From Amycolatopsis sp. FDAARGOS 1241 (GTDB lineage Bacteria; Actinomycetota; Actinomycetes; Mycobacteriales; Pseudonocardiaceae), in contig NZ_CP069526.1 of NCBI RefSeq assembly GCF_016889705.1, positions 4,030,001-4,094,000 of the forward strand: 64,000 nucleotides of DNA, in the 5' to 3' direction. The translations under genes were made by a program, and so were the position numbers. Positions 1 through 64,000 of the stretch are shown here, piece after piece (position 1 is the first letter of the stretch; every line of letters starts with the position of its first letter). The notes beneath the pieces were generated by a model that was not told the DNA's origin, ran no database searches, and saw only the letters and a program-made list of their open reading frames with translations.

Positions 1-1
1 C

Positions 2-406
2 TCGGTGATCGCGGTCCACGTCTGGCGGCTGACGCCGCTGGCCGCGGTGATCATGATGGCCGGGTTGATGGCCATCCCCAAGGACATCGACGAGGCCGCG
101 CGGGTCGACGGGGCGGGGTACTGGCGGCGGATGTTCGAGATCACGATCCCGCTGGTGCTCCCGGTGGCGGCGGTCGCCGCGCTGTTCGGCGCGATCTTCA
201 CGTTCACCGACATGGCCGTGGTCCGCGTGCTCACCCGGGGCGGCCCGAACGACGCCACCCAGGTGCTCGCCAGCTGGGCGTTCTACCGCGGCATCGACGG
301 CGGCGACGTCGCCCAGGGCGCCGTCATCGCGCTGTTCCTGTTCCCGTTGCTGCTCGCCGCGGCGGTGCTCATCCTGCGCGCGGTGCGCCGGATCGAGGTG
401 CGATGA
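2..406 (+). CDS. sugar ABC transporter permease (MalF-type), 5' partial
   Basis: Inner-membrane subunit of a binding-protein-dependent carbohydrate importer; the gene starts before the window, so only the C-terminal 134 or so residues are visible. The EAA loop that contacts the ATPase is clear (DIDEAARVDGAGYWRRMFEI, then IPLVLP), followed by two hydrophobic segments and a basic tail (RAVRRIEVR). The stop overlaps the next start as ATGA, so the two permeases are translationally coupled. No ATPase gene follows, which is normal for actinobacterial sugar operons that share a multi-operon MsiK-type ATPase. The substrate cannot be told from this fragment. Confidence 0.9.
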   Translation, partial: SVIAVHVWRLTPLAAVIMMAGLMAIPKDIDEAARVDGAGYWRRMFEITIPLVLPVAAVAALFGAIFTFTDMAVVRVLTRGGPNDATQVLASWAFYRGIDGGDVAQGAVIALFLFPLLLAAAVLILRAVRRIEVR

Positions 407-1284
407 CCACCGCCGAGGAGGCCGGCCGGCTGCGGCAGCGGTACGCCAGGCGGCACGTGCTCGCCCGGGTGGGCCTGTACCTGGCGGCGATCGTGGCTGC
501 GCTGAGCTGCGCGGCGCCCTTCCTGTGGAGCCTGATCACGGCGTTCAAGCAGAACCGCGATCTGTACAACCCGCAGAACAACCCCTTCGTGTTCAACCGG
601 CCGCCCACCGCGGACCACGTCACCTACCTGTTCACCGACACCGAGTTCCTGACCTTCGTGGCGAACACCCTGCTCGTCGGGATCCTGGTCGTGCTGATCA
701 CGCTCGTGCTCGGCCTGCCGGCCGCCTACGCGCTGGCCCGGCTGGACCGGCCGTGGTCCGGGGCGATGGCGATCGGCATCTTCCTCGTCTACCTCGTGCC
801 CCCGAGCCTGTTGTTCCTCGCGCTGACGCGGATCGTGGTGGCGGTCGGGCTGCAGGACTCGACGTGGTCGCTGGTCCTGATCTACCCCACGATCACCATT
901 CCGGTCTCGGTCTGGCTGCTCATGGGATTCCTCAAGAACATCCCGAAGGACATCGAAGAGCAGGCCATGGTCGACGGATACAGCCGGGTGGGCGCGTTCG
1001 TGCGGGCCGTCCTGCCCCTCGCGTACCCCGGCATCGTCGCGGTGGTCGTGTTCGCGTTCACCCTGACCGCGAGCGAGTTCATCTACGCGCTCGCCTTCGT
1101 CGCGCCGACGGACCAGATGCCGGTGAGCACCGGCGTCCCGACCCAGCTGGTGCGCGGTGACGTGTTCTTCTGGCAATCGTTGCAGGCCGCGACCGTGCTG
1201 GTGGCCGTGCCGATCGCTCTGGTGTTCACCTGGTTCCTCGACCGGTTCGTCGCCGGGTTCACGATGGGCGCGGTCAAGGAGTGA
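403..1284 (+). CDS. carbohydrate ABC transporter permease (MalG-type)
   Basis: Second permease of the same sugar importer, 293 residues, the usual length. It has an N-terminal membrane segment after a basic cytoplasmic stretch, about six transmembrane segments in all, and the EAA loop (DIEEQAMVDGYSRVGAFVRA) at about residues 184-203. The start ATG overlaps the upstream permease stop by 4 bases. It is the last gene of the operon; no ATPase or hydrolase follows, so the substrate stays unknown. The MalG-like assignment rests on the loop, length and gene order. Confidence 0.92.
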   Translation: MTTAEEAGRLRQRYARRHVLARVGLYLAAIVAALSCAAPFLWSLITAFKQNRDLYNPQNNPFVFNRPPTADHVTYLFTDTEFLTFVANTLLVGILVVLITLVLGLPAAYALARLDRPWSGAMAIGIFLVYLVPPSLLFLALTRIVVAVGLQDSTWSLVLIYPTITIPVSVWLLMGFLKNIPKDIEEQAMVDGYSRVGAFVRAVLPLAYPGIVAVVVFAFTLTASEFIYALAFVAPTDQMPVSTGVPTQLVRGDVFFWQSLQAATVLVAVPIALVFTWFLDRFVAGFTMGAVKE

Positions 1285-1420
1285 CGCGCGGTGCGGTTTC
1301 CGGCCCGGATCGGCTTCGAGGCCGCGGACCGGCGTCGGGAACCCGGCTGGGTCGGGGCTTCGAGGTCGGCGGCGCCTAGGCTGGGCGTCGGAGATCACCG
1401 ACCCGGGGAGTGGGGAAGAC

Positions 1421-1981
1421 ATGGCTGACGAAGCCACCGCGCTGGCTGCCTTCGGCTACGAACTGGGCGTGCTCAAGCGCGTCCGCCGCACGGGGTGGTG
1501 GCAGGCCGGCGTGCGCGACCCGGAATCGGTGGCCGAGCACAGCGTGCGGGCCGCGCAGCTCGCCGCCGTGCTGGCCGCCGAGGAAGGCGCGTCGCCCGAA
1601 CGGGCGGCGTTCCTCGCGTTGTGGCACGACACGCAGGAGACCCGCACGGGTGACCTGCCGCATTCGGCGCAGCCGTACCTCGTGAAACCGGATCCGGGCA
1701 AGATCACCGCTGATCAAACGGCCGCGCTGCCCGCGCGTTCGGGTTCGGCCGTGCGGTCTGCCGTGGCCGAATACGAAGGCCGGTCCACGGTGGAAGCCCG
1801 CTGCGCGAAGGACGCCGACAAGCTCGAAATGCTGCTGCAGGCGCTGGAGTACCGAGCGGTGGGGGTGTCCACAGTGGAGGAATGGATTTCGTCGGCGCGA
1901 GCGGGCTTGGTCACGGACACGGCGCGCCGCGTGGCCGAAGCCGCGGTGGCGTTGTCACCGCTGGCTTGGCGCACCCTCTGA
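1421..1981 (+). CDS. HD-domain phosphohydrolase (HDDC2/YfbR-like 5'-deoxynucleotidase)
   Basis: A 186-residue soluble metal-dependent phosphohydrolase of the HD superfamily. The metal ligands are visible in order: His in VAEHSVRAA, the HD pair in LWHDTQETRTGDL, and the distal Asp in KDADKLEMLLQALEY. This spacing and the HDxxE motif match the HDDC2/YfbR group, which dephosphorylates deoxynucleoside monophosphates; that activity is inferred from the family. I chose the ATG at 1421 because it follows a GGGGAAG ribosome-binding stretch and because upstream in-frame sequence reads as non-protein. It stands alone between a sugar transporter and an L,D-transpeptidase. Confidence 0.85.
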   Translation: MADEATALAAFGYELGVLKRVRRTGWWQAGVRDPESVAEHSVRAAQLAAVLAAEEGASPERAAFLALWHDTQETRTGDLPHSAQPYLVKPDPGKITADQTAALPARSGSAVRSAVAEYEGRSTVEARCAKDADKLEMLLQALEYRAVGVSTVEEWISSARAGLVTDTARRVAEAAVALSPLAWRTL

Positions 1982-2046
1982 GTAGCACGATGGTTGGAAG
2001 ATCGCCGACCGGGGAATGCTCCCAGTGAGAGACGGGAGGCAAGGCG

Positions 2047-2481
2047 ATGAAGTGGAGGATCACAGCGCTCGCGGCGGGCGCGGCGGCGGCCGCGGCCACC
2101 ATCGGCTTCGCGGGTGAGGCGAGCGCGGCCACGGCACCGTGCAGCGCCGCGGCGAAAGCCTGCGTCCAGCTGCACACCGGCACGGCCTGGCTGGTGGACC
2201 ACGGTTCCGTGCTCCGCGGCGGCGTCCCCATCACGGCGGGCAAACCGGCCTTTCCGACGCCGAGTGGCACGTTCCGCGTGCAGTACAAGGACATCGACCA
2301 CTACAGCAAGCAGTTCAACGGCCCCATGCCGTACTCGGTCTTCTTCACGACCACCGGCGTCGCGTTCCACCAGGGCAGCCTGAAAGTGCAGTCGCACGGC
2401 TGCGTCCACCTCTCCCACGCCGACGCGGTGGCGTTCTACAACTCCCTTCACCCGGGCGACGTGGTGGAAGTGGTGAAGTAG
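2047..2481 (+). CDS. secreted L,D-transpeptidase (YkuD domain)
   Basis: A 144-residue exported protein that would form 3-3 crosslinks in peptidoglycan or attach proteins to it. An N-terminal signal peptide (lysine/arginine, then an Ala-rich hydrophobic run ending near GEASAA) precedes a compact YkuD domain with the signature HxnSHGCVHL: FHQGSLKVQSHGCVHLSHAD, with catalytic Cys in SHGC. It is among the shortest members, with no peptidoglycan-binding module or lipobox. An AGGCAAGGC stretch sits just before the ATG, and a strong hairpin follows the stop. Confidence 0.9.
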   Translation: MKWRITALAAGAAAAAATIGFAGEASAATAPCSAAAKACVQLHTGTAWLVDHGSVLRGGVPITAGKPAFPTPSGTFRVQYKDIDHYSKQFNGPMPYSVFFTTTGVAFHQGSLKVQSHGCVHLSHADAVAFYNSLHPGDVVEVVK

Positions 2482-2488
2482 GGAGTTG

Positions 2489-2521
2489 CCGGGCTGCGGG
2501 GCGGACGGTCTCGCAGCCCGG
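2489..2521 (+). terminator. hairpin after L,D-transpeptidase
   Basis: A 10-bp perfect stem (CCGGGCTGCG paired with CGCAGCCCGG) around a 13-base loop starts 8 bases after the stop codon. There is no T-tract, as is common in high-GC actinobacteria, so it is a probable rather than proven terminator. Confidence 0.6.
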
Positions 2522-2689
2522 GGTCGTTCACGGGTCTGAAACCCTGCCGCTGGCCTGGCGTTTGGGGTTGCCGCACTGCGGCGAAGCAAATCGCGTGCTC
2601 GTCTCGCGGGTTCCGCTTACTGTGTCCAGTCAAGTTGCCGGTTGTCCATAGGGGTCGTATCCATCCGCAGGATTGAGCCGGCTTGGCAG

Positions 2690-3340
2690 TTACCAAGCGG
2701 TTTTGTCGGTGGGGGCCGATGGAAATGGACGGGGAAGCCCCTTGGGTGGGCGGTTTCTCGCGGTCTTTGTGACACTGTTGATCGTGCCGGTATCGGGTGG
2801 TTGTGTCCTGCGTTCGGCGGGGCTGTCCCAGCCGAGGGTCGTCCGAGGGCGGTCATTGAGCGCGGCCGCGACCGCGTCCAGGTGCTCAGCGGTGTGGCCG
2901 GCGAGATCGGTGTCCTGGGGAAAGTACTGGCGGCCCGTTGGTGTTCTCGTGGATCCGCGTTGCCACGGCGCGTGCGGGTCGCAGAAGTAGCCTGCCTGCT
3001 GGTGGCCGTTGCCGTTGCCGTGGCCGTGCAGGTGCTTCTCACTGCCCTGGCCACGGCTCAACGATCGCCGCGACTGTTCAGGCGTGTCGCGATCTTCGCG
3101 ATCCGAGCATCACCGACCAGTGTCGGGGTGTAGCCGTGGGGCAGGTGCAGCAGCCTCACATACCGGGCGCTGCGTTCGACCAGGGTGGCGATCGCGCTCC
3201 CGTGGAGTGCGCTCATGATCAGGTTGCCTTCCCCGTGCCCGCGCACCGCCCGGTCTGCGACCTGCGGTGCCCGGTCGCTCGAGATCCCCGGGAGCTGCCC
3301 CGGCGCCTTGACTCGCCGGGGGCCCTGAAACCGACGGCGC
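2690..3340 (-). pseudogene. decayed IS30-family transposase
   Basis: Minus-strand fragments of one IS30-type DDE transposase lie in different frames. From the upstream side these are a stretch ending in RAVRGHGEGNLIMSALHGSA with TLVERSARYVRLLHLPHG (about 3246-3090), then QGSEKHLHGHGNGNGH and FCDPHAPWQRGS, GHTAEHLDAVAAALNDRPR and TLGWDSPAERRT (about 3055-2790). The family motif GHWEGDLI survives as GHGEGNLI, with two changes including the catalytic-region Asp to Asn. At least two frameshifts and the lack of an N-terminal half mean it cannot be active. I could not find terminal inverted repeats. Confidence 0.8.
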
Positions 3341-3656
3341 GAGCAGTCGGAGCCGCGTGGTGGTGGGGAAGCCGAACCGCCTTGGTCGTGGTGGGGTTCG
3401 ATGCGCGGCGCCTGGGATCGTGCTCGCGGTGCTGACGTTTGCGTTGCGGCGCGCGGAAACCATGGTCGACGACGCGGTCACGGCGCGGGTGCCGGGCATC
3501 GTCGTGGCATACCCGTAGCAGGTGTGTCTTGGTAACCGAGGGCAAGCGAGATTGCCCTCGGCCGGTAATCCTTTGGGCACCGGTGGTATGTCACTCGGGC
3601 CGGCAGGGCCGCCGCTGGTCTGAACCTCCGCCGCCGGTTCCTGGCAGGATGGCCGG
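3341..3656. other. intergenic stretch without an intact gene
   Basis: Between the IS30 relic and the MFS gene I see no intact gene. A plus-strand reading near 3358-3519 ends in a stop and resembles a C-terminal tail (ALRRAETMVDDAVTARVPG), which may be the last piece of a gene truncated by the insertion element. I cannot name its family. Confidence 0.3.
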
Positions 3657-4865
3657 GTGGCGGCGAAGCAGGGTGAGCGGCCCGCGCTGGGGCGGGAGTT
3701 CGCGAAAGTCTGGGCGGCGTCCTCGGTGTCCGTGCTGGGCGACGGGGTGCGGGTGGCGGTGCTGCCGCTGCTCGCGGCGACCGTGGCGCCGACGCCGGGG
3801 GCCGTGAGCGCGGTCGCGGTGGCCGGGTCGGTGCCGTGGGTGCTGTTCTCGCTGTTCGGCGGGGCGCTGGCGGACCGGCACGACCGGCGGAGGCTCATGT
3901 GGCGCACGGACGCCGCCCGAGCAGCGCTGGTCGCGGCGGTGGCGGCGTGGGTGTTCGTGAGCCCGCCTCCGGTGTGGGTGCTCGCCGCGCTGACGTTCGT
4001 GGTGGGGTGCGCGGAGACCGTGTTCGACAACGCCGCCACGGCGTTGCTGCCGGACGTTGTGGCGGGCGAGGGACTCGACGCGGCGAACGGGCGGCTGCAG
4101 GGCAGCCAGGTGGTCGGGCTGCAGCTCCTCGGGCCGCCGCTGGGGGCGGCGCTCTTCGCGGCCGCCGCCGGGGCGCCGCTGGTGGTGGACGCGGTGTCGT
4201 TCGCGCTCGCGGCGCTGCTGGTGCGGTCCGTGCGTGCCGGACCCGGCGCGCTCCGTCCGCGCACGACGTCGATGCGCGCGGACATCGCCGAAGGCGGGCG
4301 GTGGTTGTGGGGCCACCACGGATTGCGCCTGCTCGCCTGCGAACTCGCCGTGGCCGCGCTGGCGGTGCAGCTCGCGACGTCCGTGCTGGTCCTGCTCGTC
4401 GTGCAGACGCTGCGTGCGCCGGAGTTCGGCTACGGGCTCGTGCTCGCGGCGGGCGCGGTCGGTGGGCTGGTGGGGTCGGTCGCGGCGGGACCGCTGAAGG
4501 CCCGGCTCGGGCTCGGCGCCCGGATCGCCGTGGCGATCACCGCGATCGGCGTCGCGCTGGTCGTGGCCGGCTTGGCGAAGTCGGTGGTGCTCGTCGCCGC
4601 GATGTACGCCTTGGGCAGCTTCGGCATCGTCGTCTGGAACGTGCAGGCGGTGTCGGTGCGCCAGCGGCTCGTCCCGCGTGAGCTGCGCGGCCGCGTGAGC
4701 AGCGCGTACCGACTGATCGGCTGGGGTGGGATCCCGGTCGGCGCCGCGCTGGGCGGCGTGCTCGGGACAGCGGCGGGGGTCCGCGCGCCGATCGTCGCCG
4801 GCGGCTGCCTGGCGCTCGCGTCGCTGGTGCTGGTCCCGCGGCTCGCGAAGCTGGTCCGGGCCTAG
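3657..4865 (+). CDS. MFS transporter (EntS/MFS_3-like)
   Basis: A 402-residue integral membrane protein with about 12 hydrophobic segments. The loop between segments 2 and 3 carries the MFS signature (GGALADRHDRRRLM), and the second half has the pseudo-repeat ending in RVSSAYRLIGWGGIPVGAALG, typical of the MFS_3/EntS group of exporters for siderophores or drugs. The GTG start at 3657 follows the sequence GGCAGGATGGCCG; no better start exists. The stop is 9 bases before the ATG of the following hydrolase, so the two may be one transcript. Substrate unknown. Confidence 0.87.
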   Translation: MAAKQGERPALGREFAKVWAASSVSVLGDGVRVAVLPLLAATVAPTPGAVSAVAVAGSVPWVLFSLFGGALADRHDRRRLMWRTDAARAALVAAVAAWVFVSPPPVWVLAALTFVVGCAETVFDNAATALLPDVVAGEGLDAANGRLQGSQVVGLQLLGPPLGAALFAAAAGAPLVVDAVSFALAALLVRSVRAGPGALRPRTTSMRADIAEGGRWLWGHHGLRLLACELAVAALAVQLATSVLVLLVVQTLRAPEFGYGLVLAAGAVGGLVGSVAAGPLKARLGLGARIAVAITAIGVALVVAGLAKSVVLVAAMYALGSFGIVVWNVQAVSVRQRLVPRELRGRVSSAYRLIGWGGIPVGAALGGVLGTAAGVRAPIVAGGCLALASLVLVPRLAKLVRA

Positions 4866-4874
4866 GCTGGCCGC

Positions 4875-5603
4875 ATGGACCTCGCCGTGCGCTACGGGCC
4901 CGAGCCCGATCACCTCGCCGACGTCGTGTTTCCGCCGAACCTCGCCGCCCCGCTCGTCCTCGCGCTGCACGGCGGCTCGTGGCTTGCCGACATCGACCGC
5001 ACCTACCTCGACCCGGTGGTGCGCGCCCTGACGCGGCACGGGTTCGCCGTCGCGAACGTCGAGTACCGCCGCGTCGGAGGTGGCGGCGGCTGGCCCGCGA
5101 CCTTCGACGACGTCGCCCTCGCCGTGGCCACCCTGCCGCGGCTGATCGACGCGGAGCGGCCCGGCCGCGTGGACGTCGCGCGAACGGTGGTGCTGGGCCA
5201 TTCCGCCGGCGGCACCCTGGCGCTGTGGGCCGCGCACGGCGTCGCCGCGCTCGCGGGTGTCGTCGCGCTGGCCCCCGTAGCCGACCTGGCGGACGCGTCG
5301 CGGCGGGAGCCCGGCGGCACCGTCGCGGCGCTGCTCGGCGGCGGCCCCGAAGACGTCCCGGAGCGCTACGCCGCCGCCGACCCGGCAGCGCTCGGCCGGC
5401 CGGACGTGCCGGTGGTGGTGCTGCACGGCGATCGTGATACGGCCCTTCCGGTGGAGCTGTCACGCGCGTACGCCGGGAACACCGGCGCGGAACTGCTCGT
5501 CGCCCCCGGGGCCGGGCACTTCGACGTGGTGGCGCCGGACGGCCCCGCGTGGACGTCCCTCGTGGACACCCTCACGAAACTGTCCACTGTGGAACGCGGC
5601 TGA
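4875..5603 (+). CDS. alpha/beta hydrolase (kynurenine formamidase-like)
   Basis: A 242-residue cytosolic alpha/beta hydrolase. The oxyanion motif is LHGGSW, the nucleophile elbow GHSAGG, the acid lies in LHGDRDTALP and the catalytic His in GAGHFD. The sequence YRRVGGGGGWPATFDD between the oxyanion loop and the elbow is typical of the BD-FAE/kynurenine formamidase-like group. It follows an MFS exporter by 9 bases. It is a paralogue of the C-terminal domain of the fusion protein at 36362-37501, with which it shares the YRR..GGGWP..DF motif. The substrate is unknown. Confidence 0.88.
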   Translation: MDLAVRYGPEPDHLADVVFPPNLAAPLVLALHGGSWLADIDRTYLDPVVRALTRHGFAVANVEYRRVGGGGGWPATFDDVALAVATLPRLIDAERPGRVDVARTVVLGHSAGGTLALWAAHGVAALAGVVALAPVADLADASRREPGGTVAALLGGGPEDVPERYAAADPAALGRPDVPVVVLHGDRDTALPVELSRAYAGNTGAELLVAPGAGHFDVVAPDGPAWTSLVDTLTKLSTVERG

Positions 5604-5607
5604 TCCG

Positions 5608-5700
5608 GTGGAGTGCCCGTTGCCCGCCATCGGGTTCGTGCGCACCGCACGCACGGAGCTCGAACGCACGCCGGTGCAGGCCGGCGCCAACGGAGCAGAT
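5608..5700 (+). pseudogene. possible 5' stub of a TrmO-like gene
   Basis: A GTG just after the hydrolase opens a reading that begins PLPAIGFVRTARTELERTPV. This resembles the conserved N-terminus of TrmO-type tRNA methyltransferases (P-IG-VRT----RTPVQ). The similarity stops after about 28 residues and the sequence runs into the next gene, so at most it is a truncated relic. The call is from motif memory only. Confidence 0.3.
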
Positions 5701-5717
5701 CCTGCGGGACCTCGGGC

Positions 5718-6182
5718 TCAGCGGGCCGGACTGACCTGCAGCAGCTTCGGGGACATCGCGAACCCGTGCCGCTCGTACGCGGGCACGGCCCGCGCCGACG
5801 AGTGCACGGTGACGCGCTCCAGCCCCAGCTCGGCGGCCAGGCGCAGGAGCGCGTCGATGAGCCGGCCGCCGAGCCCGTCGCGGCGGCCCTCCGGCACGAC
5901 GTAGACGCACTGGAGATCCCCGGAGGACCGCGCGACGGCCGCGGGCGTCGGCGCTCGCGGCGTGATCGCCAGGAAGCCCATCCCGAGCACCGTGCCGGTG
6001 CGGACCGCGACCAGGCACCGGTGCGTCGCGGTGTTGTCGTGGGCCCACGCGGCGAAGGCATCGACGAAACCGGCGCGTTCTTCTTCCGGGAGCCCGTCGC
6101 GCTCGGCCACCCATCGCCACCGCAACCCGGCGACGGCTTCGAGTTCGACCGGACGGGCGGGGCGGATCTCGACGTCGTCCAT
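5718..6182 (-). CDS. GNAT family N-acetyltransferase
   Basis: A 154-residue GNAT enzyme that would transfer an acetyl group from acetyl-CoA to an unknown amine. The core shows beta4 (LQCVYVVPEGRRDGLGGRLI), with the acetyl-CoA pyrophosphate loop R-x-x-G-x-G/A as RRDGLGG, followed by the alpha3 helix LLRLAAELGLERVTVHSSARA and the late motif PAYERHGF. The ATG at 6182 gives a normal N-terminal beta strand (DVEIRPARPVELEAV). It is convergent with the hydrolase and divergent from the P-loop protein at 6246; an AT-rich gap lies between the two starts. Confidence 0.87.
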   Translation of the reverse strand: MDDVEIRPARPVELEAVAGLRWRWVAERDGLPEEERAGFVDAFAAWAHDNTATHRCLVAVRTGTVLGMGFLAITPRAPTPAAVARSSGDLQCVYVVPEGRRDGLGGRLIDALLRLAAELGLERVTVHSSARAVPAYERHGFAMSPKLLQVSPAR

Positions 6183-6245
6183 GGATCCATCGTGGCCCAG
6201 CCGAGGGTAAAGGAACCTTTACTTTCGACCGTTCGTTGTCGCGGC

Positions 6246-6911
6246 ATGGTTCGCACAGTGATCGAACTCGGACGCCGGGACCTGCTCGTCGTCGCCGGCT
6301 TGCCCGGCGCGGGCAAGACGACGATGCTCCGCCGCGCCGCCGGCCCGTTGCGCGTGCTCGACTCCGACCAGGTGCGGCGGCGGCTCGACGCGGTCGTGCC
6401 CGCCGCCGTGCCGTACCGGCTCTACCGGCCGGTGGTCCACCTGTGCCACCGCGCGCGGATCGTGCTGTCCGCGGCCCTGCGCCGCGGCCCGCTCGTGGTG
6501 CACGAACCCGCCACGCGGTCGTCGACGCGGCGCTGGCTCACCGCCGTGGCCGCGGGTACCCGGCGTCCGGCCCGGCTGCTGTGGCTTGACGCCACGGCCG
6601 ACCAGGCCCTGGCGGGGCAGCGCCGCCGGGCGCGGGTGGTGCGGAGCCGGTCGTTCGTCCGGCACGTGGCGAGAGCGCGGGCCGTGCGCGAGGACCTGTG
6701 CGCCGGACGGGTGCCCCCGGGGTTCGACAGCGCCCAGGTGCTCACCCGCTCGGCCGCGCGGCACGCCGTGCTGGCTCTCAGGCCAGGCGCCGGCGCACCC
6801 ACCAGAAGGTCAGGGCCACGCAGCCCGCGGTCGGCAGCACGAACAGACCGGACCCGCACAGCTGCGGCGACCAGAACCGGCCGGCCGGCTGCACGGGGTA
6901 CTGCCGGGTGA
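6246..6911 (+). CDS. AAA/zeta-like P-loop ATPase or kinase
   Basis: A small P-loop protein of about 180-221 residues. A Walker A motif (GLPGAGKTT) begins near residue 17. A probable Walker B-like strand (RLLWLDATADQAL) precedes an Arg-rich region (QRRRARVVRSRSF) that resembles the substrate/lid segment of small kinases. Homologous actinobacterial AAA proteins end soon after the VLTRSAARHAVLAL stretch, so the last 35 or so residues, which overlap the facing permease pseudogene by 134 bases and look compositionally random, are probably an artefact of a lost stop or frameshift. Upstream AT-rich DNA (6204-6230) may be its promoter. Substrate unknown. Confidence 0.65.
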   Translation: MVRTVIELGRRDLLVVAGLPGAGKTTMLRRAAGPLRVLDSDQVRRRLDAVVPAAVPYRLYRPVVHLCHRARIVLSAALRRGPLVVHEPATRSSTRRWLTAVAAGTRRPARLLWLDATADQALAGQRRRARVVRSRSFVRHVARARAVREDLCAGRVPPGFDSAQVLTRSAARHAVLALRPGAGAPTRRSGPRSPRSAARTDRTRTAAATRTGRPAARGTAG

Positions 6912-7657
6912 ACCCGGCCCGCGCCACCGTGTCCAGGGTTCCACGCCGGGCGCGGGCGGCCGCGGCACCCGCGCCGGCGCGAGGTTTTCGTCGTGGCCGT
7001 CGATCGCGCCCGCGCCGTCGCGGAACACCTCCGTGCCGGCGTGGAGATCGCCGGCGGGCGTCTGCTCGGTGAGTACGACCACCGGGACGAACCCCGGGCG
7101 AGCGACCACGCGCCCGCGAGCGTCCGCCGGAACACCGCCCCGCCGGCGACGCCCAGTGTGAACCCGGACAGGCACGTCAGCGGGAACGACGCGAGCCCGA
7201 CGTCGAACGTCGGACACCAGCCCTCGGCCGGGCGTCGAGGGCTCGAAACACCACTCGTGCGTGGCCGCCAACACCAGCCCGTGGGCCACCGAGAACGCGC
7301 CGCCGAGCAGCAGCCGGGAGCCGAGCCAGCGGCTCCGGGTGACCGACTGGGTCCCGGCGAAGCTGTAGGTGTGGTGCTCCAGTTCGGCGGCCCCGAGCGG
7401 GGTGCCGAGGAAGCTGCCGAGCGCGGGCGGCAGCAGCGTGGAGCAGCGGCTGCCCGTAGTTGTGCACGAAGGCGATCAGCCGGGCCACGCGCACCGCGGA
7501 TCGGATGCGCCGCCGAAGCAGCCGGGCTGATCGGCCGCGGGCAACGAACCGCACGTGCCGGCCCCATCCCGACGTGACCCGCGGCCGGCAACACGAACAG
7601 GGCGGCGAGAGCGGGGAGGCGGACGCGGTCCTCCTGGCGCCAGGAGGACCGCATCAC
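6778..7657 (-). pseudogene. ABC-2-type permease, multiple frameshifts
   Basis: A once-integral-membrane export permease, readable only by changing frame at least four times. It runs from an N-terminus with LPALAALFVLPAAGHVG, through LIAFVHNYGQPLL and the family hallmark of an ELEHHTYSFAGTQSVTRSRW-like segment, then FDVGLASFPLTCLSGFTLG and FVPVVVLTEQTPAG, to a C-terminus LFVLPTAGCVALTFWWVRRR and stop. The GTG start overlaps the stop of the upstream ATPase relic, so they formed one operon. It cannot be translated as one protein from the sequence given. Confidence 0.75.
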
Positions 7658-8085
7658 GCGGCGGCCCCCTTCGCCTGACCGGTCGCGAGGCGGTGCAGGA
7701 CCAGCGTCTCGAGCGATACCGGCTCGGCCCGCCAGCCCGGGTCAGTTCTGGCCGCGGCCCCGGCACCAGCAGAGACGGTGCGGCTCCCCGGGTTTCCCCG
7801 GCCACCACCCGGCCGCCGATGTGGTCCACAGTGGACGACAGGCCGGTGAGCGCCGTGTGCGTGGTCATCAGCTCGTCGACGTCACCGGCGAGCGGCAGCC
7901 GTGGTCGGCCTTCGCCACCATGAGCACGCCCATCAGCTCGCGCCGCGCGAGCGGTTCGGGGCTCGCCACCGGCTCGTCGACGGCCAGCCCCGGTCGCCGG
8001 GCCAGGGCGCCGCCCAGCGCCACCTGGGCGCGCTGCCCGCCGGCGAGCTCGGCGACGCGCCGGCCGAGCGCGCGCCACCGCGGTG
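7654..8085 (-). pseudogene. ABC transporter ATPase, 3' remnant
   Basis: C-terminal part of the ATPase partner of the permease relic. Visible are the signature as AELAGGQRAQVALGGALARR (LSGGQ changed to LAGGQ), a shortened Walker B (GLAVDEPVAS), LARRELMGVLM, and after a frameshift GDVDELMTTHTALTGLSSTV and the closing domain that ends in the sequence GQAKGAAA and stop. The Walker A half is missing: the sequence runs straight into the 3' end of a LysR gene, which indicates a deletion joining the two. It is non-functional as written. Confidence 0.75.
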
Positions 8086-8934
8086 AGGGCCAGGAACCGT
8101 TCGGCGGCAGGGGAGAGCCGCCCGGGCCGCCACACCATCCGGCCGCGGCGCACCAGAGCGGGCCGAGCGGCACGGTCACCGCGCCCTGGCGGCGGGCGTC
8201 CTCGACCATGGCTCGGGGTACCAACGCCGCGCCCGAGCCGGCGAGCATGAGCGGCACCATCATCGCGCGGTGCTGGATCTCCACGACCAGCCGCGGTTCG
8301 GCCGTGCCGCGCAGCGCTTCCTCGACGAGCCACTGCGTCGCGGTGCCGGGCGGGTCGCGACGACGTCGAGCCCGGCGAGCTCGGTCACGGGCAGTGGCGA
8401 GCGCGCAGGCGCGTGCGCGGGCAGCACCGTGAACCCCTCCTGGGCGGCGAGGTCCCGGCAGGCCGGCCCCGCCGTCTCGGCGCCGGACTCGACGAGCCCG
8501 ACCTCGGTCTGCCCGTCGCGCACGCGGCCGACGACGTCCAAGCCCGTCTCCGGAGCCCGCACTCGCACGGACCCCCACGGGTGCGGCGCGTAGAACCGGC
8601 CGAGCAGGCGGGCCGGCGGGTCCACGGCGAGCGTGGGCTGCGACGCGAGGTCGAGCGTCCCGCCGCCGAGGCCGAGCACTTTCGCGCAGGGACGCGTCGG
8701 CCGTGCTGAGGTCGAGCAGGATCCGACCGGCCGGCCCGACGAGCGCCTCGCCGGCGGGCGTGAGGGCGGCGCCGTGGGCCGGCCAGTGGAACAGCAGCCC
8801 GCCCAGCTCCTTCTCCAGCCCGCGTACGGCGTGCGAGAGCGATGGCTGCGCCGCGTGCAGCCGGCGCGCCGTGCTGGTGAAGCCACCGCGGTCGACGACC
8901 GCCGGAAGTACTGCAGTTGCCGGCGCTCCCTTCC
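8086..8934 (-). pseudogene. LysR-family regulator, frameshifted
   Basis: Segments of one LysR protein lie in at least three frames. The HTH region reads QLQYF, then, one frame over, AVVDRGGFTSTARRLHAAQP and SLSHAVRGLEKELGG; the effector domain reads LDVVGRVRDGQTEVGLVESG and VLPAHAPARSPLPVTELAGL in another frame, and returns with TATQWLVEEALRGTAEP and MMVPLMLAGSGAALVPRAMV. No start codon is apparent; a single missing base after the TACTTC codons shifts the frame at residue 8. The 3' end is fused to the ABC ATPase relic. It lies 3 bases from the stop of the intact reductase gene. Confidence 0.78.
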
Positions 8935-8936
8935 CG

Positions 8937-10106
8937 TCAGGCGACGGGCGCCGGCCGCCGCAGCGCCTGCCGGCGCAACCGCGTGAACAGCTTGGCACTG
9001 TTGAGCGCGAAGACCCCCACAGTGGCGCCGTCGCGCCGGTAGGTCGCGACGAACGCGGCGTCGTCCGGGCCGCCCAGTTCGAACACGACCTCGTCGTCCG
9101 GGCGCGGGTTTCCGGCGAGCTGCAGCGTGCCCGCATACTGGTCCGACCAGACGTAGCCGCTCGGCGTGTAGTGGCGGGTGGTCGTGCCCGCGAGCAGGTT
9201 CGCGACGGCGACGCCCGCCTGTTCGCTCGCGTTGGTCCAGTGCTCGTGCCGGTGGCGTTGCCCGGTTTCGGCCGAGGTGTACGCGGCGACGTCGCCGACG
9301 GCGACCACGTTCGGCAGCGCGGTGACGAGCCCGGCGGACACGTGCACGCCGTTGCCGACCTCGAGGCCGGAGTCCGCGAGCCACTCGGCCGCGGGCACCA
9401 TGCCGATGCCGACGACCACGACGTCGGCGGGCAGGTCTTCGCCGCCGGCGAGCCGGACCCCGGTGACGCGCCCGCCGCTGGTCAGCAGCTCGTCGACAGC
9501 CGCGCCGCAGCGCAGCACGGTGCCGTGGCGTTCGTGCAGCCGCGCGCACGCTTCGGCCAGCTGCGGGCCCAGCACGCCTTCGAGTGGCGTGGGCAGCGCT
9601 TCGAGCACGGTCACGTCGAGCCCCAGCGCGCGGCAGGTCGACGCGACCTCGGCACCGATGAACCCGGCGCCGACGATCACGATCCGAACGCCCGGCACCA
9701 GTTCTTCGCGCAGGGCCAGCGCGTCGTCGAGCGTGCGCAGCAGGTGGACGCCGGCGATGCCGTCCGTCCCGGGCAGCCGCCGCGCCCGCCCGCCTGTGGC
9801 GAGCACGACGCCGTCGACCGCCAGCTCGCCGTCGGACAGCAGTAGCCGCCCGGTGGCGGGGTCGAGGCGTTCCGCGCGCGTGCCGAGCCGCAGGTCGAGC
9901 GAAGCGAGGTCGTCGGCGTCGAGCAGGTCGAGCGAGGCGCGGTCCGCGGTGCCGGCGAGGAACGCCTTCGACAGCGGCGGCCGGTCGTAGGGCAGGTGGG
10001 GTTCCTCGCCGACGAGGACGACCCGCCCGGCGAAGCCCTGCGCGCGCAGCTCCTGCGCGGCGCGGGCCCCGGCGAGCGACGCCCCGACGATCGCGACCGA
10101 CTTCAC
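8937..10106 (-). CDS. FAD-dependent ferredoxin reductase
   Basis: A 389-residue flavoprotein of the rubredoxin/ferredoxin reductase type found with Rieske oxygenases. It has an FAD-binding GxGxxG-like start (AIVGASLAGARAAQELR), the GEEPHLPYDRPPLSK motif, a second dinucleotide fold for NAD(P)H (IVIVGAGFIGAEVAS), the ATG-type motif in VLATGGRARRLPG and the FAD-ribityl site NVVAVGDVAAY. The C-terminal reductase domain is present (SDQYAGTLQLAG). The GTG start overlaps the ferredoxin stop by 4 bases, so the pair are co-translated. I infer it supplies electrons through the Rieske ferredoxin to the gbcA-like oxygenase at 16488, since no other reductase is nearby; it could serve another oxygenase. 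Confidence 0.92.
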   Translation of the reverse strand: MKSVAIVGASLAGARAAQELRAQGFAGRVVLVGEEPHLPYDRPPLSKAFLAGTADRASLDLLDADDLASLDLRLGTRAERLDPATGRLLLSDGELAVDGVVLATGGRARRLPGTDGIAGVHLLRTLDDALALREELVPGVRIVIVGAGFIGAEVASTCRALGLDVTVLEALPTPLEGVLGPQLAEACARLHERHGTVLRCGAAVDELLTSGGRVTGVRLAGGEDLPADVVVVGIGMVPAAEWLADSGLEVGNGVHVSAGLVTALPNVVAVGDVAAYTSAETGQRHRHEHWTNASEQAGVAVANLLAGTTTRHYTPSGYVWSDQYAGTLQLAGNPRPDDEVVFELGGPDDAAFVATYRRDGATVGVFALNSAKLFTRLRRQALRRPAPVA

Positions 10107-10429
10107 GCCGCGTCCTCGGCGCGGCCTGCCGCTTCCGCCAGCACGTAGATCACGCCGGCTTCCACGCGGACCTCGTACGTGCGCACGGCTTCCTTCGCGG
10201 GCAGGCACGACGGAAGCCCGGTCCGCAGGTCGAACAGCGCCGCGTGCAGCGGGCACTCCACGAAGCAGCCCTCGAGCCAGCCGTCGGCGAGCGAAGCGTC
10301 CTGGTGGCTGCACGTGTCGCCGATCGCGTACAGCTCGCCGTCGGCGTTGAACACCGCGATCGGCTCCGGGCCCGCAATCCGGACGGATTCGCCGGGGGGC
10401 AGTTCGTCTACCGTGCACGCGCGCAGCAT
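10103..10429 (-). CDS. Rieske [2Fe-2S] ferredoxin
   Basis: A 108-residue soluble Rieske-type ferredoxin. The cluster ligands are CSH in DTCSHQDASLADG and CPLH in CFVECPLHAALFDLRTG, the spacing of ferredoxins that shuttle electrons to ring-hydroxylating and N-demethylating Rieske oxygenases. It is translationally coupled to the FAD reductase downstream. An inverted repeat (10475-10510) lies in its leader and a strong hairpin separates it from the betA gene upstream, so ferredoxin and reductase look like a separately regulated two-gene unit inside the betaine island. The partner oxygenase is inferred. Confidence 0.92.
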   Translation of the reverse strand: MLRACTVDELPPGESVRIAGPEPIAVFNADGELYAIGDTCSHQDASLADGWLEGCFVECPLHAALFDLRTGLPSCLPAKEAVRTYEVRVEAGVIYVLAEAAGRAEDAA

Positions 10430-10474
10430 CAGGGCCTCCGGGGAGGAGTTCGGGGTGTGGGTTGTGAGTCGTCT

Positions 10475-10510
10475 GTTGCGTATGAAGGAACGGAGAACGC
10501 GATACGCAAC
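10475..10510. promoter_or_regulatory. inverted repeat upstream of ferredoxin gene
   Basis: Perfect 9-bp arms GTTGCGTAT and ATACGCAAC, with an 18-base spacer, lie 46-81 bases before the ferredoxin start. Arms this far apart suit two half-sites on successive helical faces or a tetrameric regulator. A related GCGTATCGCGCAAC string lies ahead of the gbcA-like gene near 16362-16375. Which regulator binds is unknown. Confidence 0.45.
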
Positions 10511-10593
10511 AAGTTTGCGGCGAGTGCCAGGATACCGTCAAGGGGTTCCCGCCGATCGGCCGCCGCGGATTTTCACGCCGTGCCGCGGGCACA

Positions 10594-10631
10594 CCGCAGA
10601 CCCGTGCGCCGGACGGGGCACGGGTCTGCGG
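10594..10631 (-). terminator. hairpin after betA
   Basis: A 14-bp perfect stem (CCGCAGACCCGTGC with its complement GCACGGGTCTGCGG) and a 10-base loop lie 9 bases past the betA stop. It would end the permease-betA transcript and insulate the ferredoxin unit. Confidence 0.7.
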
Positions 10632-10640
10632 GAGGCGGGG

Positions 10641-12299
10641 TTACGCCTGCTGGTGGCGGTAGAACGGCTGCTTGACCGGCGCCAGCGGGGTGTTGCCGAG
10701 GATCAGGTCCGCGGACTTCTCGGCGGTCATCATCACCGGCGCGTAGATGTTGCCGTTGGTGATGTAGGGCAGCACGGAAGCGTCGACGATCCGCAGGCCC
10801 TCGGTGCCGTGCACCCGCATGCTGCCCGGGTCCACGACGGACTTTTCGTCCACGCCCATCTTCGCCGTGCACGACGGGTGCAGCGCGGTCTCGGCGTCCT
10901 TCGCGACCCAGTCGAGGATCTCCTCGTCGGTCTGCACGCTCGGCCCGGGCGAGAGTTCGCCGTCGTTGTACGCGTCGAGCGCGGGCTGGTTGAGGATGGT
11001 CCGCGCCACGCGCACCGCCTCGACCCACTCGCGGCGGTCGTTCTCCGTGGACAGGTAGTTGAACCGGATCGCCGGGTGCGTGCGCGGATCGGTCGAGGTG
11101 ATCTTCACCGAACCGCGCGTGTCGGCGTACATCGGGCCCACGTGGACCTGGTAGCCGTGCCCGCCCGCCGGCACCGACCCGTCGTAACGGATCGCGACGG
11201 GCAGGAAGTGGAACATCAGGTTGGGGTAGGTCACCTCGTCGTTGCCGCGGACGAACCCACCGCCTTCGAAGTGGTTGGTGGCAGCGGGGCCCGAACGCAG
11301 GAACAGCCACTGCGCGCCGATCCACGGCCGCTTCCACTTCGCCAGGGAAGGCTGCATCGACACCGGCTGCCTGCACCCGTACTGGATGTAGACCTCGAGG
11401 TGGTCCTGCAGGTTCTCTCCGACGCCGGGCAGATCACGCACGACGTCGATGCCGAGGCGAGCCAGCTCGCCCGCGTTGCCGACGCCCGACAGCTGCAGCA
11501 GCTGCGGCGTGTTGATCGCGCCGCCGCACAGGATGATCTCCTTGCCATACACCTCGCCCGGCGCGCCTCGGCCCTGCGAATATTCGACGCCGATCGCGCG
11601 CGTGCCGTCGAAGAGCACCTGCGACACGAAGGCCCGGGTCTTCACGGTGAGGTTCGGCCGGTGCAGCACCGGGTGCAAGTACGCCCGGGCGGCCGAGAGC
11701 CGCCGTCCTTTGCGGACGTTGCGGTCGAAGGCGGCGAAGCCCTCCTGCCGGTAGCCGTTCACGTCGTCGGTGCGCGGGTAGCCCGCCTGCTCGGCGGCGG
11801 CGAAGAACGCTTCGAACAACGGGTTGGTCGCCGGGCCGCGTTCCAGCTCCAGTGGACCATCGTGCCCGCGCCAGGTGCCCTCGGGCGAGTCGGCCAGGCA
11901 GTTTTCCATGCGCCGGAAGTAGGGCAGGCAATGGGCGTAGTCCCATTCGGACATTCCCGGATCCGCCGCCCAGCGCTCGTAGTCCATCGGGTTGCCGCGC
12001 TGGAAGATCATCCCGTTGATGCTGCTGGACCCGCCGAGCACCTTGCCGCGCGCGTGGTAGATCCGGCGCCGGTGCATGTGCGGCTCGGGTTCGCTGCGGT
12101 AACCCCAGTCGTAGAACTTGCTGCCGATCGGGAACGTCAGCGCCGCGGGCATGTGGATGAACACGTCCCACTTCGCGTCCGAGCGCCCGGCCTCCAGCAC
12201 CAGCACGCGGTTCGAGGGGTCGGCCGAAAGGCGGTTCGCGAGCGCGCAGCCCGCGGACCCGCCGCCGACGATGACGAAGTCGTAGGTCTCGGTACTCAT
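10641..12299 (-). CDS. betA: GMC oxidoreductase, choline dehydrogenase
   Basis: A 552-residue FAD enzyme of the glucose-methanol-choline family that oxidises choline to betaine aldehyde. It begins with the FAD fold ([20 protein letters not shown]), then GMC signature 1 ([20 protein letters not shown]) and signature 2 ([16 protein letters not shown]), and ends with the catalytic His region ([10 protein letters not shown]) and the [17 protein letters not shown] segment. Length and the BetA-type features fit. The ATG at 12299 follows GGAGGAGAC. It lies downstream of an APC permease and a broken betaine aldehyde dehydrogenase on the same strand and near a BetI-like repressor, which supports choline as substrate over other alcohols. 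Confidence 0.9.
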
Positions 12300-12313
12300 G
12301 TCTCCTCCGTCCC

Positions 12314-13879
12314 TCAGCCGGCCACGGAACCGGCGGCCGGTTCCTCCGGGAAGTGCTCGTCGCTGGTGTGCGCGGCGGCCCACTGGCGGCGCTTGACCCA
12401 CAGCAGGATCCCGCCCGCCACCACGATCAGCGCGGTGATGAGGACCGCGCCCCACTGGAAGTACCAGTGGTCGTCGCCGTACACCTCGGCCCGCGGCCAG
12501 ATGAGGTTGATCGTCATGCCCAGGCCGTAGAGCACCGCCACGAGGTTCACGAGAGTGCCCCAGCGGGCCAGCTTGAAGTAGGGCCCGTGGTCCGGGCGCG
12601 GCCAGTGCCCGCGCAGGCGGCGCACCAGCATCGGTCCCGTGACCATGAGGTAGGGGATGTAGAACAGGATGATCGCCGTCGAGGTGAGCACGAAGAACGC
12701 ACGCTGGTTGCCGAGGTTGATCAGCAGCACCACGACGGTCAGCCCGCCGGTGATCAGGGCGGGCACGACCGGCGTCTTCGACCGCGGCGACACCTTCGCC
12801 AGGCGCCGGCTGAACGGCAGCCGCCCGTCGCGCGCCATCGCGAACGTCATGCGGATCGCGGCCGTCTGCACCGCGAGGCAGCACACCGTGATGGCGATGG
12901 CCGAGCAGACCAGGAACGCGTCGCCGAGCCCGGTGCCGAGCGTGCTCTTGAGCAGGTACGGCATGCCCGACGTGGACAGTTCGTCGGCGTTGAGGTCGCC
13001 CACGGCCATCATCCCGATCAGCATCATCAGCCCACCGACGACGAACGCCGCCGTCAGCGCGCGGATGATCGCCCGCGGCGCGTGCCGGCACGGCTTCGTG
13101 GTCTCCTCCGCGAGCGAGCCCGCGGTGTCGAAGCCGTAGAACACGTAAGCGCTCATCAGCGACGCGACCAGGAACGCCCCGGGGTAGCCCAGCGACTGCC
13201 CGCTGCCCGCGCCGTGGGTGTCGAAGACGATCCCGGGCCCGCGCTTGATGTGCACGGCGAGCGCGATCACGAGCAGCACGCTCGCACCGAGCTCCACGGC
13301 GACGCCGAAGTTGTTGATCTTCGCCATGAGCTTGACGCCGATGATGTTCACGATCGTCGCGAACACCACGAGCACGAGCGCGAGGATGATCGCGTTCTGC
13401 GCGCCGCCGGGAGTGGACGTGAGCCCGGCGTCGGAGTCGCTGCCGACGAGCTGGAACGCCGTGGACACCTGCGGCAGGATGATCTGGTAGGCCACGGCGA
13501 CGGCCGCGGCCGTCACGATTGCGCCGATGATCATGATCCAGCCCGCGAGCCACGAGGTCGCGGGTTTCGCGATCTGCTTGGCCCACTGGTACACCGAGCC
13601 CGCGAGCGGGAACTGCCCGGCGAGTTCGGCGAAGCACAGCGCCACCGCCAGCTGGCCCAGGAACACCAGCGGCCAGGTCCAGATGAAGGCCGGGCCGCCC
13701 GAGCCGAAGCCGAAGAAGAACAGCTGGAACACCCCGGTCATGATCGAGATGTAGCTGAACCCGGCGGCGAAGCTGGAGAACGAGCCGAGCGAGCGTTCGA
13801 GCTCCTGGCGGTAGCCGAACTTTTCCAGTTCGGAGCTGTCGGAGTGGTCCCCGCCTGCCGGTTTGGATCGTGTCGTCAT
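12314..13879 (-). CDS. APC-superfamily amino acid/amine permease
   Basis: A 521-residue membrane protein with about 12 hydrophobic segments, of the amino acid-choline-transporter (ACT/BAT1-like) branch of the APC superfamily. It begins with a polar stretch ([20 protein letters not shown]) and TM1 with the [10 protein letters not shown] motif. Later segments include [18 protein letters not shown] and [11 protein letters not shown], conserved in this branch. It sits 14 bases upstream of betA and downstream of the broken betaine aldehyde dehydrogenase, so I infer uptake of choline, betaine or a related amine; GABA/amino-acid transport is the alternative. The ATG at 13879 follows an ACGAGGA stretch. 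Confidence 0.87.
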
Positions 13880-13914
13880 GGATTCGTCCTCGTGGTGGGG
13901 GTCGGGGGAGCGGC

Positions 13915-15380
13915 TCAGCCCTTGAACCAGCGCTGCGGAACGGGATCGATGTCGTGGTAGACGTGTTTGGTCTCGCGGTACTCGGCCGGCCCGGACGGTC
14001 CGAGCTCACGCCCGATGCCGGATCGGCCGAACCCGCCCCACTTCGCCTGTGGCAGGGAGGGGTGGTAGTCGTTGATCCACACCGTGCCGTGGCGCACGGC
14101 CGCGGCGACGCGCTGCGCGCGCCCGGCGTCCGAGGTCCACCCGGCGCCCGCGAGCCCGTAGTCCGTGTCGTTGGCGAGGGTGATCGCCTCGTCCTCGTCG
14201 GTGAACCGCTCGACGGCGACGACGGGCCCGAAGACCTACTCGCGCACCACCGCCATGTCCCGGGTGCACCCGGAGAACACGGTGGGGCGCAGGAAGAACC
14301 CGCGCTGCAGAGCGGGTTCGACGGCCGGGTGCCGCCGGCGAGTGTCGCGCGCGCCGCGAGCGCCCCGGCGATGGCCCGCTCGACCTCGGCCCGGTGCTGT
14401 TCGGGCACGTGCGGGCCCGCTTCGCCGGCGGGGTCGAGCCCGGAGCCGAGCCTGATCCGGTCCGCTCGGGCGGCGCGAGTTCGTCGACGAAGCGGTCGTG
14501 CACGCCGTCCTGCTCGATCAGCCGCGCGCCGGCCGAACAGATCCGTCCGGAGTGGACGAACGCGGCGGCGAGCCCGTAGTCCAGCGCGGTGTCGAAGTCG
14601 GCGTCGTCGAACACCACGTCGGGGTTCTTGCCGTCCAGCTCCAGCGCCACACGGCGGACTCCGCGCGCGGCCGCGGCCATGATCTTCTCGCCGATGGTCA
14701 GCCCTCCGGTGAAAGAGATCAGGTCCACGCCGGGATCGGGCACCAGCGCCGCACCGACCTGGCCCCGGCCCGAGCAGCAGGTTCACCACCCCGGGCGGCA
14801 CGCCGGCTTTCCCGGCCAAAGCGACCAGCCGGATCGTGGTGAGCGGGGTGACTTCACTCGGCTTGAGCACCGTCGTGTTGCCGGCGGCCAGCGCCGGGGC
14901 GAGCTTCCACGGCACCTGCAGCAGCAGGTAGTTCCACGGCGCGATCAGCGCGCACACGCCCACCGGCTCGTGCTCGATCCGGCTGATCGCGCGCGGGTCG
15001 CCGGCGTCGACCACGCGGCCCGCGTCGTGGGCCGCCAGTGCGGCGTAGTAGCGGAAGACGCCGGTGACGTCGTCGACGTCGATACGGCCCTCAGCCGGCG
15101 TCTTGCCGGTGTCGAGGGTCTCGGTGCGGGCCAGCTCCTCGCGGTCGTGCTGCAGCAGTGCGGCGAGGCGGGTGAGCAGATCCGCGCGATCTTGCGCGGT
15201 CGTTCTTCGCCGCGGCCCGCCGTCGAAGGCGAGGCGAGTGGCGGTGACGGCGGCGGCGACCTCCGCGGGGCCTGCCACCGACGCGGTGGCGGACACTTCG
15301 CCGTCGGTGGGGTTGAGCACTTCCGAGTGCGCCTCGCCGGCGGCTTCGGTCCAGATTCCGTCGATGTGGAGGTCCTTCAT
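13915..15380 (-). pseudogene. betB: betaine aldehyde dehydrogenase, frameshifted
   Basis: A complete NAD-dependent aldehyde dehydrogenase is spread over several frames. The N-terminal half is one frame ([15 protein letters not shown] to [20 protein letters not shown] and [17 protein letters not shown]). After a shift near 14750 come [16 protein letters not shown], the general base Glu in [16 protein letters not shown] and the nucleophile Cys in [16 protein letters not shown] second shift near 14470 and a TAG stop at about 14240 (where VREEVFGP is expected) follow. The C-terminus ([20 protein letters not shown]) is readable to the stop. It would have converted betaine aldehyde to glycine betaine. 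As written no full protein is made; sequencing error is a live alternative. Confidence 0.88.
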
Positions 15381-15445
15381 CAGGCCTTTCCCAGCAGCTC
15401 GCGGAGCCGGTTGCCACGCTGCGTGTGACGCGCGGCACTCCAAGT

Positions 15446-15474
15446 GCGTACATTTGTACGCTAAGCGTGTACAC
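15446..15474. promoter_or_regulatory. candidate BetI-like operator between betB and tetR
   Basis: In the 209-base divergent gap, a 7-bp inverted repeat (GCGTACA, TT, TGTACGC; 15446-15461) is followed 5 bases later by the perfect palindrome GTGTACAC (15467-15474). Both share a GTACA core, so they look like two copies of one site. The position between a TetR-type gene and its probable target operon fits autoregulation and control of the betB-permease-betA transcript. Confidence 0.55.
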
Positions 15475-15589
15475 CTGTCCACAACGAGCTCCCGAGGCCG
15501 GCACCCGCCATCCGCGCCGCCCCGGCCCGGGGACGTGCGACGATCGCGGGTGCCGGCGAACGGCCGGTCGGCGAAGGGGCTGGGTGGTG

Positions 15590-16171
15590 ATGGCGACGAG
15601 GGACACCGCCGGGCGCAGGAAGCTGCGGGGCCCGAACGACCCCGAGCGACGCGCACGGATCGCGAAGGCGGCCATCCAGGTCGTGGCCGAGCGCGGCATC
15701 GACGGCCTCACCCACCGGGCGGTCGCCGCGGCGGCCGGCGTGCCGCTCGGTTCGACGACCTACCACTTCGCGACGCTCGACGACCTGCTCGAAGTGGCCC
15801 TGCACGCGGCCGCGGCGAACAACGTGCGCGAGCTGCACGAGTGGGAGCAGCAGCTCGACCCGGGCGCCGACTTCGCCGCGGCCCTGGCCGACCTCGTCAT
15901 GGGCTACCTCCACGAGCTCTACCCCCACACCGTCGTCGAATACGACCTCTACGTGGCCGCCCTGCACCGCCCGCGGCTCCGGCCGGCCAGCGCCGCCTGG
16001 GACGACGCCCTCATCCAGCTGTTCGGTTCCCGCACCGACCCGCTCACCGGCCGGCTGCTCGCCGGGCTGTTCTGCGGCCTGCTCATGCAGGCGGCCCTCG
16101 CCGATCCGCCCCCGGCCCGCCCGGAGATCGAAGCCTTGTTCCGGCGCGCCATCGAAGGCCCGCCGGCCTGA
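15590..16171 (+). CDS. TetR-family repressor (BetI-like)
   Basis: A 193-residue regulator. The N-terminal TetR helix-turn-helix is clear ([20 protein letters not shown], then [20 protein letters not shown] at about residues 41-60), and the TTYHF recognition helix is typical of the BetI/AcrR type. The C-terminal ligand domain is short and not diagnostic. It is divergent from the betB-permease-betA operon, with palindromes in the gap, so I infer repression relieved by choline or betaine aldehyde. The ATG at 15590 follows GGGGCTGGGTGGTG; an overlapping GTG at 15587 would add one residue. Confidence 0.85.
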
Positions 16172-16310
16172 GCCGGTGCCTCTGAAAAGTTCCCGCTCGG
16201 GACTGGCCGTACCGCCCGGGTTACTCCGGGCTGCCCGCGGGGCGGAAACCGTGCCCGCGCACCAGCTTCACCTGCGGTGAGGTAATCGGGTGACGCGAAA
16301 ACCCCGGTTC

Positions 16311-16396
16311 TTGACAGCGTCGGCGGTGGCCCGCATTGTGTTCCGGAGAGAGCAACCTGGCGCGTATCGCGCAACATGATCACCGTGCTGATCATG
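16311..16396 (+). promoter_or_regulatory. promoter and inverted repeats upstream of gbcA
   Basis: The 316-base gap between tetR and gbcA holds a consensus -35 TTGACA (16311-16316) and, 17 bases on, a weak -10 CATTGT. Downstream lies a perfect 8-bp inverted repeat CATGATCA/TGATCATG with a 6-base spacer (16375-16396), placed to act as an operator just past the start point. A nearby GCGTATCGCGCAAC string (16362-16375) resembles one arm of the repeat at 10502-10510. Nothing else of note was seen in the gap. Confidence 0.5.
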
Positions 16397-16487
16397 GCGC
16401 TGAGCACCGTGCCCGGTGGCGACGTCCGCACAGTCGTGCCCCACAACTTCCCGCACCGATCGTCCCGCCCCGAGAGGAGCACCGCCG

Positions 16488-17609
16488 GTGACGACCACCG
16501 ACCTGCCGCAGAGCCTGCTGCCGACGCTGCCCGGCCGTTACTACACCGACCCGGGGATCTTCGCGCGCGAGCAGGAGCTGATCTTCGAGAACGACTGGTT
16601 CTGCGCCGTGCGCAGCGCGGACCTGGCGGCGCCCGGCGCGTTCCGAACCGTCCAAATCGGACGCGAGAGCGTGCTCGTCGCGCGCGGGCGCGGCGGCGAG
16701 GTGAACGCGTTCCTCAACGTCTGCCGCCATCGTGGCGCCCGCCTGTGCACCGACGCCGAAGGTCGGGTCAAGCGTGCGTTCCAGTGCAGGTACCACGCCT
16801 GGACCTACGGGCTGGACGGCAAGCTGATCGCCGCGCCCAACCTCACCGGCATGCCCGACGTCGACCGCACCGAGTACGGCCTCACGCGCCTGGCCGTGCG
16901 CGAGTGGCTCGGGTACGCGTGGGTCAGCCTGGCCGAGGAACCGCCGTCGTTCGAGCAGACCGTGATGGCCGACGTGTCCGACCGCCTCGGCGGCCGGGCG
17001 GAGATCGAGGCGTACGGCCTCGACGGCCTCTCGCTCGGCCGGCGCATCGAATACGACGTGAAGGCGAACTGGAAGCAGATCATCGAGAACTTCATGGAGT
17101 GCTACCACTGCGCGACGATCCACCCGGAGCTCACCGAGGTGCTGCCGGAGTTCGCCGGGGGCTACGCCGCGCAGTACTACGTGGGCCACGGCGCCGAGTT
17201 CGGCGCGGACGTCGCCGGGTTCACCGTCGACGGCACGGCGGGCGTCACGCGGCTGCCGGGCGTCGGCGAGCACCAGGACCGCCGCTACTACGCGATCACC
17301 GTCCGCCCGCAGGTGTTCGTGAACCTCGTCCCGGACCACGTGATCCTGCACCGGATGGTCCCGCTGGCCCCCGACCGCACCCTCGTGGTGTGCGACTGGC
17401 TGTACCTGCCGGAGGTCGTGGAGTCCGGAGTGGACCTCACGCGCTCGGTGGAGCTGTTCCACCGCGTGAACCTGCAGGACTTCGAGGCGTGCGAACGGTG
17501 CCAGCTCGCGATGGGCTCGCGCTCGTACGCTCGCGGCGGGGTCCTCGTGCCCAGCGAGCACCACATCGGCGCGTTCCACGACTGGGTCCGCGCGCGGATC
17601 GGCGAGTAG
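16488..17609 (+). CDS. gbcA: Rieske non-heme iron oxygenase, glycine betaine monooxygenase-like
   Basis: A 373-residue oxygenase subunit that would remove one N-methyl group from glycine betaine, giving dimethylglycine and formaldehyde. The Rieske ligands are CRHRGARLC and CRYH with 17 residues between the pairs. The mononuclear iron site follows as ENFMECYHCATIHPEL, with the bridging Asp/Glu region before it. I chose the GTG at 16488 because GAGAGGAG lies 9 bases before it; an upstream start in the same frame would add 24 residues of non-Rieske sequence. The neighbouring sox, DMG oxidase and choline genes support betaine over other quaternary amines such as carnitine or stachydrine. Confidence 0.87.
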   Translation: MTTTDLPQSLLPTLPGRYYTDPGIFAREQELIFENDWFCAVRSADLAAPGAFRTVQIGRESVLVARGRGGEVNAFLNVCRHRGARLCTDAEGRVKRAFQCRYHAWTYGLDGKLIAAPNLTGMPDVDRTEYGLTRLAVREWLGYAWVSLAEEPPSFEQTVMADVSDRLGGRAEIEAYGLDGLSLGRRIEYDVKANWKQIIENFMECYHCATIHPELTEVLPEFAGGYAAQYYVGHGAEFGADVAGFTVDGTAGVTRLPGVGEHQDRRYYAITVRPQVFVNLVPDHVILHRMVPLAPDRTLVVCDWLYLPEVVESGVDLTRSVELFHRVNLQDFEACERCQLAMGSRSYARGGVLVPSEHHIGAFHDWVRARIGE

Positions 17610-17612
17610 CCG

Positions 17613-18284
17613 CTAGATCAGCGCGCGGATCGCGGTTTCGAAGCCGGTCACGTGGTCGAGAGTGAGGTCGGCGGCCTTCTTGGCGTCGCCTTCGATGATC
17701 GCCGTGAGCAGGGGCAGGTGCTCGTTCACGTGGCCGGCCATGCCGCTGAGGCGGGGCAGGAACACGCACCAGATGCGGGTGGCGAGGTTGTCGTAGTGGA
17801 TGAGCGTGTCCTCCAGGAACGGGTTGTGCACGCACCGGTAGATGCCGCGGTGCAGCTCGAGGTCGGTGCGCAGCAGTTCGGTGTTGTCACCCGGGTGGGC
17901 CGGATCGCTTTCGGCGAGCTGCTCGCGCAGCACTGTAAGGCCGGCTCGGTCGGCTTCCGAAGCCCGCTGTGCGGCGGCCGCCGTCGCCATCGGCTCCAGC
18001 GTGCGGCGCACCTCGGAGATGTGCGCCAGATCGGAGATGTTGACGTCCGTGGCGAACGTGCCGCGGCGCGGGTAGGCGACGACGAGCCGCTCGGTTTCGA
18101 GGCGTTTGAGCGCCTCGCGCACGGGGGTGCGCCCCATGCCGAGCGTGTCGCCCAGCCAGTCCTCGTTGATCGGGTCGCCGGGCTTGATGTCCAGCATCAC
18201 GAGGCGGTCGCGGATGAACAGGTAGGCCTGCTCGGCGAGTGACGGGCCGCTGACGGGCATCGGGCTGTTGACCGGGGTGCTCAC
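17613..18284 (-). CDS. GntR/FadR-family regulator
   Basis: A 223-residue repressor-type regulator with an N-terminal winged HTH (EDWLGDTLGMGRTPVREALK, the GntR signature) and a C-terminal FCD helical domain with metal-ligand-like Asp/His residues (DLELHRGIYRCVHNP and a later HVNEHLPLL). It is encoded opposite to the sox operon, and its 3' end faces gbcA only 3 bases away. A TGATATATCA palindrome (18308-18317) lies 24 bases before its start, in the shared divergent promoter. I infer that it controls the sox/DMG operon in response to a methylated glycine. Confidence 0.87.
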   Translation of the reverse strand: MSTPVNSPMPVSGPSLAEQAYLFIRDRLVMLDIKPGDPINEDWLGDTLGMGRTPVREALKRLETERLVVAYPRRGTFATDVNISDLAHISEVRRTLEPMATAAAAQRASEADRAGLTVLREQLAESDPAHPGDNTELLRTDLELHRGIYRCVHNPFLEDTLIHYDNLATRIWCVFLPRLSGMAGHVNEHLPLLTAIIEGDAKKAADLTLDHVTGFETAIRALI

Positions 18285-18307
18285 CCGGCCTACTCTACAT
18301 CGACGAT

Positions 18308-18317
18308 TGATATATCA
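18308..18317. promoter_or_regulatory. TGATATATCA palindrome, candidate GntR operator
   Basis: A perfect 10-bp palindrome in the 72-base gap between the GntR gene and the sox operon. AT-rich sequence here contrasts with the GC-rich surroundings. FadR-type GntR proteins commonly bind such short palindromes in their own divergent promoters. Confidence 0.5.
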
Positions 18318-18356
18318 GAAGTCGACCAGTAAGCGCACGGACGGGAGCAGGCAGGA

Positions 18357-18584
18357 ATGACCGCGACGATCGGGCGAGCGGACGCCGAGCTCGGCCGCTC
18401 CCCGCTGGCCTTCGACCCGGACGTGGCCGCCGGCGTCGGGGCCGAGCTGCACCGGTGGGCCGCGACGATCGCGCTGAGCGCCGGCGAGAACTTCAGTGAC
18501 GACGTCACCGAAAAACGCCGCAGACGCGTGGCCAGGTTCACCGAACGGTTTCCGCTCCACCCCGGGTTGGAGGCCCCGCGATGA
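18357..18584 (+). CDS. small protein of unknown function, first gene of sox operon
   Basis: A 75-residue soluble protein with no signal peptide or membrane segment. It begins [20 protein letters not shown] and ends with a basic, helical-looking stretch ([19 protein letters not shown]). An AGGCAGG stretch sits just before the ATG, and the stop overlaps the soxB start as ATGA, so it is expressed with and coupled to sarcosine oxidase. I do not recognise the family. Its fixed position ahead of soxB suggests a role in assembly, cofactor attachment or C1 handling, but that is inference only. Confidence 0.7.
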
Positions 18585-19804
18585 CCCGCGGCGCCGACCT
18601 GCCCGAGCACCCCGATTTCCTCTGGGACAACCCGGAACCGAAGCGCTCCTACGACGTCGTCGTGGTCGGTGGCGGCGGCCATGGCCTCGCGACCGCCTAC
18701 TACCTCGCCAAGGTCCACGGCATCACCGACGTCGCCGTGCTGGAGAAAGGCTGGCTCGCGGGCGGGAACATGGCCCGCAACACGACCATCATCCGGTCCA
18801 ACTACCTGTGGGACGAGAGCTCCGGCATCTACGAGCACTCGCTCAAGCTGTGGGAGGGCCTCGAGGAAGACCTCGGATACCCGATCCTCTTCAGCCAGCG
18901 GGGGGTGCTCAACCTCGCGCACAGCCTGCAGGACGTTCGGGACAGCGTCCGCCGGGTGGAAGCCAACAAACTCAACGGGATCGATGCCGAGTGGGTGGAT
19001 CCGGCCGGGGTGAAGGAACTCTGCCCGATCGTCGACACCTCACCCGACGTCCGCTACCCGGTGCTCGGCGCCACCTACCAGCCGCGCGCGGGGATCGCGA
19101 AGCACGACTACGTGGCGTGGGGCTTCGCGCGCGCGGCCGCCGCGCTGGGCGTGGACCTCATCCAGGACTGCGAGGTCACCGGGATCGAGACGACCGGCGG
19201 CCGCGTCACCGCGGTCCAGACCACGCGCGGGCGGATCGCCGCGGGCAAGGTCGCGCTGTGCGCCGCCGGGCACTCGTCCGTGGTCGCCGCGCTGGCCGGC
19301 TTCGACCTGCCGCTCGTGTCCCACCCGCTGCAGGCGCTCGTGTCGGAGCTGCTCGAACCCGTGCACCCGACCGTGGTCATGTCGAACGCCGTGCACGTCT
19401 ACGTTTCCCAGGCGCACAAGGGCGAGCTCGTGATGGGCGCCGGCATCGACTCCTACGCCGGCTACGGGCAGCGCGGGTCGTTCCACATCATCGAGGACCA
19501 GATGGCCGCCGCCCTCGAGCTGTTCCCGGTGTTCGCGCGGGCGCACCTGCTGCGCACGTGGGCGGGCATCGTCGACGTCACCCCGGACGCGTCGCCCATC
19601 GTCGGCCTCACGCCGGTGGAGAACCTCTACGTCAACTGCGGCTGGGGCACCGGCGGGTTCAAGGCCACGCCCGGTGTCGGGTTCTGCTTCGCCCACACCG
19701 TGGCGAAGGGCAAGCCGCACCCGTACGCCGAGCCGTTCACCCTCGATCGGTTCACCACCGGCGCCCTCGTCGACGAGCACGGCGCCGCCGCCGTCGCCCA
19801 CTAG
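18581..19804 (+). CDS. soxB: sarcosine oxidase beta subunit
   Basis: A 407-residue FAD/FMN subunit of heterotetrameric sarcosine oxidase, which oxidises sarcosine to glycine and passes the methyl group to tetrahydrofolate in the alpha subunit. The FAD fold is [20 protein letters not shown], followed by the glycine-rich [11 protein letters not shown] region. The motif [14 protein letters not shown] carries the His that binds FMN covalently in known SoxB. The C-terminus has the [20 protein letters not shown] signature. The ATG overlaps the stop of the 75-residue gene. The gene order soxB-soxD-soxA-soxG is the standard one. Confidence 0.95.
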
Positions 19805-19832
19805 CCCGCCCCAGACCCGAGGAGGCGTGACC

Positions 19833-20111
19833 GTGCAACTCATCCCGTGCCCGTGGTGCGGTCCCCGTGAGGAGACCGAGTTCCACTACGGCGGCCAGGC
19901 GCACGTCGCCTACCCGCAGGACCCGTCGGCGCTGACCGACGAGGAGTGGGCGAAGTTCCTGTTCTTCCGCGCCAACCCGAAGGGCGAGCTCGCGGAGCGC
20001 TGGACGCACAGCGCCGGCTGCCGGCGCTGGTTCAACGCCGTGCGCGACACGAGCACCCACGCCCTGCGCGCCGTTTACCGCCTCGACGAGTCGAGGCCGG
20101 TGATCCCGTGA
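19833..20111 (+). CDS. soxD: sarcosine oxidase delta subunit
   Basis: A 92-residue zinc-binding subunit. The zinc ligands of known SoxD are all present: CPWC near the N-terminus and His/Cys in THSAGCRRWFN. The middle has the conserved ALTDEEWAKFLFFRANPKG stretch. I chose the GTG at 19833, 8 bases after GAGGAG; the GTG at 19827 is too close to that site. The stop overlaps the soxA GTG by 4 bases. Confidence 0.93.
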   Translation: MQLIPCPWCGPREETEFHYGGQAHVAYPQDPSALTDEEWAKFLFFRANPKGELAERWTHSAGCRRWFNAVRDTSTHALRAVYRLDESRPVIP

Positions 20112-22777
20112 CCCGGCTGCGCGACCGGGGGCGCGTCGACCGCGCCGCCCCGCTCAAGTTCACCTTCGACGGCCGCGAGCTCACCGGCTTCCGCGGCGAC
20201 ACGCTGGCGTCGGCGCTGCTGGCGAACGGTATTCACCAGGTCGCGACGAGCATCGAGTACGGCCGCCCGCGGGGCGTCTTCGCGGCCGGCGTCGAGGACG
20301 CGACCGCGCTGGTGCAGGTGGAGAAACCCTTCCCCGAGCCGATGCTGTCGGCGACGACCGTCGAGCTGTTCGACGGCCTCGCGGCGCGCGGCCTGCCCGG
20401 TCGGGGCCGGCTGGCGAGCGAGCCCGACCCGGCCCGCTACGACACGAAGCACGTGCACTGCGACGTCCTCGTCGTCGGTGCCGGCCCAGCAGGACTCGCG
20501 GCCGCGCGCGAAGCCGAAGGCCGCGTGCTCCTGGTCGACGACCAGCCCGAACCCGGCGGTTCGCGGCTCGGCACCGGCGAACCGGTCGACCCGGTGCCCG
20601 ACGGCGTGCGGTACTTGTCGCGCACCACCGCGTTCGGCCTCTACGACGACGGGTTCGTGCTCGCGCTGGAACGCCGCACCGACCACCTCGGCACCACCCC
20701 GGTACGCATCTCACGCCAGCGGGTGTGGCGGATCCGCGCGAAGGAGATCGTGCTCGCGACCGGCGCGCACGAACGGCCGGTGGTGTTCCCCGGCAACGAC
20801 CGGCCCGGCATCCTGCTCGCCGGCGCCGCGCGCACGTACCTGCACCGCTACGGTGTGCTCGCCGGCCAGCGTGCGGTCGTGTTCACCACCAACGACAGCG
20901 CCTACGCCGCCGCCTTCGACCTCGCCGGCGCCGGCGCGGAGATCGCGGTGCTCGCCGACGCGCGGGAGACGGTTCCGGCACACCTGGCGGCTGCCGCGGC
21001 CGCGAGGGGCATCGAGGTCCGCCCCGGCCACGGCGTCATCGGCACCGCGGGTGGTGACCGCATCACGTCCGCCGTCGTCGCGGAACTCGGGGCCGCGCAA
21101 GGGGATCGCTTCGCGTGCGACCTGCTGCTCGTGTCCGGCGGCTGGAACCCGGCCGTGCACCTGTTCAGCCAGGCGTGCGGCGCGCTGCGCTTCGCCCCGC
21201 AGCTCGGCGCATACGTCCCGGACGGCGACCTCCCCCACGTGCGCGTCGTCGGCGCCGCCGCGGGCGAAGGCCTGCCGGAAGCCAAGATCCTCTGGCAGGT
21301 CCCGGCTCCGGAGTCCGCGGTGGACACCCGGTTCGTCGACCTGCAGCGCGACGCCACGGTGTCCGACGTCCTGCGCGCCACCGGCGCCGGCCTGCGGTCG
21401 CTGGAGCACGTGAAGCGCTACACGACCATCGGCACTGCCCACGACCAGGGCAAGACGTCAGGTCTGCTCGCCGCTGGGATCACGGCGGACGTCCTCGGCG
21501 CCGACCTCGCCACGCAGCGGCCCACGACCTACCGCCCGCCCTACACCTCCGTGCCGTTCGCCGCGCTCGCCGGCCGCAACCGCGGGGAGCTGCTCGACCC
21601 GGCGCGCGTGACGGCGCTGCACCCGTGGCACGTCGCGCACGGCGCGGAGCTCGAGAACGTCGGCCAGTGGAAGCGCCCGTGGTACTACCCACGGGCCGGC
21701 GAGGACCGGGAAACCGCTGTGCTGCGCGAATGCCGGGCCGCGCGCACCGGCGTCGCGCTCATGGACGGATCGACGCTCGGCAAGATCGACGTGCAGGGGC
21801 CGGACGCGCCGGCGTTCCTGGATCTGCTCTACCCGAACGTGATGAGCAGCCTCAAGGTCGGCCGTATCCGCTACGGCGTGCTGTGCGGTGTCGACGGCAT
21901 GGTGATCGACGACGGCACGGTGAGCCGCGTGGCCGAGGACCGCTTCCTCGTCACCACGACCACCGGCAACGCGGCCATGGTCCTCGAGTGGCTGGAGGAG
22001 TGGCTGCAGACCGAGTGGCCGCACCTGCGCGTCTTCGCCACTTCGGTGACCGAGCACTGGGCCACGATCCCGCTCGTCGGCCCGCGGTCGCGGGCGGTGC
22101 TCGCCAAAGTGGCGCCCGGCCTCGACGTGTCCAACGACGCGTTCGGGTTCATGACGTGGCGCGACACCGAGGTCGCCGGCCTCGCGGCCCGCGTGTGCCG
22201 GATCAGCTTCTCCGGTGAACTGGCCTACGAGATCAACGTGCCTTCCTGGTACGGGATCGCGCTGTGGGAAGCGCTGCTCGAGGCGGGCGCGGAGTACGGG
22301 ATCACCCCGTACGGCACCGAAACGATGCACGTCCTGCGCGCCGAGAAGGGCTACCCGATCATCGGCCAGGAGACCGACGCGACGGTGACCCCGCAGGACC
22401 TCGGCCTGAGCTGGGCGGTGTCGAAGAAGAAACCGGACTTCCTCGGCAAGCGCTCCTTCAGCCGGGCGGAGAACCTGCGGCCCGACCGCAAGCAGCTCGT
22501 GGGCCTTTTGCCCCAGGACCCCGCCGTGCTGCTGCCCGAAGGCTCGCAGCTCATCGAAACCGGCCACGTGCCCGAGCCGCCGGTACGGATGCTCGGCCAC
22601 GTCACGTCCAGCTACCGCAGCGCGGCGCTGGGCCGCACGTTCGCGCTCGCCCTCGTGCGCTCGGGGCGCGAACGCCTGGGCCAGACGCTGTACGTGCCGG
22701 TCGGCGACGCGGTCGTGCCGGTGACCGTGACCGACTCCGTGCTGTTCGACAAGGAGGGAAGCCGCCGTGACGGTTGA
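20108..22777 (+). CDS. soxA: sarcosine oxidase alpha subunit
   Basis: An 889-residue subunit with three parts: an N-terminal 2Fe-2S-ferredoxin-like fold without clusters (FTFDGRELTGFRGDTLASAL), an NAD-binding flavoprotein-like domain (DVLVVGAGPAGLAAAREAEG, later GNDRPGILLAGAARTYL), and a C-terminal aminomethyltransferase (GcvT-like) domain from about residue 500 (GVALMDGSTLGKIDVQGPDA) that binds tetrahydrofolate. It is shorter than typical SoxA (about 950-1000) because roughly 20 residues are missing between PEPGGSRLG and VRYLSRTTAFG and a few near the first Gly loop. It overlaps soxD and soxG. Confidence 0.93.
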   Translation: MTRLRDRGRVDRAAPLKFTFDGRELTGFRGDTLASALLANGIHQVATSIEYGRPRGVFAAGVEDATALVQVEKPFPEPMLSATTVELFDGLAARGLPGRGRLASEPDPARYDTKHVHCDVLVVGAGPAGLAAAREAEGRVLLVDDQPEPGGSRLGTGEPVDPVPDGVRYLSRTTAFGLYDDGFVLALERRTDHLGTTPVRISRQRVWRIRAKEIVLATGAHERPVVFPGNDRPGILLAGAARTYLHRYGVLAGQRAVVFTTNDSAYAAAFDLAGAGAEIAVLADARETVPAHLAAAAAARGIEVRPGHGVIGTAGGDRITSAVVAELGAAQGDRFACDLLLVSGGWNPAVHLFSQACGALRFAPQLGAYVPDGDLPHVRVVGAAAGEGLPEAKILWQVPAPESAVDTRFVDLQRDATVSDVLRATGAGLRSLEHVKRYTTIGTAHDQGKTSGLLAAGITADVLGADLATQRPTTYRPPYTSVPFAALAGRNRGELLDPARVTALHPWHVAHGAELENVGQWKRPWYYPRAGEDRETAVLRECRAARTGVALMDGSTLGKIDVQGPDAPAFLDLLYPNVMSSLKVGRIRYGVLCGVDGMVIDDGTVSRVAEDRFLVTTTTGNAAMVLEWLEEWLQTEWPHLRVFATSVTEHWATIPLVGPRSRAVLAKVAPGLDVSNDAFGFMTWRDTEVAGLAARVCRISFSGELAYEINVPSWYGIALWEALLEAGAEYGITPYGTETMHVLRAEKGYPIIGQETDATVTPQDLGLSWAVSKKKPDFLGKRSFSRAENLRPDRKQLVGLLPQDPAVLLPEGSQLIETGHVPEPPVRMLGHVTSSYRSAALGRTFALALVRSGRERLGQTLYVPVGDAVVPVTVTDSVLFDKEGSRRDG

Positions 22778-23347
22778 CGTGACCCGCCGTTCATCGCTGG
22801 CGGACCAGGCGGCGCTGTTCGCTTCGCTCGGGCCGGAGCTCCTCGTCCAGGAGCGGCCGTTCCTGGCTCAGCTCACCGTGCGCGTGCGCGAAGGGCACGA
22901 GGGCGTCGGTGCCGCGCTGGGCGTGCCCTTGCCCGTGCGGCCCTGCACGTTCACGTCCGGCGCGGGCCCCTTCGGCGCGGTCGACGTGCTGTGGCTGGGC
23001 CCGGACGAGTGGCTCGTGCTGGGCGGGCCCGGCGTCGCCGAGCCGGCGGAAACGGCGTTGCGCCAGGCGATCGACCTCGGAGCCGTGACCGACACGTCGG
23101 CGCAGCGCACCACGGTGCAGCTCGCCGGCCGGGCGGTGCGCGACGTGCTCGCCCACGGCTGCGCGATCGACCTGGACCCCGCCGTGTCGCCGCCCGGGAC
23201 GTGCGTGCAGACGCTGCTGGGCCGCACCGGCATCGTCCTGCTCGTGCGCGAACGCGACGAATTCACCGTGCTCGTACGCCCGTCCTTCGCGCCGTACTTC
23301 GCGGCGTGGCTCGCCGACGCGGCGGCCGAGTACACCGAGGAGCAACC

Positions 23348-23363
<16 letters not shown>
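22767..23363 (+). CDS. soxG: sarcosine oxidase gamma subunit
   Basis: A 198-residue subunit, the usual length. The conserved core LWLGPDEWLVLGGPGV and the AVTDTSAQRTTVQLAGRAVR and SPPGTCVQTLLGRTGIVLLV segments match SoxG, which has a GcvT-like fold and stabilises the alpha subunit. The GTG start lies inside soxA (11-base overlap), and the gene overlaps purU by 16 bases at its end. The GGAGGGAAG sequence inside soxA is its ribosome-binding site. Confidence 0.93.
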
Positions 23364-26658
<3,295 letters not shown>

Positions 26659-26671
26659 AGGGAGTGCGGTC

Positions 26672-27155
26672 GTGCGCGACCAGTTCCTGAAGTCCCGCGC
26701 CGCGCCCCGGGGCTTCGGCGCCGGCGGGCGGGACGGTGGCCGCGCCGGCCCTGGCCCAGGCGGCGGCACTGCTCGCGCGCACGGGTGACGGCGCGTCGGG
26801 GGGCTGGCTGCGCGGGCTGCGGCTCGCGGAGCGGGACGCGCCGGCGGCGCGGCGGGAGCCGGTGAGGCCGTAGCGACGTGCCTGCCTTCGGTGGAGGTGA
26901 TCACCGCGGCGGGTGGTCTGCTGACACCGGCCGAGCGGCGGCCGGCCCGGGGTGGGGCGTCGCTGGACCTCGCGGCCGCGGTGGAGGCGGTGCGCTCGGC
27001 GGTGGTACAGGCCGGGTGGCGATTGAGGCGCGGCTGGCCGGGTTCCGGGCGACGAATTCCCGGCTCTGCCGGCGGCCGTCGCCTCGGTGGCCGGGCTCGT
27101 CGAGCGGGCCTCGGCGATCAAGGAGGCGGTGCGCCGCCAGGCGGCAGTGGCCTAA
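26672..27155 (+). pseudogene. cyclodeaminase/methenyl-THF cyclohydrolase-like gene, frameshifted
   Basis: Right after the DMG oxidase, a GTG opens VRDQFLKS, and the rest of a small FTCD-C-type protein follows in other frames. One frame reads VAAPALAQAAALLARTGDGA and a stretch ending RLAERDAPAARREPV; another gives SVEVITAAGGLLTPAERR and SLDLAAAVEAVRSAVVQAG; then EARLAG, and the C-terminus LVERASAIKEAVRRQAA and stop. At least three frame changes and an internal stop are present. The length (484 bases) and order fit a methenyl-THF cyclohydrolase of the cyclodeaminase fold, which would convert methenyl-THF to 10-formyl-THF for PurU. The family call is from motif memory. Confidence 0.6.
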
Positions 27156-27233
27156 CTAACTAACTGGTTGGTTGACGGATGGGCCGGATCGGTGTCTGAT
27201 GGAGTGCGTAGGAACGAACTCCGGAAGGCACTC

Positions 27234-28070
27234 ATGACCAAGACCTGGCTCATCACCGGCAGCTCCCGCGGCTTCGGCCGGGAGCTGGCCCGGGCGGTCC
27301 TCCAGAACGGGAACCGGCTCGTCGCCACCGCTCGCAACCCGGAACAGCTCGCTGATCTCGTCGCCGAGTTCGGCGACCGCGTACGCGCGATCGCCCTCGA
27401 CGTCACCGATCCGGCGGCGGCCCGCGCGGCCGTGCAAGCGGCGGTCGACGCGTTCGGCAAGCTCGACGTCGTCGTCAACAACGCCGGCTACGCGAACTCC
27501 GCTCCCATCGAAGAGATGCCCGACGACGACTTCCGCGCCCAGATCGACGCGAACTTCTACGGCGTCGTCAACATCACCAAGGCCGCGTTGCCGGTCCTGC
27601 GTGCCCAGCGTTCGGGGCACGTCGTGCAGTTCTCCTCCATCGGCGGCCGCGTCGGCGGTTCGCCCGGGATGGGCGCGTACCAGGCCGCGAAGTTCGCGGT
27701 CGAGGGCTTCTCGGAGGTGCTGGCCAACGAGGTGGCCCCCTTCGGGGTGAAGGTGCTCATCATCGAGCCCGGTGCCTTCCGCACCGACTGGGCCGGCTCG
27801 TCCATGCGCGTCGACGCGGTCGGGGCCGACTACGAACAGTCCGTCGGCGCGATGAACCGTCGCCGGGAAGACTCCGCCACCTGGCCCGGCGACCCGGCTC
27901 GCGCCGCCAAGATCATCCTCGACGTCGTCGACCACGACGACCCGCCCCGCCGCCTCATCCTCGGCGCCGCTGCCGTCGAGCTGGCCGCCCGCTCGTCCGC
28001 CGAACGCGCCGCGGAAGCCGAGAAGTGGGCCGACGTGAGCCGCTCGGCCGACTTCCCGCCCGGGGAGTGA
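27234..28070 (+). CDS. short-chain dehydrogenase/reductase
   Basis: A 278-residue classical SDR. The cofactor motif is TGSSRGFG (TGxxxGxG), with Arg after beta2 (ATARNPEQL) suggesting NADP. NNAG is followed by the active site Ser in VVQFSSIGGRVGG and the YxxxK pair in YQAAKFAVEGFSE. The ATG at 27234 follows GGAAGG. The leader carries TAACTAACTAACTGGTTGG (27153-27171), an imperfect inverted repeat in which the arms differ by transitions; it may be a TetR-type operator, but no regulator is adjacent. It is outside the betaine operon by strand spacing, and its substrate is unknown. Confidence 0.9.
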   Translation: MTKTWLITGSSRGFGRELARAVLQNGNRLVATARNPEQLADLVAEFGDRVRAIALDVTDPAAARAAVQAAVDAFGKLDVVVNNAGYANSAPIEEMPDDDFRAQIDANFYGVVNITKAALPVLRAQRSGHVVQFSSIGGRVGGSPGMGAYQAAKFAVEGFSEVLANEVAPFGVKVLIIEPGAFRTDWAGSSMRVDAVGADYEQSVGAMNRRREDSATWPGDPARAAKIILDVVDHDDPPRRLILGAAAVELAARSSAERAAEAEKWADVSRSADFPPGE

Positions 28071-28150
28071 CGTCGTCGGCTCGCCGCATCCGCAGCGCCT
28101 CGGCGGGGCGCTAGCATCGGCCGCATGTGCGAACGTGCCGGGCTGCCCCG

Positions 28151-29167
28151 GTGAGGGCCTTCGTGATCACCGGTCCCGGAGAAGCCACGGTGGCCGAGGT
28201 ACCGGAGCCGACGGCGGGGATCGGCGAGGTCGTGGTGGCCGTGGAGCGCGCGGGGGTGTGCGGCACCGACTTCGAGTTCTTCACCGGGGAGATGCACTAC
28301 CTCGCCGACGGCCAGGCGCGGTACCCGATGCGCATCGGAAACGAGTGGTGCGGCACGGTCGTCGAGACGGGCGAGGGCGTGCACCCGGCGTGGGCCGGCC
28401 GGCGGGTCGCCGGCGACACGATGCTCGGGTGCGGCCACTGCCGCCGCTGCCGCGGCGGGCACCAGCACGTGTGCGCCGACCGACAGGAGGTCGGGATCCG
28501 CGGCGGGCGGGCCGGAGCGCTGGCGGAGAAGATCGCCGTGCCGGTGACGTCGCTGCACGAGCTGCCGGCGAACGTCGACGCGGTGGCCGGGGCGCTCGTG
28601 GAACCTGGCGGGAACGCGCTGCGGGCGGCGTGGGCCGCGCTGGGCGAGCAGTCCGGGACGAACGCCGGCACGCGCGTCGCCGTCTACGGGCCCGGGACGA
28701 TCGGGCTGCTCACCGCGATGTTCCTGCGGGCCGCGAGCGCCGAGGTCTACCTGGTCGGCGTCACGGAAGAGTCGATCGCCTTCGCGCGGCATCTCGGCTT
28801 CGCCGCCGCGGCCGAGCCGCCCGGGCCACCGGTCGACGCGGTCGTCGACGCGACGAGCGACCGGGCCGTCCCGGCGGCCGCGCTCGGCCTCGTCGAACCG
28901 TCCGGCCGCATCGTCTACATCGGACTCGCGGGTGAGCCGAGCACCGTCGACACCCGGCAGCTGGCGTTGAAGGACGTCACGGCGGTCGGGATCCTCAGCG
29001 CGTCACCCGGTCTCGAAGCGGTCATCGACAGCTACGCGGAAGGCGACGTCGACCCGCGGCCGATCGTCGCGGCGACCGTGGGTCTCGACGGGGTGGCCGA
29101 CGTCCTCGCCGGCCGCCGCCCGCCCGGTGCCGGCCCGAAGATCCTGGTGGACCCGAACCGGTCGTGA
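28151..29167 (+). CDS. zinc-type alcohol dehydrogenase family protein
   Basis: A 338-residue medium-chain dehydrogenase. The GroES-like domain has the first zinc ligand Cys (GVCGTDFEFF) and the structural zinc loop (LGCGHCRRCRGGHQHVC, four cysteines). The usual GHE motif is GNE here (IGNEWCGTV), so the catalytic-zinc His is replaced by Asn; a Glu (ALVEPGGNALRAA) follows. The Rossmann fold is VAVYGPGTIGLLTAMFLRA. The GTG at 28151 was chosen because the upstream codons lack protein character. It is not clearly linked to its neighbours. A strong bidirectional hairpin separates it from the GH3 gene. Confidence 0.85.
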   Translation: MRAFVITGPGEATVAEVPEPTAGIGEVVVAVERAGVCGTDFEFFTGEMHYLADGQARYPMRIGNEWCGTVVETGEGVHPAWAGRRVAGDTMLGCGHCRRCRGGHQHVCADRQEVGIRGGRAGALAEKIAVPVTSLHELPANVDAVAGALVEPGGNALRAAWAALGEQSGTNAGTRVAVYGPGTIGLLTAMFLRAASAEVYLVGVTEESIAFARHLGFAAAAEPPGPPVDAVVDATSDRAVPAAALGLVEPSGRIVYIGLAGEPSTVDTRQLALKDVTAVGILSASPGLEAVIDSYAEGDVDPRPIVAATVGLDGVADVLAGRRPPGAGPKILVDPNRS

Positions 29168-29170
29168 AGG

Positions 29171-29213
29171 CCGGTCCGTGGGCACGGGTCGGGGGACCGT
29201 GCCCACGGACCGG
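29171..29213. terminator. bidirectional terminator hairpin
   Basis: A 17-bp perfect stem (CCGGTCCGTGGGCACGG and its complement) with a 9-base loop fills the gap between two convergent genes, 3 bases from each stop. There is no T-tract. It should stop transcription from both sides. Confidence 0.85.
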
Positions 29214-29215
29214 GG

Positions 29216-30655
29216 TCAGGTGAGGTACTCCGCGGCCGCGCGCAGGCTCACGAACGAACCGCCGAACGTGTCGATGCGCGGACCCGAGCCGAAATCCGGG
29301 CCGGGGGCGCCGGTTTCGACGCGGACGAAGTCCACCTCGGACAGCGCGGCGAGGAACGCGAGCACCTCCGGGTGCCGGTGCGCCTCGCGCGTCACCACGA
29401 CCACGCTCGCGAAGTCGCGGGCCTCGGCCCGTACCGCCGCGACGTCGGCGGGGGACACCACGAGCGCCCGCGTGTCCGGCACCAGCTCGGTCAGGTGCGG
29501 GCCGAGACCCCACGGCATCGGCCCCGCCGCGATCGTCGGGTCGGTGCGCACGTCGACCACCAGTGGCGCCCCGGCGAGCCGCGGCTCGCCCTGGATCCGC
29601 AGTGCGGCGCGCGCCGCCTCCAGGCCGAGGCGGTAGTCGACGGGCCGCCGCTGCGCGGGTGCCGGCGCGGTGCCCAGCGCAGCGGTGCGCGCGGCCGCTT
29701 CCGCGAGCCGGTCCGCCGGCAGCCTCCCGTCGGACACCGCCGCCACGACGGTCTCGGTGATGCGGTCGAGCGTGTCCGCTCCGAACGCGGCGCCGCCGAG
29801 GCACAACGCGTCCGCGCCCGCCGCCAGAGCCCGCACCGCCGCCGTACCGAGGCTGTCGTGCCGGCCGTACGCGCCGGACACCGCGCCCATTTCGAGCGCG
29901 TCGGTGATCACCGCGCCGGTGAACCCGAGCTCACCGCGCAGTACGTCGGTCAGCGCCGTTCGGTTGAGCGTCGCCGGTTCGTCGCCCCAGGGCCGCACCA
30001 CGAGGTGGCCCGACATGATCGAGCGCACGCCCGCGGAGATCGCCGCCGCGAACGGCACGAGCTCGATCTCCCGCAGTTCCTTCGGCGTCCGCGGCAGCAC
30101 GGGCAGTGCCACGTGCGAATCCTCCGTCGCCGCGCCGTGCCCGGGGAAGTGCTTCGCGCACGCGGCGACACCGTACTTCTGCAGCCCGGTCACGTAGGCC
30201 GCCACGTGCGGCGACGCCCGGACCGGGTCCGATCCGAAGGCCCGCACCCCGATGATCGGATCCTCCGGCGCCAGCGTCAGGTCCGCGCACGGCGCCAGGT
30301 TCACCGTCACGCCGCACGCGGCCAGCCGTTCGCCGAGGGCCGCCGCGACCGCGGTGGTGAGCCCTGGGTCGTCGGCCGCACCCAGCGCGAGCGGACCGGG
30401 CACGAACGACCCGGTGGCCACGTCCAGCCGAGTGACGTCGCCGCCTTCCTCGTCGATGCCGACGACCACGTCGTCGCGTTCGGCGCGCAACACGTCGGTC
30501 AGCGCGGCCACCTGCTCGTCGTCCACCACGTTGCGGCCGAAGAGGATCACCCCGCCCAGGCCGTCGCCGAACCGGCGGCGCAGCCACTCGGGCGCGGTCG
30601 TGCCCGCGAACCCGGGCAGCAGTACGGCTTCGGCGAGGTGCCGCAGGTCAGCCAC
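29216..30655 (-). CDS. glycoside hydrolase family 3, NagZ-like beta-N-acetylglucosaminidase
   Basis: A 479-residue cytosolic GH3 enzyme (no signal peptide). The single (beta/alpha)8 domain shows the NagZ loop with KHFPGHGAATEDSHVALPVL, where the Asp-Ser-His set is the acid/base dyad of NagZ enzymes. The nucleophile Asp is in VITDALEMGAVSGAYGRHD. A shorter C-terminal domain follows (GH3-C-like). It lies 3 bases downstream of an ABC importer, so it probably cleaves the imported amino-sugar oligomers or muropeptide fragments. Beta-glucosidase activity is less likely given the SH dyad. GTG start. Confidence 0.88.
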   Translation of the reverse strand: MADLRHLAEAVLLPGFAGTTAPEWLRRRFGDGLGGVILFGRNVVDDEQVAALTDVLRAERDDVVVGIDEEGGDVTRLDVATGSFVPGPLALGAADDPGLTTAVAAALGERLAACGVTVNLAPCADLTLAPEDPIIGVRAFGSDPVRASPHVAAYVTGLQKYGVAACAKHFPGHGAATEDSHVALPVLPRTPKELREIELVPFAAAISAGVRSIMSGHLVVRPWGDEPATLNRTALTDVLRGELGFTGAVITDALEMGAVSGAYGRHDSLGTAAVRALAAGADALCLGGAAFGADTLDRITETVVAAVSDGRLPADRLAEAAARTAALGTAPAPAQRRPVDYRLGLEAARAALRIQGEPRLAGAPLVVDVRTDPTIAAGPMPWGLGPHLTELVPDTRALVVSPADVAAVRAEARDFASVVVVTREAHRHPEVLAFLAALSEVDFVRVETGAPGPDFGSGPRIDTFGGSFVSLRAAAEYLT

Positions 30656-30658
30656 AAC

Positions 30659-31489
30659 TCATCCCTTCACGGCGCCGGCCGTCAAGCCGGACACCAGCTT
30701 GCGCTGCACGATCAGGAAGAAGATCAGTGCAGGCACGGCGTAGACCACCGACGCCGCCATGATGGCGCCCCAGTCGACGGAAAACGCGGTCTTGAACGAC
30801 GAAAGCCACACTGGCAGCGTCTGCTTCGGCTTGTCCTGCATGAACACCAGCGCAAACAGGAACTCGTTCCACGCGGTGATGAAGCTGAACACCGAAGTGG
30901 TGACCAGCCCCGGCCCGAGCAGGGGCAGCGTCACGCGGCGGAACGCGCCCGCCCGGCTGCAGCCGTCGATCATCGCGGCCTCTTCGAGGTCGTACGGGAT
31001 GCCGTCGATGAAACCGTAGAGCATCCAGACGGTGAAGGGCAGCGACGTCGCGAAGTACACCAGCAGCAGCGACGGCAGGGTGTTGAGCAGCCCGAGGTCG
31101 CGCATCAGCAGGTACATCGGGATGAACAGCGCCGAGAGCGGCGCCAGCTGCGCGACCAGGATCAGCAGCAGGAACCCCTTGCGGCCGCGGAAGCGGAACC
31201 GTGCGAGCGGGATCGCGGCCAGCACGCCGACCACCAGTGCGGCGAGCACGGCTCCGAGCGTGACGATGAGGCTGTTGCTCAGGTAGGTCACGAACCCCGG
31301 TTTCGTCAGTGCCGCCGCGAAGTTCGCGAACGTCGCCGACGTCGGGATCAGGTCGTATGCCGGGGAGAGCACCTCGCCCGGTGTCTTCAGCGACGTGGTG
31401 AACATCCAGTACGTCGGGAAGAAGAACACCAGTGCGACGAGGATGCCGGCCACTGAGAGCGTGACCCGCTGGGTCAGGGGCTTCCTCAC
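30659..31489 (-). CDS. carbohydrate ABC transporter permease (MalG-type)
   Basis: A 276-residue inner-membrane subunit with about six membrane segments and the EAA loop PYDLEEAAMIDGCSRAGAFR followed by TLPLLGPG. Its start overlaps the upstream permease stop by 4 bases. The operon order is binding protein, permease, permease, GH3. No ATPase gene is present, as for sugar importers that borrow a shared MsiK-type ATPase. The substrate is inferred to be an amino sugar from the GH3 enzyme and the DasR-like sites. Confidence 0.92.
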   Translation of the reverse strand: MRKPLTQRVTLSVAGILVALVFFFPTYWMFTTSLKTPGEVLSPAYDLIPTSATFANFAAALTKPGFVTYLSNSLIVTLGAVLAALVVGVLAAIPLARFRFRGRKGFLLLILVAQLAPLSALFIPMYLLMRDLGLLNTLPSLLLVYFATSLPFTVWMLYGFIDGIPYDLEEAAMIDGCSRAGAFRRVTLPLLGPGLVTTSVFSFITAWNEFLFALVFMQDKPKQTLPVWLSSFKTAFSVDWGAIMAASVVYAVPALIFFLIVQRKLVSGLTAGAVKG

Positions 31490-32472
31490 GCGAGCTCACC
31501 GTCCTTCGTCCGCACCAGCAGCTGCACGTACCGCCCGGTCACCAGCAGCAGGATCACCAGCATGATCGTCGCGATCGCCGCCGCCGAGCCGAAGTGGCTG
31601 CCCGCGATGCCCTTGAGGTACTGCAGGATCGCGAGCGTGGTGCTCGCCCCGTCGGGACCGCCTTGCCGGATCGCCCAGATCTGGCCGAACATGTTGAAGT
31701 CCCACAGCACGGACAGGAACGTGACCATCGTCAGGATCGGGCGGATCGCGGGCCAGCTGACCGCGCGGAACGTCTGCCACGGCCCGGCCCCGTCGATGCC
31801 CGCCGCCTCGTACTGCTCCCGGGGCACCCCGATCAGTCCCGCGTACAGCGTGAAGGCGACGAACGGCACGGCCTGCCACAGCACCAGCAACCCGACCACC
31901 GTCAGCGTGCTCGCGCCCGTCGAGAACCACGAGTAGCCGATGAACGAGTGGAACCCCAGCCGGTCGAGGGTCTTGTTGAGGATTCCGTACTGCTGGTCGA
32001 AGATCCACTGGAACACCGTGGTCGTCGCGATCACGGGCACGGCCCAGGCGAGCACGAGCGAGACCTGCAGGATGATCCGGATGACGGGGTTGAGGTGGCG
32101 CATCAGCACGGCGATGACGAGCGCGACCAGCAACGTGGCGGCCACGAGCAGGGCGGTGAACACGACGGTCCGCAGCGCCACCGACCAGAACTGCGGGTCG
32201 GTCAGCTCGGCGGTGTAGTTGTCGAACCCGACCCACACGGTCTTGCCGGTCACCAGCTCGCGCAGGTCGAGCCGGCGCAGGCTGATGCCGAGCATCTGGA
32301 TCGTGGGCCAGCCGAGCAGGACCAGGACGGCGACGAGCGCGGGCAGGAGCAGCAGGTACGGCGTCGCCCGCTCGCCCAACCCGCCCCGGCGCCGCCGTTT
32401 CGCGGGACCGACGTGCGCCGGTGCCGGCGGGGTGGTCCCCGCCGGCACCGGCACGTCGTGGGTGGCCGTCAT
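31486..32472 (-). CDS. sugar ABC transporter permease (MalF-type)
   Basis: A 328-residue inner-membrane subunit. It has a cytoplasmic Pro-rich N-terminus (PAPAHVGPAKRRRRGG), a first membrane segment (TPYLLLLPALVAVLVLLGWP) and the EAA loop VPREQYEAAGIDGAGPWQTF with the following WPAIRPIL. It overlaps both neighbours in the ABC operon by 4 bases, so all three transporter genes are translationally coupled. The partner ATPase must be encoded elsewhere. Confidence 0.92.
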   Translation of the reverse strand: MTATHDVPVPAGTTPPAPAHVGPAKRRRRGGLGERATPYLLLLPALVAVLVLLGWPTIQMLGISLRRLDLRELVTGKTVWVGFDNYTAELTDPQFWSVALRTVVFTALLVAATLLVALVIAVLMRHLNPVIRIILQVSLVLAWAVPVIATTTVFQWIFDQQYGILNKTLDRLGFHSFIGYSWFSTGASTLTVVGLLVLWQAVPFVAFTLYAGLIGVPREQYEAAGIDGAGPWQTFRAVSWPAIRPILTMVTFLSVLWDFNMFGQIWAIRQGGPDGASTTLAILQYLKGIAGSHFGSAAAIATIMLVILLLVTGRYVQLLVRTKDGELA

Positions 32473-33761
32473 CCGCCGATGATCTTGTCGAGGGCGGCGT
32501 TGGCGTCCGCCGTGGCCTGGTCGAGCGACTTCTTCCCCGTCAGGTAGGCCGTCAGCATGTCCTTCAGCGGGTTCTGGCCGGATTCGACCTCACCCCACTT
32601 CGGGCTGGTGGGCACCGCGCGGCCGTTCTTCGAGGCCTTGGCCATGACCCCGCCGAGTGGGTCCTTGTCCAGCGCGCTGGTGTCGGTGGACGTGCCCGGC
32701 ACGTAGCCGGCGGCGGCCATCTGGGTCATGTACTTGGTGCTGGTGAGCAGCTTCAGGTACTCCTTCGCGAGGTCGGAGTTCTTGCTGTTGAGCGGGATCA
32801 CCAGGTTCGAGCCGCCGAGGAACACCGGCGCCGTCTGGCCCGCGGTCCTGCTCGGGATCGGGAACGCGCCGGTCTTGTCGGCGATGCTCGGGTCGGTCTT
32901 CGCCGCCGTGGCGACCTCACCCGGCGTCCCGATGAACATCGCGACCTTGCCGCCGCCGTAGATGCCGGCCTGCTGCGGGGTGGCCTCGTCGTTGTCCTTC
33001 GGCGCGGTGGTGCCGGAGGTGTCCACGAGCTGCTTGTAGAACTCGAGACCCGCCTTGGCGCCGGCCGAGTCGAGCGTGGACGTGAAGCCCTTGCCCTCGG
33101 CCTGGGCGATGTCGCCGCCGTTGTCCCAGATGAACGACAGCAGCGCGTACCAGTACTGACCCGGCAGGTACAGCGGCTGGAAGTCCTTGTCGCTGCCGAA
33201 CTTCGCCTTCAGCTTCGCGATGTCGTCGAGCCACTCCCGGTCCGAGGTCGGCGGCGCGGTGATGCCGGCCTGCTCGAACATGTCCTTGCGGTAGAGGACT
33301 TCGCGGTTGGCGGCGTAGAACGGCACGCCGTAGGTCTTGCCCTCGAACTCGCCGGAGGCCTTGAGCCCGGCGAGCCACTGCGGGCCGTTGAAGCTCGCCA
33401 CGTCGCCCGAGAGGTCCGTGAGCACGCCGTCGGAGGCGAACGCCGGGGTCTGGGTGTTGCCGACCTCGATCACGTCGGGCGGGGTGCCGCCCGCGAGCGC
33501 GGTGGTCAGCTTCTGCTGGATGCCGTTCCACGGCTGGATCTGGTAGTTGACCTTGACGCCGGGGTGGGCCGCCTCGAACTCCTTGTTGAGCGCTCCCGTG
33601 AGGCTGTCCGGCGCGGAGCCGTCCATGAGCCAGACCGTGAGCGTGCCACCCTGGGAACCCCCCGAGCCGGACGCGTTGTCACCGCCGCCCGAGCCGGCGC
33701 ACCCGGCTGTGGCGAGGGTGATGGCGGCGGCACCCGCCGCCAGCTTGAGCCAGCGCTTCAC
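32469..33761 (-). CDS. sugar-binding lipoprotein of ABC importer
   Basis: A 430-residue extracellular solute-binding protein (family 1). The signal sequence ends in a lipobox LATAGC with the Cys at about residue 21, then a Gly/Ser linker. The binding domain begins TLTVWLMDGSAPDSLTGALN, with NYQIQPWNGIQQKLTTALAG and TPPDVIEVGNTQTPAFASDG as in family-1 proteins. The GTG at 33761 gives a proper signal peptide (KRWLKLAAGAAAITL); upstream in-frame sequence does not. It is the first gene of the importer and lies 48 bases from two DasR-like sites. Confidence 0.92.
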   Translation of the reverse strand: MKRWLKLAAGAAAITLATAGCAGSGGGDNASGSGGSQGGTLTVWLMDGSAPDSLTGALNKEFEAAHPGVKVNYQIQPWNGIQQKLTTALAGGTPPDVIEVGNTQTPAFASDGVLTDLSGDVASFNGPQWLAGLKASGEFEGKTYGVPFYAANREVLYRKDMFEQAGITAPPTSDREWLDDIAKLKAKFGSDKDFQPLYLPGQYWYALLSFIWDNGGDIAQAEGKGFTSTLDSAGAKAGLEFYKQLVDTSGTTAPKDNDEATPQQAGIYGGGKVAMFIGTPGEVATAAKTDPSIADKTGAFPIPSRTAGQTAPVFLGGSNLVIPLNSKNSDLAKEYLKLLTSTKYMTQMAAAGYVPGTSTDTSALDKDPLGGVMAKASKNGRAVPTSPKWGEVESGQNPLKDMLTAYLTGKKSLDQATADANAALDKIIGG

Positions 33762-33808
33762 TTGTCTCGTCCTTTCGGTGCCCGGCCACCCGGCCGGTCT
33801 GTGACAAA

Positions 33809-33844
33809 TGGTGTAGACCAATGGGTGCAGAGTGGTCCGGACCA
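33809..33844. promoter_or_regulatory. two DasR-like (dre) operator sites
   Basis: TGGTGTAGACCA (33809-33820) matches the dre core TGGTCTAGACCA at 11 of 12 positions. TGGTCCGGACCA (33833-33844) matches at 10 of 12 and is a perfect palindrome. Their starts are 24 bases apart, about two helical turns, and they sit 48-83 bases before the binding-protein gene. DasR is a GntR/HutC regulator of N-acetylglucosamine and chitobiose uptake in actinomycetes; the assignment is by motif. Confidence 0.7.
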
Positions 33845-34026
33845 CAGCCGGTGTCAAGCGGGTAACCAAGACGTTGTAAACGCGACGGCCGGGTTGACGC
33901 TGCGTGTCCGCCCGGCTACCGGCGTTCGACGGGAAAGTGCAGGTGGCGGCGCGGAAACCCATGACCGGCCAGGGTTTCTCGCCCCGGCGGTGTTGTTCGT
34001 GAAGACCTCGCCGGCCGCATGAAAGC

Positions 34027-34065
34027 GGACGGGTCCTGTCCGCGGTGGCGGACGGGACCCAGTCC
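34027..34065. other. hairpin in the long gap upstream of the importer
   Basis: Arms GGACGGGTCCTGTCCGC and GCGGACGGGACCCAGTCC pair along about 17 bp with one mismatch and one bulge, around a GGTG loop. It lies in the 575-base gap between the importer start and the SH3-protein stop. It may be a second terminator for the SH3 gene, or leader structure. I see no gene in the rest of this gap (33850-34020, 34070-34275). Confidence 0.45.
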
Positions 34066-34279
34066 GGTGGTACGGGGTGGTCCGGCTGCGCGCGGACCTG
34101 ATTCGTCGGATCGGCCCGAGACGGGACACCTCCGGTAGCCCGTGGGCGGCCGGCGTCCTCGGTCCAGACCCCGCGGAACAGCCCGTGGCGTCCGGGTTCG
34201 ACATCCGCTTCAGGAGCGTCGCTTCGCCCAGGGGCGGGGCGCGCAGGCCGGATCGCGTCGAGGACCCTGACGTTGACAC

Positions 34280-34319
34280 GCGGAAGGCCCCGCCCGGTGC
34301 ACCGGACGGGGCCTTCCGC
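34280..34319 (-). terminator. terminator of the SH3/NlpC-P60-like gene
   Basis: A 13-bp perfect stem (GCGGAAGGCCCCG with CGGGGCCTTCCGC) encloses a loop that itself contains the palindrome CCGGTGCACCGG. It begins 18 bases after the minus-strand stop at 34337 and is the clearest terminator in this stretch. Confidence 0.85.
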
Positions 34320-34336
34320 CTGCCTCCCGGACGGGG

Positions 34337-35113
34337 TCAGTGGTTGACCTTGAACCACGGCTGCGACCAGCCGAGGTAGGTCTGGCCCCAGGTGCTCTTG
34401 ATCTCCGCGATCGTGGTCTGGGTGTAGGACCCCGCGCCGTGGATGTCGTTCGACAAGAACTGGCCGCCGCCGATCGAGATCATGGTGTGGCCCGCGCCGC
34501 CGTTGGAGAAGAAGGCGAGGCCGCCCGCGGGCACGTTCTCGTCGCCCGCGTGCTTGTACTGGCTCGGGATCTGCGTCCAGTGCACGTATGCCGTCTCGGA
34601 ACCCGACGCCGAAAAACCGTAGTTCTGCGCGTTGATGCGGTCGCACCAGCCGTCGTAGGAGGAGTCGTTGCCGGAGTGCACGCGGGTCTTCGCGTACGCC
34701 ACGGCCTGCGCGCAGGTGCGGGCGTCACCGAGGCCGGTCGTGGAGCAGGTGTTCGCCGGCGGCGTCGGCACGTTCGTGCAGTCGGGCGCGACGCGGCCGT
34801 CGCTGCCGGTGTAGACGTAGGTGTCGGTGACGTAGCCGCCCTTCGCGGCGATGTGGTCCCACACGTTGCTCGTGCCGTACTTGCCGGTCACGGTGTCGCC
34901 GGTGGTCTGGCAGTCGATGACCACGGCGGTGCCGTCGGCGATCGTGCCGACGGAGCTCGCGCCGGTGCCGGGAGCCGATCGCACGGTGAGCGGGGCACCG
35001 GAGTCGGTGTGCACGGTGCCGCTCGCGTCGGCGGCCAGTGCCGGCGCGATGCCGGACAGCGTGATGGCGGCGGCGAACGCGACCAGCCCGAGCGAGCGCT
35101 TCGCGATGTTCAT
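34337..35113 (-). CDS. secreted SH3-domain protein with NlpC/P60-like hydrolase domain
   Basis: A 258-residue exported protein. A signal peptide ends near APALAADA. Residues 30-105 form a bacterial SH3 domain (SGAPLTVRSAPGTGASSVG, then VWDHIAAKGGYVTDTYVYTG). After a Pro/Thr linker, the C-terminal domain has a candidate catalytic Cys in SYDGWCDRINAQNYGF and His in GGAGHTMISIGGGQF, resembling NlpC/P60 or CHAP amidases, although the order WC...GH is the only support. It may trim peptidoglycan peptides. It is transcribed toward the importer operon but separated from it by a strong terminator. Confidence 0.8.
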   Translation of the reverse strand: MNIAKRSLGLVAFAAAITLSGIAPALAADASGTVHTDSGAPLTVRSAPGTGASSVGTIADGTAVVIDCQTTGDTVTGKYGTSNVWDHIAAKGGYVTDTYVYTGSDGRVAPDCTNVPTPPANTCSTTGLGDARTCAQAVAYAKTRVHSGNDSSYDGWCDRINAQNYGFSASGSETAYVHWTQIPSQYKHAGDENVPAGGLAFFSNGGAGHTMISIGGGQFLSNDIHGAGSYTQTTIAEIKSTWGQTYLGWSQPWFKVNH

Positions 35114-35237
35114 CCTCGGTCCTTCCTGATCCCCAGTGGGTGTGGGAACCAGGTTCGCCGCAGCCGGTACACGGTCCGTACAAATGCGGTTCCGCGCCGG
35201 CGTGCGGGCGATGAACCCCGGACAATCCGGGCGCGGC

Positions 35238-36170
35238 TCAGCCCTTGCGTGGACCGCCCGACTTGCGACGCGGCACGTAGTCGCGGCTGTCGCCTTGGAT
35301 CAGACGCGAGCGCAGGGTGGTGAGCAACTCCGACGCGCCGTTCGCGCGGGCTTCGTCGCGGGAGGCGAGCCCGAGCAGCAGTGCGTCGGCGAGGACCTCG
35401 GCGCTGAGCATCTCGCCGGTGAAGTTGCTGGGGGAGTGGGTGGCCTGCAGGCTCACGGCCACGCGGTCGCCGAACACCGGTGCGAGCGAGTCGGTGACCA
35501 ACAGGGTGCGGGCGCCGACCTCGCGGGTCCGGTCGAGCAGCACCTCGATGTCGCCGAGCAGCCGGCTCGGCAGGAACAGCACGACGACGTCACCCTCGCC
35601 GAGACCGAGCAGGTCGTCGGCGAGGCGGAAGCCGGTCGCGCCGCTCGCGCGGGCGCGCCGCCCCATCCGGCCCAGCCGCAGCGCGAGGTAGCCGGCGAGA
35701 AAGCTCGACGGGCCGATACCGAAGGCCAGCACTTCGCGGGCTTCGTCGAGCAGGTTCACCGCCCGCTCGAAGTCCTCTTCGGTGATGAGCCGCCAGGTCT
35801 CGGCGAGCCGCTCGGTCGCTTCGGTGAAAACCCGCTCGAGCACCGTGGTCGGCGGGCCCTCGACCTCGCCGGTCTCACGCGCGTGCAGCTTGAGCGACGG
35901 GCTGGTCTCGGTCACGACCTGCCGGGCGAGGTGCTGGCGCATGTCCGACAGCCCGGTGTAACCGAGCGTCTTCGCGGTGCGGACCACCGTCGCGTCGCTG
36001 GTGCCGGTGGCCGAGCCGATCTGCTCGGCGGTGGCGAAGATGGCCTCGCGCGCGTGGTGGCGCAGGTACTCGGCGACGGTGCGCTCGGCCCGCGACATCC
36101 CGGCGAGCCGGCCGGTGATCCGCTCGGTGAGCGAGTCCCCGCCGTCGGCGGGGGTGGCGTCGTCGGGCAT
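35238..36170 (-). CDS. RpiR/MurR-family regulator (HTH + SIS domain)
   Basis: A 310-residue regulator with an N-terminal HTH_6 domain (AEYLRHHAREAIFATAEQIG, then TGTSDATVVRTAKTLGYTGL) and a C-terminal SIS sugar-phosphate-binding fold (REVLAFGIGPSSFLAGYLAL, VVVLFLPSRLLGDIEVLLDR, TLLVTDSLAPVF). I chose the ATG at 36170, 9 bases after AGGAGAG; an ATG at 36200 would add ten residues. RpiR proteins sense phosphorylated sugars or amino sugars. The position beside an amino-sugar importer and cell-wall genes suggests a MurNAc/GlcNAc-type role, but it could instead regulate the divergent fusion gene. Confidence 0.88.
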   Translation of the reverse strand: MPDDATPADGGDSLTERITGRLAGMSRAERTVAEYLRHHAREAIFATAEQIGSATGTSDATVVRTAKTLGYTGLSDMRQHLARQVVTETSPSLKLHARETGEVEGPPTTVLERVFTEATERLAETWRLITEEDFERAVNLLDEAREVLAFGIGPSSFLAGYLALRLGRMGRRARASGATGFRLADDLLGLGEGDVVVLFLPSRLLGDIEVLLDRTREVGARTLLVTDSLAPVFGDRVAVSLQATHSPSNFTGEMLSAEVLADALLLGLASRDEARANGASELLTTLRSRLIQGDSRDYVPRRKSGGPRKG

Positions 36171-36320
36171 CGGATCACTCTCCTGTCGGCTCTTCTGCAT
36201 CGTAGTGGCCGGGACCCGCCCGCGTCTGCGGGACCACTGTGGACGGTGTGGCACGGGTGCGATCCCGGACACAACGGACGGGTGTGGTTGCCGGCGCCAC
36301 CGGGCCCGGCTAAGGTTCAA

Positions 36321-36344
36321 AGTAGTCAATAAAGGTGACTAACT
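36321..36344. promoter_or_regulatory. inverted repeat in RpiR/fusion divergent promoter
   Basis: AGTAGTCA and TGACTAACT, 7 bases apart, form a near-perfect inverted repeat just before the ribosome-binding site of the fusion gene (GGAGCGAGGAG). The AT-rich context and the position over the start of transcription or translation suggest an operator; the TAGTCA half-site resembles MarR-type sites, and no MarR gene is adjacent. Confidence 0.4.
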
Positions 36345-36361
36345 GGAGCGAGGAGCGCCCG

Positions 36362-37501
36362 ATGTCGGTGATCGAGCTGACGACCTTCAGGGTCCGTCCC
36401 GAGCGGACGCGGGCGATGCTCGACGCCCGCCCCGGCATGATCGAGGCGTTCCGCCGCGATCGCCGTGGCTTCGTTTCGGCGCGGCTCGTGCGAGTCGCGG
36501 ACGAGACCTGGCTGGACTTCGTCGAGTGGACCGACGACTCGGCCTGGGACGCCTCGCGCGCGAAGGGCGGCAACCAGCCGGAGATCGCCGCCTTCTTCGC
36601 GACCATCGATGAGCTGGTGGGTTCCGAGCGCGGCGTGCGCTACGACGACGCCGAAGACGGCCCGCGCCGCGTGCGGACCGTCGGCTACGGGCCCGAACCG
36701 TCGCAGGTGGGAGAGCTGTACCTGCCTGAAGGGCCTGGCCCGTTCCCGGTCGTGGTGCTCGTCCACGGCGGTTTCTGGACCGCGTTGTACGACCGGCGCC
36801 AGCTGACCCCGCTCGCCGACGACCTGCTCGCCCGCGGGTACGCCGTGTGGAACGTCGAGTACCGGCGCCTGGGCGAACCGGGCGGCGGCTGGCCCGGCAC
36901 CTTGACCGACTTCGCCGCGGCCGTCGACGCGTTGGCCGGCCTCGGCCCCGAGCTCGACCTGTCCCGCGTGGTGGTCATCGGCCACTCGGCCGGCGGCCAC
37001 CTCGCAGCGTGGGGCGCCGGGCGCGCCACCCTGCCCGACGCCGCGCCCGGCGCGGGCCCGAAGGTCACGCCGGTCGCGGCCGTGTCCCTGGCGGGGGTGC
37101 TCGACCTGCGCGGCTCGGCGGAGGCCCGCCTCGGCCACGAGCTGTCCGACCCGGACCTCCCGGGACCCGCCGGCGCGCCGGTCGACGCCGACCGCCGCTA
37201 CACCGGTGCCGTCGCGGCGCTGGCCGGAGACGGCCTGGTCCGCGCCCTCCTCGGCGGCACCCCCGCCGAACAACCGGATCGCTACACCTGGGCCACCCCG
37301 GCCGACGCCGGCGTCCCGCTCCTGGTCGTCCACGGCGACGCCGACGAGATCGTCCCGGCCGGCCAAGCCCGCGTCGCCTTCGCGGCCGAGACGGTCGACG
37401 TGCCCGGCGCGGGCCACTTCGACGTGATCGACCCGGCCCACCCGTCGTGGGCGCGCGTCGTGGCGTGGGCCGGGGAGCAGCTCGCGAAGCACGCCGGGTA
37501 G
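36362..37501 (+). CDS. fusion of an ABM-like domain and an alpha/beta hydrolase
   Basis: A 379-residue protein with two joined parts. Residues 1-90 look like a dimeric alpha/beta barrel of the antibiotic-biosynthesis-monooxygenase type (SVIELTTFRVRPERTRAM, GFVSARLVRVADETWLDFVE, WDASRAKGG, IAAFFATIDEL). Residues 120-379 are an alpha/beta hydrolase with LVHGGFWTALY, nucleophile elbow GHSAGGHLAAW, acid in VVHGDADEIVPA and His in GAGHFDVIDPAH. The hydrolase part is a paralogue of the protein at 4875-5603. The ATG follows GCGAGGAGCG. The function is unknown; an RpiR gene is divergent. Confidence 0.82.
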   Translation: MSVIELTTFRVRPERTRAMLDARPGMIEAFRRDRRGFVSARLVRVADETWLDFVEWTDDSAWDASRAKGGNQPEIAAFFATIDELVGSERGVRYDDAEDGPRRVRTVGYGPEPSQVGELYLPEGPGPFPVVVLVHGGFWTALYDRRQLTPLADDLLARGYAVWNVEYRRLGEPGGGWPGTLTDFAAAVDALAGLGPELDLSRVVVIGHSAGGHLAAWGAGRATLPDAAPGAGPKVTPVAAVSLAGVLDLRGSAEARLGHELSDPDLPGPAGAPVDADRRYTGAVAALAGDGLVRALLGGTPAEQPDRYTWATPADAGVPLLVVHGDADEIVPAGQARVAFAAETVDVPGAGHFDVIDPAHPSWARVVAWAGEQLAKHAG

Positions 37502-37541
37502 GCGGCCCGGCCGGGTGGTGGCGGCTCGCTACGCTGCCGGC

Positions 37542-37907
37542 ATGACCACCACTCGTCCCGCCCTGCGCGGCTTCCCGGGGTTCGTGCTCGTGGTGCGGTT
37601 CCTGACGGAACTGGCGCTGCTCGCGGGACTCGCGGTGGCCGGGGCACGGCTGGGCGGCAGCGCGCTGCTCGACGTCGTCGGCGGAGTGCTGTGGCCGCTG
37701 CCAGCCGCGGCGATCTGGGCGCTCGTGATCGCCCCGAAGGCGCCGCGTCGCTCGCCCGAGCCGACGCGGTTCATCCTGGAGTTCGCGTTGTTCGGCGCGG
37801 CCGCGGTGGCCTTGGCCGCGTCCGGGCTGCTCGTGGCCGGGATCGTGCTGGCCGTCGCCGGCGTGCTCACCGCGATCGCGGTGCGGGTGTTCGCCAAGGA
37901 CGGTTGA
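37542..37907 (+). CDS. YrdB/DUF2568-family small membrane protein
   Basis: A 121-residue protein with four hydrophobic segments (FVLVVRFLTELALLAGLAVA, LLDVVGGVLWPLPAAAIWAL, a third around FILEFALFGAAAVALAASG, and GIVLAVAGVLTAIAV). The motif IWALVIAPKAPRR between segments 2 and 3 is the family mark of YrdB-type proteins. It stands 40 bases after the fusion gene. No enzyme activity is known. The 268-base gap to the next gene holds no gene I can support. Confidence 0.8.
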   Translation: MTTTRPALRGFPGFVLVVRFLTELALLAGLAVAGARLGGSALLDVVGGVLWPLPAAAIWALVIAPKAPRRSPEPTRFILEFALFGAAAVALAASGLLVAGIVLAVAGVLTAIAVRVFAKDG

Positions 37908-38175
37908 CGAGGCGCGCGTCCGTGTGCTCGTGGCGCTCGCCGGCTCGGTCAGCAGAGTGTGGTTGAGCGAGTTCCCGATCGGCTCGGGTTCGTTGTCGGC
38001 GTGGAGCCGGTGCACGGGGGAACTCGATCGGCGTGCGGCCGCTGCTGCTCGGCCACCACGAGCCGCGGTGCGTCAGCGAGTCGTGCTGGCGGCAGGGTCG
38101 CGGATGGGGAAAGTGTTCACCGCGGGTCCTCTCGAAGCGGGGACCGGTCCCGTGTCCGGCCGGTACGGTTCGCGC

Positions 38176-38667
38176 ATGGATCTTCGCGCCACTGCCCGGA
38201 CCCTCGCCGTGCCCCCGGCCGCCGCGGCGCTGCTGGCCGCTCTCACCGCGTGCGGGGGCGCCCCGGATCCCGCGCCCGTCCCGGCGTCTTCGCCGGCGCC
38301 GGCTTCCGCGGTGTCCGCCACGTCAGCACCCGCCTCGCCCTCGGTCCCCGACCGCGAGCCGCACACGCTCGTGCTCAACGCGACCGGTGAAGGCAAGCTC
38401 ACGCAGATCACCTACACGCTCGACGGCAAGACCCAGCAGAGGGGAGTGGTCACGCTCCCGTGGCGCCAGTCGCTCACCGTCGCGGCCGACGGCAAGCCGC
38501 ACCAGTGGACGCTCGGGATCTCCTACGCCGGCGGCACCAAGGGCAACGTGGACATGTTCTCGATCGTCGACGGCAAGGAAGGCATCCACACGGCCGCGGC
38601 CGCCGCGGGCTCGCCCGGGTCGCACATCAGCGGCAGCGCGTCGGTCGGCGGGACCGTGCAGGGCTAG
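38176..38667 (+). CDS. MmpS-like secreted lipoprotein
   Basis: A 163-residue lipoprotein: an Ala-rich signal ends in the lipobox LTAC (Cys at about residue 26), followed by a Pro/Ala/Ser linker of about 30 residues. The remaining domain (LVLNATGEGKLTQITYTLDG, GVVTLPWRQSLTVAADGKPH, WTLGISYAGGTKGNVDMFSI) resembles the beta-sandwich of MmpS/DUF proteins of actinobacteria. There is no partner MmpL transporter nearby. An IS481 end begins 2 bases past its stop, so the insertion lies at its 3' boundary without damaging it. Confidence 0.75.
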   Translation: MDLRATARTLAVPPAAAALLAALTACGGAPDPAPVPASSPAPASAVSATSAPASPSVPDREPHTLVLNATGEGKLTQITYTLDGKTQQRGVVTLPWRQSLTVAADGKPHQWTLGISYAGGTKGNVDMFSIVDGKEGIHTAAAAAGSPGSHISGSASVGGTVQG

Positions 38668-38946
38668 ATGTGGTGTCCGGGGAGGTTGGTCAGTCGGGTG
38701 ATCGGTGGGTGGCCTCCGATGGCGCTGTGGGCTCGGTGGTGAATGTAGAAGTGGGGCCAGTAGTGCTGCTCGGCGCTGCTGTTCGCTCGGGTAGAAACGG
38801 GTGTAGGCCCGGCCTTCGGCCGGGGTGCGGTGGAAGCGTTGGAGTTTTCCGTCGGTCTGGGGTCGGTAGGGGTGGGTCCGTTTCGGGGTGATACCCAGCT
38901 CGGTGCATATGTCGCGCCAGAGGTGGGAGCGGTAGGCGCCACCGTT
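38664..38946 (-). pseudogene. IS481 transposase, C-terminal part
   Basis: The fragment begins at NGGAYRSHLW, with the catalytic-region Asn/Gly, then TPKRTHPYRPQTDGKLQRFH, a frame change, and FYIHHRAHSAIGGHPPITR with TNLPGHHI at the end. This is the third catalytic region of an IS481-type DDE transposase. It was cut from the N-terminal part by the IS110 insertion. Confidence 0.85.
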
Positions 38947-38962
38947 GCGTTCCTAAGGGATG

Positions 38963-40351
38963 TCAAGCCGCTTGGTGGGGTTTAGCGTGGGTGTTGGACG
39001 GGCCGGTCGATGGAGCGCTTGGCGACTTCTTGTTTCGCTGGCCCGTCCCCACTCCGGTTGTCCTGTGTGATCGGCGAATGTCTTCCGGAACGGTGTATCG
39101 CTGGGCGATGATGTCGCCGGCTTGGATCGCGGTGACGGGTGTGCCGTTGACGTCGCGCAGCTGGTAGGGCGTGTGGTTTTTCCAGCATGATGCGATGCGG
39201 GTCAGCAGGGTGGTTGCGATGTGGCAGAGCGCAGAGTTGTGGTGCTTGCCGGCTTCGACCATCAGCCGGTGATACTTCGCGGCCAAGGTGGGGTCGTGGC
39301 GGCGCGCCTGGCTGGCGGCCATGAACAATGCTTCGCGGAGCAGGGCGTCGCCGCGTTTGGTCGGGCCGCCGTGGCTGCCGGAGACGCCGGACGCGTTCAG
39401 CGACGGAATAAGGCCGCTGAAACCGCGGACTGCTGCCAAGGACGAGAACCGGTTGACGTTGCCGAGCCGTCCGAGAATGACTGCCCCGGTCACGGGTCCG
39501 ACGCCGGGCGCGGAGGTGATGAGCCCTTCGGGGTCACGTTCGGCGACCAGGACGGCGATACGTTCGTCGACATCTTTGATTTCATCGGTGATCGCCAGCG
39601 CGAGGCGGGCTTCGACGGCGATGTCGTCGGCCAGCTCGGCAAAGGCCAGTTCCTCGCCCCACAATTCGGTGGTCGCGGCGGCTGCGGCCAGGACCCTGTC
39701 GGCTTCCGAGTCGCCCCAGGCGCCGCGGGAGTGCCGGTAGAAGAATCGGGCCAACCGCGCACGGCCGAGGCGACGGACGGCGTGTGGGTCGGCGTAGCCG
39801 GCGGCGAGGAACCGCAGCGGAGTCTTGTTCGCCAGATCGCCGCTGAGGGCGGCATGCCAGTCCGGTCCCAGGATCTCCAGCAGCGCATCGAGCCGGGCGA
39901 GGCCGGCGGTGCGGCGCTGGACCAGCGTGGAGTGCAGTTTCGTCGCGCGCCGCAGCGGATCGCCCGGCCCCGTGCCCCGCTCGGGATGGAGTCCTTCGGG
40001 GTGCAGCAACGGCAGCCGGGCCAGCAGGACCGAGTCCATCCGGTCGCTCTTGGTGTGTTTGGCGTAGTAGGCGCGCAGATCCGCCGACCGCTCTGCGGAC
40101 ACCAGCACCACCGTCGCGCCCCGTCGGCGAAACCACGCGGCCAACGGAACCCACGCGTTGCGGGTCGGCTCCATCACGACCGTCACCTCCGCAGCCGTGA
40201 CGCCGTCGGGCAGCCGTGCCCACAACCGATCCAGTTCCTCGCTGCGGGTGCGGAAACGGTGCCCGGACCAGAGCACGCGTCCCTGCTCGTCGGCCATGCT
40301 GGCTTGGTGCTGCGCGCGGACCGCGAGGTCGATGCCCATCCGAACGATCAA
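38963..40351 (-). CDS. IS110-family transposase (DEDD recombinase)
   Basis: A 462-residue recombinase. The N-terminal RuvC-like domain has the DEDD residues in MGIDLAVRAQHQ, VVMEPTRNAW and KHTKSDRMDSVLLARL. The C-terminal Transposase_20 domain has the region TSAPGVGPVTGAVILGRLG followed by FSGLIPSLNASGVSGSHGGP, where a catalytic Ser of the family is expected. The TTG at 40351 has AAGGGAG 7 bases upstream; an internal ATG four codons on is an alternative. No frameshift or stop is present. The protein is somewhat longer than the 400 or so residues usual for the family, through a C-terminal extension. Confidence 0.93.
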   Translation of the reverse strand: MIVRMGIDLAVRAQHQASMADEQGRVLWSGHRFRTRSEELDRLWARLPDGVTAAEVTVVMEPTRNAWVPLAAWFRRRGATVVLVSAERSADLRAYYAKHTKSDRMDSVLLARLPLLHPEGLHPERGTGPGDPLRRATKLHSTLVQRRTAGLARLDALLEILGPDWHAALSGDLANKTPLRFLAAGYADPHAVRRLGRARLARFFYRHSRGAWGDSEADRVLAAAAATTELWGEELAFAELADDIAVEARLALAITDEIKDVDERIAVLVAERDPEGLITSAPGVGPVTGAVILGRLGNVNRFSSLAAVRGFSGLIPSLNASGVSGSHGGPTKRGDALLREALFMAASQARRHDPTLAAKYHRLMVEAGKHHNSALCHIATTLLTRIASCWKNHTPYQLRDVNGTPVTAIQAGDIIAQRYTVPEDIRRSHRTTGVGTGQRNKKSPSAPSTGPSNTHAKPHQAA

Positions 40352-40649
40352 TGCCGGCTCCCTTGCTCGCGTGAATTCGGATCCGGCCGCCGCACCGCCG
40401 TGGGAGTCCGAGCCGCACCAGACATTCGCTAACAGGGATCCACATCCGCCTCGATCAGGACATGGTCACCGGGTTCCTAACAGGGCATCTCGAACTCCGG
40501 CAGTGGCCCCGCCCGCCAGCATGGTCAACAGGCAAGGAGTCGCGCAGCGCTCCACTCGGTCAAACAACGTTCACAGGCGGGTGCCGGACGACCCCGATCC
40601 CTCCCGCCGGCCGACGAGACAGGCTCAACGCCGCACACCCAGCTTGAAT
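40352..40649 (-). ncRNA. candidate bridge RNA region of the IS110 element
   Basis: No gene lies in this 298-base 5' end. IS110-group elements encode a bridge RNA here, with a target loop then a donor loop. Reading on the minus strand, in order: GTCCG (40589-40585) equals the left target flank; CGTTGT (40569-40564) is complementary to the target ACAACG; TTAGGAAC (40480-40473) equals the element's 3' end; GAATGT (40427-40422) is complementary to ACATTC at the 5' junction. The order fits; each match is short. Confidence 0.55.
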
Positions 40650-41353
40650 GTCGGACAGGACTCGTTCGACGGTCACTCCGCGGGCGGCAAACCCTCCGCG
40701 GGCGGCAATCCAGGTGATGGCACGGTGCAGGACCGCGGTGGCGGTGGCTGCGGTTTCGTCGGTGTGGATCTCGGCGTAGGCGACGCGTGAGTGGTCGTCG
40801 ATGACCGTGTGCAGGAAGGTGGTGCCGGTGCGCGGGTTGCGGTCCGCGCCGCGGGGCAGGCCGGGCGTGGCTCGCTTGTGCGGTCTCCGTGCTGCCGGCC
40901 GAGGACCTGGTGTCCGCCGCCGTCGGGGACGTTGCCGAACTTGGTGACGTCGACATGGATCAGTGAACCGGGATGGTCGTGCTCGTAGTGGCGCAGCGGT
41001 TCGCCGGTGACCCGGTCGATCCGGGACAACCGATTGATTCGGCAGCGCACCAGTACCGCGTGCACCGTCGATGCGGGCAGTCCGAGCCTGCCACCGGACC
41101 GGGCCGAGTCGGTGCCGCCATCGCCGCCGCACGATCGCCCGCACCGCCGGGCCGGGCTGTGGTGCGGACGCGAGCTGCGATCGATCACCCCGGCTTCGCC
41201 TTCGTGCCGGTATCGCCCAGCCCACTTCGCTTCGGTCTTGGCAGCGACCATGAACATCTTGGCCGCCGCCGCGCAGGTCCAGCCCTGCTCGACGACCAGG
41301 CGAGCCAACCGTAGCCGGGTTCGCAGGGTCAGGGTTGCGTTAGGGCGGAACAC
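40650..41353 (-). pseudogene. IS481 transposase, N-terminal part
   Basis: The start ATG at 41353 opens an HTH region (LRLARLVVEQGWTCAAAAKM) and YEHDHPGSLIHVDVTKFGNV. A frameshift follows near GGGH, after which FLHTVIDDHSRVAYAEIHTD and GVTVERVLSD appear in another frame, ending at the IS110 boundary. Both first catalytic Asp regions (HVDVTK and IDDHSR) can be read. Confidence 0.85.
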
Positions 41354-41480
41354 GACGGCCTCCGGTCAATGAAGCGGTTCCTGGACAGCTCCACTTCACA
41401 ACCGGAGGCCTTCACCTGGCCACACGACAGGCCGTCACCCACTCAACCCCGGAAACGTCCCCGGACACCACAGCCAGAGC

Positions 41481-43712
41481 TCACACCGGGCCCGCCTCGT
41501 GGGTCCACCAGTCGATCAGCGCGAACGGGGTCGTGCCGCGGTGGGCGACGGCCTCGATGTGCGCCTGGTCGTCCGTCCACTTGAGAACGAGCTCGCCACC
41601 GGGGCCGGTCGTCGCGCACGCGAGCCGGCCGGTGCGGCCGCCGCGGGCGTAGGCCCGGTCGCCCTCGAAGTCTTTGGGCAGGCTCGTGCAGGCGGCCTCG
41701 CTGTCTCCGGTGCTGTTGAACACCTGGTTCATCGCGGCGGCGTCGGGCAGCTGGTAGTACACGACGAGCCCGGCGCCGCTCGTCCGTCCACACGCGACGG
41801 CGGCGGTGGCCGCGACCGCACCGAGGTCCTGCCACTTCCGGTCCGGCGACGGGCGCACGCAGTTCTGCCGCGACTGCGGCGGGATGTGCTGCAGCAGCGC
41901 GCGTTCCACCCCGTCCGGGAACGGCGGGGCGGAGTGCTCGTTCACCTCGCCGACGATCCGGCTCAGCGGCGCCACGTGCCACTGCGACCACCAGCCGCCG
42001 ACGGCGTCGCCGGACGCCCCCGTGACGTGGCCGATCATCGAAAACGCTTCGAGGCTCCAGTCCATCGCGACCGTCCCGTCGGGACCCGGGTGGCACAGCA
42101 CCTGGCCGAGGTCCACGCTGAGCCAGTCGAACCGGGTCGTGCCGAGGAACGGCGAGCCGGGGCAGCCGCTGCCGCTCGGCGCCTTGGCCGCGCGCACCAG
42201 CGCGGTGAACGCCGTCCGCAGCGCGGGGACGTCCGGGAATCGGACGTAGGAAACCCGGCGCGCGCCCGAGCCCTGTGGCGTGCAGGTGATGCCGGCGACG
42301 GCGCCGGCGTACGCGTCGAGATCCGCCGGCGCCGCGCGGACGCACCCCGTGCCGGCGGCGACGCCGAGCAGCGCGTTCTCGTCCGAGGTGGGAAAGGCCT
42401 CGGGCGCCCACCCCACCCAGCCTGCCCACGCCGTGCGCAGCGTGGCGTCGTCACCGGCCGGGACCTCGGCGCGCGTGACGGTGCGGGCCTGGTCGTCGGT
42501 CCACGTCACGGTCGCCGTGCCTGCGCGCACCTGGCACAGCACCCGGCCGCGCGCGGGTCCGGTCGCGGGGTAGCGGTGTTCACCGCCGGCCGCTGAGGCG
42601 CAATCTCCCTGATCGGCGGCGACGCCCGCCTCCGCGACAGCGTCCGCGTACGCAGCGGACACTTGCCGCGGATCGGCGTATAGCGCCGCCGTCACCGGTT
42701 GCCCCGACGCGTCGTGACAGGTGACGGTGGCCGTCGCGCCGGCCGCAGGCTGCCCCGCCGCACCGCAGTGGTCGCGCAACGCGGCCGGCACGCGCTCGAG
42801 CGTCGAATCCTGCGCGGCCGGCGACCCGCTCGCGGCGAACCACAGCACGAGCAGCGCGACCACCACGAGTGCCGGAGCCGGGATGCCGGTGAACCGCCAC
42901 CGGCGCTTGCGGCGGCGGGTCCGTTCGGCAGCCGCGGTCGCGGCCACGAGATCGTCGACGAGCGCGGCGCAGCTCTGCTGGCGCGCGGCCGGATCCCGCG
43001 CGAGCCCGCGGCGATGCCCGGGTGCGCGAAGTCGGCGTGGTGGTGCGGCGGCTCACCGGACAGGCATTCGTAGAGCACGCAGGCCAGCGCGTACACGTCC
43101 GCCCGCGGCCCCGACGGGCTTGCCCTCGCGCTGTTCGGGCGCCGCGTAGTTCACGGTGCCGAGGAAGCCGCCCGTGGCGGTGAGCTTCGTCAGGGCGAGG
43201 TTGCGCGCGATGCCGAAATCGCACAGGAAGACGCCGCCGGTGGCGTCTTCGAGCAGGATGTTGCCGGGCTTGACGTCGCGGTGCACCAGGTCGCGAGCGT
43301 GGGCGGCGTCGAGCGCGGCACCGACACCCCGGCCGGTCGCCACGGTCTCCTCGAACGTCAGCGCGCCCCGCCGGTGCAACAGCCGCGCCAGGGTGGTCCC
43401 GACCACGTACTGCATCGCGAGGTAGCCGAGGTGCCCGTCGGTGGAGAACCCGGCGTCGTAGGCCGCGACGATGTTCGGGTGGGCGAGGGAGAGCGCGATC
43501 GCGGTCTCGCGCTCGAAGCGCCGCCGAAACCCGGGTTCGGCCATGAACTCCGGCCCGACGACCTTCAGCGCGACCGGCCGGTCGGCCACCACGTCCCAGG
43601 CCTCGAAGACCTCGCTCATGTTCGTCTTCGCCAGCTGGCGCAGCAGGCGGTAGCGCGGCAGGCGGCCGGTGATGTCCGGCCGATCGAGTGCCGGTGCTTC
43701 CGTCTCGTCCAC
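41481..43712 (-). pseudogene. receptor Ser/Thr protein kinase, two compensating frameshifts
   Basis: Read across two indels this is a 744-residue membrane kinase. The kinase domain has ALKVV (Lys), HRDVKPGNIL and CDFGIARN, but the Gly-rich loop is degenerate (LAKTNMSEVFEA in place of GxGxxG). An extra G near 43118 (run of four G) shifts the frame, giving a stop at 43053; a missing base near 43012 restores it. A single membrane segment (ALVVVALLVLWFAA) and an extracellular domain of about 430 residues with repeated WTDDQA motifs and several Cys follow. Without the indels it would be a normal PknB-like sensor kinase. Confidence 0.8.
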
Positions 43713-43836
43713 GATTTCCGTCCCCCGAGGTGCGCCGCCGGAGCTTAACCGGTGCCCCGGGGTGCCGCCCGGCCCGGCGGGTCGCGGCCGCGGCGCAGGG
43801 TTGCGCGGTACGCGGCGGTGGATGAGACTCCCGGCT

Positions 43837-45426
43837 ATGCCGAGCCCGTTCAGCGCCGAAACCGGCGAAGCGATCCAGCGCGCGCGTCAGCACTCCGTCG
43901 GTGATCTGCTGCGGCGCACGGCTGCGCGGTACCCCGACAAGCTCGCCGTGGTCTGCGGGGAGCGGCGGTTGTCGTTCGCGGAGTTCGACGCGGCGGTGAA
44001 CCGCTGCGCACACCGGCTCGCCGGACGCGGGCTGGTGAAGGGCGACCGGCTCGCGCTGCTCAGCCACAACTGCCGGCAGTACGCCGTGCTCGCGTTCGCG
44101 ACGGCGAAGCTGGGTCTGGTGCTGGTGCCGGTGAACTTCATGCTCAACGCCGGCGAGATCGCGTTCATCCTCGGCCACGCCGGGGTGTCGGGTCTGGTGG
44201 CGGAGGACGCGTTGCTGGGCACCGCGAAGGAGGCGCTGGCGCGAGCCGGACTCGGTGACGTCGTGCGCGGCCGCCTCGGCGGGGCGGATCCGGACTGGGA
44301 GTCCGTGGACGCGTGGATCGACGAGCCCGGCGACGAGTCGGAGCCCGGGGTGCTCGTGGCCGACGACGACCCGCTGCGGCTGATGTACACCTCGGGCACG
44401 GAATCGCGGCCGAAGGGTGTGCTGCTGTCGAGCCGGTCGCTGATCGCGCAGTACGTGTCGTGCACCGTCGACGGCGGCATGAGCGCCGACGACGTCGAGG
44501 TCCACTCGCTGCCGCTCTACCACTGCGCGCAGCTCGACTGCTTCTTCTCCGTCGACGTCTACCTCGGTGCCACGAGCGTGATCCTGCCCGGTCCGGACCC
44601 GGCCGCCCTGCTCGCGGCGGTCGAACGCGAACGGGCGACGAAGCTGTTCGCGCCGCCGACGGTGTGGATCTCGCTGCTGCGGCACCCGGCGTTCGACTCG
44701 ACCGACCTGTCCAGCCTGCGCAAGGGCTATTACGGCGCGTCGGCCATGCCCGTCGAGGTGCTGCGCGAGCTGGCACGGCGGTTGCCGGACGTCGAGTTCT
44801 GGAACTTCTACGGCCAGACTGAGATGGCGCCGCTGGCCACGATCCTGCGCCCGCACGAGCAGCTGCCGAAGGCGGGATCGGCGGGCCGGGCGTCGCTCAA
44901 CGTCGAGACGCGCATCGTCGACGAGGACGGGCGCGAGGTTCCGCCGGGGGAGATCGGCGAGATCGTGCACCGCAGCCCCCACGCGACGCTCGGTTACTAC
45001 GAGGACGAGGAGAAGACGTCGGCGGCGTTCGCGGGCGGCTGGTTCCACTCCGGCGACCTCGGCGTGCTCGACGAGGACGGGTACCTGTCCGTCGTGGACC
45101 GCAAGAAGGACATGATCAAGACCGGCGGCGAGAACGTGGCCAGCCGTGAGGTCGAGGAAGCCCTCTACCGCCTCGACGGCGTCGCGGAGGTCGCCGTCTT
45201 CGGGATCAAGCACCCGCACTGGATCGAGGCCGTGACCGCGGCCGTCGTCCCGCGCGAGGGCGTGGACCTCACGGCCGACGCCGTGATCGCCCACGCCCGC
45301 GAGCACCTCGCCGGCTACAAGTGCCCGAAGTACGTGGTCTTCACCGACGCGCTCCCGAAGAACCCCAGCGGCAAGATCGTGAAGCGCGCGCTGCGCGACC
45401 GGCACGCGGATCTCGCGGCCGGCTGA
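43837..45426 (+). CDS. fatty-acyl-CoA synthetase / AMP-dependent ligase
   Basis: A 529-residue ANL-superfamily enzyme that adenylates a carboxylic acid and forms its CoA thioester. Motifs are the P-loop-like LMYTSGTESRPKGVLLS, NFYGQTEMAP, SGDLGVLDEDGYLSVVDRKK, TGGENVASREVEEAL and the C-terminal Lys region NPSGKIVKRAL. The medium/long-chain acyl-CoA group fits best. ATG 43837 gives SAETGEAIQRARQHSVGDLL; an in-frame ATG at 43822 would add five residues. The stop abuts that of the convergent MarR gene. The substrate is unknown. Confidence 0.9.
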   Translation: MPSPFSAETGEAIQRARQHSVGDLLRRTAARYPDKLAVVCGERRLSFAEFDAAVNRCAHRLAGRGLVKGDRLALLSHNCRQYAVLAFATAKLGLVLVPVNFMLNAGEIAFILGHAGVSGLVAEDALLGTAKEALARAGLGDVVRGRLGGADPDWESVDAWIDEPGDESEPGVLVADDDPLRLMYTSGTESRPKGVLLSSRSLIAQYVSCTVDGGMSADDVEVHSLPLYHCAQLDCFFSVDVYLGATSVILPGPDPAALLAAVERERATKLFAPPTVWISLLRHPAFDSTDLSSLRKGYYGASAMPVEVLRELARRLPDVEFWNFYGQTEMAPLATILRPHEQLPKAGSAGRASLNVETRIVDEDGREVPPGEIGEIVHRSPHATLGYYEDEEKTSAAFAGGWFHSGDLGVLDEDGYLSVVDRKKDMIKTGGENVASREVEEALYRLDGVAEVAVFGIKHPHWIEAVTAAVVPREGVDLTADAVIAHAREHLAGYKCPKYVVFTDALPKNPSGKIVKRALRDRHADLAAG

Positions 45427-45921
45427 TCATTCGTCCGGCGTGAGGTACTTTGTCGCGACGGCCTTGTTGTAGCGCGTCAACAGCGAGCCGAACGAGCGCA
45501 CCTCGTCCTCTGACCAGTCGCGGAGGAGGCCGGCCGCGGTGCGGCGACGGCGCGACTGCGTGAGGCGCATGCGGTGGCGGCCCTCTTCGGTCGGGGTGAG
45601 GATGCTGCGCCTGCGGTCGGCGGCCGAGGGGCTGCGCTCGACGAGCCCCTTACCGAGCATCACCGAAGCCTGCCTGCCGACGGTCGAGGGGTCTAGGCCG
45701 AGTGCTCCCGCGAGCGTCCCGATGTCCGCCGACCCCAGTTCGTCCAGAGTGCGCAGCGCCAGGTACTCCGACTGGTCCAGTTCGGTGTAGGTGTCGGTGC
45801 GGCGGCGCAGCAGCTCGAAGTTGCGCACGAGCACGGCCGTGGCGAGTTCGAGCACGTCGAGGGTGTCGCCGGTTTCGGCGAGCCGATCGGCCAGCTCGCA
45901 GGCGGCGAATGTCGGTTCCAT
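45427..45921 (-). CDS. MarR-family regulator
   Basis: A 164-residue winged-helix regulator. The HTH and wing read EYLALRTLDELGSADIGTLA, LGLDPSTVGRQASVMLGKGL, ERSPSAADRRRSILTPTEEG, with the DxRxR wing motif as DRRRS. It is divergent from a FUSC-family membrane protein, with a 30-bp inverted repeat between the genes. I infer that it represses that gene, and possibly itself, and releases on binding an aromatic or toxic compound. The ATG at 45921 was chosen since upstream codons read as promoter DNA. Confidence 0.88.
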   Translation of the reverse strand: MEPTFAACELADRLAETGDTLDVLELATAVLVRNFELLRRRTDTYTELDQSEYLALRTLDELGSADIGTLAGALGLDPSTVGRQASVMLGKGLVERSPSAADRRRSILTPTEEGRHRMRLTQSRRRRTAAGLLRDWSEDEVRSFGSLLTRYNKAVATKYLTPDE

Positions 45922-45943
45922 GACTCGGTCCTCCGAAGCCCCT

Positions 45944-45973
45944 GTATGACACCGGTAATTATCGGTATCATAC
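45944..45973. promoter_or_regulatory. candidate MarR operator
   Basis: GTATGACACCG and CGGTATCATAC are arms of an inverted repeat (10 of 11 pairs) around an AT-rich centre, followed by a second ACCGGTGATCA copy. It lies in the 88-base gap between MarR and the FUSC gene. AT content here is far above the surroundings, consistent with overlapping promoters. Confidence 0.6.
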
Positions 45974-46009
45974 CGGTGATCACTTCGAACGCACGGGAAG
46001 GCGGGTTTT

Positions 46010-48316
46010 GTGCTGCCCAGGGCCAGGGAGATCCGAGACAGGGTCGTCGCTTCCGATCCGGGGCTCAACCGGTTGAGATCGGCGGGATCCGCCACCATCG
46101 GGATGGCCAGCGCCCTGGGTGTGGAATACCTGGTGGCCAAGATCACGGGCGCCGGCGCGATGGGTACGCTGACCTCGATGCTGCTCGGCGCGGTCGTCGG
46201 GATGATGGGCGCGATGGCGCTGGGCGACGGAAGTCCTTGGGTCAAGACCCGCACGGCCGCGTTCTTCCCGGTGGCGCTCGGCACCGGCATGACGCTCGGC
46301 GTGCTGGTGGGCAGCAACGCCGACTTGATGCTCGGCGTGTTCGTCCTGGTCATGTTCCTCGCCGTGTTCGTCCGGAGGTTCGGCCCGCCGTTCTTCTTCT
46401 ACGGCTTCATGGGCTGGATGGGCTACTTCTTCGCGGCCTTCCTCCACGCGACGTTCGCGACGCTGCCCGGGCTGCTGCTCGCCGTGGTCGTCGCCAGCGC
46501 GTGGCTGCTCCTGCTCTTCCTGACAGTGCTGCGCACCAGCACGACCAAGACGCTGCGCCGGGTGGTCCGGGCGTTCGACGCGCGCGGCCGGTCCTTGGTC
46601 CGCGCGTGCGCCGACCTGCTGGCCAACCGCGATCCGGAGCAGCAGGCGCGCTTGCGTCGCCGGCTGCAGCGGCGGCAAGCGCGGCTCGCGGACACGGCGC
46701 TGATGGTCGAGGGCTGGTCGGCTCAGCCGGGCGCGGTGCCGCGCGGCCGTTCGGCGGCTTCGCTGCGGCGCCAGATGGTCGACGCGCACCACCTGCTCGA
46801 CCAGCTCGCCACCGCCGCCGATTCCCTCGTCCGCAGTGGTTCGGGCCTCACGGTGCTCGCCGCCGAGGTGGCCGACCGGCTCGCCCGGCGCGACGACCGC
46901 GGCGCGGGTGAGGTCGCGTACCGCCTGGCCGATCTCGCCGAACGCGCGGGTGGCGCCGCGGGCGGGTGGTGGCCGGCGCGGCACTTCTCGGCCGCCGCGC
47001 TGGAGGTCGTCGCGGTGTTCGACGCGGCGCCGCAGCCCGAGGAGATCGGCAGCGACCCGGTCGACGACTTCGAACCCGCTGTCGGGCTCGCGTTCGGCAA
47101 CCTGCCCGGCTCGCCGGCCGCGGCGGGCGACGTGCCTGCCCGCCAGTCGAAGTGGAACCCGTTGGCGCGCCTGGACTTCATCACGCGCCAGGCGGTGCAG
47201 AGCGCGCTCGCCGGCGGGCTCGCGATCCTCATCGGCAAGGAGCTGTCCTCGGCGCGCTACTACTGGGCGGTGCTCGCGGCGTTCTTCATGTTCACCGGCA
47301 CGGCCACGCGCACGGAGACGTTCATCAAGGGGTTCAACCGCGTTCTCGGCACGCTCGTCGGGCTGCTCGCCTCAGTCGGGCTCGCCGAGCTGACGGCGGG
47401 CAACACCGCGGCGGTGCTGGTGACGATCTGCGGCGCGATGTTCTTCGGCTTCTACCTGATCCAGATCTCGTACGCGTACATGATCTTCTTCGTCACGATC
47501 ATGGTCGGGCAGCTCTACAGCGTGCTCAACGAGTTCTCCGCGGACCTGCTCCTGCTGAGACTCGAGGAGACCGCCGCCGGTGCCGTGGCGGGGCTGATCG
47601 TGGCCGTGGTCGTGATCCCGCTGTCCACGCGGGACACCGTGCGCAGCGCGCGGAACAACCTGCTCATGGCCCTGGGGGAGATCCTCGCGGCCGCCGCCGA
47701 GCGGCTGGGGCACGGCAAGTCGCCGGACCCACAGCCGGACTTCGACGCGCTCGCGCGCGCTCTGGACCACCGGCGCTACCAGCTGGCGCTGGTCGCGCGG
47801 CCCCTCACGCGGCCCGTGCTCGGCGGCACGGACTCTCCGCGGCTGCGGCACCGGTTGTCGCTCTACGCCGCGCTCGCCACGCACGGGCGCGCGCTCGCCG
47901 TGGCGGTGCGGTGGCCGCAGGGTTCGTGTTCCGCGCACCCCGAAGGTCCGGTCGCAGCGTGCACGGCGCTCGAGGCCGCCGTGGAGGAACTCATCGCCAC
48001 TCCGGTCGGGCAGCCGGCCACCGGGATGCGCGGTCCGCTGGCCAGCGCGGACGTCGCGTTGTTCGCCTACACCCCGGCGGCGCCGGGGGATCGCGCGAAG
48101 GACCCCGTGCTGCGGGCGCTGAGCCACCTGTACCTCGTGCTGCGGGATCTGACGGCGACCGGACCGGTGGAACTGCGGCCGGCACCGGCTCTCGCGGCGC
48201 CGGGGCCCCGGCTGTACCGGAAGATCCGTGCGGGGCTGCCGGTGGTGCCTGCGGTTCCGCCGGTTTCTCCGGTGCCTTCGGTGCCGCCGGCCGTGCGGCA
48301 ACCGCACGACGGCTGA
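46010..48316 (+). CDS. FUSC-family membrane protein
   Basis: A 768-residue membrane protein with two blocks of about five or six hydrophobic segments separated by a hydrophilic region. The first block includes MLLGAVVGMMGAMALGDG and FFFYGFMGWMGYFFAAFLHA; the second is the FUSC_2-like part (SAGLAILIGKELSSARYYW-like segment, TRTETFIKGFNRVLGTLVGL, YAYMIFFVTIMVGQLYSVLN). Such proteins resemble aromatic-acid efflux or fusaric acid resistance components. The GTG at 46010 follows a GGAAGG stretch. A Pro/Val-rich tail (PAVPPVSPVPSVPPAV) ends the protein. MarR control suggests inducible export; the substrate is unknown. Confidence 0.87.
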   Translation: MLPRAREIRDRVVASDPGLNRLRSAGSATIGMASALGVEYLVAKITGAGAMGTLTSMLLGAVVGMMGAMALGDGSPWVKTRTAAFFPVALGTGMTLGVLVGSNADLMLGVFVLVMFLAVFVRRFGPPFFFYGFMGWMGYFFAAFLHATFATLPGLLLAVVVASAWLLLLFLTVLRTSTTKTLRRVVRAFDARGRSLVRACADLLANRDPEQQARLRRRLQRRQARLADTALMVEGWSAQPGAVPRGRSAASLRRQMVDAHHLLDQLATAADSLVRSGSGLTVLAAEVADRLARRDDRGAGEVAYRLADLAERAGGAAGGWWPARHFSAAALEVVAVFDAAPQPEEIGSDPVDDFEPAVGLAFGNLPGSPAAAGDVPARQSKWNPLARLDFITRQAVQSALAGGLAILIGKELSSARYYWAVLAAFFMFTGTATRTETFIKGFNRVLGTLVGLLASVGLAELTAGNTAAVLVTICGAMFFGFYLIQISYAYMIFFVTIMVGQLYSVLNEFSADLLLLRLEETAAGAVAGLIVAVVVIPLSTRDTVRSARNNLLMALGEILAAAAERLGHGKSPDPQPDFDALARALDHRRYQLALVARPLTRPVLGGTDSPRLRHRLSLYAALATHGRALAVAVRWPQGSCSAHPEGPVAACTALEAAVEELIATPVGQPATGMRGPLASADVALFAYTPAAPGDRAKDPVLRALSHLYLVLRDLTATGPVELRPAPALAAPGPRLYRKIRAGLPVVPAVPPVSPVPSVPPAVRQPHDG

Positions 48317-48430
48317 CTTCCGCGCACGAACCGTGCCCCGGACGACCTTTCCCCCGGCTGTGACCACCTGAATCGGGCAGGGAGAGCGTTATCACATTCC
48401 TGCGGGGGTGGTTCGGGAGGAGGAAGTCCG

Positions 48431-48640
48431 ATGGCCGGCGGAACGAACAACTCGGGAACGAACGGCGCCGTGCTGCTGTGCCGGTGCGTGTGCTCGGTGC
48501 TGGGACACCACCACTCGGTGTGCGACGAGATCGCCGTGCCGGGTGCGTCGGTGCCGCTGCTGTCCGGGACCGAGCGCCGGGCGGTGCCCGCGTGCCTGGG
48601 CTGCCACACCGCGGTGCACCAGGAACTCGCGCGCCGCTGA
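48431..48640 (+). CDS. small Cys/His-rich protein
   Basis: A 69-residue protein with GGAGGAGGAAG as a strong ribosome-binding site 6 bases before the ATG. It contains LLCRCVCSVLGHHHSVC and, near the end, PACLGCHTAVHQELARR: six cysteines and five histidines, with a CxxCH-like motif that could bind zinc or, less likely, heme. There is no signal peptide. I do not recognise the family. It follows the FUSC gene by 114 bases and may be transcribed with it. The evidence that it is real is the ribosome-binding site and the Cys/His pattern. Confidence 0.6.
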   Translation: MAGGTNNSGTNGAVLLCRCVCSVLGHHHSVCDEIAVPGASVPLLSGTERRAVPACLGCHTAVHQELARR

Positions 48641-48652
48641 GTACGATCCCGG

Positions 48653-49396
48653 GGTGGCGCGGCGGAAGAACCCGGCGGCGGACCTTGTCCGGCTCGCTGG
48701 CGCCCGAGGCCCTGCCGCCCGCACGGGTCCTGCGCGACGCGTCTACGTGGCCCCGGGCAGCCGCCGGTCGATCGACGGCATCGCCCGATGGCCGTCTCGT
48801 CGACTCCGGTGCGGGAAGCTCTGACGAAACTGGAGGCCGGCGGGCTGGTCGCCACCCGCCCCGATGCCGGTTACGTCGTGGCGCCCGGGCTCGACGCGGC
48901 GGGACTGGACCACCTGTTCGACGTGCGCGGGCTGTTGGAACCCGAAGCCGCCCGCCTCGCCGCCGCGTCGCAGTCCCAGCCGGCCGACCTGCGCACCACG
49001 CGGGCCGCCACGACTCCCCACCCCGGCGCGGACGGCTACCGCGCCTACCCCGACTTCGCCGTGCTGGACGCGCGCCTGCACGGCGTCATCGCGGATGCCT
49101 GTGGAAATCCGCTGATCGCCGACGCCCTGGCCCGTCAGCACGCCCACACCCACGGCTGTCGGCTGTGTTTCCGCGTCGGCATCGCTCCGGCCACGGTGGC
49201 CGAACACGAGGCGATCGTCTCCGCCCTAATGCCCCGCCGCGGCGTCGATGCGGGCTCCCCTGGACCGGTTACGGGGCAGGCCGTGTCTGACAAGGCCTTG
49301 GTCCAGGTCATCACGCGTGGAAGACGACCGCGCAGCCGGGGTTCGCGCGGCGGCCGCCCACCCGGGTCGATCCCCTCCACGGCCACCGTCACGTGA
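48653..49396 (+). pseudogene. GntR/FadR-family regulator, frameshifted
   Basis: After a GTG at 48653 (ARRKNPAADLVRLAG), the N-terminal helices are lost across frames. A second frame gives the HTH and linker: MAVSSTPVREALTKLEAGGL, VATRPDAGYVVAPGLD, then the FCD domain LDHLFDVRGLLEPEAARLAA and FAVLDARLHGVIADACGNPL, EHEAIVSALM. The C-terminal end shifts again near 49240 (VEDDRAAGVRAAAAH in another frame). At least two indels are needed to restore a normal protein of about 220-230 residues. It is not clearly linked to its neighbours. Confidence 0.75.
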
Positions 49397-49500
49397 ACCT
49401 CCCGAGGTGAGTACCGGTGCAGGAACCTCGAGGAAATCGCACCGATGAGTTTCCGCGCCCGCTGCCGTCAGTACAGGAACAACACAACCGGAGGTGCGGA

Positions 49501-50037
49501 ATGGGCAAGGTGCTGTACTCGGCGGCGATGTCGCTCGACGGGTTCATCGCGGGACCGGGCGGCGACGCGCAGTGGATGACGGGCTACCTCGGCCCCAACC
49601 CGGAGGTCGACGACCTCGTGCCCGGCATCGGCGCGCTGCTCGTCGGCCGCCGCACGTACGGCGGGGACGACCCCAACCGGGGCACGGAGCACGAAGGCGC
49701 GTTCGGCGGCACGTGGCACGGACCGCAGTTCGTGGTGACGCACCGGCCCGCTGAGCCGGCGCCGGGCGTCACGTTCGTCGGCGACGTGGTGAGTGCTGTC
49801 GCGGCGGCGAAGGAAGCCGCGGGGGACAAGTACGTGACCGTCCTCGGTGCGGAAGTCGCCCGCGGCTGTCTCGACGCGGGGCTGCTCGACGAGATCCTCG
49901 TGGCGATCGTCCCGGTGCTGCTCGGCGACGGCGTGCGGCTGTTCGAGCGCCCCGGCGGTGACCACGTGCGCCTCGAGCGCCTCAAGCTGACCGAAGCTCC
50001 GACCATGTCGAACCTGTGGCTGCGCGTCGTCCGCTGA
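49501..50037 (+). CDS. DHFR-like reductase (RibD C-terminal domain)
   Basis: A 178-residue protein of the dihydrofolate-reductase fold, of the RibD_C/YwjB type. Conserved segments are VLYSAAMSLDGFIAGPGGDA, GIGALLVGRRTY, FVVTHRPAEPAPGVTFV, TVLGAEVARGCLDAGLLDEI and PVLLGDGVRLFE. These are NAD(P)H-binding reductases of unknown substrate. GGAGGT lies 5 bases before the ATG at 49501. It is preceded by the broken GntR gene and followed by about 290 bases with no gene that I can support. Confidence 0.88.
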   Translation: MGKVLYSAAMSLDGFIAGPGGDAQWMTGYLGPNPEVDDLVPGIGALLVGRRTYGGDDPNRGTEHEGAFGGTWHGPQFVVTHRPAEPAPGVTFVGDVVSAVAAAKEAAGDKYVTVLGAEVARGCLDAGLLDEILVAIVPVLLGDGVRLFERPGGDHVRLERLKLTEAPTMSNLWLRVVR

Positions 50038-50329
50038 TGTCGCGGGGCCCGGTGAGCGTCGCCGCGGTGAGGTGGTGCAACCACGGGGCCTTGCGCGCGG
50101 ATCGCGTCGTTCCTCGCGAACCGCGTGGTGCTGGAAGGGTTGTCCGCCATCGCCGTACCGGCGCGACCACGCCGTCGGCGCCGGGCGGGATCCGGCGCAG
50201 CCCCTGCCGGCGGGTCGGCCCGACCGGCGGCGGTGACCCGATCGCGCGACGGATTCCGCTCACGTGGCCGATGCCGCGCCGCCGCGGTCACCCCTACCGG
50301 TGGTGGGTCCCTGCGATTCGGGAGGGCGC

Positions 50330-50488
50330 ATGGCCAAGCCGGTCGAAGAGATCCTGGCGAACGTCGATCTGTACGCGGAGGACCAGAGCGAGAACCTGCT
50401 CGCGGCGGCCGCGGCCGCGAGGACGACCTGCCCCGTGCCGCACACCGAGGAGGACGGCGGCTACCACCTGCTGGCCGGCTGTCGCTGA
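50330..50488 (+). pseudogene. N-terminal stub of a cytochrome P450-like gene
   Basis: A 52-residue reading with GGGAGGGC as ribosome-binding site: AKPVEEILANVDLYAEDQSE, then LLAAAAAARTTCPVPHTEED and GGYHLLAGCR before the stop. The CPVxxT--DGGY pattern resembles the start of actinobacterial P450 proteins, which continue with VTRYEDV. No P450 heme or I-helix region follows, so this is probably a truncated relic. It could instead be a short real gene. Confidence 0.4.
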
Positions 50489-50594
50489 ACTCGGACGACG
50501 GCGGCCCCCAGGCTGTCTGCTCAACCTCGCGGGAGCCACCGCCTTCCGGGGCCTCCGGACGGCCCCGCTCCCCGCGTACCCCGCCGTCCCCGGA

Positions 50595-51551
50595 TCAAAC
50601 GGGCTCGAAAGCGGTGATCGCCTTCCTGACCGCGTCGCCCATCGCGCGGCTGCCGGTGTGGCCGGCGTCGTCGATCACCACGAGTTCGGCCGACGGCCAG
50701 TTCCGCACGAGGCGCCACGCGGCCTGCAGGGGCACGCTCAGGTCGAGGCGGCCCTGGATCAGGACGGCGGGGATACCGTGCAGGTGGTGGACATCGCGGA
50801 GGATCGCGCCTTCCCCGAGCCAGGCGTGGTGGCCGTAGTAGTGCGCGCACAGCCGGGCGAGCGTGATCAGTTCCTCGTCGGGGTGGTCACTGTACTGGCC
50901 GGGCCGTCCGTTCGTCTCGTGCGCGATCACGGCGTCCTCCCAGGCGCACCAGTCGCGCGCGGCCCGCAGCTGCACCGCACGGTCGGGTGAGGCGAGCAGC
51001 CGGGAGTACGCGGCCAGCAGGTCGCCGTCGCGGTCTCCTTCGGGCACGCCGGCGCGGAACGCCTCCCACTCACGCGGCAACAGCCGGCGCAGGCCACCGT
51101 AGAGCCAGTCGATCTCGTCGGGTGTGGACGTGAAGGTGGCGACCAGCACGATCTCCGACACCCGCTCGGGATGGCGCTCGGCGTAGGCCAGCATGAGCGT
51201 CGCGCCCCAGGAACCGCCGTACAGCAGCCACTTCTCGATCCCGAGGTGCTCGCGCAGCCGTTCCATGTCGGCGATGAGGTGCTCGGTGGTGTTGTGCTCG
51301 AGGCTCACCGCGGGATCGGCGACGTTCGGCACGCTCTCGCCGCAGCCGCGCTGGTCGAACTGCACGATCCGGAACTTCGCGGGGTCGAACCCCGTGCGGC
51401 TGTTGCGTTTGCCGCCCGCACCGGGGCCGCCGTGCACGCACAGCACCGGTTTGCCGTCCGGGTTCCCGCTGGTCTCCCAGTAGATCCGGTTGCCTTCGCC
51501 GACGTCGAGCAAGCCGCGCGCGTAGGGTTCGACGAGCGGGAACGGGGCCAT
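50595..51551 (-). CDS. pip: proline iminopeptidase
   Basis: A 318-residue alpha/beta hydrolase of peptidase family S33 that releases N-terminal proline. It has HGGPGAGG (oxyanion), FDQRGCGES (family mark), the nucleophile elbow GGSWGATLML, catalytic Asp in IQGRLDLSVPLQAAW and His in DAGHTGSR. It has no signal peptide. The length is standard. The ATG at 51551 gives the usual start (FPLVEPYARGLLDVGEGNRI). It is a single gene, convergent with the P450 stub and divergent from a GNAT gene. Confidence 0.93.
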   Translation of the reverse strand: MAPFPLVEPYARGLLDVGEGNRIYWETSGNPDGKPVLCVHGGPGAGGKRNSRTGFDPAKFRIVQFDQRGCGESVPNVADPAVSLEHNTTEHLIADMERLREHLGIEKWLLYGGSWGATLMLAYAERHPERVSEIVLVATFTSTPDEIDWLYGGLRRLLPREWEAFRAGVPEGDRDGDLLAAYSRLLASPDRAVQLRAARDWCAWEDAVIAHETNGRPGQYSDHPDEELITLARLCAHYYGHHAWLGEGAILRDVHHLHGIPAVLIQGRLDLSVPLQAAWRLVRNWPSAELVVIDDAGHTGSRAMGDAVRKAITAFEPV

Positions 51552-51697
51552 GACGGGATCCTCCGGGGTCGGCAACCCGCCGAGACTACCGATCCCCGCC
51601 TGCGGTGACATCTCGTTTTCGGGAAGGAAGGCCGAAGCCGCCAGCGGATATGCTTCGATATTTACAGGTTTAATCCGTTCTGGTTTCGTTTTTCGGT

Positions 51698-52159
51698 ATG
51701 GACCACCTAATCACCCCGGTGACCGCCGACCGGATTCCCGATCTCGTCTCCTCCGTCGAGGCGCTGTTCCGAGAGGACGGTGGGCGCCGGGACCCGACGA
51801 TGGACCTCACGTGGCCGCGTCGCGAAGGCGCGGCGTACTACACGGAATTGCTGAGGGACGAGGACGCACTGTGCCTGCTCGCCTCGCGGGGCGCCGTCAC
51901 CGGTCACCTCATCGGACGGGTTCGGCGGCGGGATCCGCTGCGCCCGGGCGTGGTGACGGCAGCGCTGGAAAGCATGCGAGTAGCCCGCGAAATGCGGCGG
52001 AGCGGAGTGGGCACGGCACTCGTCGCCGCGTTCGCGTCGTGGGCCGGAGAAAAGGGTGCGGACCACTGTGAAGTCACCGCGTATTCCACGAACGCGACCG
52101 CTCTCGCGTTCTACCGCCGCCACGGTTTCACCGATTTCGAGCTGACCCTGCGGCGCTGA
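51698..52159 (+). CDS. GNAT family N-acetyltransferase
   Basis: A 153-residue acetyltransferase with the acetyl-CoA loop RRSGVGTALVAAFASWAGEK (motif A) and the late motif AFYRRHGF followed by TDFELTLRR. Preceding strands read LCLLASRGAVTGHLIGRVRR. The acceptor is unknown. The leader is AT-rich (51650-51690, with GATATTTACAGG), suggesting its own promoter; the gene is divergent from pip. The ribosome-binding site is weak. Confidence 0.88.
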   Translation: MDHLITPVTADRIPDLVSSVEALFREDGGRRDPTMDLTWPRREGAAYYTELLRDEDALCLLASRGAVTGHLIGRVRRRDPLRPGVVTAALESMRVAREMRRSGVGTALVAAFASWAGEKGADHCEVTAYSTNATALAFYRRHGFTDFELTLRR

Positions 52160-52270
52160 GTGCCGACCGGGGCTGCCAGGGGTATTCACGGGGCCTGTGC
52201 TGGGCACCGAGACACAGAAGGCCAGGGGCTTGGGACGCTCGGCCCGGCGGCCGTGCGCTAGGTTGCCGCC

Positions 52271-52813
52271 ATGACCGAACTCGGGCCCGTCGGCTGGCCG
52301 CCTGCCCCGATCAGGACCGAGCGGCTCGTGCTCCGCGGGTCCGAGGCCCGGGACCGTACGGCGTTCCTCGAACTGTTCGCCTCGCCCGAGGTGGGCACCT
52401 ACGTCGGCGGCCCTCGACCACGCGCCGAGCTCGAGCGCACGGTGCCCGAGGTGCCCGGGCGGCGCGCCGGTCTTTTCGTGATCGATCTCGACGGGACGAT
52501 GATCGGCATGATCACATTCGATCGGCGGGACGCCACGCGTGCAGGACACCTCCGTCCGGAGGCCGGGGACGTCGAGCTCGGCTACCTGTTCCTGCCGCAC
52601 GTGTGGGGACGTGGCTACGCGGCCGAGGCGTGCGCGGCGGCACTGGGCTGGTTCGCCGTCGCCCTTCCCGGCGAGCCGGTGGTGCTCTGCACCCAGACCG
52701 CCAACGACCGCTCCATGCGGCTCGCGGCGAAGCTGGGGTTCGCCGAGGTGGAGCGGTTCGAGGAGTACGGCGCCGAGCAGTGGTTGGGCGTGTGGTCCTC
52801 GGCCACGCCGTAA
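52271..52813 (+). CDS. GNAT family N-acetyltransferase (RimJ/RimL-like)
   Basis: A 180-residue acetyltransferase of the Acetyltransf_3 type. It opens IRTERLVLRGSEARDRTAFL, has VELGYLFLPHVWGRGYAAEA (motif A) and CTQTANDRSMRLAAKLGFAE (motif B region), then ERFEEYGAEQWLGVW. These enzymes acetylate protein N-termini or small amines. It is co-directional with another GNAT gene 111 bases upstream, and convergent with a decayed lipoprotein gene. Confidence 0.9.
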   Translation: MTELGPVGWPPAPIRTERLVLRGSEARDRTAFLELFASPEVGTYVGGPRPRAELERTVPEVPGRRAGLFVIDLDGTMIGMITFDRRDATRAGHLRPEAGDVELGYLFLPHVWGRGYAAEACAAALGWFAVALPGEPVVLCTQTANDRSMRLAAKLGFAEVERFEEYGAEQWLGVWSSATP

Positions 52814-52817
52814 CCTC

Positions 52818-54118
52818 TCACTGCGTGGAGATCTCGACCACGCGCCTGCGGGCGAGCACGGCGGTCACGTGGACGGTGACCATCAGCCGGTCGGTGGCGA
52901 ACTGGGCGCTGCCGCCCGGGCCCGCCAGGATCTCGCTGAGGTCCTGCAGCACCCGGACCTTCGGACCCGGCGTCCGACACCGACACCGTGAAGGTTTGGC
53001 CGGCCATGGCGAAGTCGGCCTTGCCGCTGACCAGGACCTGGCACTTGCCCGACGCGCACGCGCCGAAGTCGCTGCCGTCGGTAGCCGGTGGGAGAGCGTC
53101 GGGCGGGGAATCGAGCGGGCGGCACCGCGGGGCGACGTCGTGGGACTGGGCCGGCACCGGCGTGCCGCGGGCGATCGCCGGCAGGTCCGGGGACGGCAGT
53201 GCGATGGTCATGATCACGCCGATCGTCTGCTGTGCCCGGGATTCACCTCGTCGACGGACTGGAACGCCGGCTCGGCCGACGGATCGACCGCGGGCAGTTT
53301 CGGCTGCATCGCTTGGAGCGCGGAGCGCAGGCTGGCGCGGTACTGGTCCGCGGCGGGGATGCCCCTGGGCTCGGCCATGCCGAGTGCGTCGACGACATCG
53401 GCGACACCGGAACCGGCCGACTGCGGGAATGAGCCGAGGTCGTAGGAGCTGAAGCGGGCGTACCGGGGATCGGTGATCAGGAGGTCTTCGATCGTGGCCG
53501 CGTTGAGCGAGGCAGCGGCATCGGCCGCCGCGCACACGGGGTCGGACCACGCGACCAGCGCACGGGTGGGGGCGGCCGGGTCGACGGAACTGCCGCACAG
53601 TCCGGCAGGTGGCGGCGACGTTGAAGGAGGCGTTGAGTTTCGCGTCGCTGCGGACGGCTTTCGGGAGGTCTTCGGCGACGGGCTCGATGCCGGCGATCGC
53701 GTTCGCGAGCTCACCGGCTTGCGCCGGCGTCGGCCGGGCGGTGGTCGAGGCCGGCGCCTTCTCGCCGAGTGGGTCGAGCGCCTGGGCCGGCCGCGACGTG
53801 GGTGTCCGCGGCTTTCACCCCGGACGGCGTGACGGCCTCGAGTCGCTCGCGCGCCTGGCCGAGCCGGCCCCAGATCACGCTGACGCAGGAGCTGATCGCG
53901 GAGAGTCGAGGAACCCGGCCCGCGAGGGGTCGGCGGCGGTGCGGTTGACCTCGTCGATGCCGGAGCAGAAGCCCTGCAGCGACTGCTCGCTCGTGCACAC
54001 CGCCTGGGACCACGCCATGAGCCGCCGGGCACCGGCGGCAGCGGTGCGGGCGGCGCGTACCCGCCCGTGGTGCAGCCGGCGGCGAGCACCGCGAACCCCC
54101 CGGCAGTGAAGCCGTCCT
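52818..54118 (-). pseudogene. decayed secreted lipoprotein gene(s)
   Basis: A minus-strand gene is readable only across several frames. It begins at a lipobox-like FAVLAAGCTTGGYAPP, then WSQAVCTSEQSLQGFCSGID, EVNRTAADPSRAGFLDSP, RLGQARERLEAVTPSGVKA, then LVAWSDPVCAAADAAASLNA with TIEDLLITDPRYARFSSYDL and SAEPAFQSVDEVNPG. A further part has GSDFGACASGKCQVLVSGKA with FAMAGQTFTVSVSDAG and ends LMVTVHVTAVLARRRVVEIS. At least four shifts are needed. The repeated AW(S)xxVC motif suggests tandem modules. The last part may be a separate gene. Function unknown. Confidence 0.55.
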
Positions 54119-54395
54119 GACCCGCGTGGGACTCCCTTCTCCCCAGGTGGCGAGAGACTAGGAAGGCGCTGCCGGGAGGGGTCCCGCAAGGCCGGCGCGA
54201 GGTGGCAGCCGACAGCCCGGACGGGGCCGACGCGAACCGCGGCAACGTGTCGGTGCGCGGGCCGTGTGCCGCCCGTGAGAAACCGTCACCCGGAGTGGTG
54301 CTCGGAGGTCGGGTTTACACGATCGGGCGAGGCTTCGTAGGATCTTGCCGCCGGTCGTGCCGCGGGCCCGCGGCCCCGGCGGGGTGGAGGTCTGG

Positions 54396-55109
54396 ATGGC
54401 GCCCACGGGGCCCGGCGCAAACGGCGGTGAGCTGGACTCGGTCGCGAAGCTCGTGGACCTGTCGGAGACGGCGCCGATGCCGCGCATCGACGGTGAACGC
54501 CCGCCGCTGGTGACCCGGCGGAAGCCGCAGCCCGACCCCGGCGACCTGCACCCGGACCCGGCGGCCGCGCCGGCGTCGCGAAGGGAAGGCCCACGGACGA
54601 AACCGCAGCCCGTCGTGGGGGAGCTGCCGGCCGGTCTCGATGCGATGTTCGCCGGCGCCGAGCATCCAGCGACGGCGGAGCATGCAGAGCGGGCCGAGAC
54701 CGCGCCGCCGCCGTCGACCGGCCGCACCACGCGCTACGTGGTGCTCGCCGGCGCAGTGGTCGTCGCGCTGGCCGGGTTCGGCACGTGGGCGCTGTGGGCG
54801 GCCCCGGACAGCGGCTCGGCGGGCAAACCGGCCGAGGTACCCGCCGCCCCGACGCGGTCCTCGTCCGCACCACCCGCGGTCACCACGATGAGCGCGAGCC
54901 CCACCCCGCCGCCGGCGACCGACCACGTGGACCACACCCCCGTCCGCACCACCGAGGAGCAGGAGCCGCAGCAGTCTGCCGACGGGCGCCGGGCGCCGCA
55001 CACCAGCGAGCAGGACCCCGTGTCGGGCGCCTTCAGCTCGGTCGTGAGCTCCTACCTCCAGCAGTGGAGCAGCCGCCACCAGCAGCCCTCCCGCCACCAC
55101 CGCGGTTAG
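54396..55109 (+). CDS. proline-rich single-pass membrane protein
   Basis: A 237-residue protein with a Pro/Arg-rich cytoplasmic half (about 130 residues), one membrane segment (YVVLAGAVVVALAGFGTWAL) and a Ser/Thr/Pro-rich outer part that ends in a His/Gln-rich tail (SSYLQQWSSRHQQPSRHH). There is no catalytic motif. I chose the ATG at 54396 because GGAGG lies 6 bases before it; an ATG at 54345 would add 17 residues. It precedes a DUF574 methyltransferase by 137 bases. The function is unknown. Confidence 0.7.
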   Translation: MAPTGPGANGGELDSVAKLVDLSETAPMPRIDGERPPLVTRRKPQPDPGDLHPDPAAAPASRREGPRTKPQPVVGELPAGLDAMFAGAEHPATAEHAERAETAPPPSTGRTTRYVVLAGAVVVALAGFGTWALWAAPDSGSAGKPAEVPAAPTRSSSAPPAVTTMSASPTPPPATDHVDHTPVRTTEEQEPQQSADGRRAPHTSEQDPVSGAFSSVVSSYLQQWSSRHQQPSRHHRG

Positions 55110-55246
55110 GGGATCTTCGAAGGCGCAGGTCCGCGCCGATCTGTGCACCGGCCTGCCGCTGAACGGGCGACCTGGCGTAACCGGAGGGGGTCGGGGTACT
55201 ACTCTGAGTGGGCCAATGCCGCCCCGAGCCGCCTTGCGAGGTGCCC

Positions 55247-56104
55247 ATGCCCAGCGCTCCGCCGTCCACGCTGTCGCCCAGCCAGGTCCCGGTGGGCGTC
55301 GATCCGAACCGGCCGAGCATCGCGCGGATCTACGACGGATTCCTCGGCGGGAACCACTACTACGAGGTCGACCGCGCGGTCATGGAGAAGATCAACAGGG
55401 CCGTGCCCGAGGCGGTGCACATCGCGAGGGGCAACCGCGGCTTCCACAACCGCGCGCTGCGGTTGCTCGCGAACCAGACCGGCATCCGCCAGTTCCTCGA
55501 CTGCGGTTCCGGCCTCCCGACGGCCGAGAACACGCACCAGATCGTGCAGCGCGCGCACCGCGACGCGCACGTGGTGTACGTCGACAACGACCCGGTCGTG
55601 CTCGCCCACGGCCGCGCGCTGCTGGCCGAGAACGACTACACGCACATGGTCGACGCCGACATCTTCCAGCCGGCGAAGGTGCTCGAGAACGACACCGTGC
55701 GCGAGTACATCGACTTCGACCAGCCGCTGGGCCTGCTGCACATCGCCACCATGCACCACTTCGAGGGGGACGGCGCGATCGACGTGATGCGCCAGTACAT
55801 CGACGCCCTCGCCCCGGGTTCGTTCGTCGCGCTCGCGCACTTCTACGACCCCGAGGTGCCGGAGCTGACCGCCGTCGCGAAGCGCATCGAGGAGATCCTC
55901 GTCTCCGGCCCGCTCGGCGCCGGCCGCTTCCGCACGCGCGCGGAGATCGAAGCGATGCTCCCGGGGTTGGAACTGCTGCCACCCAACGCGACCTCCGGCC
56001 CGGGCCTGTCGGTCTGCGACGAGTGGTGGCCGGACGGTCCGCGCCTGGTGCCGCTGTCCGACTCCGCCAAGTGCGTCGCGGGTGTGGTCGGCCGCAAGCC
56101 CTGA
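55247..56104 (+). CDS. SAM-dependent methyltransferase, DUF574 (Methyltransf_19)
   Basis: A 285-residue protein of the actinomycete-specific DUF574 family. It opens with VDPNRPSIARIYDGFLGGNH, contains the SAM motif FLDCGSGLPTAENTHQIVQR, VVYVDNDPVVLAHGRALLA and DADIFQPAKVLEN, then IDFDQPLGLLHIATMHHFEG. These proteins are abundant in Streptomyces and relatives and often lie beside DNA-binding regulators, but the methyl acceptor is not known. ATG 55247 follows a GCGAGGTG stretch. A clear terminator follows. Confidence 0.93.
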   Translation: MPSAPPSTLSPSQVPVGVDPNRPSIARIYDGFLGGNHYYEVDRAVMEKINRAVPEAVHIARGNRGFHNRALRLLANQTGIRQFLDCGSGLPTAENTHQIVQRAHRDAHVVYVDNDPVVLAHGRALLAENDYTHMVDADIFQPAKVLENDTVREYIDFDQPLGLLHIATMHHFEGDGAIDVMRQYIDALAPGSFVALAHFYDPEVPELTAVAKRIEEILVSGPLGAGRFRTRAEIEAMLPGLELLPPNATSGPGLSVCDEWWPDGPRLVPLSDSAKCVAGVVGRKP

Positions 56105-56121
56105 CCCGACGGTGCGACGAG

Positions 56122-56153
56122 TCCCCGGCAGCCGTGCGGTGCCGGGGATTTTT
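56122..56153 (+). terminator. intrinsic terminator
   Basis: Stem TCCCCGGCA/TGCCGGGGA (9 bp), a 9-base loop and a T-run (TTTTT) form a classical rho-independent terminator 18 bases after the methyltransferase stop. It is the only one in the window with a good T-tract. It also lies at the 3' end of the convergent LysR gene. Confidence 0.92.
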
Positions 56154-56170
56154 GTTGTGCCCGAACAGAA

Positions 56171-57088
56171 CTACGCCGGCAGTGTTCGCGGCGCCGTCGC
56201 CAGGACGTGCTCGCGGAACCGCGCGCTCGCCGGCGGCAGGACGCGGCCCGCGAGCTGAGCGAGCCCGATGTCGCGAGCCGCGGAGACGTCCGTGACCCGC
56301 AGGTGCGGTGTCGCCGGCTGGGCGGGTTCCGGAGGGAACGTCGCGGTGTGGGGGAGCGGCAGCAGGGAAACGCCGAGACCTGCCGTCACGAGCCCCCGCA
56401 GCGTCTCGACCTCTTCGCCCTCGAAGCCGATTCGCGGGGTGAACCCGGCCTGCGCGCAGAGCCGCTCGGTGGTCTCGCGCAGCGCGTAGCCGGGCCGCAG
56501 CACGATGAACGTCTCCTCGGCCACGTCGGCGAGCCGCGCCTGTTTGCGGCGTGCGAGCCGGTGGCGGTGCGGCACGGCCAGCAGCAGTGGTTCCTCCAGC
56601 AGCCGCACCCAGCTGATCAGCGGATCACCCGGATCGCCGCTGGTGAGCACGAGATCCGCGGTGCCGTCGAGGAGTTCGCGGGCCAGGCCCTCTTCGCCGT
56701 GCTGGCGCAACTCGAACCGCGCGCGCGGGTGCGCGGTGCGGAAACTGCTCACCACCGGGGGCACGAGCCAAGTGCCGAAGGTGTGCAGGAACGCCAGCGG
56801 AACCACGCCCGCCTCGGGGTCGACAGCCTCCGCGACGGCCCGAAGCCCCTCGTCGTAGCGCTCCAGGATCGCGTCGACGTGCGCGGCGAACGCGTGCCCG
56901 GCCGGCGTGAGCCGCAGCGCGCGGCCCGAACGCTGGAACAGCGCGGCCCCCGCCTCGCGCTCGATCCGGTGCAGGGCACGGGAAAGCGCGGGTTGCGTGA
57001 GCCGCGCGCGGGCCGCGGTGCCGGTGACCGTCGCGCCGCGCGCCACCTCCTGGAAGAGCCGCAGAACGTGCAGGTCCATGTCGTCCAT
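56171..57088 (-). CDS. LysR-family regulator
   Basis: A 305-residue regulator with the HTH HVLRLFQEVARGATVTGTAA, RLTQPALSRALHRIEREAGA and a full effector domain (LAFLHTFGTWLVPPVVSSFR, ELLDGTADLVLTSGDPGDPL, GLGVSLLPLPHTATFP). The ATG at 57088 precedes an alternative ATG three codons on (DLHVLRLFQ), which gives the more usual start. It is divergent from a pyruvate oxidase gene, with AAAAGAGGC repeats in the gap, and probably controls it. The effector is unknown, though a metabolite of pyruvate metabolism is a natural guess. Confidence 0.9.
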   Translation of the reverse strand: MDDMDLHVLRLFQEVARGATVTGTAARARLTQPALSRALHRIEREAGAALFQRSGRALRLTPAGHAFAAHVDAILERYDEGLRAVAEAVDPEAGVVPLAFLHTFGTWLVPPVVSSFRTAHPRARFELRQHGEEGLARELLDGTADLVLTSGDPGDPLISWVRLLEEPLLLAVPHRHRLARRKQARLADVAEETFIVLRPGYALRETTERLCAQAGFTPRIGFEGEEVETLRGLVTAGLGVSLLPLPHTATFPPEPAQPATPHLRVTDVSAARDIGLAQLAGRVLPPASARFREHVLATAPRTLPA

Positions 57089-57207
57089 ACTGCCACGTCA
57101 TGGGTTCTAGGAAAAAGAGGCATTGGACGCATACGTACTGGCGGCACATGCTGAAAAGAGGCCAAGGACGTGCCGGTGATTCCGGGTTTTCGAGAGAGGA
57201 GCGGCTC

Positions 57208-58941
57208 ATGCCCACTGTGGCCGAACAGCTCGTACGCACCCTGCGGGACGCGGGCGTGGAACGGATCTACGGGATCGTCGGCGACAGCCTGAACCCGGTC
57301 GTCGACGCGGTCCGCCGCATCGACGGCATCGAGTGGGTGCACGTGCGCCACGAGGAAGCCGCGGCGTTCGCGGCCGCGGCCGAAGCCCAGACGACCGGGA
57401 AGCTCGCCGTGTGCGCGGGCAGCTGCGGGCCGGGAAACCTGCACCTGATCAACGGCCTCTTCGACGCCCACCGCAGCGGCGCGCCCGTGCTCGCGATCGC
57501 CTCCCACATCCCGTCGGCCCAGATCGGCACCGGCTTCTTCCAAGAGACGCACCCGGAGCAGCTGTTCACCGAGTGCAGCCACTACAGCGAGCTCGTGTCG
57601 CAGCCGGAGCAGATGCCGCGGATGCTGCGCATCGCGATGCAGACGGCGTACGGCAAGGGCGGCGTGTCGGTCCTGACCATCCCCGGGGACATCGCCGACC
57701 GCAAGGCCGTGAACACCGGGGTGGAGAAGGTCCAGCTCGTCAAGCCGTCGCCCGTGGTGCCGCCCGCCGAGACGATCGAGGAACTGGCCCGCCTGCTCAA
57801 CTCCGGCGAGAAGGTCATGCTCTTCGCCGGGGCCGGCACGCGTGGCGCCCACGACGAGGTCATGGCGCTGGCCGGACGGCTCAACGCGCCCATCGGCCAC
57901 TCGCTGGGCGGCAAGGAGTGGATCCAGTACGACAACCCGTTCGACGTCGGCATGAGCGGCCTGCTCGGTTACGGCGCCTGCTACGACGCGATGCACGCCG
58001 CCGACCGGATCGTATTGCTGGGCACTGACTTCCCGTACGACAACTTCCTCCCGCAGGCCCGCACCATCCAGGTCGACACCGACGTCGCGCGGCTGGGCCG
58101 CCGGACGCCGCTGGAGCTCGCGGTGCACGGCGACGTCAAGGAGACCATCAAGGCCGTGCTGCCCTTGCTGCGCCGGCGCACGGACCGGTCCTACCTGGAC
58201 CGCATGCTGCGTGAGCACGTGCGCAAGCTGGAGAAGCGGGTGGCGGCGTACACCACCAAGATCGAGCACCGCCGCCCGATCCACCCGGAGTTCGCGGCGT
58301 CGATCCTCGACGAGGTCGCCGACGGCGACGCGGTGTTCACCGTGGACACCGGCATGGGCAACGTGTGGGCCGCGCGCTACCTCATACCCAACGGCCGCCG
58401 GCGCGTGCTCGGCTCGTTTCGCCACGGCAGCATGGCCAACGCGCTGCCGCACGCGATCGGGGCGCAGTTCGCCGAACCGGGCCGCCAGGTCGTGTCGATC
58501 TCCGGTGACGGCGGGCTGGCGATGCTCATGGGCGACCTGCTGACCCTGTCGGCCTACGACCTGCCGGTGAAGGTCGTGGTGTTCAACAACGCGACGCTGG
58601 GCATGGTGAAGCTGGAGATGCTCGTCGACGGCCTGCCCGACTTCGGCACCGACCACGCGCCGGTGAACTTCGCAGCGATCGCCCAGGCGTGCGGCATCCA
58701 CGCGACGCGCGTCGAGGACCCTCGTGAGGTCCGCGAGGCACTGGCCAAGGCGTTCGTCCACCCCGGGCCCGCCGTGGTCGAGCTGGTGACCGACCCGAAC
58801 GCCCTGTCGATCCCGCCGCACATCACCGGCGCCCAGGTGCGCGGCTTCGCGCTCGGCGCGAGCAAGACGGTGCTCACCGGCGGTGTCGGCAAGATGATCG
58901 AGCTGGCGCGCACCAACCTGCGCAACACGCCGGGGTTCTGA
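57208..58941 (+). CDS. poxB: pyruvate oxidase / quinone-linked pyruvate dehydrogenase
   Basis: A 577-residue TPP and FAD enzyme that decarboxylates pyruvate to acetate, passing electrons to the quinone pool. It begins VAEQLVRTLRDAGVERIYGI, with the catalytic Glu in VRHEEAAAFAAAAEAQ, has the FAD-region GAGTRGAHDEVMALAGRL and SGLLGYGACYDAMHAADRIV, and the TPP motif GDGGLAMLMGDLLTLSAYDL to VFNNATLG (GDG to NN). The PoxB-type C-terminal membrane-binding stretch is plausible but not obvious. The ATG at 57208 follows GAGAGAGGAG. An ORF extension upstream lacks protein character. It is divergent from LysR. Confidence 0.9.
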   Translation: MPTVAEQLVRTLRDAGVERIYGIVGDSLNPVVDAVRRIDGIEWVHVRHEEAAAFAAAAEAQTTGKLAVCAGSCGPGNLHLINGLFDAHRSGAPVLAIASHIPSAQIGTGFFQETHPEQLFTECSHYSELVSQPEQMPRMLRIAMQTAYGKGGVSVLTIPGDIADRKAVNTGVEKVQLVKPSPVVPPAETIEELARLLNSGEKVMLFAGAGTRGAHDEVMALAGRLNAPIGHSLGGKEWIQYDNPFDVGMSGLLGYGACYDAMHAADRIVLLGTDFPYDNFLPQARTIQVDTDVARLGRRTPLELAVHGDVKETIKAVLPLLRRRTDRSYLDRMLREHVRKLEKRVAAYTTKIEHRRPIHPEFAASILDEVADGDAVFTVDTGMGNVWAARYLIPNGRRRVLGSFRHGSMANALPHAIGAQFAEPGRQVVSISGDGGLAMLMGDLLTLSAYDLPVKVVVFNNATLGMVKLEMLVDGLPDFGTDHAPVNFAAIAQACGIHATRVEDPREVREALAKAFVHPGPAVVELVTDPNALSIPPHITGAQVRGFALGASKTVLTGGVGKMIELARTNLRNTPGF

Positions 58942-58962
58942 GAAGCCCCGTAGGCTGGCTCC

Positions 58963-59952
58963 GTGCGTGAGCTGGCTGGGCGGATGCGGGCGGTCGACCC
59001 CGGGGCCGGGGCCGCGTTGCAGGTGATCGCCCACTTCGACGCCCTGGTGGAGGCCCGCGCCGGGCTGGAAGCGACGGTGCGGGCCGCCGCCGTGCTCGCC
59101 GGCTGCCCCGCGGGTCTCGTCGTCCCGGGCCGGCGGCTGCGGGTGCGCGTGGAGCCCGACGGTCGGCGTGTGGCGGGCGAGCCGAGCGGGTTTTCGGTGC
59201 CGCTGCCCGGGTATCCGGGTGCGCTCGCCTGGGTGGAACGGTCCGTGCCGGAGCCCGGCCAGGCGGAGTTCGACCGGGTGCTCGCCGAGCGGCTGGCCAC
59301 GACCGTCCGGATCGTGCTGGACCGCACCGGGCCCGGCGCGGCGAACGGCGATCCCGCCGCGGTGGAAGTTCTCGTCGACGCCGGCGCCGACGAGGACACC
59401 CGCGTCCGCGCGGCGCGCCGCGCGGGGCTGGCGGTGGACGGCGTCTTCACCGTCACGGTCAGCACCGGCGGCCCCCGTCCGCCCGGGGCGGCGCGGCTGG
59501 GCGACCTCGACGTCACCGTCGCACCGGCCGGCTCGCCCACCGGCGCACGATCGGCCGCCGGACTACGTGACCTGCCGTGGTCCTACGAGCAGGCGCGGCT
59601 CGCCTTCCGGCTGACCGCGGACGGTGAGCCCGGCTCGTCTCATGTGGACGCCGCCGCGCTGGGCGGCCTGCTGGCCCTCGCGGAAGGGTGTGACACCCAG
59701 GCGGCCGTCGCCGAAGTGACGCTGCTCGAGCGCGTCCTGGCCGCGCACCCATGGGCGCTCGAAACCCTGACCGCGGTCGCGGCGGAGCCGAGCCTGCGAG
59801 CGGCGGCGGCCGTCGTGCCCGTGCACCACTCGACGCTGCAGAGCCGTGTCGATCTGCTCACTGCGGAGCTCGGCTACGGCCCCGCCACCCCCGCCGGCCG
59901 GACCCGGCTGACGATCGCGCTGGCGCTGCGCCGGTTTCGCCGCACCCGCTGA
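58963..59952 (+). CDS. PucR-family transcriptional regulator
   Basis: A 329-residue regulator with a C-terminal PucR HTH (VVPVHHSTLQSRVDLLTAEL, then GYGPATPAGRTRLTIALALR). The N-terminal part (AAALQVIAHFDALVEARAGL and later GVFTVTVSTGG) resembles the GGDEF-like CdaR ligand domain. It is shorter than typical PucR proteins of 400 or more. The GTG start is 21 bases after poxB, so they may share a transcript. It may regulate the esterase-like gene that follows. The effector is unknown. Confidence 0.85.
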   Translation: MRELAGRMRAVDPGAGAALQVIAHFDALVEARAGLEATVRAAAVLAGCPAGLVVPGRRLRVRVEPDGRRVAGEPSGFSVPLPGYPGALAWVERSVPEPGQAEFDRVLAERLATTVRIVLDRTGPGAANGDPAAVEVLVDAGADEDTRVRAARRAGLAVDGVFTVTVSTGGPRPPGAARLGDLDVTVAPAGSPTGARSAAGLRDLPWSYEQARLAFRLTADGEPGSSHVDAAALGGLLALAEGCDTQAAVAEVTLLERVLAAHPWALETLTAVAAEPSLRAAAAVVPVHHSTLQSRVDLLTAELGYGPATPAGRTRLTIALALRRFRRTR

Positions 59953-60057
59953 CCCGCCACGTGGCGGGGCGCGGCCGCCGCCTGACGGCTGCCGCGGCGA
60001 GCGGTCGGGCTCTACCGTCGCAGACGACGAACCGGCCAACACAGGAAGCAAACAGCG

Positions 60058-60999
60058 ATGACGAAGGTGCACCCGCCGTTCGACCCGGAGATCGCCGCGG
60101 CGCTCGTGGCCGTGAACTCCGCGCTGCCGTCGTCCGTCACGCCGGACCTCATCGGACGTCTGCGCGAGCTGACGGCCGCGGGTCACACGATGAGCCTGGC
60201 CGAGATCCGCGAACACGCCGACGCCGAGGAGGTGGACGGCAACGGCGTGCCGTTGCTCGTACTGCGGCCGAAAGGCAGCGACCCGGCCGTGCCGCTGCCG
60301 GGGGTGTACTTCCTGCACGGCGGCGGCATGATGGCCGGCAACAACCGCACCGGCGCCGACTGGGCACTGGCTTGGCTGGCGGAGCTCCCGATGGTGGTGG
60401 TGAGCGCCGATTACCGGCTCGCGCCCGAGCACCCGCACCCGGCGCCCGTCGAGGACTGCTACACCGGGCTGACGTGGCTCGGCGACCACCTCGCCGAGCT
60501 GGGCATCGACCCGGACCGGCTCGTGGTCGCCGGCGGCGGACTCGCGGCCGCCACCGCGCTGCTCGCGCGCGACCGCGGCGGCCCGCGTCTGCGCGGCCAG
60601 CTGCTGGTGTGCCCGATGATCGACGACCGCGCGAGCACCCCCTCGAGCACGGAGCTGGTCGGCGAAGGCGTGTGGGATAGCGTCTCCAACGCCACCGGCT
60701 GGTCGGCCCTGCTGGGAGCCGCAGCCGGTGGCCCGGCCGTCTCGCCCTACGCGGCCCCGGCCCGAGCCACCGACCTTTCCGGGCTGCCGCCCGCGTTCCT
60801 CGAGGTCGGTTCCGTCGAGACGTTCCGCGACGAGGCCGTCGCCTACGCCTCGCGGCTGTGGCAGGCGGGCGGGCAGGCCGAGCTGCACGTGTGGCCCGGT
60901 GGCTGCCACGGGTTCGACGAGGTGGTGCCGCACGCCCCGATGGCGCGCGAGGCCCGGGCGAGCCGCGTCAACTGGCTGCGCCGCGTGCTCGCGGAGTGA
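60058..60999 (+). CDS. hormone-sensitive-lipase-like esterase lacking nucleophile Ser
   Basis: A 313-residue alpha/beta hydrolase of the HSL/bacterial family IV type. It keeps the oxyanion motif FLHGGGMMAG, the ADYRLAPEHPHPAPVEDC segment, the acid in EVGSVETFRDEAVAYA and the His in GGCHGFDEV. The nucleophile elbow normally reads GGSAGGGLAA. Here it reads VVAGGGLAAATALL, an in-frame loss of about four codons (SAGG or GSAG) that removes the catalytic Ser. The rest of the frame is intact, so it is made but is probably inactive as a hydrolase. The stop abuts the convergent sdhB stop. Confidence 0.82.
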   Translation: MTKVHPPFDPEIAAALVAVNSALPSSVTPDLIGRLRELTAAGHTMSLAEIREHADAEEVDGNGVPLLVLRPKGSDPAVPLPGVYFLHGGGMMAGNNRTGADWALAWLAELPMVVVSADYRLAPEHPHPAPVEDCYTGLTWLGDHLAELGIDPDRLVVAGGGLAAATALLARDRGGPRLRGQLLVCPMIDDRASTPSSTELVGEGVWDSVSNATGWSALLGAAAGGPAVSPYAAPARATDLSGLPPAFLEVGSVETFRDEAVAYASRLWQAGGQAELHVWPGGCHGFDEVVPHAPMAREARASRVNWLRRVLAE

Positions 61000-61742
61000 T
61001 CACCGGCGCGATTTCCGCGCCGCCCGCAGGAACTCCCGGTTGAGCGTGGTGATGCTCGTCAGCGGGATCCCCTTGGGGCAGGCGAGGGTGCACTCGCCGG
61101 TGTTGGTGCAGCCGCCGAACCCTTCGGCGTCCATGGCGTCGACCATGTCGAGCACGCGTTGCTCGCGTTCGGGCTGACCCTGGGGGAGGGCGTTGAGGTG
61201 GCTGACCTTGGCGGCGGTGAAGAGCATGGCCGAGCCGTTGGGGCAGGCCGCGACGCAGGCGCCGCAGCCGATGCACGTGGCGTTGTCGAAGGCGAGGTCG
61301 GCGTCGGGCTTCGGGACGGGGGTGGCGTGGGCGTCGGGGGCCGCGCCGGTGGGTGCGGTGATGTAACCGCCGGCCTGGACGATGCGGTCGAAGGCGGAGC
61401 GGTCGACGACGAGGTCCTTGATGACGGGGAAGCCCTCCGACCGCCAGGGTTCGACGTCGATGACGTCGCCGTCGGTGAAGGCCCGCATGTGCAGCTGGCA
61501 GGTCGTGGTGGTTTCGGGGCCGTGGGCCTGGCCGTTGATGACGACACCGCAGGAGCCGCAGATGCCTTCGCGGCAGTCGTGGTCGAAGGCGACCGGCTGT
61601 TCGCCGGCTTCTATGAGGCTCTGGTTGAGCGTGTCGAGCATTTCGAGGAACGACATGTCGGGGCTGACGCCGTCGACCGGGTAGTCGACGAGGTGCCCTT
61701 CGCTGTCGGGGCCGGGCTGGCGCCAGACGCGTACGGTGAGTT

Positions 61743-61746
<4 letters not shown>
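61000..61746 (-). CDS. sdhB: succinate dehydrogenase iron-sulfur subunit
   Basis: A 248-residue subunit. The 2Fe-2S site is CREGICGSC with CQLH downstream; the 4Fe-4S site is [12 protein letters not shown], and the 3Fe-4S region is [14 protein letters not shown]. It passes electrons from the flavoprotein to the membrane quinone site. This short form with [15 protein letters not shown] is the actinobacterial Sdh1/fumarate-reductase-like type. The GTG start overlaps the sdhA stop by 4 bases. The 3' end touches the convergent hydrolase gene. Confidence 0.95.
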
Positions 61747-63671
<1,925 letters not shown>

Positions 63672-63673
63672 CC

Positions 63674-64000
63674 TCAGCTCACCCATCCGGTCATGACGGA
63701 AATCGGTACGATCAGGAACCCGGCGGTGATCACCACGGCGAGCACGGTGCCGACGGTTTTGATCGTGTGGTCCTTGGTCGCGCTCCTGATGCCGAGCGTC
63801 TGCGCGGCGCTCCAGAAGCCGTGGTTGATGTGCAGCCCGAGCATCAGCAGGGCCACGATGTAGATGACGTTGACCCACCAGACCTGGAAGTCGGCGACGA
63901 CGTTGTGGTAAGGCTCGTCGCGCACGAAGTCCTGGTTGGCCACGCCGACGGTCAGGTCCAGGATGTGCCACACGATGTACACGGCGAGCGTCGCGCCGCC
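63674..64000 (-). CDS. sdhC: succinate dehydrogenase cytochrome b subunit, partial
   Basis: The C-terminal part (about 108 residues) of the membrane anchor; the start lies past the window edge, as the frame is open from position 64000. Hydrophobic segments [29 protein letters not shown] and [18 protein letters not shown] are visible. The His residues in WHILDLT and [10 protein letters not shown] are placed as heme-ligand candidates of the two-heme Sdh1 type. It ends 2 bases before the sdhA start. Confidence 0.9.

Follow-up and report, generated by a model that had tools for sequence, protein, structure and literature searches.

An IS110-group element of Amycolatopsis carries a predicted bridge RNA whose guides match the Asp-Asn-Gly codons of DDE transposases, and may carry an antisense RNA hairpin in its recombinase gene

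Introduction

The element described in this study is compared with known systems of the IS110 family, of which ISPpu9 is a member, and of the wider superfamily. In the passages of the IS621 reports used here, all four guides of the bridge RNA pair the core (PMC11208160), and recognition by the protomers involves flipped-out A and syn G bases in each of the two loops (PMC11208158). Within the compass of the same passages, the present element resembles IS621 in its DEDD and Ser recombinase, its dinucleotide core and its predicted promoter in the joined right and left ends (RE-LE) (PMC11208160, PMC11208158), as well as in a predicted RNA of the left end in which a target loop is followed by a donor loop, each built of a stem, a left guide, a stem loop and a right guide. 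A flipped-out A is described in the IS621 loops, and a bulged A is predicted here. The two differ in that IS621, as described there, has a CT core and a 328-residue chain, whereas the core is CA and the recombinase has 462 aa here; further, the left target guide of the present element, unlike that of IS621, has no match to the second core base, the target is formed by the DNG codons of transposases whereas REP is the example named for IS110, an additional antisense hairpin is present, and the similarity of the proteins is weak (E about 3e-7).

ISPpu9, with its small RNAs Asr9 and Ssr9, is similar in that an antisense sRNA accompanies the transposase gene (PMC8450116). According to the parts of that report compared here, Asr9 lies antisense to the 5'-UTR and enhances translation. 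The hairpin of the present element lies instead opposite the 3' end of the ORF and is similar to the target-loop hairpin. ISPpu9, which has an RNA-rich noncoding end, shows that an insertion sequence can carry an antisense sRNA, in its case a stimulating one located at the opposite gene end (PMC8450116). Judging by the titles of the respective papers, IS4321/IS5075 and IS1383 are members of the superfamily aimed at other mobile elements, as is the case here, but their targets are terminal inverted repeats, whereas the present element enters catalytic codons inside a transposase gene. The seekRNA elements (ISEc21 and others) are also similar, since an RNA from a noncoding region selects the site and the target varies by element, although the passages compared describe neither a transposase-codon target nor an antisense hairpin (PMC11187229). 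In the titles and abstract openings of the mostly open-access literature searched, we found no IS110 element aimed at transposase catalytic codons and no antisense hairpin over the 3' end of a recombinase gene.

The locus lies in a window of 64,000 nt, which is the whole stretch of DNA analysed (Amycolatopsis sp. FDAARGOS 1241, contig NZ_CP069526.1, positions 4,030,001 to 4,094,000), and coordinates given without a locus name refer to it. Here, we report the comparative analysis of this element, its predicted bridge RNA, its target sites and a hairpin on the opposite strand of its recombinase gene.

Materials and Methods

Relatives were collected from overlapping draws of 150, 394, 390, 397, 220 and 112 genomes, from the GTDB species genomes, which were scanned once by peptide patterns, and from plasmids. 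Twelve distinct elements had both ends readable, namely L001 (the present element), L009, L010, L041, L052, L053, L055, L040, L012, L059, L044 and L058. Not included in the guide tests were L045, L056 and L057, in which an end was absent or could not be located, as well as L047 (a second copy of the element of L044), the fragment L013 and the 38% relatives L060–L063. Chance expectations of short strings were calculated as 298 divided by 4 to the power of the string length.

Results

The element and its ends

The features of the locus are collected in Table 1. The host genome contains seven full copies of the element (100% identity after rounding), one deleted copy and the 70% relative L041. 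The boundaries previously read from the sequence alone are correct, being exactly common to the seven full copies, each of which is inserted in ...CCGA-CA-ACGG... on the transposase strand. The core is CA, since the flanks run on without a gap when the element is taken out and share this dinucleotide. The deleted copy (L042:6112-6593) retains just the first 482 nt of the element, followed exactly by the right half of the target, AACGG; the ends of its deletion share GC, and it could be a microhomology deletion or a by-product of the recombinase.

Table 1. Positions of the observed and predicted features of the locus in the window
Feature	Position	Strand	Basis or remark
IS110-group element	38947..40649	- (transposase sense)	1703 nt; seven full copies with identical ends
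Recombinase (tnp) ORF	38963..40351	-	462 codons, TTG start; Pfam DEDD_Tnp_IS110 and Transposase_20
Left noncoding end, encoding the predicted bridge RNA	40352..40649	-	298 nt
Target-binding loop (P1, P2, internal loop, apical hairpin)	40497..40587	-	21 named pairs in eight elements
Apical hairpin of the target loop, with bulged A	40536..40553	-	pairing
Left target guide (LTG), core TGACCGA	40556-40562	-	TTGACCGA = 40556-40563; TTTGACCGA, with two further bases, = 40556..40564
Right target guide (RTG), CCTGTTG	40526..40532	-	pairs CAACGG with one G-U; the LTG and RTG lie on either side of the hairpin
Donor-binding loop with 10-bp basal stem	40403..40498	-	by-eye basal stems for 10 of the 12 elements
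Left donor guide, TTAGGAAC	40473..40480	-	equals right element end TTAGGAAC-G-CA
Right donor guide (RDG), GAATG	40423..40427	-	pairs CATTC at the left end
TTGACA, -35-like half of predicted circle promoter	38961..38966	-	TTGAC in 11 of 12 elements, TCGACA in one
CAAGCT, -10-like half of predicted circle promoter	40641..40646	-	TAGCGT or TAGCCT in four relatives
Core dinucleotide CA, right-end junction	38946..38947	-	flanks of seven copies give CCGA-CA-ACGG without the element
Core dinucleotide CA, left-end junction	40649..40650	-	flanks without the element
Left target TGTCCGA	40651..40657	-	TGACCGA at three other copies in the genome
Right target ACGG	38942..38945	-	flank reading
Host IS481-family element, interrupted at DNG codons	38669..41472	-	terminal inverted repeats; IS481 and rve Pfam matches on the pieces
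Antisense hairpin in the 3' end of tnp	38996..39048	+	11-bp stem and hairpin GGAGCGC-N3-GCG(A)CTTC, resembling the target-loop hairpin
TAGCGT, -10-like box	38983..38988	+	7 nt before the antisense hairpin

Membership in IS110, as first assigned from the sequence, was supported by both Pfam domains of the family, the N-terminal DEDD RuvC-like domain (PF01548, E 8.9e-20) and the C-terminal Transposase_20 domain (PF02371, E 3e-20), and by a weak but significant phmmer match of the recombinase to IS621 and ISCro4 (E about 3e-7). As the catalytic serine expected in the C-terminal domain, S321 is aligned to the serine of the ESG motif of IS621, which we take to be S241. The ORF is separated from the left end by 298 nt and from the right end by 16 nt, and the element therefore fits the IS110 group and not IS1111. 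The latter group, with the bridge RNA in a long right end and sTIRs of 7–17 bp, was considered and rejected: the right end has 16 nt here, and the arms GCTTGA/TCAAGC, which flank the donor, have only 6 bp.

The nearest relatives sit in the host's own family, two of them being from Sciscionella and Haloechinothrix; the plasmid search yielded only two Rhodococcus relatives, and none were found among viral contigs searched by protein and by pattern. In two closely similar relatives (L053 and L055), the recombinase is split across two frames, at differing places. Genome G238 contains the near-identical copies L044:1495-2889 and L047:1495-2865, both with an in-frame TGA in the part that matches the recombinase; either these copies are no longer functional or the TGA may be read.

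Fold of the predicted bridge RNA

Based on comparison among relatives, we consider it very probable that the 298-nt left end encodes a bridge RNA, with target guides that correct those first proposed. The evidence is comparative. The fold of the complete 298-nt strand was not more stable than those of shuffles (z 0.34), and a search against Rfam gave no match at gathering scores. In the eight elements with alignable left ends, to which the pair counts are limited because MAFFT of all 12 misaligns the distant target loops, 95.8% of the cells over the 21 pairs of the target loop are paired, as against 40–54% in slid controls. Ten pairs changed on both sides, and neither this number nor the degree of pairing was reached in 500 shuffles; four of five measures beat all 500 shuffles, and further pair types were matched by 120 of the 500. 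The stems of the other four elements were named by eye and checked for pairing only. Folded alone, the target loop gave a modest z of -1.89 in the present element and -1.63 to -5.05 in four others. The basal stem of the donor loop, which was named in ten elements (L044 and L058 excepted), is fully paired in all ten with quite different letters; the donor-loop pieces folded alone gave a weak z of -1.30 in L001, and those of L052 (-0.04) and L040 (+1.02) were no better than shuffles. The sequence-only reading had placed a bridge RNA in this 5' noncoding end with the target loop first and the donor loop second, and the covarying stems, together with guides that change with the targets, agree with that placement.

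Donor guides and predicted circle-junction promoter

The left donor guide TTAGGAAC or a close variant was found in all 12 elements (TTGGGAAC; TGAGGAAC in L010; TTCGGGAAC in L058). GAATG is present in ten, and both exceptions, L012 and L059, whose end reads CATCT, have AGATG. Both donor strings of the earlier reading match the joined ends and co-vary with them among the 12 elements (CATCT with AGATG), and they have been retained. Across the RE-LE junction, the -35-like sequence is 17 nt from a [T/C]A...T hexamer in all 12 elements. As TTGACA and CAAGCT meet at this distance only in the circle, the bridge RNA would come mainly from the circular form.

Target guides and reading of the core

The LTG lies 1 or 2 nt before the apical hairpin (2 nt in 11 of 12 elements), and as a 7-mer it is the best match to the element's own left target within the left end in all 12 (joint-best in L058). 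This guide was found via target matches; the evidence for it that does not depend on them is its constant location next to the hairpin. Eight elements have TGACCGA and insert at T[G/C/T]ACCGA, TGTCCGA or AGACCGA; the other guides GCCCCGA, GGTACGA, TCACTGA and CGTCCGA correspond to the left targets GCCACGA, GGTACGA, GCACTGA and CCTCCGA, respectively. The RTG, located behind the hairpin, ends in TG against the CA core and changes with the target, forming 4–6 pairs including wobble; as a 7-mer match, it is joint-best in three elements and not best in nine. In L058, the RTG fits the right flank CACACTCC only with the repeated CA slid by two.

Both the RTG and the RDG end in TG, opposite the core, in 12 of 12 elements. 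The two bases after the LTG match the first core base in six elements and the second in none (L059 could wobble). Pairing of the core in all four guides, as in the IS621 model, was not observed here; in this branch, reading of the core seems to fall to the right-hand guides.

Target sites in DDE transposase genes

The programmed site TGACCGA-CA-ACGG encodes Leu-Thr-Asp-Asn-Gly in GC-rich codons, and TGACCGACAACGG encodes Thr-Asp-Asn-Gly, the preceding residue being Leu or Val. In DDE transposases, the second catalytic Asp belongs to the motif DNG. Since the site spells these residues, the element mostly lands in and breaks the DDE catalytic motif. The target had been recognised as another transposon in the sequence-only reading, and this holds more widely: insertions lie within rve-type transposase genes in six of the eight copies of this genome (by Pfam for L001, L002, L003 and L005, by near-identity of the gene to that of L001 for L007, and by tblastn for L042) and in six relatives, the other two copies being in a carbohydrate-binding module gene and a protein kinase gene. 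All seven same-target elements of other lineages are inserted at DNG codons; the genes interrupted by six of them are of the rve or rve_3 type, and L041, the seventh, has the DNG codons with weak similarity only (E 0.005) and no Pfam match. The other five insertions examined (L012, L059, L044, L047 and L058) have different guides, and no DNG was found in the frame tested.

The host IS481-family element at the present locus has the terminal inverted repeats TGTGGTGTCCGGGG.../...CCCCGGACACCACA, with its transposase split by the IS110 insertion, and it begins 2 bases past the stop of the upstream ORF (end 38667).

These insertions could reflect tolerance and not aim, if the guide reads only TGACCGACAACGG and insertions elsewhere are lost to selection, and we give this reading a substantial probability, somewhat short of even. 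The genome contains 82 empty CCGACAACGG sites, three of which (L072, L100 and L129) are in transposase genes by tblastn, two of these being detected by Pfam; set against six of eight occupied sites, this speaks against tolerance. Copies within dispensable genes persist longer, and those that share a host element (L001 and L007; L002, L003 and L005) may be non-independent. A guide match at at least two of positions -7 to -5 was found in all six distinct occupied sites (all eight when every copy is counted) versus 27 of 82 empty ones (Fisher p=0.002; 0.0003 for all copies). The two copies in non-transposase genes are in keeping with tolerance. The guides of the eight same-target elements, however, are constant letter for letter while the stems drift, with 7 of 7 LTG columns and 8 of 8 RTG columns invariant as against 19 of 42 paired positions, and the DNG codons and rve or rve_3 domains recur in the other lineages as described above. 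Each of these points against tolerance fits aim and survival alike. The same-target elements form one clade in the tree (local support 0.995) with invariant guides, and the elements outside it use other guides; the specificity therefore looks old and kept. The DNG codons of transposases might be kept as a target because they are good prey or because they are safe ground, and the sequences would suit either reading.

Antisense hairpin in the recombinase gene

An inverted-repeat scan revealed a near copy of the apical target-loop hairpin on the opposite strand, within the 3' end of the recombinase gene. When 18 loci were searched by motif, 15 had the hairpin antisense to the gene, including all 12 elements with both ends; L045 and two copies of the 38% relative gave no such hairpin. 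We regard a real structured antisense RNA element as quite likely here. The 14 aligned elements (L047 left out), which are selected for having the hairpin because they were taken from the positives of the motif search, share an 11-bp stem and GGAGCGC-N3-GCG(A)CTCC with an invariant bulged A.

The pairing is strand-specific. Among the pair cells of the antisense strand, in which related rows are non-independent, 216 are Watson-Crick, 18 are G-U, 17 are mismatches and none is A-C, which leaves the sense strand without any G-U cell; 93.2% of cells are paired in the antisense direction, 86.1% in the sense direction and 41–50% in slid antisense controls. Double-sided changes were found in four pairs, as compared with three in each of three slid controls, and provide no evidence for the hairpin. 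TAGNNT precedes the stem by 7 nt (6 in two) in 13 of the 14 aligned elements, with CAGGCT in the remaining one. Actinobacterial -10 boxes are often TANNNT, and the box fits a predicted transcript starting at the hairpin; a scan for sigma-70 consensus promoters listed none.

A DNA site instead of an RNA, for example a cruciform bound by the recombinase, is suggested by the location of the hairpin about 50–100 nt from the right end and, in L001, of a similar one, inverted, about 100 nt from the left end. We consider this unlikely in view of the strand-specific pairing and of the promoter-like box at transcription-start distance, and the letters of the left-end hairpin are not conserved. It is less likely still that the hairpin is a by-product of the protein tail or a hairpin of the sense mRNA, even though it lies entirely within the tnp ORF here and the L001 region beats shuffles on both strands (z -3.97 antisense, -2.71 sense). 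In comparisons with seven relatives, the same-codon rate at identical residues is 0.90–0.96 around the motif, the highest of all segments scored, as against an ORF mean of 0.56 (sd 0.12), whereas residue identity (0.43–0.51) is below the ORF mean of 0.585. Moreover, the motif region is in another reading frame in L040, the ORF of L044 ends before it, and wobble cells occur on the antisense strand only, 18 to 0.

A covariance model searched against 200 family genomes gave 17 matches at E<=0.01, of which the best 14 (E<=4.2e-5) are all in these recombinase genes and the weakest three are elsewhere. One of these 14, in G027, was from outside the build set, with G replacing the bulged A and without the TAGNNT box. 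Of eight chosen genomes, six were matched, with seven hits at elements and two weak ones elsewhere, and G1040 (which has the 38% relative) and G169 gave none. Plasmids searched with blastn gave no match to the antisense region. In G169, the same hairpin GGAGCGCATGGCGACTCC is located on the recombinase strand upstream of the gene (L045:2584-2601), as in the target loop of L001; the ends of L045 were not found.

Assignment of the target guides

Using one element for each of five target classes, the pairing of each LTG with its own target exceeded the other 119 assignments, and the own pairing of the RTG, assessed separately, was the best of 120; the LTG was first spotted by target matching and both guide positions were named with the targets in view, so these tests were not blind.

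The sequence-only reading had listed four strings, which are indeed on the minus strand as placed: GTCCG (40585-40589), CGTTGT (40564-40569), TTAGGAAC (40473-40480) and GAATGT (40422-40427). Its caution about chance matches is justified for the target strings alone and not for the 8-nt donor string, the numbers expected in 298 nt being 0.29, 0.07 and 0.005 for a string of 5, 6 and 8 nt, respectively. That GTCCG and CGTTGT, both present in the left end, are the true target guides now appears highly improbable. GTCCG overlaps the basal stem P1 and is kept in four of the eight same-target elements (CTCCG, TTCCG or TGCCG in the other four). CGTTGT, which adjoins the LTG on its leading side, is kept in three of the eight, the others having CGCTACG, CGCTTGT, CGCTGCT or TGCTGC, although its region scores slightly higher than the RTG as a 7-mer against the right target in L001 and L010. 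TGACCGA and CCTGTTG, which were absent from the earlier list, are kept in eight of eight. The refuting conditions set at that time thus speak against both target strings, GTCCG being placed in stem P1 and CGTTGT being absent from most same-target relatives. The better-supported target guides flank the hairpin between the two loop strands.

Related proteins have related targets, yet the recombinase protein alone has almost no chance of being what picks the target, since guide strings at a fixed RNA position vary with the target over five target classes, and L012 (tree row L054) and its sister L059 have common flanks just before (GTCTACGGCTGG) and after (ACTGATCGTCGAG) the loop but differ in guides, hairpin and targets.

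Discussion

The following sequence of events is proposed for this element. In the excised circle, the joined ends would form the promoter TTGACA-17-CAAGCT, from which the bridge RNA would be transcribed. In its target loop, the left half of TGACCGA-CA-ACGG would be paired by TTGACCGA, and the right half together with the CA core by CCTGTTG; in its donor loop, TTAGGAAC and GAATG would pair with the joined ends of the element. By analogy with IS621, the DEDD/Ser recombinase would swap strands at CA, so that the element would mostly insert into, and break, the catalytic motif of the DDE transposases of other insertion sequences.

The antisense RNA would not depend on a junction and would be made while the element is integrated; the hairpin is probably a small RNA, which may restrain the recombinase. 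Given that IS621 protomers recognise the flipped-out A and syn G in both loops, the bulged A could allow this hairpin to tie up the recombinase, possibly as a mimic of its counterpart in the target loop. We advance this decoy role as a possibility that falls well short of even probability; a plain alternative would be that the antisense RNA pairs with the tnp mRNA. The combined proposal is that, in this IS110 branch, the bridge RNA has become permanently directed at the Asp-Asn-Gly codons by which rival DDE transposases encode their catalytic motif, which would serve both for homing and for disarming, and that an antisense RNA copying the recombinase-binding hairpin of the target loop checks its own recombinase while the element is integrated. 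This proposal as a whole is tentative, and we think it rather more doubtful than probable.

The elements analysed here provide natural covarying pairs of guides and targets, which are useful for deducing pairing rules; they come from a branch of IS110 in actinobacteria whose recombinase is large and whose core is CA. A guide matched to a conserved protein motif of competing transposons would give the element a target that is both durable and dispensable. The antisense hairpin hints at a further level of regulation in bridge-RNA systems; being located inside the ORF on the other strand, it would escape surveys of noncoding ends.

An IS110 element of 38% identity was found in four copies in another genome (L060, L061, L062 and L063), with the common ends GTCATGTAAGG... 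and ...GGGAATCAG, and it belongs to a separate target class.
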